Source of the DNA: Zea mays
Taxonomy: Eukaryota; Streptophyta; Magnoliopsida; Poales; Poaceae
Assembly (NCBI RefSeq): GCF_902167145.1
Contig: NC_050102.1
Location: forward strand, 13,578,850 to 13,642,849
Direction: 5' to 3'
DNA length: 64,000 nt
Below are positions 1-64,000 of the stretch, one piece after another. The position numbers and the translations under genes are program-made. How positions within the stretch are numbered: the stretch's first letter is position 1; every line of letters starts with the position of its first letter. The notes beneath the pieces are model-generated. The model saw only the letters and a list, made by a program, of their open reading frames with translations. It ran no database searches and was not told the origin of the DNA.

Positions 1-1324
1 ACACTCGACAAATTAAGAATCGAATAAATTTAAAAAAACAGTAATTTTTTTTAAAAAAAATTCTAGGAACAACTCTCCAACCCTACCCTATTACCTTACC
101 CGTTGCCCTATCATTTTTCATATTATTTTGAATCAAACTTATATGTTTTATAAATGGTGAGATTCGAACTCGCAACCTCTCTCTCGCGCATACCCTCATA
201 TACCACTACACTACTACACCAATTATGTTTATATTACGTTTTCATTCCCCATGTACTATAACAAATCGAGAGTAATTTGATTATTTAAGGCACTAAATGA
301 GTTCATTTGAAAATGTGATCAACTATAAAATTGCATAACTTTTTGAGATCTACAAGTTTTATTTTAATAGTTTCTACATCCGAGACCGTTTACAAAATTT
401 GAAAACTTCACACGAAATTTTCAATGATAAGATGATTTCAAATCAAAAAATTGTCAACTACAAAGTTTCATTACATTTCAAGACCTACAACTTTTATTTT
501 AGTGGTTTTTCCATCCGAGACAGTTTGAAAAATTCAAATTTCAAAATTCAAACATAGTTTTGCATAACAAAATGATTTCAAACTAAAACATTGTCAACTA
601 CAAAGTTTCATAACTCTTCAATACCTACAACTTTCATGTTGGTGGTTTTTTCTTTCGAAGTTGTTTTCAAAATTCAAATTTTAAATTTTTTAAATTCAGA
701 CGTAGTTTTCATTGACAATATGACTTCAAATGAAAAAGTTGTCAACTATAAACTTCTATAACTTCTCAAGATCTACAAAGTTTATTTTGGTTGTTTGGTC
801 ATTTGTTTATCTCAGATGATGGTTCTAACAATATGTACAAATTCTATACGTCTCTCTCGTAGTTTCATAAACTACGAGAGAGATATAGGTTTTATGAACA
901 AATTTATTTTTATTTTGTCATATGAAGAAATGTTCAATATATAAATTGTACATCATGATGAGTTATACAAATTTGTAGTTGAAGAAATGTTCAATATATA
1001 AATTTACTACTTTAAAATGTGATTTTTAAATTGTCTTTGCCTAGTGTTGGAGAAAAAACACTCGGCAAAGAGCTCTTTGCCGAGTGTTGTATTGTGACAC
1101 TCGGCAAAGAGCCCTTTGCCGAGTGTCAAAAAAAGACACTCGGCAAAGAAACTCTTTGCCGAGTGTCAAAAATAAAACACTCGGCAAAGAGCTTCTTCGC
1201 CGAGTGTTTTCTTTTACCGAGGGTTTTTTGTGTGGCACTCGACAAAGAGCTCTTTGCCGAGTGCCCGAAATAAAACACTCGGCAAAAAATATGGCACTCG
1301 GCAAAGAGCCAAATTCCGGTAGTG
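1..1324. mobile_element. CACTA transposon, terminal part (left end outside window)
   Basis: The segment ends at 1324 with CCGGTAGTG, the reverse complement of the CACTACCGG terminus of grass CACTA (En/Spm-like) transposons. Next to it lies an array of the CACTCGGCAAAGAG / CTCTTTGCCGAGTG subterminal motif. Bases 1-1018 are AT-rich and built of diverged repeats of a block containing 'aaagtttcataactcttcaa' and 'acctacaactttt'-like phrases, as expected for noncoding CACTA interior. No transposase is visible, so the element is either non-autonomous or its coding part lies to the left. The 3-bp target duplication cannot be tested because the other end is missing. Confidence 0.85.
1045..1308. repeat. 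CACTA subterminal repeat array
   Basis: About ten copies of a motif of roughly 15 bp (acactcggcaaagag) occur in both orientations. Several are paired head-to-head as near-perfect palindromes with an AGCTCT centre, separated by 5-8 bp A-rich spacers. In the En/Spm family such subterminal repeats bind the TNPA-type protein; that role is inferred from the family. The short open frames across this array in all frames are by-products of the repeats. Confidence 0.85.
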
Positions 1325-2135
1325 GGCGGCGCCTTGATCTCGCTCCCGGGAGGGACCCCGTCAGGGAGGAGAGATCTTAGGTGTTGTCTAGGCTCGGCAG
1401 GCCGACCTAGACTCCTCTAATCGACGTAGAGTCGAAGAGAAGCGGAGAATTTAGGGATTGGAAGGCTAAACTAGAACTACTCCTAAATGTATAAGAAATA
1501 AATGCGAGATAAGTTGATTATTGATTCGATTGATGATGCTTAATCGATCGTAATCCTCTGTATTTATAGAGGAGAGGGCTGGACACTTTACAAACTAATC
1601 TCCCGAGCTAATTCTGCGAATTTAGCTAACAACCGTAGCACAAAACTCGGAACTATAATCTGCTCTGTGCAAGCGTAGACCGTCCGCACCACCAGTGCGT
1701 ACCGTCTGGCCCTAGGGCCGGCCCGTCCGGTCCTTATTTTGGTGCTCAACACAGCCAACGTAACTTATTTCGCATCTGTCTATGCAGCCTACGCTTCAAA
1801 CATGCATACAACCAAACATAAACTCAGATAAAGTCAACGTGAGTATGGTGACGCGGGACGAGATGGTGCAGGTAACCAATCACACGGTAACTGAAGCCAG
1901 ACTTCCGCGGAACCCCGTCACAAGTATCCATACATATTATTGTATTCTTGTTCATCAGATCGATAACCCGTCCAGCACGGGAGCGAGCGTATATAGCGAC
2001 TCCGAGATCATCGAGCTGAACATAGTACACACTACAATCACTTTTAAACGACCAAACTGCAGATCGACACAGTGGCGGCGCATACTCTGCTAGCTACTAC
2101 CGCGCGCGCCACTAATTTGTCGTCGTACGTTGGCC
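1325..2135. other. Intergenic DNA with an LTR-like fragment at 1382-1751
   Basis: Bases 1382-1751 start TGTTG and end CAACA. On the minus strand they contain a TATAAATA box near 1559-1567, preceded by GC-rich sequence, so they resemble a retrotransposon LTR in minus orientation. The 5 bp on either side (ttagg and cagcc) do not match, so I cannot call it a clean solo LTR. Bases 1325-1381 could be its adjoining leader. Bases 1752-2135 hold nothing I recognise beyond the probable 3' UTR of the thioredoxin gene. Confidence 0.4.
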
Positions 2136-2136
2136 T

Positions 2137-2171
<35 letters not shown>

Positions 2172-2173
2172 TT
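2136..2173. repeat. (TTTA)n microsatellite, overlapping AATAAA signals on the minus strand
   Basis: About nine and a half perfect TTTA units. Read on the minus strand it is (AAAT)n and contains successive AATAAA hexamers, about 50-85 bp downstream of the thioredoxin stop codon. It could therefore serve as that gene's polyadenylation region; this is inference from position. Confidence 0.8.
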
Positions 2174-2220
2174 GACGACTGGTGCGCGCGCGCTATTTGC
2201 TACACATCACATCTCCTGAA

Positions 2221-2899
2221 TTAGGCGGACGCCGAGGCAGGAGCCGTCGTAGTGCCAGCGGCGGCGTACTTCCTGACGGCGTCCCGGAGCTCGTCCTCGT
2301 CGACGGTAGCAAAGCTCTCGAGCGTCTCGCCGTTCCTGATGAAGCAGAAGGTCGGCATCACATGGACGCCGTAGATCTTCGCGACTTCCTGTACGTACAC
2401 GTACGACGTACGTGTAGAATTGAACAAAGGAGATTAACAGCAGCACATGTGGATGTGGTCAGTACGACGGACGACGACGACGCTGACGCTGCGTCTGCGT
2501 GCGTGCATGCGCTCATTATATTGACTCACCAGCAGTTCGTCCACGTCGACCTCGAGGAAGACCGCGGAAGGGTACTTGCTGGCGCAGTCCGCGTACACCG
2601 GGGCCATCATCTGGCACCCACTGCACCAGGGGGCCATGAAGTCGATGACCACCTGACGACGACGGCCGGTAATTGGCAGGCAAATTGTGCTCAGGATGTT
2701 AGCTTTGTTTGAGGCGGCCGTCGAGTTGTTGCAGAAGATGCATGCATTTGTATCACAAGAGCAAGATGTGCAAGAGATGGCGATGATGGCTGCTCGTGTG
2801 GGTACGTACCAGCTTGCCCTGCTCCTTGGCCTTGGCCATGCGGGCGTCGAACTCGTCCTTGGTGTGGCACGCGATCACGGCACCCTCCTCGGCCGCCAT
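2221..2899 (-). CDS. h-type thioredoxin, three exons, active site WCSGC
   Basis: Small cytosolic disulfide reductase of the thioredoxin fold. Exons on the minus strand: 2899-2810, 2652-2530 and 2388-2221. Introns of 157 and 141 bp have donors GTACGT and GTGAGT and CAG acceptors, and all junctions are in phase 0. The product is 126 aa, normal for plant Trx h. Visible motifs: [20 protein letters not shown] at the N-terminus, [13 protein letters not shown] with redox cysteines C40 and C43, [20 protein letters not shown] with the cis-proline P83, and an Ala/Thr-rich tail. The start is the first ATG after a TATA box about 95 bp upstream. The reading frame is intact. The dipeptide SG between the cysteines differs from the usual GP or PP of h-type thioredoxins, so redox potential or substrate range may be shifted. 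No transit peptide is seen. It sits alone between transposons. Confidence 0.9.
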
Positions 2900-2992
2900 T
2901 ATTCCGACCCTCGCTCTCTTCTCCTTTCCTCGGTGTGGGATCCGAAGCCCTTGCAGAGTTTGCGCTGGTAGCCTACGCGAGCCGCGGGCGGC

Positions 2993-3000
2993 TTTTATAG
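2993..3000 (-). promoter_or_regulatory. TATA box of the thioredoxin gene
   Basis: CTATAAAAGC on the minus strand, 94 bp upstream of the ATG at 2899, preceded by GC-rich sequence (3001-3180). Spacing fits a 5' UTR of about 60-70 nt. Confidence 0.7.
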
Positions 3001-3184
3001 GCGCAGCGAGCGACTGGGCGCGACAGGGACGGGCTACTAGGTCGAGGCCGCGATCGAGGCAGCTTGCATGGCGCCGGCGGGCTCCGGCCGGTCCCCTGTG
3101 CCATTCCCAGGTCTTCGAGCTCTCTAGATCGGCGTGCCTCGTTATCGACGGTCGTCGACGTGGTGCAAAATCCGTACGATACTG

Positions 3185-4606
3185 AAAAAAAAAGTCAGTA
3201 GATAAGTGCTCTAAACTGATGGCACGCAAAAATTTATACCGACAGTTTCAGTTAGCACACTGAAAATAAATAGGTGAGCACGGCTTAAAAAACCGCATGT
3301 GTAAATATATTTTCGCTTGGGGTTCACCTAAATCAACCGCCAATAAAAAAAACTATTTATACTGACAGTTGTGTTAAATGAATCGCAAGTGGAACGTTAT
3401 TTTCACTGCATGTGCACTTAAGCCAACCTCCAGTGGAACGGGCTACTTCCACTTCGGTTTTGTTAACACAGCCGCCAATGAACGCCAGTGCATCAATTTG
3501 TCTTAAAAAGTAATTTTATAAAAGTATATATGTATTAACATTCACCAAATCTAACTCAGTACCAGAGAGTACTGAGTACCACAATACTTCCATTTCGGTT
3601 TTGTTAACACAACCGCCAATGGAGTCCCTGAAGAAGGCAGCAGAAGAGCCTTTATACGACGAGTCTAAGGGTTGTACCAAAGAGTCCACGATGCTCCGGT
3701 CTGTGCTAAAGTTGTTGATGTTAAAAGCTAGATATGGTTTGTCTGATGCTGGCTTCGATGCGTTTTTAGTATATCGCAGACATGCTTCCAAAGGAGAACA
3801 AAGTGTCTGCTAACATGTACTATGCAAAGAAACTAATCAGTCTGCTAACTATGGGTGTGGAGAAAATCCACACATGTAGAAATCACTGTATCCTTTATCA
3901 AGGTGATGATTATAAAGACTTAGAGAGTAGTTACCCAAAGTGCAATGCAAGTAGTACAAGACGAATAAAGACTATCGAGAGAAAGAGTGTGTTGCATCCG
4001 TGTCTAATGGGAATAAGCGAAAGAAAGACCAAACGAAGACTTCAAAATTCACGAGCAATAAAAAATAAGTAGACTATTATGCGTTCAAAAAGATTCCTGC
4101 TTTGGTGATGTGGTACCTCCCTGTCGTCGATCGATTGAGGTGTCTGTTCGCTAACCCTGAGAATGTCGAACTTTTGAACTGACATTCTTTTGATAGGTAC
4201 AAAAATGATGGGAATCCAGTCGATGGGAAGCAGTGGCAAGATTTCAATGACAACCACCGAGACTTCGCCGACAAACCAAGAAATGTTAGGTTCGCACTGA
4301 GTACTGATGGAATGAATCCATTTGCTGAGAGGAGCAGCAAGCATAGCACATGGCCGGTGATCCTCACCATATACAACCTTCCTCCATGGTTGATGCAGAA
4401 ACGAAAATACATTTTGCTAACCATTCTTATTTTAGAAAATGTATTTTCACTAGCGGTTTGCTTCTAAATGTATTTTCACTAGCGGTTTGCTTAATAAAAC
4501 CGTCTCTGAAAATGTTGATTTTCACTGGCCTCTATCACTGCGGCATTGAAAAACGTCAGTGCAAATAGCTCTACGACCGTCACTATAGAGTTTCTCTGTA
4601 CCAGTG
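3185..4606 (+). mobile_element. Degenerate CACTA element (internally deleted)
   Basis: The right end is CTCTGTACCAGTG (ending 4606), the reverse complement of a CACTGGTACAGAG-type CACTA terminus. Both flanks carry diverged 'aaccgcca' and 'cactagcggtttgct' type subterminal motifs (about 3230-3610 and 4440-4590). The interior encodes broken TNP2-type transposase. The left terminus was not found, so 3185 is only an estimate. The element abuts the thioredoxin promoter, about 200 bp beyond its TATA box. Confidence 0.7.
3619..4440 (+). pseudogene. TNP2-type CACTA transposase fragments
   Basis: Three blocks of the Transposase_21/TNP2 family are readable on the plus strand. About 3690-3775 reads LKLLMLKARYGLSDAGFDAF. 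About 3782-3960, in another frame, reads MLPKENKVSANMYYAKKLIS and then MGVEKIHTCRNHCILYQGDD. About 4198-4440 reads RNVRFALSTDGMNPFAERSS followed by STWPVILTIYNLPPWLMQKR. A frameshift lies near 3775 and a gap with disordered sequence between 3970 and 4195. It cannot make a functional transposase. Confidence 0.85.
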
Positions 4607-5708
4607 AATTAAACCTTTGAATCATGTAGTCGATCGATGTACGTGCTGCAAAACTTTTTTTTTCATCTAAATTCGTTGAGGAACCTAAATACTCATTTTA
4701 TATGTGATCTGAAAACCCTCAGCAACGCTGGTTCTAGAACGGGTGCCCGATGAGCTCCTCATTGTCACTCTCATACTATGAGTTCAGAAAAAAGATCTCT
4801 AAACCAACAGTGAAAATGAGATCTGAGTCATGCAGCAGTACCCACTATATGTACCACCATTTGAGATAGAGGTTATTGGAAGGTAGTAGGGCCGGTGGTT
4901 ACCATTGCCACCCAACCATTTCTTTGTGGCACTGCCGTATTCCAATTGGCGACTCTGTGTGCTGCTCATCTAAATAGAATGTGCGAAACTATGAGCCCCG
5001 ACATAAGGAATTGGAGACGCAAAGAGCACTAGAACAAGAAGACGCAAAGAGCAGAATTAATGTAGAAAGCCATACCGCGGGTGTCAACTGTCAATCAATA
5101 ACAGAAGGTCGCTGCTATTTAAATCTTTGTCGTCAAGCTGTATGCATCTGTAGTGCACATTATTGTTGGAAAAAAAAAAGAGGGCAGTTTTGCAAGTTGA
5201 ACTTGACGTCTAACGCGTGTCATCTTCTTCCTTGGAACATCGTGTTCTTCCGTGGGTGGTTCTCTCCGCAAGTGGGACAAGGGAGATTTGGTACTTGAAG
5301 AAGAGGCGTAGCCCCTTCAGTGTGTCAGTGACCCGAGTTTCCACATTCGTAGGTGCAGTTTCTTGTAGGATCGTCACACGGTTGCTAGCTCGCACGTCGC
5401 GTACTCGCATGCAATGTCTCTAGAAGCAATGAGGAAGCACCAAGCATCCATAGGTGCAGTTTCGTTTCTTGTCGTGCAAAACCAAAACGGGAATCCCAAC
5501 AAAAGCCACCGGCCAGTGACGACAAAACGGGAGGCCCAAGAATTAAAAGCCACCAGCTAGTAAGATAAGATATGCATTCCGTTAATTTAGTTACTCATAA
5601 TCGATATTGGTCTTGGAAAATACAGCAATAGTACCACTGACTTCTGAGAATAATTTAATTTTATAGTATTAATATATAGATAAATGCTCGTGTATTGTAC
5701 CCAAAATA
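4607..5708. other. Unassigned intergenic DNA
   Basis: No gene, RNA gene or repeat boundary could be recognised. Moderately AT-rich with stops in all frames. Confidence 0.5.
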
Positions 5709-5929
5709 TCTCTACAACTATTAAGACTCATCTGTAGACTGCCCCCGCTCCTTGCCCAACGAAACCCCCGCTCCCGCACGCCCCGCCGACCTCTGCTGCC
5801 GCAACGCCGCAGCCGCCGCGAAATCCGCACCCACCCGCGCGACCTCTACTGCCGCAAGGCCGCAGCCGCCGCGAAATTTGCACCCACCCGCGCGCCGCAG
5901 CCCTTTGTCCGCGCCGGAGCCTAGCACCG

Positions 5930-6172
5930 AACCGCCGCGGATTCGCCACTACATCACCGGCCATGGCTTCGGGCATGCCACCCGCGCCCTCGAGGTCCGC
6001 CGCCGCTCTCTCCGCCCGCTTGCAGCTTGCCTGCCTGGTGCCGGCGCGTACTGTTTCCTGACCCCATCGTCTCCAGGTGGTGAGGCACCTGGTCACCGCA
6101 GGGCACGACGTGCACGTGGTCATCGCCGCGCCCGAGTTCGTCTTCACCACCGAGATCGCCTCCCCCAGCCTC
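5930..6172 (+). pseudogene. L-arabinokinase 5' fragment (two exons)
   Basis: The exon ending at 5994 reads HYITGHGFGHATRALE. The next, starting at 6077 after a CAG acceptor, reads VVRHLVTAGHDVHVVIAAPE and FVFTTEIASPS. Together they match the N-terminal glycosyltransferase-like segment of plant arabinokinase (salvage of L-arabinose to arabinose-1-phosphate). The frame then runs into unrelated sequence. The kinase domain and the rest of the gene are absent and no native start codon is evident, so this is a captured, non-functional fragment. The donor at 5995 (GTCCGC) is weak. Confidence 0.8.
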
Positions 6173-6369
6173 TCCGACAAGCTCGCGTCCCCGTCCACAT
6201 CCGAGATGCTCGCGCCCGCGCCTTGGATGGAAGCCCAGAATCGCCTTCCATCGAGGATTCTACACCACGCGTCGCGCCCCCTCCCCGCACGCAAGCCCCC
6301 GCCTGCACATTCTCCGCCACCCCATCCCCTGTCCGGCGCGTGTGCCACGGCCTCCCTCGACCAGCGGCA

Positions 6370-6724
6370 CGCGTACGCCATCACCCCCTCCCTACTGCTC
6401 CCATCCGCGGTGCTCACCTTCGCCATCGCGCAATCCATCAAGGTCCTCACCACCTGGTACGCCCTCTCCCCCTATCTATCTCCACGCGGTGCCCGGATCT
6501 GAGCTCCCTCCATGACGGGATCTGCATCTGCCCACCCTCCTCCGCGCGCGCGACCGACGTGCAGGTATAAGGAGAACCGGTGGGACGCGAAGCAGCTGGT
6601 GGGCTCCGGTGGGATGCCGTCCTCGCACTCAGCCACCGTCACAGCGCTCGCTGTCGCCGTCGGCCTGTAAGAGGGGCTCGCCAGCTCGTTGTTCGCCACC
6701 GCCGTCGTCTTTGTCTTCGTGGTT
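6370..6724 (+). pseudogene. DUF212 / divergent PAP2-family protein fragment (two exons)
   Basis: The first exon piece, ending at 6456 with a GTACGC donor, reads LLPSAVLTFAIAQSIKVLTT. The second, from 6565 after GTGCAG, completes the split Trp codon and reads YKENRWDAKQLVGSGGMPSS then HSATVTALAVAVGL. This is the highly conserved core of the plant DUF212 (acid phosphatase/vanadium haloperoxidase-related) family. An in-frame TAA at 6668-6670 follows, after which the family frame resumes (EGLASSLFATAVVF) to about 6724. It is a truncated captured copy. Confidence 0.8.
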
Positions 6725-6874
6725 GGTTCCCCTTCCCACTCCCCCTCTCCCTTTCGACACCAAAAAAAACGCGCTGACCATCTTTGGCAAGCTGTCGCCC
6801 ACCCCACCCCAAAACCCTAGCTCTATTCCATCGCTCCCGTACTCCCTATTGCGGCGGTTGAGAACAGTGGCGAC

Positions 6875-7092
6875 AAGATCTCATGGAGAGAAGCTATGCG
6901 GACCCCAGGAAAGGTGAAATCGTCGTGCGATGGTGGAGATGGCCGATGGGAGGCTCCACCAGCCCTAGGGTGTGGCCAACAAGACGCTACTCGCCACTGC
7001 GTGGGTCGGCAGTGAGATCTCAGGGAGAGAAGCCATGCAACCCCATGAAAGGCGAAACTGTCGCACGATGGTGGAGACGACCGGCGGTAGGA
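6875..7092. repeat. Diverged direct duplication (~80 bp, offset ~135 bp)
   Basis: The sequence beginning at about 6876 (gatctcatggagagaagc) recurs at about 7015 (gatctcagggagagaagc). Both continue through 'aaaggtgaaat'/'aaaggcgaaac' and 'gatggtggaga'. The copies are clearly related but have many substitutions. Confidence 0.7.
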
Positions 7093-8845
7093 TGCAAGTA
7101 TGAGCATTTGGCAAAGAGAGTATTCCTCCCCATGCTCCCGCTCCCTCCTGCACCCCACGCTCGCCGACGAGCCGCTCGACCTCGTCGCAGCTTGCCGAGC
7201 CATCATGCGCCCCGGTGCGGTGGTCAACATCAATCCACGCCGTCAATCGCGTGTTGGTCCTACGCTCAGTGCATGAGTCCTTCAACTGGCGGTGGTGGAG
7301 CAACCGTACTACCACAGCGCATACACAGGACGTAGAGAACAACTCCAGAAGGTGAGCCCCAGATCTCCGCTGCCGTCTTCTCGCCTGAAAAAAGAGGGGC
7401 ATCTCTATCGCCACCAACCACTAGCAGGCGGCGGACGCTGCTCGCAGCAGGTAACGGCGTGCATCAGGGTAATATATTGCAAATAGTTTAGGGTTTCAGT
7501 TTCATTCACGAGTTTAGTACATGATTAATGTATTTTCTCGTTGGATTCTGAGCTCCCAACCTGATGATTAGCGTTGTTTGCACAAAAAACCGAGATCTGT
7601 CGTCGAAGACCACCTAACTGTTTCTCATGGCAGACTTGCTTGCTTGCTTTGGCTTGGTTCATTGACAATTTACCACTTCCTCAGTTCCTCTGTTCTATCA
7701 TTTATGGTGTAGTTTACCTTTGTGAGAAGAAACCTGTAACCACACATACACGCACATGCATGCCACTCATTGTTTGGTTCATTTAGTTATCATTTACTTT
7801 CGGCATAACAGGCACAATAAGCCACTTCAGGCTTCAGTCTGTTCTGTGATCAGCAGAACATTATGGGCTCTAAAGCAGGAGGACTTTTGAGGTATTTTGA
7901 TGCCAAAATTTTTAGACATACCATCATTGAAGTTGCTCTGATCTGTACAACATTTACAAGATTTACAGAGCTTCAACTAAGTCAACTTGTTGAGTCGCTT
8001 GTTACATATCTTTTGCATATGGGAAAAAATAATAGATAAGGTACTTGGAGTTGGCAAACAATTGTTTGATATACCCTTTTCATATGCACTTGTTTTTTGG
8101 TTACCAACCTACTAGCTAATAACAAGTTTTCACTCATCTCTACCATTTTTCGGAATGGCGACGTCTCTTCGCTATATGTCAATCATAGAGGTAGTGTGAG
8201 ACACATATTGGCAACTGACCAAATGACTTCAGATATTTGGGGTCTCATCGATGTTCAAACAGAGAATGCACAAAGTAGTCAGAAATGGTAATTATATTGT
8301 CATTGTTGTTGCTGGTAGTGATGTTACTGTTCTACTATCACGAAGGAGAAATTTGATCCAATTGGTGGGCCTTTGCCTAAACTTTCACAAGCTGATTCCA
8401 AGCAATGTGTCTAAAATCTTTTTCTTGTGTTGGTAACCACCAGATGCTTGTCAATTGTCAAACTTATTTTGGTTGGCTTATTTTCAAGATTAAATGATCT
8501 CTGGTAACTGAGGAGAATGCTGTAGATGTTGATTTTCCTTTTAGGAAGGTGAAGCTCTCCGATGTGGTAGGGGGTTAGTACCCCTTTCCTCTCCTCTAGC
8601 ATGCTTAAGGAGGTATTGTTGGGCTTTTTTATACTCATACTCAGTTGTATATATGTTTCTCAGGAATGGAAAATGTGCATATATGCTTCTGATTGCAGTG
8701 AGATTAGCCTCGTCCAAGTTATGGGATCTGGTATGTTAAAGGATTCTGCCTGGTTATATTGATTTTATTATTAGATAATTAATTTCTCTCATAGACACAC
8801 CTGTGTTTTACTTAAGCATGTTTTGATTTTGTTTCCTGTTTTAGC

Positions 8846-9175
8846 CATGAACTAGACAAGATTATAAGTTTACAGAGGCCTTACATCAAGAGAGTACAAG
8901 ATTGCCATAAGGAAGTAAAGTCTTTGAGGAAAGTGACCTTATGAGAAGCTTGAGAAAATCAACTTGTGTGTGAGAAGTTTTGTCTACTTGTGCTAATTAG
9001 TCATATGATATTTTTAGTCATGAACTAGACAAGATCAGAAGTTTAAAGAGGTTTTAAATCGAGTACAAGATCGCCATAAGGAAGTACAAGTCTTTGAGGA
9101 AAGTGACCTTATGAAAAGTTTGAGCAAATCAACTTGTGTGCGAGAAGTTTTGTCTACTTGTGCTGATCAGTCATA
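8846..9175. repeat. Tandem duplication of ~150 bp
   Basis: 'catgaactagacaagat' through 'gaagttttgtctacttgtgct' occurs at about 8846-8994 and again at about 9020-9164 with about 10% differences and small indels. It could be duplicated exon-intron sequence of an unidentified captured gene. Confidence 0.75.
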
Positions 9176-9869
9176 CCTTGGAATATTGCTGAACTGTTGC
9201 CTTTGTTGCTCATTGGCTTCAATACTTCATACACCATCAAATGAGTCATGTGCAAAATTCTTCGAAGCATCAGTTCTTGCTCTAGAAGAACTTCATCAGG
9301 TGATTACTCTTTTGCTTTCCTTTATTGAATAATTAGCACATGTGCGTTCAAAAAAATTGCCACATGAATGAAATGATATATTCTCGAATTATTCTATTGA
9401 GTTTTTTGTTTTTATCACAACACCACCCTGGCGCGCTAGAGGCGGGGTCGAATCAGCAACTACGGCTGACATGACGCTACCCATCCAGTTGCTCACTGCT
9501 CAGGTTGATCTCCATGCTTGAGTTCTTGAAATGTTCTGCCTTAGGTGTGAATTACCATAATTGAAGTCTAGGGATTATTCTTGGTGCCTTTGTGATTTTT
9601 CTGATCATGGAATGGACCAGAGTTCCAATCTCTGTTGGTTTAGATGAAGTGGCAAGTTTTTGCTGTGTGTGTGTCTCTAATAAAAGGCACCCATATTTAT
9701 GTCTGTGACATTAATCCAAATATGCTAAATGTTGGGAAAAAGCGTGTTGCAGAAAGAGGTCCCGAGCATGAACTTTTCTAATAGATTTTGTTGCCTCTGT
9801 CTCAAGTGTGGGTTATGTTGTTCAACAGTTGGTTTTTATTTCCAGGTTATAGCGAAGAACATTGTTTTA

Positions 9870-10581
9870 GCTGGATACAAGGAGATGCAGAAGCTCTGAG
9901 TTTTGAGGATGGATCTATGGATGGTTACACTATCACATTTGGGATCAGAAATGTGACGCACATTGAGAAAGCTCTATCAGAAGCTTACAGGTCGGCTAAT
10001 TTAGAACCCTAACAATTATTATTGCTCATGTTTAAATTATTACTGTTTGAACTTCAGTATATGTGTCTATTCTTCGTGATTAAGTTTTTTTGTCTTCGTG
10101 TGCAGTATCATGGATTAAGCTTTTTTATATTTTACCATGTTTGTTTAGTTGATGGTTCTGAAATGTCATTACTGTCATATCAATTGGCATATTTCAAAAT
10201 CTTTTTTGCTTAGTTGATGGTTCTAAAGCAAGGGTGGAGGTTCCTATGCTTGGAGTTGAGTCATGTGGATGTCCCTATTTTTAAATAGATGTAAGTTTCG
10301 TCAATCATGTTTACTCGTCAATCTTTAACTGCTCTTTCAGATTTTCTGCCCTTCTTTTTTCAGTTATGATGCTTACTCGTTTTCTATGATTCCGGCTATT
10401 GAAGAGCTGGTTGATGGTGATCGGCAGATAGAAGACGGGCAACATGCTAACCAGGCATGTGAACCTTGAACCTTGGCAGGAAAAGTTTGCTCAGATGATT
10501 CAGGAAGCCGGATTCCAGAGGGTGGAATATGAAAACCTCCTGAGCGGTGTAGTTGCCATTCATTCTGGACTGAAACTGTAG
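9870..10581 (+). pseudogene. COQ5: COQ5 (ubiquinone biosynthesis methyltransferase) 3' fragment
   Basis: Matches the C-terminal half of the mitochondrial 2-methoxy-6-polyprenyl-benzoquinol methylase. Piece 1 (to 9990, then GT) reads [20 protein letters not shown] and [10 protein letters not shown], the SAM-methyltransferase post-I region. Piece 2 (about 10213-10290, GTAAGT donor) reads WRFLCLELSHVDVPIFK and then an in-frame TAG at 10286. Piece 3 (from 10364 after TTTTTTCAG) reads YDAYSFSMIPAI and then degenerates. The last piece reads EKFAQMIQEAGFQRVEYENL to GVVAIHSGLKL and the natural stop at 10579-10581. The motif I half is missing and several blocks are disrupted, so it is a captured fragment. 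Confidence 0.85.
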
Positions 10582-11632
10582 AGCTGAATACGGATGGATG
10601 TTTTTTCATGGGTGCACCGCTTCTACAATTAGTAGTATTTGTTGTTTTTTAATGAATTCTATAATAGGTTCGGTGGCTTGTAAAAGCAGCTGGTGCTGGC
10701 TGTCAGCATTAGCACAATATGTAGAATAAGTAGTATTTGCGAGAAGTATGTGCTGGAGCAGTAGCGTCAGTGGCTATTTTGGCTTTTAAGCCAGCTGACC
10801 TCTTCCATTTGTAAAGCTTTTTTCTTGGAAACGTGAAACCATCCAGAACATCAAATTAGTCTTATCACATACCTCCTGCAATACATTTTTTGTTCTAAAA
10901 ACAATGCCAGAGTTAAAATAAGATTGACTTAGCATCTGAGCTGACTTACCATCAAGGCAAAGATGTATTCATAGAGCAATAGCATGCTCGCTACCTTGGC
11001 AGCTTGACCAGAAACCTCATCATGTCCACAGGCTGCTTCGGGGTCAGGAGCCGCTGCGTGACAAGAGCCAACAGAGACGTCTTCTTGGGTTTGGCCGGGA
11101 AGAGGCACGATTGCAATGGAACATTGGACTTGTTGGACGACACGAGCCCTAGGTTGCTGTTGCTGCTGCCACCATGGCCGGACGAGCTGTCGTCGCCGTT
11201 GTCCTCTGCTCCACCTCCGCATGGAGACCCTTGATGTGGTCTGCTGCAACCATGGGCAGACGAGCTGTCATCGTCGTTGTTCTCTGCTCCACCTCCACAT
11301 GGAGACCCTTGATGTGGTCCAGCCCCGTCTGCACTCCTGCTGCATGTTGAGGACCTCCCTTGGAAATTGGCGGACTAATACGACATGAATTGATGATCGG
11401 CCTTCGTGTCTAGCGCCACCGTGATCTCCCGTATGTCGCACACAGTGGCAGACATAGAACTAGAATTTACGGGAGCCCAAAAAGATCGTATTACAAAATT
11501 AAGCATGCCCATAAAAAACAAGTATTACATAAAATTAAAGTTTCATACCAATATACGATACATATTCAAAAAATAAAGTATATGAACAAAAAAAGTAAAC
11601 ATATCTTTGATTTTTTATTGGCCGAATCAAAA
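10582..11632. other. Helitron interior / inter-Helitron DNA
   Basis: No gene family recognised. 11004-11234 on the plus strand (LGLAGKRHDCNGTLDLLDDT) may be a fragment of another captured gene, unidentified. Bases 11450-11632 are AT-rich and directly precede the second Helitron 5' end. Confidence 0.45.
11176..11321. repeat. Tandem duplication, two ~72-bp units
   Basis: The unit 'catgg..cgagctgtc.tcg.cgttgt.ctctgctccacctcc.catggagacccttgatgtggtc' occurs twice back to back, with about 8 substitutions. Confidence 0.85.
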
Positions 11633-12735
11633 TCTCTACAACTTATTAAGGCTGCAAGGGGTAGCCTGCCTCCCTTGCGTTCTGCCGTTAGACAATCACA
11701 TCCGTCCGTTCTATCGTCCTGTGATCTAAGCCGCCCGATCCCATCCACCGACCCCGCAGACATCGTGCTCCCTTCCCCCACGAAATCCCCTTCACTGCAC
11801 CCAAACTACCCCTCTCTGCACCCCCGACATCCACGCTGCCTCAGTCGGCCGTCCAACGCCCTCTCTGTGCCTCCCTCCCCACGCTGCCTCAGCCAGGCGC
11901 CATCGATGGTCCACCGGAGGCGGTAGGGGCGCATGCAGGGTCGCCGGGTGGTGTGCGGAGGACCAGAGGCGAGGGCGCGAGGCGATTGACGAGAGGCAGG
12001 AGGGGGAGCCGCTGACAAAGACGACAAGCCTCGGACCGCCCCACCGTCGCTGATATCCCGAGCCTGAGCGCCGCCGCGTGGCCTGCGTGCCGACGCGGGT
12101 GGGGGAGGGAGCGCGAGTGGGAGCATCGACGCTGAGAGGAAGACGAAGAAACGACAGCGACTGTGTGCATTCGCTGGAGCTGTGAAAAGGTTAGATGACC
12201 GCAGCGGTGGAGGCTTCTGTTGGTCCAGGAAAAGCATTGTAGCTCTCCTATATCGATTTTTTTAGGAGACGAGATAGACGATGGCTAGCGTTGTGGGCTG
12301 CACGTTTCCTCCTTTAATTTGGTGGGCGGGGGGCTGAGAGCGAGAGCAAAGCTGTGTGATGCGGCTGCTTCCTCCCCTTCCCTTCCCTTCCTATGGGATG
12401 CGCGGAACAGAACTATGAACAGGGCAGGGTACGCGGCAGGAGCACTAGGAACGCCTCAACCGTTAGACTGACTAAAGGAGCAGCCGAGCTTCTGCGGATG
12501 AGTTGTGTGTCTGTGTGTATTACAAAGAGAGAGAGAGAGAGAGGGTCAGGTCGGAGTGTGCTTCACTGGTGGAGAAAAGGAACGGTGGGGGAGAGGGGTG
12601 ATGTGGTCTGGTGGATCCTTAAAAAGGTGATATGTTCCCGTCGCACTCCACGGCGGCTGCCTTCACGGAGAAGACACTATCAGATATTTGGATATGAAAC
12701 TCATCAAATTATTTCCTTTCCATTTATTATTGTTA

Positions 12736-12790
12736 CCAGGTAAGTGCCCGTACGTTGCAACGGAAACATATAATATTATGATAATTTATA
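12736..12790 (-). mobile_element. Helitron-type 3' end in minus orientation
   Basis: Read on the minus strand, this is an AT-rich lead followed by CCGTTGCAACGTACGGGCAC, then TTACCTGG and T. That is a CTRR end of the same family as the plus-strand end at 14590. The similarity of the two ends, read inverted, extends over about 50 bp. The matching 5' end could not be placed. Confidence 0.5.
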
Positions 12791-14539
12791 TACAAATGTG
12801 TGTTATAAGAAAAAGAATTTATAAATCCTAGCTAGCCATACATAAATTTTGTTATTTTAATATAGTTATTTCGCCACTACATTGCAACCATCGGTACCAT
12901 GCAAACTTCTATTTATGATTTTAATAATGCTATATCAATTACATCATTTAGATGCTAATATTATCACAACAAATTATGGACTTATACAAATCTTCTGTTA
13001 GTCCAGCTACAAGGGTCCTCGACACTGAGACACGTGCTATGAAATAAAAAACAAACCTTCATTGCCGGTCATCTTGTGATCTCAGCATCTTACCTACCCT
13101 AACCATTGATGATGAACATGGCGCGTGTGCTGGATGTGTGCAGGAGGCATCGTCGTCGTCCCATTCACCCTTCTCTTCTTGGTTGTGTACATGAGTCGTC
13201 GTCGTTGGTGTGATTCTACATGACTAGCTGGTCACTTTTGAACCTTGTTTACAATCTTTAACTTGCAGCTCCCCGCCTGGTTGTTTTATTAAATGGATGA
13301 TTTGGTAATTTTACTGACGCTTCTTTATTCTGCTGTGATAGGATTTTTTTTTTGAAACTTTAAGCTTCGACGCCCGACCCTTTGCATTTATGGTATAGTG
13401 AAGATTGAACTATCGGGGAGAATGCAGAAATAATTTACAGATGATAGGTACTACATATGGTGAGTTCTCAACCTTTGATGTCAGTGTTGGTTGGTCACCT
13501 GTTTTTTGTTCATGGACTCATCGAACTGGCGCTCGCTTGTTTCTATGTACAGACAGATAAGCAACTGGCCATGGTGTATATGCTGCTTCGACCTGTGCAG
13601 TTTATGGATGAAGACGAAGCTGACCTACATATGCAAGCATTGTTTTCTATGGACCAGATCTTGTGTATCCAAATTGAACGGATTGTTCTGATAAATATAG
13701 TGTGAAAAGATAAATTATAATATTTGTTCTTGTGTGTCATCGCAACACATTTTGGTGGGGTAATATGAACTTTGATCTATTTTTCCAATTATATTCTAGG
13801 CTCTAACCAACTGATCCAAAATGTCACATTGATTGATCTGTGGATTTTGATACTTCTGAATGGAGATGTGTGTTGTGTAATGGCATCTGTATAGAGAGAC
13901 AGTACACTCAGGGCTGGACCACTGACGACGAACCTCTGTGCAAATTTTGTCAAGGACTTTGCAAGTAACAACTCCTTGTGTTTCGAAGTAAATCCTGTTT
14001 TTTATTATAAACAGATAATATTTGGTCACAATAATATTGCTTTACTTGGTTTAGTGGAAGGCTTGCAAAGTCACCAGAATATTTTGAAGATTTATTCTAT
14101 GGTCTAGCTTGTTTCCAGGAATACAGATTAAGGACCAGTGGTAGGACCCTGTGACAGTTGATTCTTCTTTCTGTTATCCACATAAGTGAACAATTTTGTA
14201 GGTGACATTGAATAGTTAGGACTATTTTCAGCTATATAAAATCAAAGAAAATTGCAAGTTAATTCACATATATGTAATAAAGTTTCTTAGTAAGGCACTG
14301 TTTGAAATAGAACGTGCCAAGTGCTCCCAATGCAAGCTCGATTGTTGCAAGCTTGTCAAACACATTAAACTCTTACCCTTGAAAAAGTGAGAAGAATACA
14401 TCAGAAAGGTTGCTCCAAACATTGCAAGTACAAAAAAACTGTGGGTGTTGCACATTGATATCATGATTTTCCATGTTCTTTTGCAAATCTAGGGCTAACA
14501 GACGGCTCATCTTAACAGTATAACACGCATTTGTACATA

Positions 14540-14590
14540 AGTTATTATAGTATTATATGTTTCCGTTGCAACGCACGGGCACTCACCTAG
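14540..14590 (+). mobile_element. Helitron 3' terminus
   Basis: An AT-rich lead, then CCGTTGCAACGCACGGGCAC with the GTTGCAAC palindrome, and terminal CTAG with a host T at 14591. Confidence 0.75.
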
Positions 14591-14617
14591 TTAGTACATA
14601 ATACTGTTAGTCTGTTA

Positions 14618-15588
14618 TTAGTACGATGCCCGTACGTTGTGACGACATACAATCATACTTGATGACATTAGTTTTGTTACGTATAGACACACACGAGGGT
14701 GTGCATAACCCTGCCATGAAGTTCACTTCTCTCTCTTAAACAAGGACAACTCTATTGAGTGGTTTTGTTATGTTCTTCTTGTTCACTCCTCTTACCCTCG
14801 TTAAGTATTACAAATTTGGCCAGTTGGCCCAACAGACACGCAGAGCTGTGTATCAGGCAATCGGCTATTGGGTCACGCTAGGCGAGAAGCCTGAGCGTGC
14901 TTCTTCATCTTCGTGCTTCTTCATCTTTGGACGTTGCCGGACACCCAACAATGTTCGTGGCCAGCGCGCTGTCAGTGCTAACAGAGCATAAATAACTTTT
15001 TTGTTATTTTATTGACATATGTTTGTTAGTGTGATTCCATTATTCCTCCATTGGCATGTTTCCTCCATTAAAGCTATATGGGAGATAGCTCTTATCATAG
15101 CATGTTGATACTGGTCAACTAACTTCATCAGCAATTATTGACGACAATTGGTAACCCATGGGGCCAAGGTCCATCGATGACATGATTAACATGGTCAGTT
15201 TGTGAGTGTGCTGCCCAAATGTTAGATCTTTTGATATCATATTTTTCCATCAACTCAGAGTTTCATGGTTGTAAACCACACTGCTCTTGCCCCCAAACTC
15301 GATAGGAAGGACTTCCGGGTCAATGTACTTGTGGATGACCCGAGAATGATGTTTAGTTACTTTACTGGGTTCATATATCATGATGCTTGAGAAAAGCAAC
15401 ACAAGGTAAGTAAAAATTAATGGGTGGATTTACCCAGCATATATCCTCTGGCCTATAAGTTGACCTCCATTTGACATTGTCTTCCAACATTTTTTTGGAC
15501 TTGGCAACATTCCAGTTAAGTGCTTCTAGATACCTTGTTAAGCATGCTTCACTGCAGTACCTCTCACTACAGGCAGACAAAGGCTCAA
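14618..15588 (-). mobile_element. Truncated Helitron, minus orientation
   Basis: On the minus strand a GTCGTCACAACGTACGGGCA block is followed by the terminal CTAA at 14618 and a host T. The segment behind it carries a host gene fragment in the same orientation. Its 5' part is cut off by the insertion of chromovirus D at 15589. Only 27 bp separate this end from the plus-strand Helitron end at 14590. Confidence 0.45.
15240..15551 (-). pseudogene. Sec14-like (CRAL-TRIO) protein fragments
   Basis: Exon 15551-15434, between a TACTGCAG acceptor and a GTAAAT donor, reads EACLTRYLEALNWNVAKSKK, MLEDNVKWRSTYRPE and DICW. This is the CRAL-TRIO N-terminal helical segment of Sec14-type phosphatidylinositol/phosphatidylcholine transfer proteins. 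A later piece (about 15340-15250) reads VIHKYIDPEVLPIEFGGKSS then VVYNHE, the end of the lipid-binding domain, and runs into a stop. The central lipid-binding exons are missing, so it is a captured fragment. Confidence 0.75.
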
Positions 15589-16954
15589 TGTAGCAGAACC
15601 GCCCGAATTATTCCAGCTTAAGTGCCTAAGTTACGCCTCAGGGGCCGTAACACACTTAAATCGGAATAACCCGTCAGTCCCTCAGATCTAGTCTGATAAA
15701 GCCACTTAAGCAGGATCAAATACCACAAACTCACTCGAAGGTGAGTCACAGAAGAAATACAATAAAACAGGAAACCTCAAATTAAAGTACTGGAGTTATT
15801 ACGTAAATCGGAGTTTTTCAAGTAGCTGATACTAGTTCACAAAATAAATTGCAGCGGATAATCGATATCGTCGAAAGTGAGGAATGGGGCAAGGCCTAGC
15901 CCACTACTCCTCCTGCTCCTCTCCTACCGGAGCAGCATCCCACTCGACCGTCCAACCCGGTGGTAGGCCAAGTTACACCATCAACCATATCCTGAAGCGT
16001 ACCTGCAAAAATTATGTCACAAGCAAGGCTGAGTATACTAATACTCAGCTAGACTTACCCGGTGTGAGGAATCTACTCCTCTACCTCTAGACCATGCAAC
16101 TGTTTGGCTGAGGGGTTTGGTTTACCAAAAGCACTAGCTGAGTCTAAAATCCATTTTTAACTTTTCAAATTCTAATAGCATTATTTTAGCTAAGTTTGCT
16201 CTCTCTAAGCATAAATGGTAGCAATCATTTATTGCAATCAACAGGTTATCTCATGTAAGCCTCATTTCACTTTTTACTTAATGTAGTACAATGGGTCAAG
16301 CAGTCTCATTAGCTGCGAGAAGCAAACGATTCGAATCGAGTTTTATCCTTGTAAGGTAAACCTAAACACACGACATGTCAGGGCAGTCCGTCCCCACACA
16401 CATCAACCGTTCCCATCGACTCCCCGTTCGCGGCCAGGCCTCACCGCCTTGGCATACAATGCTCCACTGACCCTAGCTGCTGCCGTGCAGTGACCGCACT
16501 TGTACCCACCATAGCTAGCATGGGAGACCCAGTCTCAGGTCGCGTGAGGGATAAAGTCTGCGCCCGGCTTCAATCAGGTACTAGGTTTACCGGTTACCAT
16601 ATTTCCCGACATGTGTTTAGTACGTTCAAATGCTTGACTCAGGTATCCACACATTAATCCTTAGTTCCTTTTCCCGTCTCATGGACAAGGCATCCTCCCT
16701 AGATCCAAGTCCATAGACCATCATAGATCCCATTATCAAGATGAATACAATCAATTCCTGATCTCGCGTGAGTGCTAGAAAAATCACTCGACTTCTACCG
16801 AGATCCTAATTAGCAAAGCAGCTACTCGACCTAGCATACTAGTATCAATCTCAAAAAGAAATCCTGAGTTCGTGCAACTAGAGGTTTCAAGCAACTCCTA
16901 CACTTAAGTGCACATTACAAGCCTACAAATATTAAGTGTAGTAAAGTAGCATAT
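15589..16954 (-). mobile_element. Chromovirus D, 3' LTR, left piece
   Basis: Begins TGTAGCAGAACCGCCCGAAT on the plus strand, which on the minus strand is an LTR end ...GGCGGTTCTGCTACA. It continues to 16954, where SIRE A is inserted. The remainder of the same LTR resumes at 39384. The two pieces share the duplicated CATAT of SIRE A. Confidence 0.7.
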
Positions 16955-18193
16955 TGAAAGTCGCCTAGAGGGGGTGAATAGGCAAATCTGAAATTTATAA
17001 AGTTTAAGCACAACTACAAGTCGGGGTTAGCGTTAGAAATATAATCGAGTCTGAAGGAGAGGGCGAAAAACAAATCACAAGCAAATAGCGAGAGTGACAC
17101 GATGATTTATTTTACCGAGGTTTGGTTCTTGCAAACCTACTCCCCGTTGAGGTGGTCACAAAGACCGGGTCTCTTTCAACCCTTTCCCTCTCTCAAATGA
17201 TCACTTAGACCGAGTGAGCTTTTCTCCTCAATCAATTGGGACACTTAGTCCCCACAAGGACCACCACACAATTGGTGTCTCTTGCTTTGATTACAAAGAT
17301 GATGAGAACAAGAAATGGGGAAGAAGAAAAGCGATCCAAGCACAAGAGCTCAAAGAACACGGTAAAAACTCTCTCTTCTAGTCACTAGTTGCTTTGAGTG
17401 GAATTGGGACTTGGAGAGGCTTTAATTCAATCTAATTGTGTCTTGTATTGAATGCACTAGCTCTTGTATTGAATGTGTTGACTGAAAAACTTGGATGCCT
17501 TGAGGTGTGGTGGTTGGGGGTATTTATAGCCCCAACAACCAAAGTGGTCGTTGGGGAGGCTGTCTGTTGACGGGCGCACCGGACTGCCCGGTGCGCCACC
17601 GGACACTGTCCGGTGCGCCAGCCACGTCACCCAACCGTTGGGGTTCGACCGTTGGAGCTTCTGATAGCTGGGCCACCGGACAGTCCGGTGGTGCACCGGA
17701 CAGGCACTGTTCACTGTCGGGTGCGCCTTCTAGCGTCTGCTCTGACTTCTACGCGCGTTGTCCGCGCACTGTTCACGCACTGTTCACTTTTGTAGACGAC
17801 CGTTGGCGCTGTTAGCCGTTGCTCCGCATGGCACACCGGACAGTCCGGTGCTACACCGGACAGTTTGGTGAATTATAGCGGAGTGGCAATTTCAGAAACC
17901 CGAAGCTAAGAAGTTCGAGTGGATTCACCCTGGTGCACCGGACACTGTCCGGTGGTGCACCTGACACTGTCCGGTGGCACACCTGACAGTCCGGTGCGCC
18001 AGACCAGGGCTGCTTCGGTTTCTTTTGCTCCTTTTTATTTGAACCCTTTCTTGGACTTTTTATTGGTTTGTGTTGAACCTTTGGCACCTGTAGAACTTTT
18101 AATCTAGAGCAAACTAGTTAGTTCAATTGTTTGTGTTGGGCATTTCAACCACCAAAATCATTTAGGAAAAGGTTTGACCCTATTTCCCTTTTA
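16955..18193 (-). repeat. 3' LTR of SIRE A
   Basis: 1239 bp. Outer end TGAAAGTCGCCTAG (plus strand). The inner end has TTA where TCA is expected (TG-to-TA change on the minus strand). A TATTTATA at 17521-17528 is the TATA box of the minus strand. It carries about eight copies of the ACCGGACAGTCCGGT-type palindrome, more than the 5' LTR. Confidence 0.9.
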
Positions 18194-19110
18194 ATCTCCC
18201 CCTTTTTGGTGATTGATGCCAACACAAACCAAAGCAAATATATAAGTGCAGAATAGAACTAGTTTGCATAAGGTAAGTGCAAAGGTTGCTTGGAATTAAA
18301 CCAATTTACATTTCATAAGATATGCATGGATTGCTTTCTTCATTTTAACATTTTGGACCATGCTTGCACCACTAGTTTTGTTTTTGCAAATTCTTTGTAA
18401 AATTCTTTTCAAAAACATTTTGCAAATAGTCAAAGGTATATGAATAAGATTTTGAGAAGCATTTTCAAGATTTGAAATTTTCTCTCCCTGTTTCAAATGC
18501 TTTTCATTTGACTAAACAAAACTCCCCCTTAATGAAATTCTCCTCTTAGTGTTCAAGAGGGTTTTACAAATTGAAAGAAGATCAAATATTTTAGATACCA
18601 ATTTTTGAAAACCTCTTCTTTTAAAATATGCCAATGAGATAGAATTTCTTTGAGGAATACTAATTTGAAAAATACCAATTGAGAACAACTTTCCGAACAA
18701 TTTTGAAATTGGCGTGGTGGTGCGGTTCTTTTGCTTTGGGCTAATACTCTCTCCCCCTTTGGCATTAATTGCCAAAGCCCTTTTTCAAACTCTCTCCCCT
18801 TGTGGCAAATAATATATGAGTGAAGGATTATACCAAAGGGAAGAGTGCTGCGGAGTGACGCCGAAGGGTAAATAACATGATGGAGTGGAGTGGAAGCCTT
18901 GTCTTCGCCGAAGACTCCATTTCCCTTTCAATCTATGACTTGCAATGAAATTCACTTGAAAACACATGAGTCATAGCACATGAAAGAGATATGATCAAAG
19001 GTATATAATTGAGCTATGTGTGCAAAATATCAATAAAAATTCCTAGAATCAAGAATGTTTAGCTCATGCCTAAGTTTGGTAAAAGTTTTCTCATCTAATG
19101 GCTTGGTAAA
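18194..19110 (-). other. SIRE A region between pol and 3' LTR
   Basis: AT-rich, noncoding, with repeated 'ctcccccttt' runs. The polypurine tract lies at 18196-18210. No env-like frame seen. Confidence 0.7.
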
Positions 19111-19118
19111 GATATCGG

Positions 19119-22100
19119 CTAATTGTTCTTTGGTGCTAACATATGCAATCTCGATATCCCCCTTTGTTGGTGATCCCTCAAAAAGTGATACCGAATGGCT
19201 ATGTGCTTAGTGTGGCTGTGCTCAACGGGATTATCCGCCATGTGGATTGCACTCTCATTATCACATAGGAGAGGAACTTTGGTTAATTTGTAACTATAGT
19301 CCCTAAGGGTTTGCCTCATCCAAAGCAATTGCGCGCAACAATGGCCTGCGGCAATGTACTCGGCTTCGGCGGTAGAAAGAGCTACAGAATTTTGTTTCTT
19401 CGAAGCCCAAGACACCAGGGATCTTCCCAAGAACTGATAGTCCCTGATGTGCTCTTTCTATCAATTTTACACCCTGCCCAATCAGCATTTGAATAGCCAA
19501 TTAAATCAAAAGTGGATCCCTTGGGGTACCAAAGGCCAAACTTAGGTGTATGAACTAAATATCTCAAGATTCGTTTCATGGCCCTAAGGTGAACTTCCTT
19601 AGGATCGGCTTGGAATCTTGCACACATTCATACGGAAAGCATAATATTCGGTCGAGATGCACATAAATAGAGTAAAGATCCTATCATCGACCGGTATACC
19701 TTTTGATCTACGGATTTACCTCCCGTGTCGAGGTCGAGATGCCCATTAGTTCCCATGGGTGTCTTGATGGGCTTGGCATCCTTCATCCCAAACTTGGTGA
19801 GTATGTCTTGAATGTACTTCGTTTGGCTAATGAAGGTGCCCTCTTGGAGTTGCTTGACTTGAAATCCTAGAAAATACTTCAACTCCCCCATCATAGACAT
19901 CTCGAATTTTGAATCATGATCCTACTAAATTCTTCACATGTAGATCTGTTAGTAGACCCAAATATGATATCATCAACATAAATTTGGCATACAAACAAAT
20001 CATTTGCAATTGTTTTAGTAAAGAGAGTAGGATCGGCTTTGCCGACTTTGAAGCCATTAGCGATAAGAAAATCTCGTAGGCATTCATATCATGCTCTTGG
20101 GGCTTGCTTGAGCCCATAAAGCGCCTTAGAGAGTTTATAGACATGGTTAGGGTACTCACTATATTCAAAGCCCGGGAGGTTGCTCAACATAGACCTCCTC
20201 CTTTATTGGTCCATTGAGGAAGGCACTCTTCACGTCCATTTGATAAAGCTTAAAGCCATGGTAAGTAGCATAGGCAAGTAATATACGAATTGACTCAAGC
20301 CTAGCTACGGGTGCATAGGTTTCACCGAAATCCAAACCTTCGACTTGTGAATATCCCTTGGCCACAAGTCGGGCTTTGTTCCTTGTCAGCACACCATGCT
20401 CATCTTGCTTGTTGCGGAAGACCCACTTGGTTCCTACAACATTTTGATTAGGACGTGGAACAAGATGCCAAACCTCATTCCTCGTGAAGTTGTTGAGTTC
20501 CTCTTGCATCGCCAACACCCAATCCGAATCCCTTAATGCGTCTTCCACCCTGTTTGGCTCAATAGAAGACACAAAGGAGTAATGTTCACAAAAATGAGCA
20601 ACACGAGATCGAGTGGTTACCCCCTTATGAATATCGCCGAGGATGGAGTTCATGGGGTGATCTCGTTGTATTGCTTGGTGGACTCTTGGGTGAGGCGGTC
20701 TTGGACCCTTATCATCTTCCTTGTCTTGATCATTTGCATCTCCCCCTTGATCATTGTCCTCCTCTTGAGGTGGCTCTTTTTGATCTTCATTTTCATCATC
20801 TTGAGCTTGATCCTCATCTTGGGTTGGTGGAGATGCTTGATTTGAAGATGATGGTTGATCTTGTGCTTGTGGAGGCTCTTCGGATTCCTTAGGACACACA
20901 TCCCCAATGGACATGTTTCTTAGCGCGACGCACAGAGCCTCTTCATCATCTAACTCATCAAGATCAACTTGCTCTACTTGAGAGCCGTTAGTCTCATCAA
21001 ACACAATGTCACAAGAAACTTCAACTAGTCCAGTGGACTTGTTAAAGACTCTATATGCCCTTGTGTTTGAATCATAACCAAGTAAAAAGCCTTCTACAGC
21101 CTTAGGAGCAAATTTAGATTTTCTACCTCTTTTAACAAGAATAAAGCATTTGCTACCAAAGACTCTAAAATATGAAACATTGGCCTTTTTACCGGTTAGG
21201 AGTTCATAGGATGTCTTCTTGAAGATTCGGTGAAGGTAGAGACGGTTGATGGCGTAGCAAGCGGTGTTGATTGCTTCCGCCCAAAATCGGTCTGAAGTCT
21301 TGTACTCATTAAGCATGGTCCTCGCCATGTCAAGTAGAGTTCTATTCTTCCTCTCCACTACACCATTTTGTTGTGGCGTGTAGGGAGAAGAGAACTCATG
21401 CTTGATGCCCTCATCCACAAGAAAGCCTTCAATTTGAGAGTTCTTGAACTCCATATCATTGTCGCTTCTAATCTTTTTAATCCTTAAGCCGAACTCATTT
21501 TGAGCCCGTCTTAAGAATCCCTTTAAGATCTCTTGGGTTTGAGATTTATCCTATAAAAAGAACACCCAAGTGAAGCGAGAATAATCATCCACAATAACTA
21601 GAAAGTACTTACTACCGCCGATGCTTATGTAAGCTATCGGGCCGAATAGGTCCATGTGGAGTAGCTCAAGTGGCCTGTCAGTCGTCATGATGTTCTTGTG
21701 TGGATGATGAGCACCAACTTGCTTCCCTGCTTGACATGCGCTACAAACCCTGTCTTTCTCAAAATGAACATTTGTTAGTCCAAAATGTGTTCTCCCTTTA
21801 GAAGCTTGTGAAGATTCTTCATCCCAACATGGGCTAGTCGGCGATGCTAGAGCCAACCCATATTAGTCTTAGCAATTAAGCAAGTATCGAGTTCAGCTCT
21901 ATTAAAATCAACTAAGTATAGCTGACCCTCTAATACTCCCTTAAATGCTACTGAATCATCACTTCTTCTAAAGACAGTAACACCTATATCCGTAAAAAGA
22001 CAATTGTAGCCCATTTTGCATAATTGAGAAACTGAAAGCAAGTTGTAATCTAAGGAATCTACAAGAAAAACATTGGAAATAGAGTGGTCAGGAGATATCG

Positions 22101-22272
22101 CAATTTTACCAAGTCCTTTGACCAAACCTTGATTTCCATCCCCGAATGTGACAGCTCTTTGGGGATCGTTGTTTTTCTCATAGGAGGAGAACATCCTTTT
22201 CTCCCCTGTCATGTGGTTTGTGCACCCACTATAAATGATCCAACTTGAGCCCCCGGATGCATAAACATACAA
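19119..22272 (-). pseudogene. pol: SIRE A pol (protease, integrase, reverse transcriptase, RNase H)
   Basis: Domains on the minus strand, in Copia order. Protease near 22240, where the catalytic motif reads WIIYSGC: the Asp is replaced by Tyr. GAG-pre-integrase and integrase 20900-21880, with CSACQAGK and later [17 protein letters not shown] from about 20490, with [20 protein letters not shown] and [10 protein letters not shown]. RNase H 19119-19430, with SKKQNSVALSTAEAEYIAAG. In-frame TAG stops at 21847 and 21551 and frameshifts near 20165, 19910 and 19430 break it. An acidic, Gln/Asp-rich linker (about 20640-20880) separates integrase and RT, as is usual in this lineage. Confidence 0.9.
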
Positions 22273-22279
22273 AACAATT

Positions 22280-24745
22280 TTAGGCCTTGTTCTTAGGTAC
22301 CCAAACGGTCTTAGGTCCTTTCACATTAGAAACAAGCACCTTGGGTACCCAAACATAAATTTTTGAGCCCTTGTGTTTGGCCCCAACATATTTGGCAACT
22401 ACTTTGCCTGATTTGTTAGTTAAAACATATGAAGCATCAAAAGTCTTAAATGAAATAATAGGCTCATTTGATGCAATAGGAGTTTTCTTTTTAGGCAATT
22501 TAACATGAGTGGATTGCCTAGAACTAGATGCCTCACTCTTATACATAAAAGCATGATGAGAGCTAGAGTGAGACTTCCTAGAATGAATTCTCCTAATTTT
22601 GTGCTCGGGATAACCAGCAGGATATAAAATGTAACCCTCGTTATCCTGAGCCATGGGAGCCTTACCCTTAACAAAATTAGACAATCTTTTAGGGACATTA
22701 AGCTTGACATTGTCTCCCTGTTGGAAGCCAATGCCATCCTTAATCCCAGGGCGTCTCCCATGATTGAGCATGCTTCTAGCAAATTTAAATTTTTCATTTT
22801 CTAAGTCATGCTCATTGATTTTAGCACTAAGTTGAGCTATGTGATCATTTTGTTGTTTAATTAAAGCTAGGTGATCATGAATAGCATCAACATTAATGTC
22901 TCTACATCTAGTACAAATAGTAACATGATCAACACTAGATGTAGATGGTTTGCAAGCATTTAATTTATCAATCTTAGCATGTAAAATGGTATTCTCATTT
23001 CTAAGATTGGAAATAGAGACATTGCAAACATTTAAATCTTTAGCCTTAATAATTAAATTATCATTTTCAATTTTAAGGCTAGAGAGTGATGCATTCAACT
23101 TGTCAATCTTAGTAATCAAACTAGCATTATCATTTCTAAGACTAACAATTGAATCATCACAAACATCTAGCTTCTCAACCTTAGCAATTAATTTTGCATT
23201 TTCATTTCTAAGGTTTGAGATAATATCATGGCAAGTTCTTAGCTCACTAGTCAATTTTTCACACTTCTCTACTTCCTGAGCATAAGCATTTTTAACCTTA
23301 ACATGCTTCTTATTTTCCTTAATAAGGAAGTCCTCTTGGCTATCCAAGAGTTCATCCTTCTCATGAATAGCACCTATCAATTCATTTAATTTTTCTTTTT
23401 GTTGCATGTTTAGGTTGGCAAAAAGAGCAAGCAAACTATCTTCATCATCACTAGAGTTGTCCTCATCACTAGATGTTGCATATTTAGTGGAGGCTCTAGA
23501 TTTTAACTTCTTTTCGCCGTCCTTTGCCATGAGGCACTTGTGGCCGACGTTGGGGAAGAGGAGACCCTTGTTGACGGTGATGTTTGCGGCGTCCTCGTCG
23601 GAAGAGGAGTCGGTGGAGCTCTCATCGGAGTCCCACTCCCGACAAACATGGGCATCGCCGCCCTTCTTCTTGTAGTACTTCTTCTTCTCCTTCCTTCTTC
23701 CCTTCTTGTCGTCGCCCCTGTCACTATCACTTGATAATGGACATTTAGCAATGAAATGACCAGACTTACCACACTTGTAGCAAACATTCTTGGAATGGGG
23801 TTTGTAGTCTCTCCCCTTCCGTTGCTTGAGGATTTGATAGAAGCTCTTGATGATGAGTGCCATCTCCTTATTATCGAGCTTGGAGGCATCGATGGGAAGC
23901 CTACTCGACGTAGACTCTTCCTTCTTCTCCTCCGTTGCTTTGAAGGCAATGTGTTGCACCTCAGGTGTGGAGGTGGCGCCTCGCTCGATGATTTGTTTGG
24001 AGCCTTTGATCATCAACTCAAAGCTCACAAACTTTCCTATAACTTCCTCGGGAGACATTAGCTTATATCTAGGATCACCATGAATTAATTGAACTTGTGT
24101 AGGGTTAAGAAAAACGAGTGATCTTAGAATAACCTTAACCATTTCATGGTCATCCCATTTGGTGCTCCCGAGGTTGCGCACTTGGTTCACCAAGGTCTTG
24201 AGCCAGTTGTACATGGCTTGTGGCTCCTCTCCTTGGTTGAGCATAAATCGACTGAGCTCCCCCTCGATCGTTTCCTGCTTGGTGATCTTGGTCACCTCAT
24301 CTCCTTTGTGCGTGATCTTGAGCACGTCCCAAATTTCTTTGGCACTTTTCAACCCTTGCACCTTATTATACTCCTCTCGACTTAGAGAGGCGAGGAGTAT
24401 AGTAGTGGCTTGGGAGTTGAAGTGCCAGATTTGGGCTACCTCGTCCGAATCATAGCCTTCATCCCCCACAAATGGTTCCTGCGCTCCAAACTCAACAATG
24501 TCCCAAATGCTAGCGTGGAGTGAGGTTAGATGGTGCCTCATTTTATCACTCCACATACAATAATCTTCACCGTTAAAACCGGTGGTTTGCCTAGTGGGAC
24601 GGAAAGTAAAGGAGTGTGTTTGGAAATGCGAGGATAGGGTAAGAGGATCTTACTAAACTTCTTGCGCTGATAGCGCTTAGAAGTGACGGACGGCGTGTCG
24701 AAGCCGGAGGGGGAAGGCGACGAAGAATCGGTCTTATAGTAGACC
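22280..24745 (-). pseudogene. gag: SIRE A gag, main part
   Basis: From the Tat insertion at 24746 the frame runs VYYKTDSSSPSPSG, is broken by a frameshift near 24560-24600, and continues as a 758-codon frame (24556-22280). Seen: the gag core with MWSDKMRHHLTSLHASIWDI, a zinc knuckle CYKCGKSGHFIAKC, a Lys-rich and Ser/Asp-rich stretch, and a long C-terminal coiled coil made of repeated 'SLRNDNASLITKIDKLN'-like units. The end, VWVPKNKA, is the normal gag terminus seen again in SIRE B. Confidence 0.88.
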
Positions 24746-24750
24746 ACTTT

Positions 24751-26093
24751 TGTCGGCGTTTCGACCCCGCGGGGTCCCTAGACCGACGAGTAAATTGTCG
24801 CTGCGTGCCCCAGCCCAGATGGGTTGGCGCGAGACGGAACACAAAGAGGGGAAAACCGCGGCTTCGTGTTGTCCTGCGCCAGAGTGGATGCGCTTGTAGT
24901 AGGGGGTTACAAGTGTTCGCGAGGGAGAGAGAGAGAGTCCTGCGCGACCACCCTCCCCGTACGAGGGCCCTAGACCTTCCTTTTATAGATGTAAGGAGAG
25001 GGTCCAGGTGTACAATGGGGGTGTAGCAATATGCTAACGTGTCCGGCAGAGAGGAGCCAGAGCCCTATGTACATGCCAACGTGGCTGTCGGAGAGGTGCT
25101 AGAGCCCTGTGCATGCGATGTCGTGGTCGTCGGAGGAGCGTTTGAGCCCTATAGAAGCACAGTTGTCGGGGCTGTTGGGACCTTGCTGACGTCTCCTTGC
25201 TTCTGTAAGGGGCTAAGAGCCACCGTCATCATGGGCGCACGCGGGGAGCCATCATTACTTGTCATCGAGGCGAGCCTGGATGGGACACCGGTCTTGTTCC
25301 CTCGTAGCCTGAGCTAGCTAGGGGTAGGGCAATGATGTACCCCCTGCGGCGTGGTCGGTCTGAGCCCAAGGTCAGGCGAGGCGGAGACTCCTCCTGAGGC
25401 TGAGGCCGGGGTCAGGTAAGGATGCAATTCCGCCCGAGGTCGAGGTTGAGTCCGAGCCCTGGGGTCGGGCGAGGCGGAGACTGCCTTCCGAGGTCGAGGT
25501 TGAGGCCGAGCCCTGGGGTCGGGCGAGGTGGAGACCGCCTTCCGAGGTCGAGGTTGAGGCTGAGCCTTGGGGTCGGGCGAGGCGGAGCTTCCTGTGGCGC
25601 CTGAGGCTGGACTCGACTGTTGTTAGCTTCACCCTGGCGGGTGGCACAGCAGTCGGAGCAGGGCAGGCGGCGCTGTTTTCCTGTCAGGTTAGTCAGTGGA
25701 GGGGCGAAGTGACTGCGGTCACTTCGACCCTACCGACTGAGGAACGTGCGTCAGGATAAGGTGTCAGGCGATCCTTGCATTGAATGCTCCTGCGATACGG
25801 TCAGTTGGCGAGGCGATCTGGCCAAGGTTGCTTCACCGCGAAGCCTGCTCGAGCGGGGCCTCGGGCGAGTCGAGGGAGCGCCCGTTGCTTGAGGAGGCCC
25901 TCATGCGAGGTGTGAATCCACCTGGGTCTACTGTTCTTGCCCGAGGCTGGGCTCGGGCGAGGTGAGATCGTGTCCCTTGAGTGGACGGAGCCTTGACTTG
26001 AATTGCGCCCATCAGGCTCTGCAGCTTGTGCTGATGGTGATTACCAGCCGAGTCTAGGAGTGTTGGGGGTACCCCTAATTATGGTCCCTGACA
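24751..26093 (-). repeat. 3' LTR of the Tat element
   Basis: Near-identical to 36647-37994 with scattered, mostly transition differences. A minus-strand TATA box CTATAAAAGG lies at about 24980-24988. Contains four imperfect tandem copies of 'gaggtcgaggttgaggccgag' with 'ccctggggtcgggcgaggcggag' (about 25370-25600). Confidence 0.9.
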
Positions 26094-26824
26094 GTAGCCC
26101 CCGAGCCTCAAAGGGAGTGTTGGTACTCGCATGGAGGCTTTGTCGCACTTTTTTGCAAGGGGACCGGCCTTTCTCGGTTACATTTTGTTCCGGTGGGTGC
26201 GCGCGAGCGCACCCGCCGGGTGTAGCCCCCGAGGCCTTGGAGGAGTGGTTTGACTCCTATGAGGTCTTAATGCCTTTCGTGATGCCTCGGCCGGTCTGGT
26301 TGTTCCCACATGCGATCTGATCGTAGCCCGGGTGCATGGTCAGGTTCCAAGTTCTCGGGCTGGTTTGTTGACGCTGTCAACGGTTTGGCCGGAGCCGGGT
26401 TTGCGAGAGCAGCCCCCGAGCCTCTGCACAGAGCGAGAGGATGATCAAGGACTGACTCGGCTTTTATCATACGCCCCTTCATCGCCTTTCCGCAAGGAGG
26501 AGGGGGGAAAGCGCCATGTTGCCCTCGGAGGGCGCCGAACATGGTCTCTCCAGTGAGTTGCTAACGGGTGATCCGAGTGGACGCCCGTGCCCCGTTCGAT
26601 AAGGGTCGGCTAGTGGCCCAGATGCGCTCTCCAAAAGTACCTGCAGGTGATTTGTCGGACCCGGTCCCGTTCGATAGGGTCCGAGGGCTCGATGCCTCCC
26701 TCTGATGGGATTCCGTTACAGAATCGCTCCTGCTGGTCTCAGAAATGTCCTAGGGTACCTCGGGAGCGTAGCCCGAGCCTCGGCCATGTATCGGACGTAC
26801 CCAGAGTCATCCCTCGCTCTACGT

Positions 26825-27045
26825 GTTCTGGGGCGGCTGTCGAACCCTTCGAGGGGTCAGCCTTCGAACCCCTGATCAGTAGTGGGCGTGGAGCCCGAGT
26901 GGTCTGAGGCGGCTGTCGAACCCTTCCGAGGGGCCAGCCTTCGAACCTCTGATCAGTAATGAGCCTGAAGCCCGAGTGCTCTAGGGCGGCTGTCGAACCC
27001 TTCTGAGGGGTCAGCCTTCGAACCCCTGATCAGTAGGAGGGCTCG
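26825..27045. repeat. Three tandem ~78-bp repeats in the Tat element
   Basis: 'ggcggctgtcgaaccctt', 'gaggggtcagccttcgaacc' and 'cctgatcagta' recur at about 26832, 26909 and 26986 with few changes. Confidence 0.85.
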
Positions 27046-29079
27046 GGGCCCGCTTCCTTCACGGAGAAGGATCCCTTTCGAAATATCCCCTTTCCGGTCC
27101 CTGTAGCAAGAGAGAGAAAGGGGAAGAGGAAAAGGATACGAAATTAAACGATGTGGCGCACCTTTTTTGACGCGGTCATCATGGCGGAGGTGAAACGTCG
27201 CCCGCTTCTCCTGCCAAAGGTGTCGCCTGCCCTGCCGCGAAGTTAATGCGACGGGACGGGTGGTTCGCAGAGCGGTCGTTGTGTGAGCCGTTCGAGGGAC
27301 GGAACACGGGTGCGTCGTCTTCACGCCATGAGAGAGGGCTCTCCTGCTGCTCCAGGAGGGGACGTGAGCCTGCAGACGATTTGACTGCCGCTTCCGCTCG
27401 CCTGCTGCCGCCATTACTTTCGGCCCACTTTTGGCCATATCGACCATCGTGCCTTCTCCCGCGGCTGACTGGCCCGTGACCGATGCGCTCGGTTGGCACA
27501 GTTGGGCCATGCGCAGGGTTGCCTCGAGTCGCGGCACCGGCTCCACAGTCGAGATGGCGCGGCATTGGCGCAAGTGGCGGTGCAGTTTCTCGCATGTAGT
27601 AACCGACGCGCCGGTTACATGACGTGTGGGCCTGGGCCTCCATGCTGGATGCGTCGAAGTCGAAGGGGTGTGTCCCCGTGGTGCAGTTGCACGCCGCCTG
27701 CATGGCGGTCCGCCCTTTCGCCCGCTGGTTTCGGCGAAGATGGAGGTGTGCTTGTAACCGTGGGGCGGTTATGCGCTCCGCGCGTGGCGGTCTGGCTTTT
27801 CTTGTCCCCTTGCATGACGTGTGGGACCCAGCCCTCGTGTTGTAGGGGGAGGACCTTAGAGCACGTCGATGAAGACTTAGTCTGCGACGCCTGAGGACGC
27901 GAGTGAGGAGAGTCGCCTTTAAAAAGGGATCGACCCTCTGGGTGGTAGCCACGCCTTCGCACTCCCCTCATGCATTGCGCCCTTCCTCCTTCCGAGCCCC
28001 GGGATGGGGAGCACCCGCGTTGCTTTCGTCTTGCTGCCGTTGGAGGAGCGTGACTTCGCGGAGGTTGGCACCCTTCAACCTTCGCTCGGCTTCAAGGATT
28101 TTCATCAGGCAGCCCAGCTGCATTCCCTCACCAATGGTCACCCAGGACGGTGACCACCAGTTCGATGGTGGGGTGAAGCAAACCGGGCTGCGGCCTCTGC
28201 CCCGCCCTCAGCTTCAAGGATCTTCATCATCCTTGCTGGGGCAGGGGGCGAACTGAGCCGGAGCTCTACCTCCCATACGGGCCGGCGGGCCACCTCTTCC
28301 TTCAGCATTCAGGGGAGAGGGCGCTCACCGGCCTAGCGGAGGGGGCGGACTTCGATAGCACGGGGCCGATCGGTCGCAGGCGTCGTCAGCTCCAGCATGC
28401 CTAGCTCGCTGGCTCAGCTAGCTCTGGCGCAGCTTCCGGTGCCACCTCCCACCGCTGGGGCGGAGTGTGGCTATCTGCCCGCCGTACGGGCGGCTGTTGC
28501 GCCGTGTGCACTGGGGGACCGCCCAAGACGTCGCACGCCGCTAGGGCGGCGTCCGTGTTCTTGGGTTGTCCTGCCCTCGCTCCGGCACGACGCCTCCATG
28601 CGAAGGTCGGTGCTCGCCTGTCCGGGAGGACTTGAGTGGGGATCTGCCGGTGGGCAGGTGGCTGCCGTCGTCGGTGCTGAGGTGGTGGCAGCCGGAGAAG
28701 GTTTCTCCGCCGACGAGACCGCCAGCGCCACCCGCGGACCGACCTTCGGCTCTTTGGCTTTGATAGCTTGTCCTCGCCCCTCGAGTGAGGACGTGGGTGA
28801 GGGCCTTGTCACAGCAGCGTCTGCCCTGAGGTCATCACTGCTGCTGTTTAGCCGCCTGGAGTGGAGGTCGTTGTCGCTGCTGCAGTGGTCGGCGGCGAGC
28901 CACCTGGAGTTTGTCGTCCCGCAGGCCCTCCGATGTGGAGGTTGTTCATACCCGCGGGAGTGGAACCGGAGTTCTATTTGTAATGGCACATTGAGTGCCG
29001 GTGTGTGTTCATTGCGGCTGTCGAGGCCTGAACATCCGGGTATTTTAGTGTAATACCAGGATTCTTCTCAATTTTGAGC

Positions 29080-30136
29080 ACTTAGACTAGCCTGTCGGCT
29101 AGCTGAGCTGCCTAACCGAGTGTGAGTTGCCCTGTGCGGAAGGTGACGAGTGAGGTATCCGTATCCTGGAGGCGTAGGAGTCCCTTGGCTCGGTCGGCCT
29201 AGCCGCTTAAGGCTTCCCTTGTTCAGTTAAGGAACCCTTGGCTGCTCTGCGATGAGCTGGAGCCGGAGGCAGCGGTGTCAGCATAAACAGAGGCGGAGTC
29301 AGCTCGAGAAGAAGCTTCGTCGGCCTAGGAGCAGGTGACTTCCCAGGCCGAGGAGGCGTAGTAGCGGCAGCTGGAACCTGGCCAGGTCGTCCACTGGCGG
29401 GACCAACCCCGGAGTCGGGCTGCCGAGGCCATGAGTCGGGCTGATGTCCTCGGGGGACAGCTGGCTGAGGCTACGGAGCGGCTGGTCAAGCCGTCTGCTC
29501 GGGTCGGGTTCCTGGAGGAGGCCCTGGCGGCGATGGCCTAGGCGCGGTGCTGACATCTTCCTTCAGGGTAGAGATCCTCCGCCCGTGTCGCCGTCCGAGG
29601 CCGGGCCAGATTCCTCCGAAGGTGGGGACGACGCCAAGGGTGCTGCTGCTCCCTCTGTTGAGGTCTGAACCTGCAGGAACAGTTTGTCTGTAGTTTGCGT
29701 ATGTTTTTCGCGGCCACCGAGGCCCAAACATATCATTGTCGTGTTATAAAGTTGTGTTTCCTTTCCTCTTGTTTCGAGTATCAGGACTTGTTCGTCGGTA
29801 ACAGAATCGTTTATCTGAGTCGAGAGTTACTTTTCACGGAAGGTGATGAGTGAGGTATCCGTATCCCAGAGGCGTAGGAGTCCCTCGGCTCGGTTGGCCT
29901 CGCCTCTTACGTGTACTCTTACTCGTTCGCAGGATTCTGTTATCGATATAGTCGAGAAGGCATGAAAAATCGTTCTGCCAGAAAGGTTTTTGAGCGTTAA
30001 GACTTGTTCGGCCAGCAGAATCGCTTATCCGAGCGTGAGTTACTTATCGCAGAAGGTGATGAGTGAGGTATCCGTATCCCGGAGGCGTAGGAGTCCCTTG
30101 GCTCGATCGGCCTTGCCGCTTACGTGTACTCCATCG
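29080..30136. repeat. Three dispersed ~140-bp repeats in the Tat element
   Basis: A block containing 'gaaggtgatgagtgaggtat', 'ccgtatcc', 'gaggcgtaggagtccct', 'ggctcg' and 'cttacgtgtact' occurs at about 29100-29215, 29782-29920 and 29998-30136. The last two are spaced 216 bp apart. Confidence 0.85.
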
Positions 30137-30351
30137 TTTTCAGGATCCCACTATCGAAGCAATCGAAAAGCGCAAAAGACGTTTTGGCAGAGACTTTTTT
30201 CAAGGAAAATTTTTGACATAGAGGGGGTTCCCCCCTTCTAGCCCCCGAGGGAGGGTCGGGCTTTGCCGAGGCAAGGCTGACCCTTCCTTGAAGGTTAGAC
30301 TTTATTTGTGTATGTAAAGAGAACGAGGTATATGAACGACTTGAAAACATC

Positions 30352-33300
30352 TTAAGGGTAAAAGAGACGTAGCTGTCGGATGTTCCAAGCGTTGTTGTAG
30401 ACTTCGCCTTGACTGTTGGCTAGCTTGTATGTTTCGGGCTTCAAAATCTTGGCGATGATGAACGGCCCTTCCCAGGGAGGAGTGAGCTTGTGGCGCCCTC
30501 GGGCGTCTTGTCGTAGCCGAAGTACCAAGTCCCCCACTTGGAGGTCTCAGGACCGAACCCCTCGGGCGTGGTAGCGTCGCAGAGACTGCTGATACCGTGT
30601 CGAGTGTAGTAAGGCCATGTCCCGAGCCTCTTCCAGCTGGTCCAGTGAGTCTTCTCGGCTGGTCTGGTTGCTTTGGTCGTCGTACACCCTCATCCTTGGG
30701 GAACCGTATTCTAAGTCTGTGGGCAAGATAGCCTCGACCCCATAGACTAGAAAGAACGGCGAGAAGCCCGTGGCTCGGCTTGGCGTCGTCCTCAGACTCT
30801 AGACCACCGAGGGTAGTTCCTTCATCCATCGCTTGTCGAACTTGTTGAGGTCGTTGTAGATCCTCGGCTTTAGTCCTTGCAGGAGCATACCGTTGGCACG
30901 CTCTACCTGCCCATTCGTCATGGGGTGAGCTACGGCGGCCCAGTCCGCACGGATGTGGTGATCCTCGCAGAAGTCCAGGAACTTCCTGCCAGTGAACTGG
31001 GTGCCGTTGTCGGTGATGATGGAGTTCGGGACCCCAAAGCGATGGACGATGTTGGTGAAGAACACCACCGCCTACTCGGACCTGATGCTGTTTAGGGGTC
31101 GGACCTCGATCCACTTGGAGAATTTGTCGATAGCGACCAGCAGGTGCGTGAAGCCCCTGGGTGCCTTCTGCAAGGGACCAACGAGGTCCAGACCCCACAC
31201 AACAAACGGCCAGGTGATGGGTATTGTTTGCAGGGCCTAAGCGGGCAGGTGTGTCTGCCTTGCGTAGAATTGACACCCCTGGCAGGAGCGTACAATCCTA
31301 GTGGCGTCAGCCACCGCGGTTGGCCAGTAGAAACCTTGTCGGAAGGCATTTCCAACGAGGGCTCGAGGTCCTGCGTGGTGACCGCAAGCCCCTGAGTGTA
31401 TTTCTTGCAATAGCTCCTGACCTTCGGCGATGGATATGCATCGTTGGAGGATGCCTGAGGGGCTGCGGTGGTAGAGCTCCTTTTCGTCACCCAGCAAGAC
31501 GAACGACTTGGCGTGCCGTGCCAGTCGCCGAGCTTCGGCTCTATCGAGGGGTAGCTCTCCTCGGTGGAGATATTGCAGGTACAGGGTCTGCCAGTTTCGA
31601 TTAGGCGTGACCCCATTCCGCTCTTCCTCGACACGCAGTGCCTCACCCTCGGCGGCCGAGGCCTCCTTAGGCTCGGGCGTGTCGTCGGTCTTGACGGAGG
31701 GTTGATGTAGGTCTCGGGAGAAGACGTCCGGGGGAATTGTTGTCCACCCTGAGGCTATTTTAGCCAGCTCATCCGCAGTCTCGTTGTACCGTCGAGCGAT
31801 GTGGTTGAGCTCGAGCCTGTAGAACTTGTCTTCCAGGCGCCAAACCTCATCGCAGTAGGCCTCCATCTTCGGGTCGCGGCAGTGAGAGTTCTTCATGACT
31901 TGGTCGATGAAAAGCTGTGAGTCGCCACGAGCATCGAGGCGCCGAACCCCTAGCTCGATGGTGATGCGCAACCCGTTAACCAGAGCCTCGTACTCGACCA
32001 CATTGTTTGACGCTGGGAAATGGAGGCGTAGCACGTAGCGGAGGTGCTTTCCGAGGGGTGAGATGAAGAGCAGGCCCGCACCTGCTCCTATTTTCATCAG
32101 CGACCCATCGAAATACAAGGTCCAGAGTTCCGGCTGGATCGGAGCTGTCAGAAGCTGGGTGTCGACCCATTCAGCCACAAAGTCCGCCAAGACTTAGGAC
32201 TTGATGGCCTTCCGAGGAGCGAACGAGATTGTCTCGCCCATGATCTCCACCGCCCACTTTGCAATCCTACCCGAGGCCTCTCGGCCCTGGATGATCTCCC
32301 TCAGGGGGAAGGATGACACCACAGTCACCGGATGAGACTCGAAGTAGTGTCGCATCTTTCACCGCGTCAGAATTACCGCATACAGTAGCTTCTGAATTTG
32401 CGGGTAGCGGATTTTAATCTCGGATAGTACTTCATTGATGAAGTAGACCGGCCTCTAGACGAGTAGTGCATGCCCTTCCTCTCGTCTCTCGACCACGATC
32501 GCGGCGCTGACCACCTGAGTGGTTGCGGCTACGTAGATCAAGAGGGCTTCTCCCGCAGCGGGGGGCACCAAGATGGGTGCGCTTGTAAGGAGCGCCTTTA
32601 AGTTCCCGAGGGCTTCCTCGGCCTCGAGGGTCCAAGTGAAGCGCTCGGTCTTCCTTAAGAGGCGGTACAGGGGTAGGCCTCTTTCGCCGAGGCGCGAGAT
32701 GAAGCGGCTCAGAGCCGCAAGGCATCCCATGACCCTCTGTACTCCTTTCAAGTCTTTGATAGGCCCCATGTTGGTGACGGCCGCGATTTTCTCTGGGTTG
32801 GCCTCGATGCCCCGCTCGGAGACGATGAACCCCAGGAGCATGCCTCGGGGGACTCCGAAGACACACTTCTCGGGATTGAGTTTTACGCCTTTCGCTCTCA
32901 GACACTTGAATGTCGTTTCAAGGTCGGAGAGGAGGTCGGAGGCTTTCCTCGTCTTGACTAAGATGTCATCGACGTAAGCCTCGACCGTTCGACCGATGTG
33001 CTCTCCGAACACATGGTTCATGCACCTTTGGTATGTCACGCCTGCATTCCTCAAACCAAATGGCATAGTAATATAGCAGTACATGCCAAAGGGTGTGATG
33101 AAAGAGGTCGCGAGCTGGTCGGACTCTTTCATCCTGATTTGGTGATACCCTGAGTAGGCATCGAGGAATGACAGGGTTTCGCACCCAGTAGTGGAATCCA
33201 TGATTTGATCGATGCGAGGCAGAGGGTAGGGAACCTTCGGACATGCTTTGTTTAGACCAGTGTAGTCTACACACATCCTCCATTTCCCACCTTTCTTTTT

Positions 33301-33558
33301 CACAAGCACAGGGTTGGCTAACCATTCGGGATGGAATACCTCTTTGATGAACCCCGCAGCTGTCAGCTTGTGGATCTCCTCACCTATGGCTCTGCGCTTT
33401 TCTTCGTCGAATCGACGCAGAGGCTGCTTCACGGGTCGGGCTCCAGCTCGGATATCCAGCGAGTGCTCGGCGACATCCCTCGGTATGTCGGGCATGTCCG
33501 AGGGACTCCACGCAAAAACCTCGGCGTTCGCGCGGAGAAAGTCGACGAGCACTGCTTC
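30352..33558 (-). pseudogene. pol: Tat element pol (RT, two RNase H domains, integrase)
   Basis: Order on the minus strand. RT: KKKGGKWRMCVDYTGLNKAC and the catalytic AYVDDILVK. First RNase H: about 32460-32200. A second, archaeal-type RNase H: about 32190-31750, LYFDGSLMKIGAGAGLLFIS, typical of Tat. Integrase: zinc finger near 31350 (CQGCQFYARQ), then GLDLVGPL and ITDNGTQFTG. The frame stays essentially one reading frame but is cut by stops at 33559, 32455, 32359, 32194, 31237, 31072, 30799 and 30547. Nearly all are TAG or TGA at positions where family members carry Gln, Arg or Trp, that is, C-to-T changes on one strand or the other. It is non-functional. Confidence 0.9.
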
Positions 33559-36500
33559 CTATTTGGGGTCGAGCTCGGAACCGATCCAGACTTGCTTGGA
33601 GGCGTCATTGCTGGGGTCGAGAGGGACGGACTTAACCGCCTCTGCTGGTTCGAAGTTGCCGGCGTGGCGCTTCGCATCTGGCACCTCCTTGGAGAGGCAC
33701 TCCAGGTCGGCGATGAGGGCCTCGGATTCGGTGAGGGCCTTAGCGTACTCCATGCACTCCACGTCGCATTCGTACGCGTGTCGGTACGTGGATCCGACGG
33801 TGATGACCCCGTTGGGGCCCGGCATCTTGAGCTTGAGGTAGGTGTAGTTGGGGACGGCCATGAACTTGGCGTAGCATGGTCTCCCAAGCACTGCGTGGTA
33901 GGTTCCTCGGAACCTGACCACCTCGAACGTGAGGGTTTCCTTTCGGAAGTTGGAGGGAGTCCCGAAGCAGACGGGCAGATCGAGTTGTCCAAGGGGCTGG
34001 ACGCGCTTCCCGGGGATGATCCCGTGAAAAGGCGTCGCACCGGCCCGGATCGTGGACAGATCGATCTGCAAGAGCTCGAGGGTCTCGACGTAGATGATGT
34101 TGAGGCTGCTGCCTCCGTCCATGAGGACCTTGGTGAGCCTGACGTTGTCGATGACGGGGTCGACAATGAGCGGGTACTTTCCTGGGCTCGACACGCGGTC
34201 GGGGTGGTCGCCTTGGTCGAAGGTGATGGCTTGTCGGACCAGTCTAGGTAGACTGGCGCCGCCACCTTCACCGAGCAGACCTCCCGGCTCCTTCTTGCGG
34301 TGCCGAGCCGAGGCGTTTGCCACTTGCCCGCCATAAATCATGAAACAGTCGTGGACCTCGGGGAACTCCTCTGCCTTGTTGCTCTCCTTCTTGTCGTTGT
34401 CGTGGCCTCTGCCACCTTCTGCCGGGGGCCCGACCTTATGGAAGTAGCGCCGAAGCATGACACATTCCTCAAGGGTGTGCTTGACGGGACCCTGATGATA
34501 GGGGCACGACTCCTTGAGCATCTTGTCGAACAGGTTGGCCCCTCCGGGAGGCTTCCGAGGGTTCTTGTGCTCGATGGCGGCGACAAGATCTGCGTCGGCG
34601 GCATCGTGTTTCGCTTGCGACTTCTTCTTTGCCTTCTTCTTCGTGCCGCGCTGGGCGGACGCCTCGGGGACGTCTTCCTGCTGGCGTCCCTGAGGCTGCT
34701 TGTCCTTCCGGAAGATGGCCTCGACCGCCTCCTGACCAGAGGCGAACTTGGTGGCGATGTCCATCAACTCGCTCGCCCTGGTGGGAGTCTTGCGACCCAG
34801 CTTGCTCACCAGGTCACGGCAAGCGGTGCCGGTGAGGAACGCGCCGATGACATCTGAGTCGGTGATGTTGGGCAGCTCGGTGCGCTGCTTCAAAAATCGC
34901 CAGATGTAGTCCCGCAGGGTTTCTCCTGGCTGCTGGCGGCAGCTTTGGAGATCCCAGGAGTTCCCAGGGCGCACGTATGTGCCCTGGAAGTTTCCAGCGA
35001 AGGCTTTGACCAGGTCGTCCCAGCTGGAGATCTGCGCAGGAGGCAGATGCTCCAACCAGGCCCGGGCGGCGTCGGAGAGGAACAGGGGGAGGTTACGGAT
35101 GATGAGGTTGTCATCGTCCGTTCCACCCAGCTGGCAGGCCAGCCAGTTATCCGCAAGCCACAGTTACGGTCTTGTTTCCCCCGAGTACTTGGTGATGGTA
35201 GTCGGGGCTCAGAACCGGGTTGGGAACGACGCCCGTCGTATGGCCCGGCTAAAGGCTTGCGGACCAGGCGGTTCGGGCGAGGGGCTCCGATCTTCCCCAC
35301 TGTCGTAGTGTCCCCCACGCCAGGGGTGGTAGCCTCGGTGCACCTTCTCGTCGAGGTAGGCTCGATGGTCGCGGTGGTGGTGCTCGTTGCCGAGGCGACC
35401 CGGGGCTACAGGCGTCGCGTCCCGTGTGCGCCCGGTGTGGACCGAGGCTTCCCGCATGAATCGGGAAGTCGCGGCGCGATGCTCCGGGGGGGTACCCTTG
35501 CCTTCGGGAGGCAGAGCTCTCGGCCCATCGGACCGCGACATCCTCCAGGAGATTCTTGAGTTCTCCCTGGATACACCGCCCCTCGGTGGTGGATGGCTCC
35601 GGCATCGCTCGGAGTAGTATTGCCGCTGCAGCCAGGTTCTGGCCGACCCCACTGGAAGCCAGGGGCAGCCTTGCTCTGGCATCGTCAGCGATGCGGTGCT
35701 GGACGTCCTGGGCCTGATGACGCGCTTCTTCGGCTAGTGCTCGGCCTGCCCACTCCTGCCCCATGTTTTGCCGGAGCTGCACAAGTTGTCCTGCTTCCTC
35801 ATCGAGCTTGGCCTGCATCTCGCGGATTTCCTCGAGCTGTGTGTCCTGACCCCCCGTAGGGACTGGGACCACAGCTAGCTCCCGAAGGATGTCAACGCGA
35901 GGCACAGGCCTAGGGGGTCGTCGTCCTCCAGCGTACCAAGGTGGTTGCCTTCGTCGAGACCCCCTAGATCGGCGTAGAAACATTCGCGACTTGGGCCACA
36001 GCCCTTGTCGTCAAGGCTGTGGCCATCATCGGAGCAATCGGAGAGGCAGTAGTCGCATGCGGTCATGAAGTCCCGCATGGCGCTCCTGATCGACGGACGG
36101 TGACGAAGTCGCGTAGGGGACGGACTGCACCGTTATCTCAGGTACGAGGCTAACGCCCAGCAAGTCCCTCGCGAGCGTGCTGGCATCATCTGTCCGCTTG
36201 GGGTTGGCATGTTGCAGGGAAACGGCGCCCATCTTCGTCTCAGACGCGAGGTCAATGCCCGACGTGTCCCCCGCTGGGGCGCCGGCGTCGTCGACTTGCT
36301 CAACAGCCGACGAGGTTCCGCCTCCTGCTTGGCCATGGTTGCCCCGCCTCCTTCTCCTGTGGTGAGGAAGGCGACGGGACAAACCCGGATGTTGCTCTTC
36401 CGCCATGGAGGGAAAACGTCGCCGAGTCCGTCGCCGTCGGGCGGGCTGACGGTCGTCGTTGTCGTTGTCGTTGTCGCGCGGCGGAGGAAGGAGTACCATG

Positions 36501-36586
36501 TCGTAGCTGTCGTCGAGGGACATGAACTCGAGACTCCCGAAACGGAGCAGTGTCCCGGGTTGAAAAGGTTGTTGGAGACTACCCAT
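33559..36586 (-). pseudogene. gag: Tat element gag and protease
   Basis: Start chosen at the ATG at 36586 (MGSLQQPFQPGTLL), just inside the primer-site region. The N-terminal half is broken by frameshifts near 36030-36080 and 35200-35320. An intact 498-codon stretch (35055-33559) carries the gag core (ISSWDDLVKAFAGNF), a zinc-knuckle-like CPYHQG / HTLEEC segment, a Lys-rich stretch, and the aspartic protease motif VLMDGGSSLNIIY. It ends at a TAG (33559-33561). Confidence 0.85.
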
Positions 36587-36646
36587 CTGGAACTTGACGG
36601 GAAGTTGTTCGTCAACACGCAGTAGGCCCCTACCTGGCGCGCCAAC

Positions 36647-37994
36647 TGTCGGCGTTTCGACCCCGGGGGGGTCCCTGGACCGACGAGTAAATTGTCGTTC
36701 CGTGCCCCAGCCCAGATGGGTTGGCGCGAGATGGAACACAAAGAGGGGAAAACCGCGGCTTCGTGTTGTCCTGCGCCAGAGTGGATGCGCTTGCAGTAGG
36801 GGGTTACAAGCGTTCGCGAGGGAGAGAAAGAGAGAGTCCCGCGCGACCACCCTCCCTGTATGAGGGCCCTAGACCTTCCTTTTATAGATGTAAGGAGAGG
36901 GTCCAGGTGTACAATGGGGGGTGTAGCAATATGCTAACGTGTCTGGCAGAGAGGAGCCAGAGCCCTATGTACATGCCAACGTGGCTGTCGGAGAGGTGCT
37001 AGAGCCCTGTGCATGCGATGTCGTGGTCATCGGAGGAGCGCTTGAGCCCTGTAGAAGCATAGTTGTCGGGGCTATCGGGACCTTGCTGGCGTCTCCTTGC
37101 TTCCGTAAGAGGCTGAGAGCCGTCGTCGTCATGGGCGCACGCGGGGAGCCATCATTACTTGTCACCGAGGCGAGCCTGGATGGAACGCCGGTCTTGTTCC
37201 CCCGTAGCCTGAGCTAGCTAGGGGTAGGGCAATGATGTACCCCCTGTGGCGTGGTCGGTCTGAGCCCAAGGTCGGGCGAGGCGGAGACTCCTCCTGAGGC
37301 TGAGGCCGGGGTCGGGTAAGGACGCGATTCCGCCCGAGGTCGAGGTTGAGTCCGAGCCCTGGGGTCGGGCAAGGCGGAGACCGCCTTCTGAGGTCGAGGT
37401 TGAGGCCGAGCCCTGGGGTCAGGTGAGGCGGAGACCGCCTTCCGAGGTCGAGGTTGAGGCCGAGCCTTGGGGTCGGGCGAGGCGGAGCTTCCTGTGGCGC
37501 CTGAGGCTGGACTCGACTGCTGTCAGCTTCACCCTGGCGGGTGGCACAGCAGTCGGAGCAGGGCAGGCGGCGCTGTTTTCCTGTCAGATCAGTCAGTGGA
37601 GGGGCGAAGTGACTGCGATCACTTCGGCCCTGCCGACTGAGGAATGTGCGTCAGGATAAGGTGTCAGGCGATCCTTGCATTGAATGCTCCTGCGATACGG
37701 TCGGTTGGCGAGGCGATCTGGCCAAGGTTGCTTCACCGCGAAGCCTGCCCGAGCTGGACCTCGGGCGAGTCGAGGGAGCGCCCGTTGCTTGAGGAGGCCC
37801 TCGGGCGAGGCGTGAATCCACCTGGGTCTACTGTTCTTGCCCGAGGCTGGGCTCGGGCGAGGCGAGATCGTGTCCCTTGAGTGGACGGAGCCTTGACCTG
37901 AATTGCGCCCATCAGGCTCTGCAGCTTGTGCTGATGGTGATTACCAGTCGAGTTTAGGAGTGTTGGGGGGTACCCCTAATTATGGTCCCCGACA
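36647..37994 (-). repeat. 5' LTR of the Tat element
   Basis: 1348 bp. A minus-strand TATA box CTATAAAAGG lies at about 36879-36887. Same internal 'gaggtcgaggttgagg' tandem repeats as the other LTR. Confidence 0.9.
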
Positions 37995-37999
37995 ACTTT

Positions 38000-38158
38000 C
38001 TTCATTTTCTTCTTCTTGTCGCCACTCCAGTGTGACTTGACGCGGGGAGGTGATTCCACCCTCTTCTTGTTGCCGGACTCTCTCGATAGAGCTTTCCCGT
38101 GGCTTGTGGCGAGCTTCTCGCCGGTCACCATCTCCTTCTTGGCGTGAGCTCCCGACAT
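38000..38158 (-). pseudogene. gag: SIRE A gag, N-terminal piece
   Basis: Starts MSGAHAKKEMVTGEKLATSH just inside the primer site and ends at KKKKMKKV, where the Tat element is inserted (AAAGT duplicated at 24746-24750 and 37995-37999). Confidence 0.85.
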
Positions 38159-38192
38159 CACTTCGAGCGGTTAGGCTCAAATGAAGTATCGG

Positions 38193-38204
38193 GCTCTGAT
38201 ACCA
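38193..38204 (-). promoter_or_regulatory. Primer binding site of SIRE A
   Basis: The minus strand reads TGGTATCAGAGC two bases inside the 5' LTR. It is complementary to the 3' end of initiator methionine tRNA and primes minus-strand DNA synthesis. Confidence 0.9.
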
Positions 38205-38206
38205 AT

Positions 38207-39383
38207 TGAAAGTCGCCTAGAGGGGGGGTGAATAGGCAAATCTGAAATTTATAAAGTTTAAGCACAACTACAAGCCGGGGTTAGCATTAGAAATATAATC
38301 AAGTCTGAAAGAGAGGGCGAAAAACAAATCACAAGCAAATAGCGAGAGTGACACGATGATTTGTTTTACCGAGGTTCGGTTCTTGCAAACCTACTCCCCG
38401 TTGAGGTGGTCACAAAGACCGGGTCTCTTTCAACCATTTCCCTCTCTCAAACGATCACTTAGACCGAGTGAGCTTTTCTCCGCAATCAATTGGGACACTT
38501 AGTCCCCACAAGGACCACCACACAATTGGTGTCTCTTGCTTTGATTACAAAGATGATGAGAACAAGAAATGGGGAAGAAGAAAAGCGATCCAAGCGCAAG
38601 AGCTCAAAGAACACGGCAAAAACTCTCTCTTCTAGTCACTAGTTGCTTTGAGTGGAATTGGGACTTGGAGAGGCTTTGATTCAATATAATTGTGTCTTGT
38701 ATTGAATGCACTAGCTCTTGTATTGAATGTATTGGCTGAAAAACTTGGATGCCTTGAGGTGTGGTGGTTGGGGGGTATTTATAGCCCCAACCACCAAAGT
38801 GGTCGTTGGGGAGGCTGTCTGTCGATGGGCGCACCGGACAGTCCGGTGCGCCAGCCACGTCACCCAACCATTGGGGTTCGACTGTTGGAGCTTCTGATAG
38901 CTGGGTCACCGGACAGTTCGGTGGTGCACCGGACAGGCACTGTTCACAGTCCGGTGCGCCTTCTGGCACCTGCTCTGACTTCTGCGCGCGCTATTCGCGC
39001 ACTATTCACGCACTGTTCACTTTTGCAGACGACTGTTGGCGCTGTTAGCCGTTGCTCCGCATGGCACACCGGACAGTCCGGTGCTACACCAGACAGTCCA
39101 GTGAATTATAGCGGAGTGGCAATTCCAGAAACCCGAAGCTGAGCAGTTCGAGTGGATTCACCCTGGTGCACCGGACAGTCCGGTGCGCCAGACCAGGGTT
39201 GCCTTCGGTTTCTTTTGCTTTTTTTTATTTGAACCCTTTCTTAGACTTTTTATTGGTTTGTGTTGAACCTTTGGCACCTTCAGAACTTTTAATCTAGAGC
39301 AAACTAGTTAGTTCAATTGTTTGTGTTGGGCATTTCAACCACCAAAATCATTTAGAAAAAGGTTTGACCCTATTTCCCTTTCA
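38207..39383 (-). repeat. 5' LTR of SIRE A
   Basis: 1177 bp, intact TG...CA ends. TATTTATA (minus-strand TATA box) at 38776-38783 lies between GGTTGGGG and CCCCAACC arms. It has fewer ACCGGACAGTCCGGT palindromes than the 3' LTR, which largely accounts for the 62-bp length difference. Confidence 0.9.
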
Positions 39384-42300
39384 CATATATATACAGTTAT
39401 GCATAAAACCGGGGCTTGCCTTTAATTGATGGGGCTGCGGGGAGATCCTCGATGGCAGTCTCAGAAGCTTGCTCCTGGTCTTCCTCGTGGACAGCTCCTT
39501 GCTCTGAGATGAGCACGTACTCTCCGTCAGCGAGATTGTAATCTAATGAATGCAATGAGTAAGATAGATACATGGCATGGTATGTAATTTACAATTTAAG
39601 ATTTGATGGGGGATGATCAATTTAATCAGGTAGGGCTTATTCTTACTATTGGAGATTGTTGGGGTATACTTAGCAACTTAGGGTCAGTTGATTACTGAAT
39701 GGTTAACCCATATTTAGTGTTCTACTGATTTTCCTCTGTATATCTTATGGATTTTTTAAACAATATTCTCAGCTGCCATGTTGGGGTAATACTCATTAAT
39801 CTTTCTAATTCCTCTCTTCTTCTCTATTTCTTTTATACTTTTGGGGTGGGTTTGAACTACAAGATAGCTTAATAAATTTTTACAAATTCTGCAAAAACTA
39901 CAGTGGCTTCTTACTGGTGCATAATTCTCTGTCTCAAATTTTGGGGCTTAAAAAGTGAGGGGTTCTCTCTGTATAAAATTATTAAGTATTAGGGCAGAGG
40001 TTGTGTTTTGAACTACAACCTTCTTTTAACAGAGGTTATTTTCCAAGACAAATTTTTGCTGGCATTTAGATGTTATAACATGACTTTGTACAAATTTTCA
40101 GCCACTAATACTCATTAGTTATTTTATTATGATTTGCTAAAGTTTCTAGCCAAATGGGTGCTTTCTACTACCACTATATTTGAAAAATATCAAACAACAG
40201 ATTTCTAATTTTTCCTATCTTTTTCTTTGTGCAAGAGCAATCATTTTGAAAATTGGTAGCTTTTTGCTTAAAGGAAAGGTGGTAAGAATTTCTTGAACTA
40301 AATGGTCTTTTTCATGAAGTAGGGGCAATGGGTATTATTTTGTAGTTTTCAATTGGGTTTTGCATTTTTCTTTGGTGGCCTACTTTATTATTAATCTGGT
40401 AAAATTTTATTTGCCCACTATTGCACAATTTTTGGCTTGCTTATGATTTATTTGAAATATGGATCAATATCAAGTTCTATTTGCTTATTCTACTTAAAAT
40501 GGTGGACCAGGGTATTTATCATTTTTGTAGTGGTGTCCTAGTGGTTAGAAGTCTACTTAATTTTTCTTAGCAATTTTGAAATTGCTTTCATAATTCTAAT
40601 AATTGTCTTTCTAGTTTGATTAGTGCCTAATAAAACATTTTACCTTAAATTTGCTCTGGACTATGGTTCCCTTTATTTTTCCTAGGTTCTTTATTACTTA
40701 AGTGGACTAGGAAAAATATTTGCATCCACTACTCCTTATTTTCCAGTGCCTTTCTCATTTTCCTGAGTTTTGGGAAAATATGGCTTTTAATAAGTAACCT
40801 TGTCTAAATAATTAATACTGGGGTGCTCACTATTTTTAAAAAGTGTCTAAGTGGGGTTTACACTTCTACAAATTTTCTTAAGTTCAGCACAGAAGCATAA
40901 CTAATTTTCTTTATTTTAATAAGGTTTGGTCAGTTTCGTTAATTAATTCCAAACTCTAAAATTTAAAACAGAAAGCACAGAGTTCACTATTTTTATATGA
41001 CAGATCATAATATTTTGAGTCCAGTAAAATTGGTTTGACTTGATTTGGCTAAATATTTCTCAAGATATAAATTTCCTAAGTTCTCTGCTGAATTTAAAAA
41101 GAATAAATAGAAATGGATAAAGGAAAAAGGGTTTTGCACTGGGGTCCTTGGCGAAAGGTTTTAAATGCCTTACAGACAGGTCCTCGGTTCACTATTCATC
41201 TGAGTCTATGACTCTGCAGAAAACGTCCTAGGGTTTTGCGAAATCGAACCCGCAGTCCTTCCCCTAATGGAACAGTGACTGCGGCGGAGGGGCTTACCGG
41301 CGGTGAGGTTGCTCCGGTGAGGGGTCGAGCGAGGTCCGGGGGTCTCTGGCGATCATGTCGAGGTACGGATCGTCAGCGATGGCGGTCACAGCAGGTCGGT
41401 CCACGCGCGCAGGCGGGGGAGCTCATCGGCGGCGATGAATCCGGCCTAACCAGGGCGGTACAGTTCAATTGAATGGGTCAGGGAGCTTCACCAGAGATCA
41501 AGGAAGACATGAACGCGAGGAATTTGAGAATGGCTCACCGGATTGCTCGGTCTATGCGCGACCGCGGGCGACCGAAGTCCGGCGAGGGCGATCCTGGGTC
41601 TTCGGTGAGGTTCTGTCGGGTCTGAGAGCTTGGAAAGCTTTACGGGCCACTGGCGAAGCTAACCGGGTGGCAGGTGCGGCTTGGACGTGGCTGGGGTGAG
41701 CTGGCCACTGTGGCCGAGGCTCAGGCAGTGATGGCGGGCGGAGGAGAGCTCGCTAGAGCTAAGGGAGTGGTGTCTGGCCAGCGAGGGTGAGCGCGGAGTG
41801 AGGTGAGACGCGCCCGGGGGTGCTTTTAAAGGCGCGGGCGAGCACGACCGAGGGGAGGCTCTGACAAGCGCTCAGGGCATGCGCGGGCGAGCGCCAGTGC
41901 GCGCTCTGGCGTCTGGGCACGGCGTCGAGCACGAGGCAGCGCAGAGAGAGGTCGTGTTCAAGCGGGGATTGGCTCCAAATCTTTGAGATTATGGCCATGA
42001 TCCCATTGAGAGATCTCTTCCCCTGACATTCCTTTGTCATTTGTGTGTGGAGGCTTGTGGGTTTCGCTGACTGGATCAAGAGATATGGAGGGGTGAAGTT
42101 GGGTTTGTCTCACTGCCGAGCACATGGAGAAGATCCCGGGTTTGACGTGTCCAGGGCACGCGTCCCAATGCCATCTTCAGGTATGAGGTAGAGGGGTTAG
42201 TTAGACACATTTTTGTCAATGGGAGCTTAGAGTTTTGAGATATAGATCAAGGTGAACGCGCTCGGTTTTGGTTTAGAGGCTGAAAATTCAGAAATCAGAA

Positions 42301-42690
42301 TTTCAGATTTCCCCATTAAACCTCCACTTGAAAGGCTTGCTTGGAGTTTTTAACAAACTATTTTGGCCAAACTTTTAGAATCTTTATTGTAGCTTAGTTA
42401 GTGTATTCCAATTTTTATAATTGGCCTAAGCCATGATTCCATGTTTTTCATGGTCTTTTATCCCTTTTCTTCCTTTCTACTTAAGTGGCTTAATTAGGGT
42501 TGTTCTAGGGTTTCAACATTTTTCCTTTTTTTGAAAACCTCATTTGTTTTAGACATGATTATTTAGATATAACTTAGTGGATCTTTTATTCTTAAGTTGA
42601 TTGGTGCCTCTTGCTCAATTTGGTTTACATGAATTGATGGTACTTGAGCTAGTACTGAGAAGAAACCCTAGGTGACACTGGGGTGTCACA
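39384..42690 (-). mobile_element. Chromovirus D, 3' LTR, right piece
   Basis: Continues the LTR started at 15589 after SIRE A. It ends at 42690 with TGTCACA, so on the minus strand the LTR starts TGTGACACCCCAG. A polypurine tract AAGGGGGAAGGC (42691-42702) lies just outside, which fixes this as the 3' LTR. Removing SIRE A gives about 4.67 kb, a long LTR. A TTTAAAAGC promoter candidate (minus strand) lies at about 41822-41830 next to a GC-rich block (41230-41960). No genes in it. Confidence 0.7.
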
Positions 42691-42702
42691 GCCTTCCCCC
42701 TT

Positions 42703-42931
42703 AAAGGAATCTTGTCCCGAGATTCGGGTCGGAGTCCTCCCGGGGTGAAGTGAGGGTTAAGGCTTGCTTGAAGTGGGTGACTTTTTCATTAAGGCAAACT
42801 GCTCTTCGAATGTCATTCTCTTTGCAACTTCAGAAGGAAGTCCTTTTAACTTTAGTATTATAATTAACTTATTCTATTTTAAGATCATTTTTCTTATGTT
42901 TTGATTCATAGGGCAGGGGGGTTGGGCATGA
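42703..42931 (-). other. Chromovirus D, untranslated stretch between pol and polypurine tract
   Basis: The minus strand contains CTCGGGACAAGATTCCTTTA, typical of the sequence just before the polypurine tract of this lineage. Noncoding. Confidence 0.6.
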
Positions 42932-45900
42932 TTATGTACCAATTTCCTTAGATAGACTATCGGGGAAGTTGGAACGCAGAAATTCCTCAGTCTCCCAAGT
43001 AGCCTCTTCTTCTGAGTGATTACTCCATTGGATCTTATACATTTTGATCGATTTAGCCCGAGTTGATCTTTCTTTGCAATCCAGAACCTTGGAAGGGTAC
43101 TCTTGGTACGATAGATCTGGCTCTATCTCCAATTCTGGTTCTGCTATGATCTCAGTCGGTAATCGAACACACTTCTTCAGTTGGGATACATGGAATACAT
43201 TGTGGATGGTAGACATTTTTGGAGGTAACTTCAATTTGTATGCCACGGGTCCACATGCTTCTATGATCTCATAAGGTCCAATGTAACGAGGGGCTAACTT
43301 GCCTTTGATCCCAAACCTCTGCACTCCCTTGGTGGGTGATACCTTCAGATATACGAAATATCCCACCTCGAACTGGAGAGGTTTCCTTCTCTTATCATGG
43401 TAACTCTTCTGCCTGGCCTGAGCCGCTTCTAGATTCTTCCTGATTAGTTGGACCTTCCTTTCGGCTTCAGTCACTAAGTCAGGTCCGAAAACTTCTCTTT
43501 CTCCAGGCTGAGACCAACTGAGGGGTGTTCTACACCTTCTTCCATAGAGAGCTTCGAAGGGTGCCATCTTTAGGTCGGATTGATAACTGTTGTTATAAGC
43601 AAACTTTGCCAAGGAGAGGTGCTTATCCAAGTTCTTGCCACAATCGATCGCACAAGCCCTCAACATATCTTCTAGAGTTTGATTTACCCTCTCGGTCTGA
43701 CCATCAGTCTGCGGGTGGTAAGGTGAACTTCTAATTAGCTTGGTTCCCAAAGACTCTTGCAGTTGTTTCCAAAATCTAGCAACAAATTGGGCTCCTCGGT
43801 CAGAAACAATGGTCCGGGGCAATCCGTGCAAACACACGATTTGGTCAATGTACAACTCTGCATACTTTTGAGCCTTATCAGTGGTGTGCACTAGGAGAAA
43901 ATGTGCCACTTTCGTCAGTCGGTCCACAATAACCCAAATCGAATCATGATGACGAGAGGTGTTGGGCAGACCCACAATGAAATCCATGTTGATGTCATCC
44001 CATTTCCACGAAGGTATAGATAGGGGTTGCAAAGCTCCAGCTGATTTCAAGTGGCTTGCCTTTATCCTCTGACAGGAGTCACATTCTAATACATATTGGG
44101 CTATCTCCCTCTTCATTCTGGTCCACCAATACAAGGGCTTCAAATCATGGTACATTTTGGAGCTCCCTGGATGCATGGAGAATTTGGAGAGATGGGCCTC
44201 ATCCAAGATTTTCTTCTTGAGATCCTTATTTTTAGGAACCACCAATCTGCTTTCAAACCACAATATACTCTTTCCATCTTGGCGGAAACATTTATACTTC
44301 TCGGTCTTCTAATGGAGGTTCTCCTTAATAATTGCACTCCCTTGTCACTGAGCTAGGCCATGATGATCTGGTCTTGCAAAGTTGGCTCAACAAAAATGTG
44401 AGACAAAGCACCAGAAGGAATCACTTCAATCTTCATTTTGCTCAACTCATCACACAGGGTGTTGATGCGAGAATCCATCATGACACAGTTGCATTGCAAT
44501 TTTCGACTCAAGGCATCTGCCACAACATTGGCCTTTCCTGGGTGATAATGTACCTTTAGGTATAGTCCTTGATAAGCTCTAGCCATCTTCTCTACCTCAT
44601 GTTGAGATGAGCCTGAGTAAAGATGTACTTAAGGCTCTTATGATCTGTGAAGATGTTGCAGTGGGTTCCCATCAAATAGTGTCTCCACATTTTCAATGCA
44701 TGGACCACGGCGACTAACTCCAAGTCATGAGTGGGATAATTTTGCTCATGAGGCCTGAGTGCTCTTGATGCGTAAGCAATGACTCGGTTGTCTTGCATCA
44801 AGACACAACCCAGTCCAGTGCCAGAGGCATCACAGTACACATCAAATGGCTTGCTGCTGTCGGGTTGCGCTAACACCGGTGTTGTGGTCAGATGTTGCCT
44901 CAATGCATGGAAGGCATCTTCGCACTTTTGACCCCAAACAAACTTCGCTTCTTTCTTCAACAATTCAGTTATGGGCTTCGCAATTCGAGAGAAATCCAGA
45001 ATGAATCTTCGATAATAACCGGCCAATCCCAGAAAACTTCGAATTTGACGGACAGTCGTTGGCGGCTTCCAGTTCATCACCTCTTGCACCTTATCAGGAT
45101 CAACAGCTATACCTGCCTGAGAGATACTGTGACCCAAGAATTTGATTTCCTTTAGCCAAAAATCACATTTTGACAATTTGGCATAAAGACGGTGCTCTCG
45201 CAGACGTTGAAGCACTACATGCAAATGCCCGACATGCTCTTCTTCGTTCTTTGAGTACACCAAAATATCATCGATGAAAACCACTACGAACTTGTCCAAT
45301 TCAGGCATGAAAACAGAGTTCATCAGATACATGAAGTATGCTGGTGCATTAGTCAGCCCAAAAGACATCACCAAGAATTCATATAGCCCATATCTGGTCG
45401 AGAAGGCAGTCTTCGGAATATCACTTGCTCGTATCTTGATCTAATGATAGCCGGAGCGAAGGTCTATCTTGGAAAACACTTTGGCCCCGACCAACTGATC
45501 GAAAAGAACATCAATACGAGGCAAAGGATACTTGTTCTTGATAGTCACCGCGTTAAGTGGGCGGTAATCTATGCATAGCCTCAAGCTTTCATCCTTCTTC
45601 TTTACAAACAAGGCTGGACATCCCCAAGGCGAAGTACTTGGGCGGATAAAACCCTTATCCAGCAATTCTTGCAATTGTTTCTTCAATTCTGCCAACTCAA
45701 CGGGTGGCATCCGGTAAGGCCTCTTGGAAATAGGTGTCGTTCCCAGATGCAATTCGATGGTGAATTCGATATTCCGGTCTGGGGGCATTCCCGGTAATTC
45801 ATCCGGAAAAACATCTGCATACTCACCGACCACTGGAATCTTCTTCAGGGGTAACTCCGTCATAGCAAAAGCACATGACTGAGTAGAATCTTGACTGGGT

Positions 45901-46513
45901 AGAAACAAGGTGAAACTCCCACAGATTGGGGAATTGATTTCAACGATGCGGCTGGCTACATCAAGCACTACTTGGTGTCTGGTCATCCAATTGGCTCCCA
46001 GAATAATATCCACATTTTCCAAACCCAAAACAAGGAGGGTGGTTTTGATGATGTGGCTTCCTAGTTGAATAGGCACACTCTGGTTTAATTGGTTAGTTGC
46101 AATTTTACCCCCAGGTGCGGCTATCATAAATGACCCTTTTGTGCGATAGAAAGGCAGTTGACATTTAGCACTGAACTTTTGGCTAATGAAACTATGAGAT
46201 GCACCAGAATCAAACAGAATTAATGCAGGTTGATTATAAACTGAAAAGATACCAGTCATGACGGGGTCTCCCTCAGGTAACTCCTCCAGAGTAGTGAAGT
46301 TGAGCTTCCCTTGCCTGACTTGTACCTTCTGCTTTCTTCCCTTGTCTTGATTTGGTGCTGGCATCTGCCTCTGCTGATTTCTTGGGAAATTCTTGGCATA
46401 GTGGCCCACATTGCCACAAGTGAAGCACTTGTTCCCATTACCCTGGCGGAACTGCTGCTGCTGCGGAGGCTAATTGTTCCTTGGAGCGGGAGCTGGAAAG
46501 CGGTTGGGTGCTG
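42932..46513 (-). pseudogene. pol: Chromovirus D gag (3' part) and pol
   Basis: Minus strand, Tekay/Del-like chromovirus. From 46513 down: end of gag with a zinc knuckle [14 protein letters not shown] whose last Cys is Phe; protease [15 protein letters not shown] with ASTSPWG-like and [11 protein letters not shown] motifs; RNase [16 protein letters not shown] and [16 protein letters not shown]; integrase HHCC (CDSCQRIK) and catalytic SDRGAQF / [14 protein letters not shown]; and a C-terminal chromodomain near 42950-43080 ([19 protein letters not shown]). In-frame TAG stops at 45441, 44592 and 44353, plus a frameshift near 44263, inactivate it. The N-terminal gag was separated by SIRE B and lies outside the window. 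Confidence 0.88.
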
Positions 46514-47697
46514 TGAAAGGGAAATAGGCTTACACCTTTTCCTAATTGATTTTGGTGGTTGAATTGCCCAACACAAATAATTGGACTAACCAGTTTCCTC
46601 TAGATTATAAGTTTAACAGGTGCCAAAGGTTCACAACAAACCAAGAAAGGGTTCAAACAAAGAGAGCAAAAGACTACCAAAGTGTGTCCTGGTCTGACGC
46701 ACCGGACTGTCCGGAGTGCCACCGGATAGTGTCCGGTGCACCAGGGAGCCTGACTCCGAACTTGCCACCTTCGGGAATTCTGGGAGCCGCTCCGCTATAA
46801 TTCACCGGACTGTCCGGTGTAGCACCGGACTGTCCGGTGTGCCAGCGGAGCAACGACTACTTCGCGCCAACGGTCGTCTGCAGAGAACATTAAATGCGCT
46901 ACAGTGCGCGCCTGCGCGCGCAGAAGTTAGAGCAGGCGCCAGAAGGCGCACTGGACAGTCTACAGGACCTGTCCGATGCACCACCGGACTGTCTGGTGGC
47001 CCAGTTGTCAGAAGCTCCAATGGTCGAACCCTAACGGCCTGGTGACGTGGCTGGCGCACCGGACAATGTCCGGTGCGCCATTCGACAGCAGCCTCCACAA
47101 ACGGCTATTTTGATGGTTGGGGTTATAAATACCCCCAACCACCCACCATTCATTGTATCCAAGTTTTCAGCCTTCAAACCCCATACAAGAGCTACAACAT
47201 TCAATATAAGACACAAACAAAGAGATAAAATCCTCTCCCAAGTCTGGAATCACTCCAACTAAATTAGTGACTAGAGAGAGAGACATTTGTGTTCATTTGA
47301 GCTCTTGCGCTTGGATTGCTTTTTTTCTTCCTTCTTTCTTGTTTCCAACTCAATTGTAATCAAGGCAAGAGACACCAATTGTGTGGTGATCCTTGTAGGG
47401 ACTTGGTGTCCCGATTGATTGAGAAGAGAAGCTCACTCGGTCTAGGTGACCGTGTGAGAGAGGGAAAGGGTTGAAAGAGACCCGGTCTTTGTGACCACCT
47501 CAACGGGGAGTAGGTTTGCAAGAACCGAACCTCGGTAAAACAAATCACCGTGTCATCCGTTCTTATTTGCTTGTGATTTGTTTTCTCCCTCTCTTTCGGA
47601 CTCGTTTACAATTCTAAACGCTAACCCCGGCTTGTAGTGTGTGCTTAACTTTATAAATTTCAGATTCCGACTATTCTCCCCCTCTAGGCGACTTTCA
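46514..47697 (+). repeat. 5' LTR of SIRE B
   Basis: 1184 bp from TGAAAGGGAAATAGG to GGCGACTTTCA. TATAAATA at 47124-47131 between GGTTGGGG and CCCCAACC. Contains ACCGGACTGTCCGGT-type palindromes in 46690-47080. Confidence 0.92.
47124..47131 (+). promoter_or_regulatory. TATA box of SIRE B LTR, flanked by an inverted repeat
   Basis: TATAAATA between 8-9 bp arms GGTTGGGG and CCCCAACC. The same arrangement occurs in both SIRE A LTRs and in SIRE C. Confidence 0.8.
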
Positions 47698-47699
47698 AT

Positions 47700-47711
47700 T
47701 GGTATCAGAGC
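47700..47711 (+). promoter_or_regulatory. Primer binding site of SIRE B
   Basis: TGGTATCAGAGC, two bases after the LTR; complementary to initiator tRNA-Met. Confidence 0.92.
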
Positions 47712-47745
47712 TCGGTACTTCATTAGAGCCTAACCGCTCGAAGTG

Positions 47746-49039
47746 ATGTCGGGAGCATCCGCCAAGAGGCAGATCAGGACCAGCGACAAGTCCGCAAGCT
47801 CGGGGAGAACGCACTCAAGGGAGTTCGCCCACAAGCACAAGGAGGAATCCTCTTCCTCCATCAAGTCCCAACGGAAGGGTGATAAGAAGAAGAAGATGAA
47901 GAAGGTGGTCTACTACGAGACCGACTCTTCGTCACCCTCCACCTCTGGCTCGGAATCGGCATCCGTCACTTCCAAGCGCCATGAGCGCAAGAAGTATAGT
48001 AAGATGCCCCTTCGCTATCCTCGTATTTCAAAACGCACTCCATTACTTTCTGTCCCATTAGGCAAACCACCTATGTTTGATGGTGAAGATTATTCTATGT
48101 GGAGTGATAAAATGAGGCATCACCTAACCTCACTCCACAAAAGCATATTGGATATTTTTGAGTATGGAGCGCAGGTACCAAAGGAAGGGGACAAGGATTA
48201 TGATTCGGAGGAGGTCGAACAAATCCAACACTTCAACTCCCAAGCCACTACTATACTCCTCGCCTCTCTAAGTCAAGAGGAGTATAATAAGGTGCAAGGG
48301 TTGAAGAGCGCAAAGGAGATTTGGGACGTGCTCAAGACCGCGCACGAAGGAGACGAGGTGACCAAGATCACCAAGAGGGAGACGATCGAGGGGGAGCTCG
48401 GTCGATTCATGCTTCACCAAGGGGAGGAGCCACAAGCGATGTACAACCGGCTCAAGACCTTGGTGAACCAAGTGCGCAACCTCGGGAGCACCAAATGGGA
48501 TGACCATGAGATGGTCAAGGTTATTCTTAGATCACTCGTTTTTCTTAACCCTACACAAGTTCAATTAATTCGTGGTGATCCAAGGTATAAACTAATGTCT
48601 CTCGAGGAAGTAATAGGAAAATTTGTGAGCTTTGAATTGATGATCAAAGGCTCAAAGAAGATCATCGAGCAAGGCGCTTCCTCCTCCATACCCGAGGCAC
48701 AACCCGTTGCATTCAAGGCAACGGAGGAGAAGAAAGAAGACTCTACACCAAGTAGGGTCCCCATCGACGCCTCCAAGCTCGACAATGAGGAGATGGCGCT
48801 CATCATCAAGAGCTTCTGCCAAATCCTCAAGCAAAGGAGGGGGAAAGACTACAAGTCCCGCTCCAAGAAGGTTTGCTACAAATGTGGTAAGCCCAGTCAT
48901 TTTATCGCTAAATGTCCTTTGTCTAGTGATAGTGACAGGGATAACGACAAGAGGGGGAAGAAGAAGGAAAAGAAGAGATATTACAAGAAGAAGGGCGGTG
49001 ATGCCCATGTTTGCCGGGAGTGGGACTCCGACGAGAGCT
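47746..49039 (+). pseudogene. gag: SIRE B gag, N-terminal part
   Basis: MSGASAKRQIRTSDKSASSG at the first ATG, Lys-rich tract, gag core MWSDKMRHHLTSLHKSILDI, zinc knuckle CYKCGKPSHFIAKC, then KKGGDAHVCREWDSDES, where element E cuts it. No internal stop in this part. The four-residue spacing of the CX2CX4HX4C knuckle is kept. Confidence 0.9.
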
Positions 49040-49597
49040 TGTCACACCCGGTTTTAGAAGGCAAACCGAATGCGAACCATGTACGTGCCAGGATCAGTTA
49101 TTCACGTACACAGCAGTTACATAATATGGACATCATCACACAGTGCTCAAAATAGTATTAATAAGGGAAATAGTCGATTACATCATACGTCTGAGACGTC
49201 CATATAGTTCTTACAATAAATCAAAGTGCGGAAAAGAAACGTAGATAACGCGGCCTTCACAGGCAGCCGACTGGGGGTTGCCGCTAACCCACACCTAGAA
49301 CTCGTCGTAATCTTGGAACTCCTGGAAGTCTCCTTCCACAGCTTCATCTTCGCCTGAGCAGTGGTTGCAATGCTGACAACCTGGGGGGGGTTTGGTGTGT
49401 AGAGCAAGGGTGAGTACACATCAACATACTCAGCAAGTATCCTGTTTGGCTGTAGTGGACTAGCTTTATGTGGGGATAAGTCAAGCAGTTGCTTTTAGTT
49501 GGTCAGATTATTACTTACTAGTAGAAAGCCAAGTTTTAGCATTAACCCAAGTTATTAACCCAGACGTACTCCTTTCCAAACGGAAAGAGTACCACTT
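49040..49597 (-). repeat. Inverted LTR end of element E (558 bp)
   Basis: Reverse complement of 59514-60071. Its outermost 279 bp (49040-49318) read identical, inverted, to 49596-49874. It shares with that arm two bases that differ from the 3' LTR (CATACG/CGTATG followed by A, and GGCTGCCTG instead of GGCTGCATG). Confidence 0.9.
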
Positions 49598-49874
49598 CCA
49601 AGATTACGACGAGTTCTAGGTGTGGGTTAGCGGCAACCCCCAGTCGGCTGCCTGTGAAGGCCGCGTTATCTACGTTTCTTTTCCGCACTTTGATTTATTG
49701 TAAGAACTATATGGACGTCTCAGACGTATGATGTAATCGACTATTTCCCTTATTAATACTATTTTGAGCACTGTGTGATGATGTCCATATTATGTAACTG
49801 CTGTGTACGTGAATAACTGATCCTGGCACGTACATGGTTCGCATTCGGTTTGCCTTCTAAAACCGGGTGTGACA
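49596..49874 (+). repeat. Direct LTR end of element E (279 bp)
   Basis: Matches the last 279 bp of the 3' LTR in plus orientation and ends GGGTGTGACA. The junction to the inverted copy is at a 2-bp overlap (TT). Confidence 0.9.
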
Positions 49875-50866
49875 TAAGTGGGATAGCGTTTCCCGCCAAC
49901 CTTATAGTAATGGGTACTCAGGGAATAGATGTCATCCTAGGGATGAATTGGCTAGATAAGTATCAGGCAGTGATCAGTTGTGATAAAAGGACAATCAAGT
50001 TAGTGTCCCCACTAGGAGAGGAAGTGGTGACTGAGTTAGTCCCGCCTGAGCCAAAGAAAGGAAGTTGTTATCAGATGCCTGTCGATAGCAGTGAAGCAGA
50101 TCCAATTGAGAGTATCAAGGTTGTGTCTGAATTCCCAGATGTGTTTCCAAAGGACTTACCGGGTATGCCACCAGAGCGGAAAGTTGAGTTTGCCATAGAG
50201 CTTATTCCTGGAACCGCCCCCATCTTCAAGAGAGCTTACAGAATATCTGGACCAGAGTTGGATGAACTTAAGAAGCAAATTGATGAGCTGTCAGAGAAAG
50301 GTTACATCCGGCCAAGCACCTCGCCTTGGGCCGCCCCTGTCCTATTTGTGGAGAAGAAAGATGGCACCAAGAGGATGTGTATCGATTATCGAGCTTTGAA
50401 TGAGGTCACGATCAAGAACAAGTATCCCTTGCCCAGAATAGAAGATCTGTTCGACCAGTTGAGAGGAGCCAGTGTGTTCTCCAAGATAGATCTGAGGTCA
50501 GGTTATCATCAGCTCAGGATCCGACCTTCGGACATTCCGAAGACGGCCTTCATTTCCAAGTATGGTTTGTATGAGTTCACAGTGATGTCTTTTGGTTTGA
50601 CCAATGCGCCAGCGTTCTTCATGAACTTGATGAACAGTGTATTCATGGATTACCTTGATAAGTTTGTGGTGGTATTCATTGATGACATTCTGGTTTATTC
50701 TCAAAGCGAAGAAGAGCATGCAAGTCATTTGAGGATGGTATTGCAGAGATTGCGAGAGCACCAGTTGTATGCAAAGTTGAGCAAGTGTGAGTTCTGGATC
50801 AGCGAAGTCCTGTTCTTGGGTCACATAATCAACAAGGAAGGATTGGCTGTGGATCCGAAGAAAGTG
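49875..50866 (+). pseudogene. Duplicated pol fragment (protease end and RT) in the leader of E
   Basis: Bases 49881-50866 match 54218-55203 of the same element over 986 bp without net indels and about 9 substitutions by eye. It encodes [20 protein letters not shown] to GLAVDPKKV, including RT motif [12 protein letters not shown]. Left junction: GTGTGACATAAGTGGG against GTGTGAAAATAAGGGGG at 54204, a GTGTGA microhomology. Right junction: after AAAGTG it passes into leader sequence. It has no start of its own and is not a gene. Confidence 0.88.
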
Positions 50867-50959
50867 TGTTTTATTCTAATCCTTCATTTACTTATGATTC
50901 ATTATTTGCTGGTCATATTAATTCTGTTCTCACCCTTTTGCTTGTGATGTCTTTTGTAG
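50867..50959 (+). promoter_or_regulatory. Truncated leader of E ending in a 3'-splice-site-like sequence
   Basis: Pyrimidine-rich (ctcacccttttgcttg, then cttttgtag). The AG at 50958-50959 directly precedes the ATG of the accessory ORF, the form of a plant intron acceptor. Confidence 0.5.
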
Positions 50960-51973
50960 ATGGCTCGACTTAGACACACTGCACGAAAGTCAGTCATCCC
51001 CTTCTTACCCTCCCGCCTTGCTGAGCGTCCGCTTCGCCGTCCCGTGGCCGGACAGTCCAGCCACTTGGAGAGACTACACCACCGCCTGCGTGAGGAGCAG
51101 GAACGTCGACGACAGGAGCAGCAGGGCTCTTCCTTCTCGCTCCACCAGGAGATAGAGTCTGTGAGGAGCTGCTCCCCTGTGCTTCCTCTGGAGCCGCCCC
51201 CTGCACCACCACTGGGCGCCCCAGCTTCTGGAGTAGCTGCTGGAGGAGACCCAGACGACGGAGATGGCGACGACAGCTCGAGCCACGACACCGACTTCTC
51301 TGCTAACCCTGAGCCGGAAGGATGGGTTGCTCGACCCATCACTCGCGACGCTGCTCGCGGGTGTCACTTCCACGATGCGCTCGACACCCTGCTACGTCGG
51401 GCATTTAACCGGCATACTTGGTCCGTCGAGTATCGCTGTGTGGTCTACCAGCATAGTCGCGGGGTCTACCCGGACCGCTGGGAGGCAACTTGCTTGGTGC
51501 GCTGCCCGGAGAACAGTCTCCAGGGTGCAGAGGCCTGTTCAGAGCACTATTCTATCTCTGAGCGGGACTCAGCTGAGGCAGCCATGCAAGATGCTGCACG
51601 GCGTGCGCTTTCGCACTACTGCTCGGTTTTCGGTGGGGCAGCTGATGGTCTTGACCTGAAGTATTACCCCCGCTGTCCATCTGGCAGCACAGGAGGCGTG
51701 ATTGTCTCACCTGTCGGTGAGGGCAATCCTAGGTTGAGCAGCACAGTCAACCTAGCCGCCGTGCTAAACACGGAGCTGGACCATGCATTAGATGAGCTGA
51801 GTAGGGCCCGTGCTGAGATCGCCCTGCTGCGGGCTGAGCGCGCGGAACGTCGTCACTTGGATGGTGGTTCCCCCGCTCCCGTCGGGACTCAGCACCCGTA
51901 CCGCTCACCTCAGCGTGGACACCAGTCTTATGGCAATCCCGCCTGCAAGACCAAGATAACTCTAGAGCCATAG
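50960..51973 (+). CDS. Chromovirus E accessory protein with histone H3-like N-terminus
   Basis: 337-aa intact frame between leader and gag. Start MARLRHTARKSVIPF: after Met removal, residues 1, 2 and 6-10 equal those of histone H3 (A R . . . T A R K S), with Arg at position 4. Then a basic/Gln-rich helix (32-55), a Pro-rich segment (73-90), an acidic stretch (97-110), a probable folded domain (150-225: WSVEYRCVVYQ, WEATCLVRC, AAMQDAARRALSHY) with an alternating strand-then-helix look somewhat like a dsRNA-binding fold, and a coiled coil (262-300). Accessory ORFs upstream of gag are known in grass Gypsy elements; function unknown. The resemblance to H3 is seen; any chromatin role is inference. 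Confidence 0.7.
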   Translation: MARLRHTARKSVIPFLPSRLAERPLRRPVAGQSSHLERLHHRLREEQERRRQEQQGSSFSLHQEIESVRSCSPVLPLEPPPAPPLGAPASGVAAGGDPDDGDGDDSSSHDTDFSANPEPEGWVARPITRDAARGCHFHDALDTLLRRAFNRHTWSVEYRCVVYQHSRGVYPDRWEATCLVRCPENSLQGAEACSEHYSISERDSAEAAMQDAARRALSHYCSVFGGAADGLDLKYYPRCPSGSTGGVIVSPVGEGNPRLSSTVNLAAVLNTELDHALDELSRARAEIALLRAERAERRHLDGGSPAPVGTQHPYRSPQRGHQSYGNPACKTKITLEP

Positions 51974-52209
51974 ATTGTTAGAGTTGGATCTTGTAATTAA
52001 TACGAAATATATACATAGAAGCTTCAGTTTTAGCTTTAGTCTCAGTCTTAGTTAGTCTTAGTTAGACAGGGTAGTTTGCTATATCCTGTGCATCTATGTT
52101 TGTCATGATGAACTATGTTTGGTTTGGATCTTTGTAATGATTGTCACCAGAGTGTGGGTATCCCCTGCATTTTGGTTTACCTATTATGTTAATAAGAGTT
52201 AGTTATATA
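51974..52209 (+). other. Spacer of E between accessory ORF and MITE
   Basis: AT-rich, noncoding, with repeated 'cttagt' units at about 52038-52070. May be intron-like, given the acceptor-like AG before gag. Confidence 0.5.
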
Positions 52210-52612
52210 GGGCCTGTTTGTTTACCCCAATGGATTATATAATCTGGATTATTTTTGGATGATTATATAATCTGGATTATATAATTTAGATTATATAATC
52301 TGAGTAGTCTTGTTTGTTTACCCAGATTATCTGGCGTGTTTCTGTTGGGCGGCGAGCTTCTCCGATCCGATAGGCGCAAAAACGATTCGGTAGATTATAA
52401 TGGCAATGGTGGGTAATTTCTAGGAAACTTGAAAGGGTAGTGGGGAAGTGGGAAAAAAATAATCTGAAATAAGCACCTCCTCACTTGCTTATGGATTATC
52501 ATAATCCAAGGGGTTAGATTATATAATCTGGGCAAATAAGCTAGACTGTTTGTTTGCCTCTTAGGATTATTTAATCCAGATTATATAATCTGGGAGGTAA
52601 ACAAACAGGCCC
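52210..52612. mobile_element. hAT-like MITE inside element E
   Basis: 403 bp with terminal inverted repeats GGGCCTGTTTGTTTACC (left) and GGTAAACAAACAGGCCC (right), and many internal copies of the palindrome GGATTATATAATCC or close variants. No coding capacity. An exact 8-bp target duplication was not found, so the exact ends could be off by 1-2 bp. The terminal repeat and content suggest the hAT group. Confidence 0.85.
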
Positions 52613-52764
52613 ATAGTTGGGAAACCCCTTTTATTCCACTTTCCTTTCTATCTGAGAAGCTGTGTGGTCTGTGTTGGAGATCAGTGAAGATGCTCATCTG
52701 TTCAGTGCTGTTGAAGAATTCTCTTCTCTTTTCTTATGCTGCAAGATCTGCCAGATCAGTTCTG

Positions 52765-52785
52765 ATGTGTGGTTGCATTCTGCAG
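52765..52785 (+). promoter_or_regulatory. 3'-splice-site-like sequence just before gag-pol
   Basis: TGTGTGGTTGCATTCTGCAG, with the AG at 52784-52785 directly preceding the ATG at 52786; the same layout as before the accessory ORF. Confidence 0.45.
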
Positions 52786-55700
52786 ATGTCAGAAAACAGG
52801 CGCAGAGGAGGAAGGCGTGCTCAGCAGGAGCGAGCCGCTCAACAGGAGGAGGTGCCTCAGCAGCAGCACCTGCCGCCCCCGCCCCCGATGTCGATCGAGC
52901 AGATGTTTCTGATGCAGACTCAGGCAGTTCAGGCCATCGGTCAGACTCTGGCCGCCATTCAGCAGCAGCAGCAGCAACAGCAGCAAGCACCACCCCAGCC
53001 TCAGATGCCTCAAATGCCCAGAGACAAGCGTGCTGAATTCATGAGAGGTCATCCCCCAACGTTCGCTCACTCTTCTGACCCCATGGATGCTGAAGATTGG
53101 CTGCGCACTGTGGAGCGGGAGTTGCATACCGCTCAGTGTGATGACAGGGAGAAAGTTCTGTATGGTCCCCGTCTGTTGAGAGGAGCAGCCCAGTCATGGT
53201 GGGAGTCTTACCTCGCCACCCATGCCCATCCTGACGCCATCACTTGGGAAGAGTTCAGAGGTAGCTTTCGTCAGTACCATGTTCCTGCAGGTCTGATGAC
53301 AGTGAAGAAGGAGGAGTTCCTGGCCCTCAAGCAAGGGTCATCATCTGTCAGTGAGTACCGGGACAAGTTTCTGCAATTGTCTCGCTATGCTCCTGAAGAT
53401 GTCAACACCGACGCCAAGCGACAGTACCGTTTCCTGAGAGGCTTGGTTGACCCTCTGCAGTATCAACTGATGAATCACACCTTCCCGACATTCCAGCACC
53501 TGATTGACAGAGCAATCATGACGGAGAGAAAGCGCAAGGAGATGGAAGATCGTAAGCGCAAGATCAGTGGACCCCAGCCTGGAAGCAGCAATCGTCCTCG
53601 TTTCTCAGGCAATCAACCTCAGCAGTTCAGGCAGAACCAGCGTCCACCTCAGCAGCATCAGCAGTTTCAAAGGCAGTACCCTCAGAATCAGTACCAGAAC
53701 CGTCAGAGCAACCAGTCAGGAGGTCAGTTTCCGAGGCAGAATCAGCAGGCACCTCGTCTTCCTGCCCCAGCAAACCAGCAGAACAGTCAGGCAGCACCAG
53801 CTCAGGTTGGAAACAGAGCATGTTTCCACTGTGGAGAGCAAGGCCACTGGGTGATGCAATGTCCGAAGAAGGCAGCCCAGCAGCAGTCAGGCCCCAATGC
53901 CCCAGCGAAGCAGAATATGCCTCAGCCTGGAGCAGGCAACCGCTCTCAGCCGCGCTATAATCATGGAAGGCTGAACCACTTGGAAGCTGAAGCAGTTCAG
54001 GAGACCCCCGGCATGATAGTAGGTATGTTCCCAGTCGACTCCCATATTGCAGAAGTGTTATTTGATACTGGAGCAACGCATTCTTTCATTACTGCATCAT
54101 GGGTAGAAGCACATAATCTTCCAATTACTACCATGTCAACCCCCATTCAAATCGACTCAGCCGGTGGTAGAATTCGAGCCGATAGCATTTGTTTGAATAT
54201 AAGTGTGAAAATAAGGGGGATAGCGTTTCCCGCCAACCTTATAGTAATGGGTACTCAGGGAATAGATGTCATCCTAGGGATGAATTGGCTAGATAAGTAT
54301 CAGGCAGTGATCAGTTGTGATAAAAGGACAATCAAGTTAGTGTCCCCACTAGGAGAGGAAGTGGTGACTGAGTTAGTCCCGCCTGAGCCAAAGAAAGGAA
54401 GTTGTTATCAGATGGCTGTCGATAGCAGTGAAGCAGATCCAATTGAGAGTATCAAGGTTGTGTCTGAATTCCCAGATGTGTTTCCAAAGGACTTACCGGG
54501 TATGCCACCAGAGCGGAAAGTTGAGTTTGCCATAGAGCTTATTCCTGGAACCGCCCCTATCTTCAAGAGAGCTTACAGAATATCTGGACCAGAGTTGGTT
54601 GAGCTTAAGAAGCAAATTGATGAGCTGTCAGAGAAAGGTTACATCCGGCCAAGCACCTCGCCTTGGGCCGCCCCTGTCCTATTTGTGGAGAAGAAAGATG
54701 GCACCAAGAGGATGTGTATCGATTATCGAGCTTTGAATGAGGTCACGATCAAGAACAAGTATCCCTTGCCCAGAATAGAAGATCTGTTCGACCAGTTGAG
54801 AGGAGCCAGTGTGTTCTCCAAGATAGATCTGAGGTCAGGTTATCATCAGCTCAGGATCCGACCTTCGGACATTCCGAAGACGGCATTCATTTCCAAGTAT
54901 GGGTTGTATGAGTTCACAGTGATGTCTTTCGGTTTGACCAATGCGCCCGCATTCTTCATGAACTTGATGAACAGTGTATTCATGGATTACCTTGATAAGT
55001 TTGTGGTGGTATTCATTGATGACATTCTGGTTTATTCTCAAAGCGAAGAAGAGCATGCAAGTCATTTGAGGATGGTATTGCAGAGATTGCGAGAGCACCA
55101 GTTGTATGCAAAGTTGAGCAAGTGTGAGTTCTGGATCAGCGAAGTCCTGTTCTTGGGTCACATAATCAACAAGGAAGGATTGGCTGTGGATCCGAAGAAA
55201 GTGGCAGACATTTTGAACTGGAAAGCGCCAACAGATGCTAGAGGAATCAAGAGTTTCATTGGAATGGCCGGATATTATCGGCGATTCATTGAAGGGTTTT
55301 CGAAGATTGCGAAACCAATGACAGCGTTGCTAGGCAACAAGGTTGAGTTCAAGTGGACCCAGAAATGCCAAGAGGCCTTTGAAGCGCTGAAAGAGAAGTT
55401 GACTACAGCGCCTGTCCTAGTCTTGCCTGATGTGCACAAGCCCTTCTCGGTGTATTGCGATGCTTGTTACACAGGTTTGGGATGTGTGTTGATGCAAGAG
55501 GGGAGAGTTGTGGCTTACTCGTCCCGACAGTTGAAGGTTCATGAGAAGAATTACCCAATCCATGATCTAGAGTTGGCAGCAGTGGTTCACGCACTGAAGA
55601 CATGGAGGCACTACCTGTATGGACAGAAATGCGATGTTTACACAGATCACAAGAGTCTAAAGTACATATTCACTCAGTCAGAGTTGAACATGAGGCAACG

Positions 55701-57348
55701 AAGATGGTTAGAGTTGATTAAAGACTATGAGTTGGAAATTCATTACCATCCAGGCAAAGCAAACGTAGTGGCAGATGCTTTGAGCAGAAAGAGTCAAGTC
55801 AATCTGATGGTCGCTCGCCCGATGCCTTATGAGTTGGCCAAGGAGTTTGACAGGTTGAGTCTCGGATTTCTGAACAATTCGCGAGGAGTCACAGTTGAAT
55901 TGGAACCTACCTTGGAGCGAGAAATCAAAGAAGCGCAGAAGAATGATGAAAAGATCAGTGAGATTCGGCGACTGATTCTGGAAGGCAAAGGCAAAGATTT
56001 TCGAGAAGATGCAGAAGGCGTGATATGGTTCAAAGACCGCTTGTGTGTTCCCAATGTCCAGTCTATTCGGGAGTTGATTCTTAAGGAAGCTCATGAGACC
56101 GCTTATTCGATTCACCCTGGCAGTGAGAAGATGTATCAGGATCTGAAGAAGAAATTCTGGTGGTACGGAATGAAGAGGGAAATCGCAGAACATGTGGCTA
56201 TGTGCGATAGTTGCCGAAGAATTAAGGCAGAGCACCAGAGACCAGCTGGATTGTTGCAACCGTTGCAGATCCCTCAGTGGAAATGGGATGAAATCGGTAT
56301 GGATTTCATAGTCGGATTGCCTCGCACTCGAGCCGGCTACGATTCTATCTGGGTAGTGGTGGACCGTTTGACCAAGTCAGCCCACTTCATACCTGTCAAG
56401 ACCAGCTACAACAGTGCAGTATTGGCAGAATTGTATATGTCTCGGATCGTTTGTCTTCATGGTGTGCCAAAGAAGATAGTGTCAGACAGGGGAACGCAGT
56501 TCACCTCTCATTTCTGGCAGCAGTTGCATGAAGCTTTGGGCACGCATCTGAATTTCAGTTCAGCTTATCATCCGCAGACAGATGGCCAGACCGAAAGAAC
56601 CAATCAAATTCTCGAAGATATGTTGAGAGCCTGTGCGTTGCAAGATCAGTCCGGATGGGATAAGAGATTGCCTTATGCAGAGTTTTCCTATAACAACAGT
56701 TACCAGGCCAGTTTGAAGATGTCACCGTTTCAAGCGCTTTATGGAAGGAGTTGTAGAACTCCGTTGCAATGGGATCAGCCTGGAGAGAAGCAAGTGTTTG
56801 GGCCAGACATTTTGCTTGAAGCCGAAGAGAACATCAAGATGGTTCGAGAGAATCTGAAGATAGCGCAATCGAGGCAGCGAAGCTATGCAGACACAAGAAG
56901 AAGAGAGCTGAGTTTTGAAGTCGGAGATTTTGTCTATCTGAAAGTGTCACCGATCAGAGGGGTCAGAAGATTCGGAGTGAAAGGCAAGCTAGCACCCCGC
57001 TACATTGGTCCGTATCAGATTCTTGCAAGACGAGGAGAAGTGGCCTATCAGCTCAGTTTGCCAGAGAATTTGTCTGCTGTGCATGATGTCTTTCATGTGT
57101 CTCAGTTGAAGAAGTGCTTGCGTGTGCCGGAAGAGCAGTTGCCAGTGGAAGGTCTTGAGGTCCAGGAGGACTTGACCTATGTTGAGAAGCCAGCTCAGAT
57201 CCTTGAGATTGCAGATAGAGTCACCCGAAGGAAGACCATCAGAATGTGCAAAGTCAGATGGAATCACCACTCTGAGGAAGAAGCAACCTGGGAGCGTGAA
57301 GATGATCTAGTGGCCAAGTACCCAGAGCTCTTTGCTAGCCAGCCCTGA
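52786..57348 (+). CDS. gag-pol: Chromovirus E gag-pol polyprotein, intact
   Basis: 1520 aa, one open frame. The frame extends to 52684 upstream, but [14 protein letters not shown] at 52786 is the likely start because of the acceptor-like AG and the typical gag N-terminus. Domains: Gln/Pro-rich head (20-80), gag core about 85-220 ([14 protein letters not shown]), zinc knuckle [14 protein letters not shown] (about 346-359), aspartic protease [10 protein letters not shown] (about 423), RT about 600-780 with [11 protein letters not shown] (about 742), RNase H about 880-1010 ([12 protein letters not shown]), integrase with CDSCRRIK and catalytic GMDFIVGLP / SDRGTQFTS / DGQTERTNQ (1160-1275), and a chromodomain (about 1463-1515, [17 protein letters not shown]). 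All key residues are present; this looks recent. The chromodomain class directs integration to heterochromatin. Confidence 0.95.
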
Positions 57349-57370
57349 ATCTCGAGGGCGAGATTCTTTT

Positions 57371-57384
57371 AAGGGGGATAGGTT
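57371..57384 (+). other. Polypurine tract of E
   Basis: AAGGGGGATAGGTT directly before the 3' LTR; primes plus-strand synthesis. Confidence 0.85.
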
Positions 57385-60071
57385 TGTAACGCCCCGAATT
57401 TTGCAGTTGAATTTTTTTTCTTTTTCTTTACTCGCCAAAATTCGGGCGTTACCTTTTCTTTTTCTTTTTCCCTCGCTAAACCTTGACCTTTTCCAAAGTT
57501 CTAGCGGGATTCGGTTTGGAATTCCCGTGTAAGAAAAACCCTAAATACTTTATGTTGTTTGATGCACCATGCCGAACCTTGCATTTCTTTTGATTGCTTT
57601 GAAAGTGCAAATGCATTCATGTAGAAAGATCGGATTTCGAAAATAAGGAGAAGATCTTTTCTTTCTTTTTCTCTCTCTTTCTCTCTCCTCTTTTTCTCTC
57701 TCTCCCGCGCCGTGGGCCGACCCCGGCCGGCCCAGCCGCCCCTGGCGCCCCCTCTTGGGCCTTGGCAGGCCCAACCGCCCCCCCCCCCCCACCTCCCCTT
57801 TTTCCCCCAATTCTTTCTCCCTCCCTCTCATTTTCTCTCATTTTCTCTCCCCCACCCTAAGCCGCCGCCGCCCCTGCCCCCTGCCCAACCGCCGCCCTGC
57901 CCTAGCGCCGGCCGCCGCCCCCCGCCGTCGGCCGCCCCCGCCGGTGAGCCCCCCCTCCTCCCTCTCTCCCTCCTCCCTCCCTCTCCCCTCTCCCCTCCTC
58001 TCTCCTCGGCCACCGCCCCAGCCGCGCTCGCCTGGCCGCCCTGGCCGCGCGCCCGCCTGGCCGCCCTGGCCGCGCGCCCGCTTGGCCGTCCGGCCGCCTG
58101 GCCGCCTGGCCGCCCTGGCCGCGCGCCCGCCTGGCCCTGGCCGCGCCCCCTGGCCGCTCGGCCGGCTCGGCCGCCCTGGCCAGCCCGGCCGCCCCCTCCC
58201 CCGCGCGCTTGCCTGGCCCCTGGCCGCGCCCCCTGCGCAGGGCCGGTTCAACTGCCCCCCCCCCTCTGTTTTTTTTATTTTTTTTATTTTATTTTATTTA
58301 CTTTCTGTGATCCTAGTTACTTTATTTTAGGTAGGTTAATCATTGTTCATGTTATTGAAATAGGAAGTTTAATTTAAAATTCCGTTATACTAATTGATTC
58401 ATGTAGTTAATTGTTTATCTCGTGCAATGTTGATCAACTTAAAGTGATTAGGTTTCCATTAGTGTATATGTAACAGAATTCTTTTGTTAAGAACCAATTG
58501 TAATTGATCGTTAGTGCATAAGATTTAACCCCCTGCGAGATCCTTTCCCGTTTCTTTCTAACCATAACAAATGCGATATCGAATGTCATACTTGATGCAT
58601 ACTCACTTTATTTGTTCCCTTGTATGGTGTACTATTCTTTTGTATTAAATGTGGATGGATGTATGTATGTTTGCAATCGCATAGAGAACGATCCGGTCGA
58701 AGAGCCCGAGGAATTCGCAGGAGAAGCCCCTGAGCAGCAGTCGGTTGGTGGAGGCAAGTGTCCTTTGACCTATCTCTGTCCTATTCATTATTTAATTCAC
58801 CTCCCGCTTTACACATTCATGCCTAAGGATTGACTAGTTTTGTTATCCATGTCCTTGTTTACCTATCTGGGTTGGATTATTACTGTTTAGCTTTATGCTA
58901 TTGCTCAAACTTTAATCAATGAACATGATGTGGTTATCTATGATACGCTGTTTTCCCTTCTCTTATTATGATGTGGTACTTGTGGTCTTCAAGGGGGCTC
59001 GAGCGGTTTCTCGAGTGCCTCTCCGTAAGGACCTGTTCTATGGATGACCGCCCGGGAAAACAGTGCAACCATAAGGGTGGAATGGGGTGCCCTTAGCTGA
59101 ATAATTAGAGGATCCGGGATGTAGTTCACTTAGCCGTCGTGCCGTCAATGGGGCTCGGTGTATGCGGCTCGCTCTGCCAAGTTTGGGTTCGCCCCTTGGG
59201 GAGGAGTGCGGTGCATTTAGGAAACCTAACGGGTGGCTACAGCCCCGGGGAATCTTTGTAAAGGCTTCGTAGTGAATCCCTGGCCATTCACCTCGGGAGT
59301 GAATAAGGGTCTTGCAAGCCCGGGCCAGAGAGGGAATCACGGCTTGTGGGTAAAGTGCACAACCTCTGCAGAGTGTTATGAAACTGATATATCAGCCGTG
59401 CTCACGGTTATGAGCGGCCAAGGGAGCTCCAGTGATTAGTGGTACTTGATCAGAGACATTATGGTACAGGTGGATATGAGATCGATGATTCTGGTTATGA
59501 TTATGGTGCTGGTAAGTGGTACTCTTTCCGTTTGGAAAGGAGTACGTCTGGGTTAATAACTTGGGTTAATGCTAAAACTTGGCTTTCTACTAGTAAGTAA
59601 TAATCTGACCAACTAAAAGCAACTGCTTGACTTATCCCCACATAAAGCTAGTCCACTACAGCCAAACAGGATACTTGCTGAGTATGTTGATGTGTACTCA
59701 CCCTTGCTCTACACACCAAACCCCCCCCAGGTTGTCAGCATTGCAACCACTGCTCAGGCGAAGATGAAGCTGTGGAAGGAGACTTCCAGGAGTTCCAAGA
59801 TTACGACGAGTTCTAGGTGTGGGTTAGCGGCAACCCCCAGTCGGCTGCATGTGAAGGCCGCGTTATCTACGTTTCTTTTCCGCACTTTGATTTATTGTAA
59901 GAACTATATGGACGTCTCAGACGTATGGTGTAATCGACTATTTCCCTTATTAATACTATTTTGAGCACTGTGTGATGATGTCCATATTATGTAACTGCTG
60001 TGTACGTGAATAACTGATCCTGGCACGTACATGGTTCGCATTCGGTTTGCCTTCTAAAACCGGGTGTGACA
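57385..60071 (+). repeat. 3' LTR of chromovirus E
   Basis: 2687 bp, TGTAACGCCCCGAATT to CCGGGTGTGACA. It contains a C/T-rich and GC-rich block (57660-58260) with many short repeats of CTGGCCGCGCGCCCGC and CCCTCTC types, then AT-rich DNA. The long Pro/Arg-rich open frames in the GC-rich block are compositional. The final 558 bp are repeated inverted at the left end of the element. Confidence 0.9.
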
Positions 60072-61413
60072 GAGCTCCACCGACTCCTCCGACGAGGACG
60101 CCGCCAACATCGCCGTCAACAAGGGACTTCTCTTCCCCAACGTTGGCCACAAGTGCCTCATGGCAAAGGACAGCAAGAAGAAGAAGGTAAAATCCAGATC
60201 CTCCACTAAATATGCAACATCTAGTGATGAGGCTAATTCTAGTGATGATGAGGATGATTTGTTTACTCTTTTTGCCAATCTTAACATGCAACAAAAGGAG
60301 AAATTAAATGAATTAGTTAGTGCTATTCATGAGAAGGATGAACTCTTGGATAGCCAAGAAGACTTCCTTATTAAAGAAAACAAAAGGCATGTTAAGACTA
60401 AAAATGCTTATGCTCTAGAGGTAGAAAAATGTGAAAAATTAACTAGTGAGATAAGCACTTGCCATGACACTATTTCTAGCCTTAGAAATTAAAATGCCAA
60501 ATTGATTGCTAAGGTTGAGAAATCAAATGTTTGTGATGATTCAATTGTCAATCTTAGAAATAATAATGCTAGTTTAATTGCTAAGATTGATAAATTGGAT
60601 GCATCCCTTTCTAGCCTTAAGATTGAAAATGAAAAATTGATTGATAAGGCTAAAGACTTAGATGTTTGCAATGCTTCTATTTCCAATCTTAGAGATGAAA
60701 ATGCTATTTTACATGCTAAGATTGTTGAACTAAAAACTTGCAAACCCTCTACATCTACCATTGAGCATGTTACAATTTGTACTAGATGTAGAGACATAAA
60801 TGTTGATGCTATTCATGATCACTTAACTTTAATTAAGAAACAAAATGATCACATAGCTCAACTTAGTGCCAAAATTAATGAGCATGACTTAGAGAATGAA
60901 AATTTTAAATTTGCTAGAAGCATGCTCTATAGTGGGAGACACACTGGCATTAAGGATGACATTGGCTTCCAACAGGGAGACAATGTCAAGCTTAATGCCC
61001 CTCCCAAAAGATTGTCTAATTTTGTTAAGGGCAAGGCTCCCATGCCTCAGAATAATGAGGGTTACATTTTATACCCTGCTGGTTATCCTGAGGATAAGAT
61101 TAGGAGAATTCATGCCAAGAAGACTCATTCTACTCACCATGCTTTTATTTATAAGAATGAGGCTTCTAGCTCTAGGTGTTCTACAAATGTTAAAATGCCT
61201 AAGAAGAAAACTCCTATTGCATTAAATGACCATAATATTTCATTCAAGACTTTTGATGCATCTTATGTGCTTACTAACAAATCAGGCAAAGTAGTTGCCA
61301 AATATGTTGGGGGCAAACACAAGAGGTCAAAGACTTGTGTTTGGGTACCCAAGGTGCTTGTTTCTAATGTCAAAGGACCCAAGACCGTTTGGGTACCTAA
61401 GAACAAGGCCTAA
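60072..61413 (+). pseudogene. gag: SIRE B gag, C-terminal part
   Basis: Resumes after E with the duplicated GAGCT: SSTDSSDEDAANIAVNKGLL, then the long coiled coil of 'DSIVNLRNNNASLIAKIDKL'-like repeats, and the end VWVPKNKA with TAA at 61411. A TAA at 60490-60492 interrupts the coiled coil, at a codon that is GAA in SIRE A. Confidence 0.88.
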
Positions 61414-61429
61414 AATTGTTTTGTAGGTT

Positions 61430-61954
61430 TATGCATCCGGGGGATCAAGTTGGATCATTGACAGCGGATGCACAAACCACATGACTGGGGAGAAAAGGAT
61501 GTTCTCCTCCTATGAGAAAAACCAAGATCCCCAAAGAGCTATCACATTCGGGGATGGAAATCAAGGTTTGGTCAAAGGATTGGGTAAAATTGCTATATCA
61601 CCTGACCATTCTATTTCCAATGTTTTTCTTGTAGATTCTTTAGATTACAACTTGCTTTCAGTTTCTCAATTATGCAAAATGGGCTACACTTGTCTTTTTA
61701 CGGATATAGGTGTTACTGACTTTAGAAGAAGTGATGATTCAATAGCTTTTAAGGGAGTGTTGGAGGGCCAGCTATATTTAGTTGATTTCAATAAAGCTGA
61801 ACTCGACACTTGCTAAATTGCTAAGACTAACATGGGTTGGCTCTAGCATCGCCGACTAGCCCACGTTGGGATGAAGAATCTTCATAAGCTTCTAAATGGA
61901 GAGCACATTTTGGGACTAACCAATGTTCATTTTGAGAAAGACAGGATTTGTAGC
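61430..61954 (+). pseudogene. pol: SIRE B pol, protease and start of integrase
   Basis: The protease motif WIIDSGCTNHMTG keeps the catalytic Asp that SIRE A has lost. TAA at 61814 and TAG at 61844 break the frame; the latter corresponds to the TAG at 21847 of SIRE A. The GAG-pre-integrase part (HRRLAHVGMKNLHKLL) follows, and the frame ends at the SIRE C insertion at 61955. Confidence 0.88.
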
Positions 61955-63248
61955 TGAAAGTCGCCTAGAGGGGGGTGAATAGGGCGAAACTGAAATTCTC
62001 AAAAATAATCACAACTACAAGTCGGGTTAGCGTTAGAAATATAATTGAGTCCGCGAGAGAGGGTGCAAAAACAAATCGCAAGCGAATAAGAAGTGAGACA
62101 CGTGGATTTGTTTTACCGAGGTTCGGTTCTCGTAAACCTACTCCCCGTTGAGGTGGTCACAAAGACCGGGTCTCTTTCAACCCTTTCCCTCTCTCAAACG
62201 GTCCCTTGGACCGAGTGAGCTTTTCTTCTCAATCACTTGGAACACAAAGTTCCACAAGGACCACCACAAGATTGGTGTATCTTGCCTCAATTACAAGTGA
62301 GTTTGATCGCAATAAAGAATCAAAGAAAGAAGAAAGCAATCCAAGCGCAAGAGCTCGAAAGAACACAAGCAAATCTCTCTCACTAATCACTAGGGCGTTA
62401 TGTGGAGTTTGGAGAGGATTTGATCACTTGGATGTGTCTAGAATTGAATGCTAGAGCTCTTGTAAGTGGTTGAAGTGTGAAAACTTGGATGACTTGAATG
62501 TGGGGTGGTTGGGGTATTTATAGCCCCAACCACCAAACTAGCCGTTTGGTGGGGCTGTCTGTCGCATGGTGCATCGGACAGTCCGGTGCACACCGGACAT
62601 GTCCGGTGCGCCAGCCACGTCACCAGGCCGTTGGGATTCGACCGTTGGAGCTTCTGACTTCTGGGCCCGCCTGGCTGTCCGGTGTACACCGGACAAGTAC
62701 TGTAGATTGTCCGGTGCACCGTCTCGCGCGTGCCTGACTTCTGCGCGCTTCTGGCGCGCATTAAATGCGCCTGCAGGTGACCGTTGGCGCGAAGTAGTCG
62801 TTGCTCTGCTCGTTCACCGGACAGTCCGGTGCACACCGGACAGTCCGGTGAATTATAGCGGAGCAATTTCCCGAGGCTGGCGAGTTCCAGAGCCGCTCTT
62901 CCCTGGGGCACCGGACACTGTCCGGTGTACACCGGACAGTCCGGTGAATTATAGCGGAGCGCCTCTGGATTTTCCCGAAGGGGAGGAGTTCTGCGTGAAG
63001 TCCCCTGGTGCACCGGACACTGTCCGGTGGCACACCGGACAGTTCGGTGCGCCAGACCAGAGGTGCCTTCGGTTATCCCTTGCTCTCTTTGTTGAACCCC
63101 ACTTTTGGTCTTTTTATTGGCTAAGTGTGAACCTTTGGCACCTGTATAACTTATACACTAGAGAAAACTAGTTAGTCCAATTATTTGTGTTGGGCAATTC
63201 AACCACCAAAATCATTTAGGGAATAGGTGTAAGCCTAATTACCTTTCA
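61955..63248 (-). repeat. 3' LTR of SIRE C
   Basis: 1294 bp, TGAAAGTCGCC to ACCTTTCA. Minus-strand TATA box TATTTATA at 62515-62522 between inverted arms. It has the densest set of ACCGGACAGTCCGGT palindromes of the four SIRE LTRs (about 62566-63055), including the segment 'gtgaattatagcggagc' twice. Confidence 0.9.
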
Positions 63249-63605
63249 ATCTCCCCCTTTTTGGTGATTGATGCCAACACAAACCAAAGCAAATATAGAA
63301 GTGCATAATTGAACTAGTTTGCATAATGTAAGTGTAAAGGTTGCTTGGAATTGAGCCAATATAAATACTTATGAGATATGCATGGATTGTTTCTTTAATT
63401 TTTGACATTTTGGACCACGCTTGCACCATATGTTTTTTTTTGCAAATTCTTTTGTAAATCCTTTTCAAAGTTCATTTTGCAAATAGTCAAAGGTAAATGA
63501 ATAAGATTTCGAAAAGCATTTTCAAGATTTGAAATTCTCCCCCTGTTTCAAATGCTTTTCCTTTGACTTAAACAAAACTCCCCCTTAATAAAATTCTCCT
63601 CTTAG

Positions 63606-63720
63606 GGCTAGTTTGGGAACCACATTTTCCCATGGGATTTCTATTTTCCCAAGGGAAAATGAACTAATTTCCCTTGGGAAAATTGAAATCCCTTGGGAAA
63701 ATGTGGTTCCCAAACTAGCC
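63606..63720. mobile_element. 115-bp MITE in SIRE C
   Basis: Terminal inverted repeats of 26 bp starting GGCTAGTTTGGGAACCACAT; the remainder is also partly palindromic (TTTCCCAAGGGAAAAT). The empty site is visible in SIRE A at about 18545 (CTCTTAGTGTTCAAG). Comparing the two, AG is the only duplicated sequence, so the target duplication is very short or eroded. Confidence 0.88.
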
Positions 63721-64000
63721 AGTGTTCAAGAGGGTTTTTTATATATCAATTTTGAAATGCTACTTTCTCCCCCTTTTGAACACAATAAGATACCAATTTT
63801 AAATAAGATACCAATTTTAAATTTATCAATTGAGAATCATACCAATTGAAAAACTCTTTTTAAAATTAGGTGGTGGTGCGGTCCTTTTGCTTTGGGCTAA
63901 TACTTTCTCCCCCTTTGGCATGAATCGCCAAAAACGGAGTCATTAGAGCCCTTAGAAATACTCTCTCCCGCTTTGGTCATAAATAAATGAGTGAAGATTA

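What the first reader, a model, noticed from the sequence alone, without database searches (positions are those of the whole stretch)
49040..60071. A Gypsy element integrated through two U5 ends
Both outer ends of element E are the same LTR end (CCGGGTGTGACA, inverted on the left), yet a perfect 5-bp duplication GAGCT flanks it inside SIRE B gag, whose empty site can be read from SIRE A. Normal elements present one U3 end and one U5 end to integrase. Here the 5' LTR is replaced by an inverted 558-bp LTR end fused to a direct 279-bp end, with arms that read as identical. A later inversion would have to break exactly at the target-site boundary, so a cDNA that folded back on itself during reverse transcription and was then integrated by its two U5 ends is the simpler explanation. 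This is a structure I do not know to be described.
Basis: partly seen in the sequence, partly recalled or inferred. Interest (0 to 1): 0.88.

Follow-up and report, generated by a model that had tools for sequence, protein, structure and literature searches.

The report
Retrotransposon inserted by two identical ends
A plant jumping gene carries the same LTR end on both sides, probably because its DNA copy folded back on itself while being made and still joined the chromosome cleanly, which would show that a copying mistake usually regarded as a dead end can be rescued.

Summary
Element E (49040-60071, Ty3/Gypsy) has the U5 end of its LTR at both outer ends, a perfect 5-bp duplication (GAGCT), and an uninterrupted empty site in SIRE A. 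The 5' LTR is replaced by an inverted 558-bp LTR end fused to a direct 279-bp end; the two 279-bp arms are identical.

(1) After the direct U5 end E keeps the family's TAAG spacer and first PBS bases (TGG), then 985 bp of a second pol copy, then normal leader from about +167. (2) The two differences between the arms and E's own 3' LTR both lie at family polymorphisms, so the arms were probably not copied from that LTR. (3) The apex and pol/leader junctions each occur once in the 2.18-Gb assembly.

Best reading: a tRNA-primed minus strand folded back, copied its own 5' end into the PBS, mis-transferred to pol, and was completed on a sister minus strand; integrase then used two U5 ends. An autointegration idea was tested and rejected. 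Not established: the order of switches, raw-read support, frequency. It is a new variant of the known template-switch insertions.

The parts
49035..49039 (.). Left copy of the 5-bp target-site duplication GAGCT
   Evidence: empty site in SIRE A
49040..49597 (-). Outer arm: inverted last 558 bp of the LTR; its outer end is a U5 terminus
   Evidence: 2 differences from the 3' LTR
49596..49597 (.). J1, hairpin apex: antisense 59514 joined to sense 59793, 2-nt overlap TT
   Evidence: one place in the assembly with up to 2 mismatches
49596..49874 (+). Inner arm: direct last 279 bp of the LTR, identical to the outer arm
49875..49881 (+). LTR-PBS spacer TAAG plus first PBS bases TGG, kept
   Evidence: Normal LTR-PBS sequence
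49880..49881 (.). J2: U5-PBS joined to pol inside the shared GG (pol 54217-54218)
   Evidence: not searched genome-wide (requests unanswered)
49882..50866 (+). Second copy of pol 54219-55203 (end of protease, most of the RT domain), from a sister source
50866..50867 (.). J3: pol 55203 joined to the leader at about +167, 2-3 nt overlap
   Evidence: one place in the assembly with up to 3 mismatches
50867..52785 (+). Leader of the family, with a 337-aa ORF (50960-51973)
52684..57348 (+). Uninterrupted gag-pol frame: gag, protease, RT, RNase H, integrase
   Evidence: Pfam matches
57370..57381 (+). Polypurine tract before the 3' LTR
   Evidence: function inferred from position
57385..60071 (+). The only complete LTR (3' LTR), 2687 bp
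60072..60076 (.). Right copy of the duplication GAGCT

Best explanation
E is a single integration of an abnormal cDNA made from sister RNAs in one particle. Inferred steps: (1) a tRNA-primed minus strand began at the U5 terminus, as normal, and reached 59514, just past a stem-loop. (2) Its 3' end folded back to 59793 on its own strand and copied its own 5' part, through the TAAG spacer and into the tRNA-derived PBS (TGG), giving a hairpin that ends like a plus-strand strong-stop DNA. (3) Instead of pairing with the PBS copy of a full minus strand, this 3' end paired with the look-alike GTGTGAAAATAAGGGG in pol, was extended 985 nt, jumped to the leader at about +167 and copied the rest of a normal minus strand out to its U5 terminus. 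Both strands of the product thus begin with a tRNA-primed U5 end. (4) Integrase trimmed both U5 ends and joined them to GAGCT in SIRE B. Shown: the anatomy, the duplication, the empty site. Supported: that arms and pol fragment come from a source other than E's 3' LTR and main pol. Inferred: order and polarity of the switches, and that integrase did the joining.
For: Two U5 ends with a 5-bp duplication and empty site. Arms identical, 279 of 279, as expected if one was copied from the other. Both arm-versus-3'-LTR differences are at 2 of the only 7 positions of 279 with three or more minor-allele copies among 34 copies, with the same alleles. The arm haplotype is held by 14 of 38 typed copies. 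The inner arm continues into spacer and PBS bases, which a strand copying its own tRNA-primed 5' end would do. The J2 site is the best match in the 6.5-kb body to the 19-mer U5-spacer-PBS end (score 9, next 8). J1 lies 5 nt past a stem-loop (DNA fold z -4.2 and -5.0). Pol fragment: 7 of 9 differences synonymous (P of 2 or fewer nonsynonymous of 9: 0.0005 uniform, 0.009 transitions only). LTR termini similar inverted repeats, 9 of 12. J1 and J3 one place each in the assembly.
Against: The minus strand that supplied the pol fragment is not the one that supplied the main pol (9 differences), so an extra template or jump is needed. E's 3' LTR combination (A,G) was seen in 0 of 38 copies, and A at 59849 occurs only with A at 59928 in the other copies (6 of 6), so 59849 might be a separate later change and the two-source argument would then rest on 59928 alone; recurrent mutation at 59928 (G/A) is not excluded. 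The J2 match is no better than chance maxima: 25 of 30 plain shuffles reach 9 or more. The J1 stem-loop is only 233rd of 2651 windows over the whole LTR, though sixth of 522 in the arm. No TATA motif near the fold point was seen, so strong-stop length is unsupported. No raw reads.
Confidence: 0.55

Rival explanations
1. Also born in reverse transcription, but in the other order: the minus strand copying RNA jumped from the leader to pol, from pol back to the U5-PBS region of a second RNA, and then from U5 RNA onto another minus-strand DNA, running off at its U5 end.
For: Overlaps at J2 and J3 fit ordinary RNA-template switching; mixed sources fit two co-packaged RNAs, the model of PMC1950507.
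Against: If the strand finished on its own 5' end, the outer arm should carry the 3' LTR alleles at 59849 and 59928; it carries those of the inner arm. A third strand of the same haplotype is then needed.
Confidence: 0.27
2. A normal element was rearranged after insertion: repair by template switching replaced its 5' LTR with pieces copied from its 3' LTR and from another copy.
For: Both LTR ends begin TGT and the site GAGCTC is a palindrome, so the left joint has a short overlap.
Against: Arms copied from E's own 3' LTR should carry its alleles; they do not. The exact pair of ends is one of 159,163 three-base overlaps in the region tested, or one of 450 with a comparable upstream match (the 3' LTR stood in for the lost 5' LTR). 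The inner arm continuing into PBS bases is not predicted by copying a 3' LTR.
Confidence: 0.1
3. Assembly or library artefact.
For: No raw reads could be examined; inverted repeats are prone to artefacts.
Against: An artefact would not be expected to put the U5 terminus exactly at GAGCT opposite the matching duplication, to carry family alleles not in the neighbouring LTR, or to fuse a sister pol copy to the leader. The window has no N.
Confidence: 0.06
4. Autointegration: a U5 end of one cDNA was joined by integrase to an internal polypurine site in pol of another.
For: Pol carries a 12-mer identical to the PPT at the joint; [quoted passage not shown] paper not held).
Against: The joint is not at the CA end: spacer and PBS bases TAAGTGG are kept, which a processed U5 end would have lost.
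Confidence: 0.02

Closest known systems
Template-switch complex insertions of grass LTR retrotransposons (Sabot and Schulman 2007, PMC1950507; whole text read)
   Same: Single duplication around an abnormal composite; explained by switching between two co-packaged RNAs in reverse transcription; integrated by integrase
   Different: Theirs have normal, direct, highly similar outer LTRs and a third internal LTR; E has two U5 ends, an inverted partial LTR and no second full LTR
Self-priming of HIV-1 minus-strand strong-stop DNA (titles of Guo 1997 and Driscoll and Hughes 2000 in reference lists; one passage)
   Same: A tRNA-primed first DNA strand folds back near a hairpin and copies itself
   Different: As I recall, studied in vitro as an unwanted product; E would be an integrated descendant, and its fold is 279 nt away, not local
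DIRS-1-like elements (PMC5633606, passages)
   Same: Inverted LTRs
   Different: Tyrosine recombinase and circular intermediates; E has a DDE integrase domain, a 5-bp duplication and only one complete LTR
Ty1 autointegration circles (PMC4751563, passages)
   Same: LTR ends joined to internal or inverted sequence
   Different: Circles or dead ends made by processed ends; E's inner joint keeps spacer and PBS bases, and E is linear and integrated

Membership tests
Ty3/Gypsy LTR retrotransposon | Gag and pol with protease, RT, RNase H, integrase in Gypsy order | tested here: met
   Pfam matches in that order; rve 32.9 bits against a cut-off of 32.6
Ty3/Gypsy LTR retrotransposon | Two direct LTRs | tested here: not met
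   One complete LTR plus an inverted and a direct partial one. Family members are normal: 13 same-strand LTR-end pairs and 0 opposite among 40 listed ends
Ty3/Gypsy LTR retrotransposon | Primer binding site after the 5' LTR | tested here: not met
   Only TGG kept; best 12-mer match 10 of 12, inside gag-pol; present in normal copies
Ty3/Gypsy LTR retrotransposon | 5-bp target-site duplication | tested here: met
   GAGCT with empty site
Chromodomain lineage (chromovirus) | C-terminal chromodomain | tested here: inconclusive
   Chromo 19.8 bits, below the cut-off of 25.1
Template-switch complex insertion (PMC1950507) | One duplication flanks the composite | tested here: met
Template-switch complex insertion (PMC1950507) | Similar direct outer LTRs and an internal third LTR | tested here: not met
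Template-switch complex insertion (PMC1950507) | Two parental sequences fused | tested here: met
   Arms and pol fragment carry family alleles other than those of E's 3' LTR and main pol; see caveat on 59849
DIRS-like element | Tyrosine recombinase instead of integrase | tested here: not met
   rve integrase domain found, no recombinase match
Self-primed strong-stop DNA | Fold at the transcription start (3' end of strong-stop DNA) | not testable with these tools
   Start site unknown; no TATA motif near 59484 by eye
Self-primed strong-stop DNA | Copy runs through the strand's own 5' end into tRNA-derived sequence | tested here: met
   Inner arm followed by TAAG and TGG as in normal LTR-PBS; RNA templating would leave the same letters

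The most novel reading that the evidence does not exclude
A self-primed minus strand, usually regarded as a dead end of reverse transcription, served as plus-strand primer, mis-transferred to a PBS-like site in pol, and gave a linear cDNA with two U5 ends that integrase inserted in a concerted way in a plant germ line. Such insertions would be an uncounted class that LTR finders looking for direct LTRs would miss.
Probability: 0.5. Interest if true: 0.75.

Novelty: new variant of a known kind. Interest (0 to 1): 0.6.

Why it matters
Standard models pair one U3 and one U5 end at integration. If the reading is right, two U5 ends are enough in a living plant, and a fold-back of the first DNA strand can be rescued instead of lost. 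The event also leaves a 279-bp perfect inverted repeat (folded as RNA -630.8 kcal/mol against a mean of -232.7 in 20 shuffles), a structure that could give small RNAs against its own family; that is untested. It yields a direct search rule: outward-facing U5 ends that share a 5-bp duplication.

Tried and rejected
Autointegration at a central PPT was my favoured idea, when the joint seemed to sit exactly at the LTR end beside a PPT-like 12-mer. The normal LTR-PBS sequence showed that the joint lies some seven bases further on, inside spacer and PBS, so it was dropped. For the same reason the G-to-T that I first counted as a mutation of the fragment is not one: 10 differences and 3 protein changes become 9 and 2. 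In one search the two remaining protein changes of the fragment were seen in 0 of 120 (P) and 5 of 120 (D) listed relatives, so the fragment carries the rarer residues.

A simple snap-back palindrome was rejected because the arms are 277 nt apart. No relatives were found in viral contigs: 0 matches for the LTR end, and 29 pattern matches for the 337-aa ORF of which none was confirmed. A TATA motif upstream of 59514 was looked for and not seen. Literature searches for such insertions (listings, and passages of some papers) showed no described case; only open-access papers are held.

Limits of counts: one search scored 40 of 278 candidates and does not list E's own arms, so 0 opposite pairs says little about frequency. 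One search scored 40 of 4562 candidates. One search aligned 39 copies and typed 38; one search kept the 34 with at least 95% identity. One search used 16 of 19 loci (the rest under 93% or not covering). One search used 20 sibling pol pieces chosen from the lists. The shuffles were plain, scanned at every fourth position.
Full report
WHAT IS THERE. The window lies on contig C7 of a 2.18-Gb assembly in 655 contigs. Element E occupies 49040-60071 inside the gag of a copia-type element, SIRE B (Pfam Retrotran_gag_2). Its right end is a 2687-bp LTR (57385-60071) that starts TGTAACGCC and ends GTGTGACA. Its left end is the reverse complement of that LTR's last 558 bases (49040-49597), fused to a direct copy of the last 279 (49596-49874). 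The two 279-bp arms are identical; each differs from the 3' LTR at 59849 and 59928. GAGCT stands on both sides, and SIRE A shows the uninterrupted site.

Downstream of the inner arm E does not go straight into a normal leader. Normal copies have the LTR end, a four-base spacer and the PBS TGGTATCAGAGC: 329 + 338 exact places, the spacer being TAAG in nearly all that are listed, and ten fetched loci show it. E has the same through TAAGTGG and then continues in pol: 49882-50866 is a second copy of 54219-55203, with 9 differences in 985. At 50867 the sequence becomes the family's leader, which in normal copies begins 166-168 bp after the LTR end (five loci). So E has three internal junctions: J1 (hairpin apex, 2-nt overlap), J2 (inside TAAG-n-GG, shared by U5-PBS and pol) and J3 (2-3 nt overlap). 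About 160 nt of leader, with most of the PBS, is gone. J1 and J3 each have one place in the assembly. J2 could not be searched; among the 40 of 4562 candidates scored no pol copy is closer than 98% to the fragment except E's main pol at 99%.

TWO SOURCES. Among 34 U5 ends at least 95% identical, 7 of 279 positions have three or more minor-allele copies. Both arm-versus-3'-LTR differences are among these 7, with the same alleles; two independent later changes would do that with p about 7e-5. Of 38 typed copies, 18 are (C,G), 14 are (C,A) like the arms, 6 are (A,A), and none is (A,G) like E's 3' LTR. That last fact cuts both ways: the 3' LTR may be a mosaic, or its A at 59849 a separate later change, in which case the argument rests on 59928 alone. 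The pol fragment agrees with a second source: 7 of 9 differences are synonymous, and among 20 siblings 5 of 9 sites show both states, two are private to the main copy and two to the fragment. The sources were close sisters: in the loop part of the arm, arm and 3' LTR agree at all 11 polymorphic columns listed for 59522-59604 (16 copies), and the main pol is the nearest copy found to the fragment.

HOW IT MOST LIKELY FORMED. Read along the top strand, each joint has a natural place in reverse transcription. A minus strand starts at the U5 terminus next to the tRNA. It stops at 59514, five nt past a stem-loop (DNA fold z -4.2 and -5.0; sixth of 522 windows in the arm but 233rd of 2651 in the whole LTR by RNA energy). 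It folds back to 59793 and copies its own 5' end, which makes identical arms of one haplotype, then the spacer, then TGG from the tRNA. That 3' end is what normally makes the second strand transfer. Here it sits at the best match to U5-spacer-PBS in the 6.5-kb body (score 9, next 8), in pol, then jumps to the leader and follows a normal minus strand to its U5 terminus. The product has two tRNA-primed U5 ends. U3 and U5 termini are similar inverted repeats (9 of 12), so integrase could accept two U5 ends; the 5-bp duplication says that both ends joined one site together. All steps within the particle are inferred.

WHAT SPEAKS AGAINST. The strand that supplied the pol fragment is not the one that supplied the main pol, so an extra template is needed. 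The J2 match is no stronger than chance maxima: 25 of 30 shuffles reach 9 or more. The transcription start is unknown, with no TATA motif near 59484. No reads were available. One example is not a class.

RIVALS. The reverse order (RNA-templated jumps ending on another minus strand) needs a third strand to explain why the outer arm lacks the 3' LTR alleles. Repair after insertion has a sequence basis at the left end (shared TGT and the palindrome GAGCTC), but predicts arms with the 3' LTR alleles; the exact pair of ends is one of 159,163 three-base overlaps in the region tested, or one of 450 with a comparable upstream match. An assembly artefact cannot be excluded without reads but would not explain the duplication or the alleles. 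Autointegration was my own earlier idea and fails, because spacer and PBS bases are kept.

COMPARISON. Sabot and Schulman (PMC1950507, whole text) describe grass insertions within one duplication, explained by switching between two RNAs; theirs keep direct outer LTRs and have an internal third LTR. Self-priming of HIV-1 strong-stop DNA is known to the field (titles in reference lists; one passage). DIRS-1 has inverted LTRs but a tyrosine recombinase (PMC5633606, passages). Ty autointegration can give inverted circles (PMC4751563, passages). No described insertion with two U5 ends appeared in the listings, which cover open-access papers only.

VERDICT. Observation confirmed. Origin in reverse transcription with integration through two U5 ends: about 0.82 in all (0.55 for the self-primed order, 0.27 for the other). 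New variant of a known kind; interest 0.6, held down because it is one case without read support.

Noticed in passing
54212-54223 and 57370-57381: Pol holds a 12-mer TAAGGGGGATAG identical to the polypurine tract before the 3' LTR; it is unchanged in 26 of 26 sibling pol pieces while neighbouring bases vary. A candidate central polypurine tract; coding constraint is not excluded.
   Followed up: partly
50960-51973: A 337-aa open frame in the leader before gag, no Pfam match, 846 homologues among 7994 scored candidates, best 96% identical; function unknown.
   Followed up: partly
52210-52612: A MITE-like insert in the leader with 17-bp terminal inverted repeats GGGCCTGTTTGTTTACC, read by eye.
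   Followed up: no
49040-49874: If transcribed, a near-perfect 279-bp hairpin RNA (-630.8 kcal/mol): possible source of small RNAs against the family.
   Followed up: no
49035-49039 with 60072-60077: The target GAGCTC is a palindrome; the title of PMC6911290 (seen in the listing) says LTR retrotransposons often target palindromes.
   Followed up: no
G000:C3:72290845-72291829 and 72299841-72300825 (L069, L068): Two equally similar pol copies on one strand 9 kb apart: perhaps a tandem or shared-LTR complex of this family.
   Followed up: no
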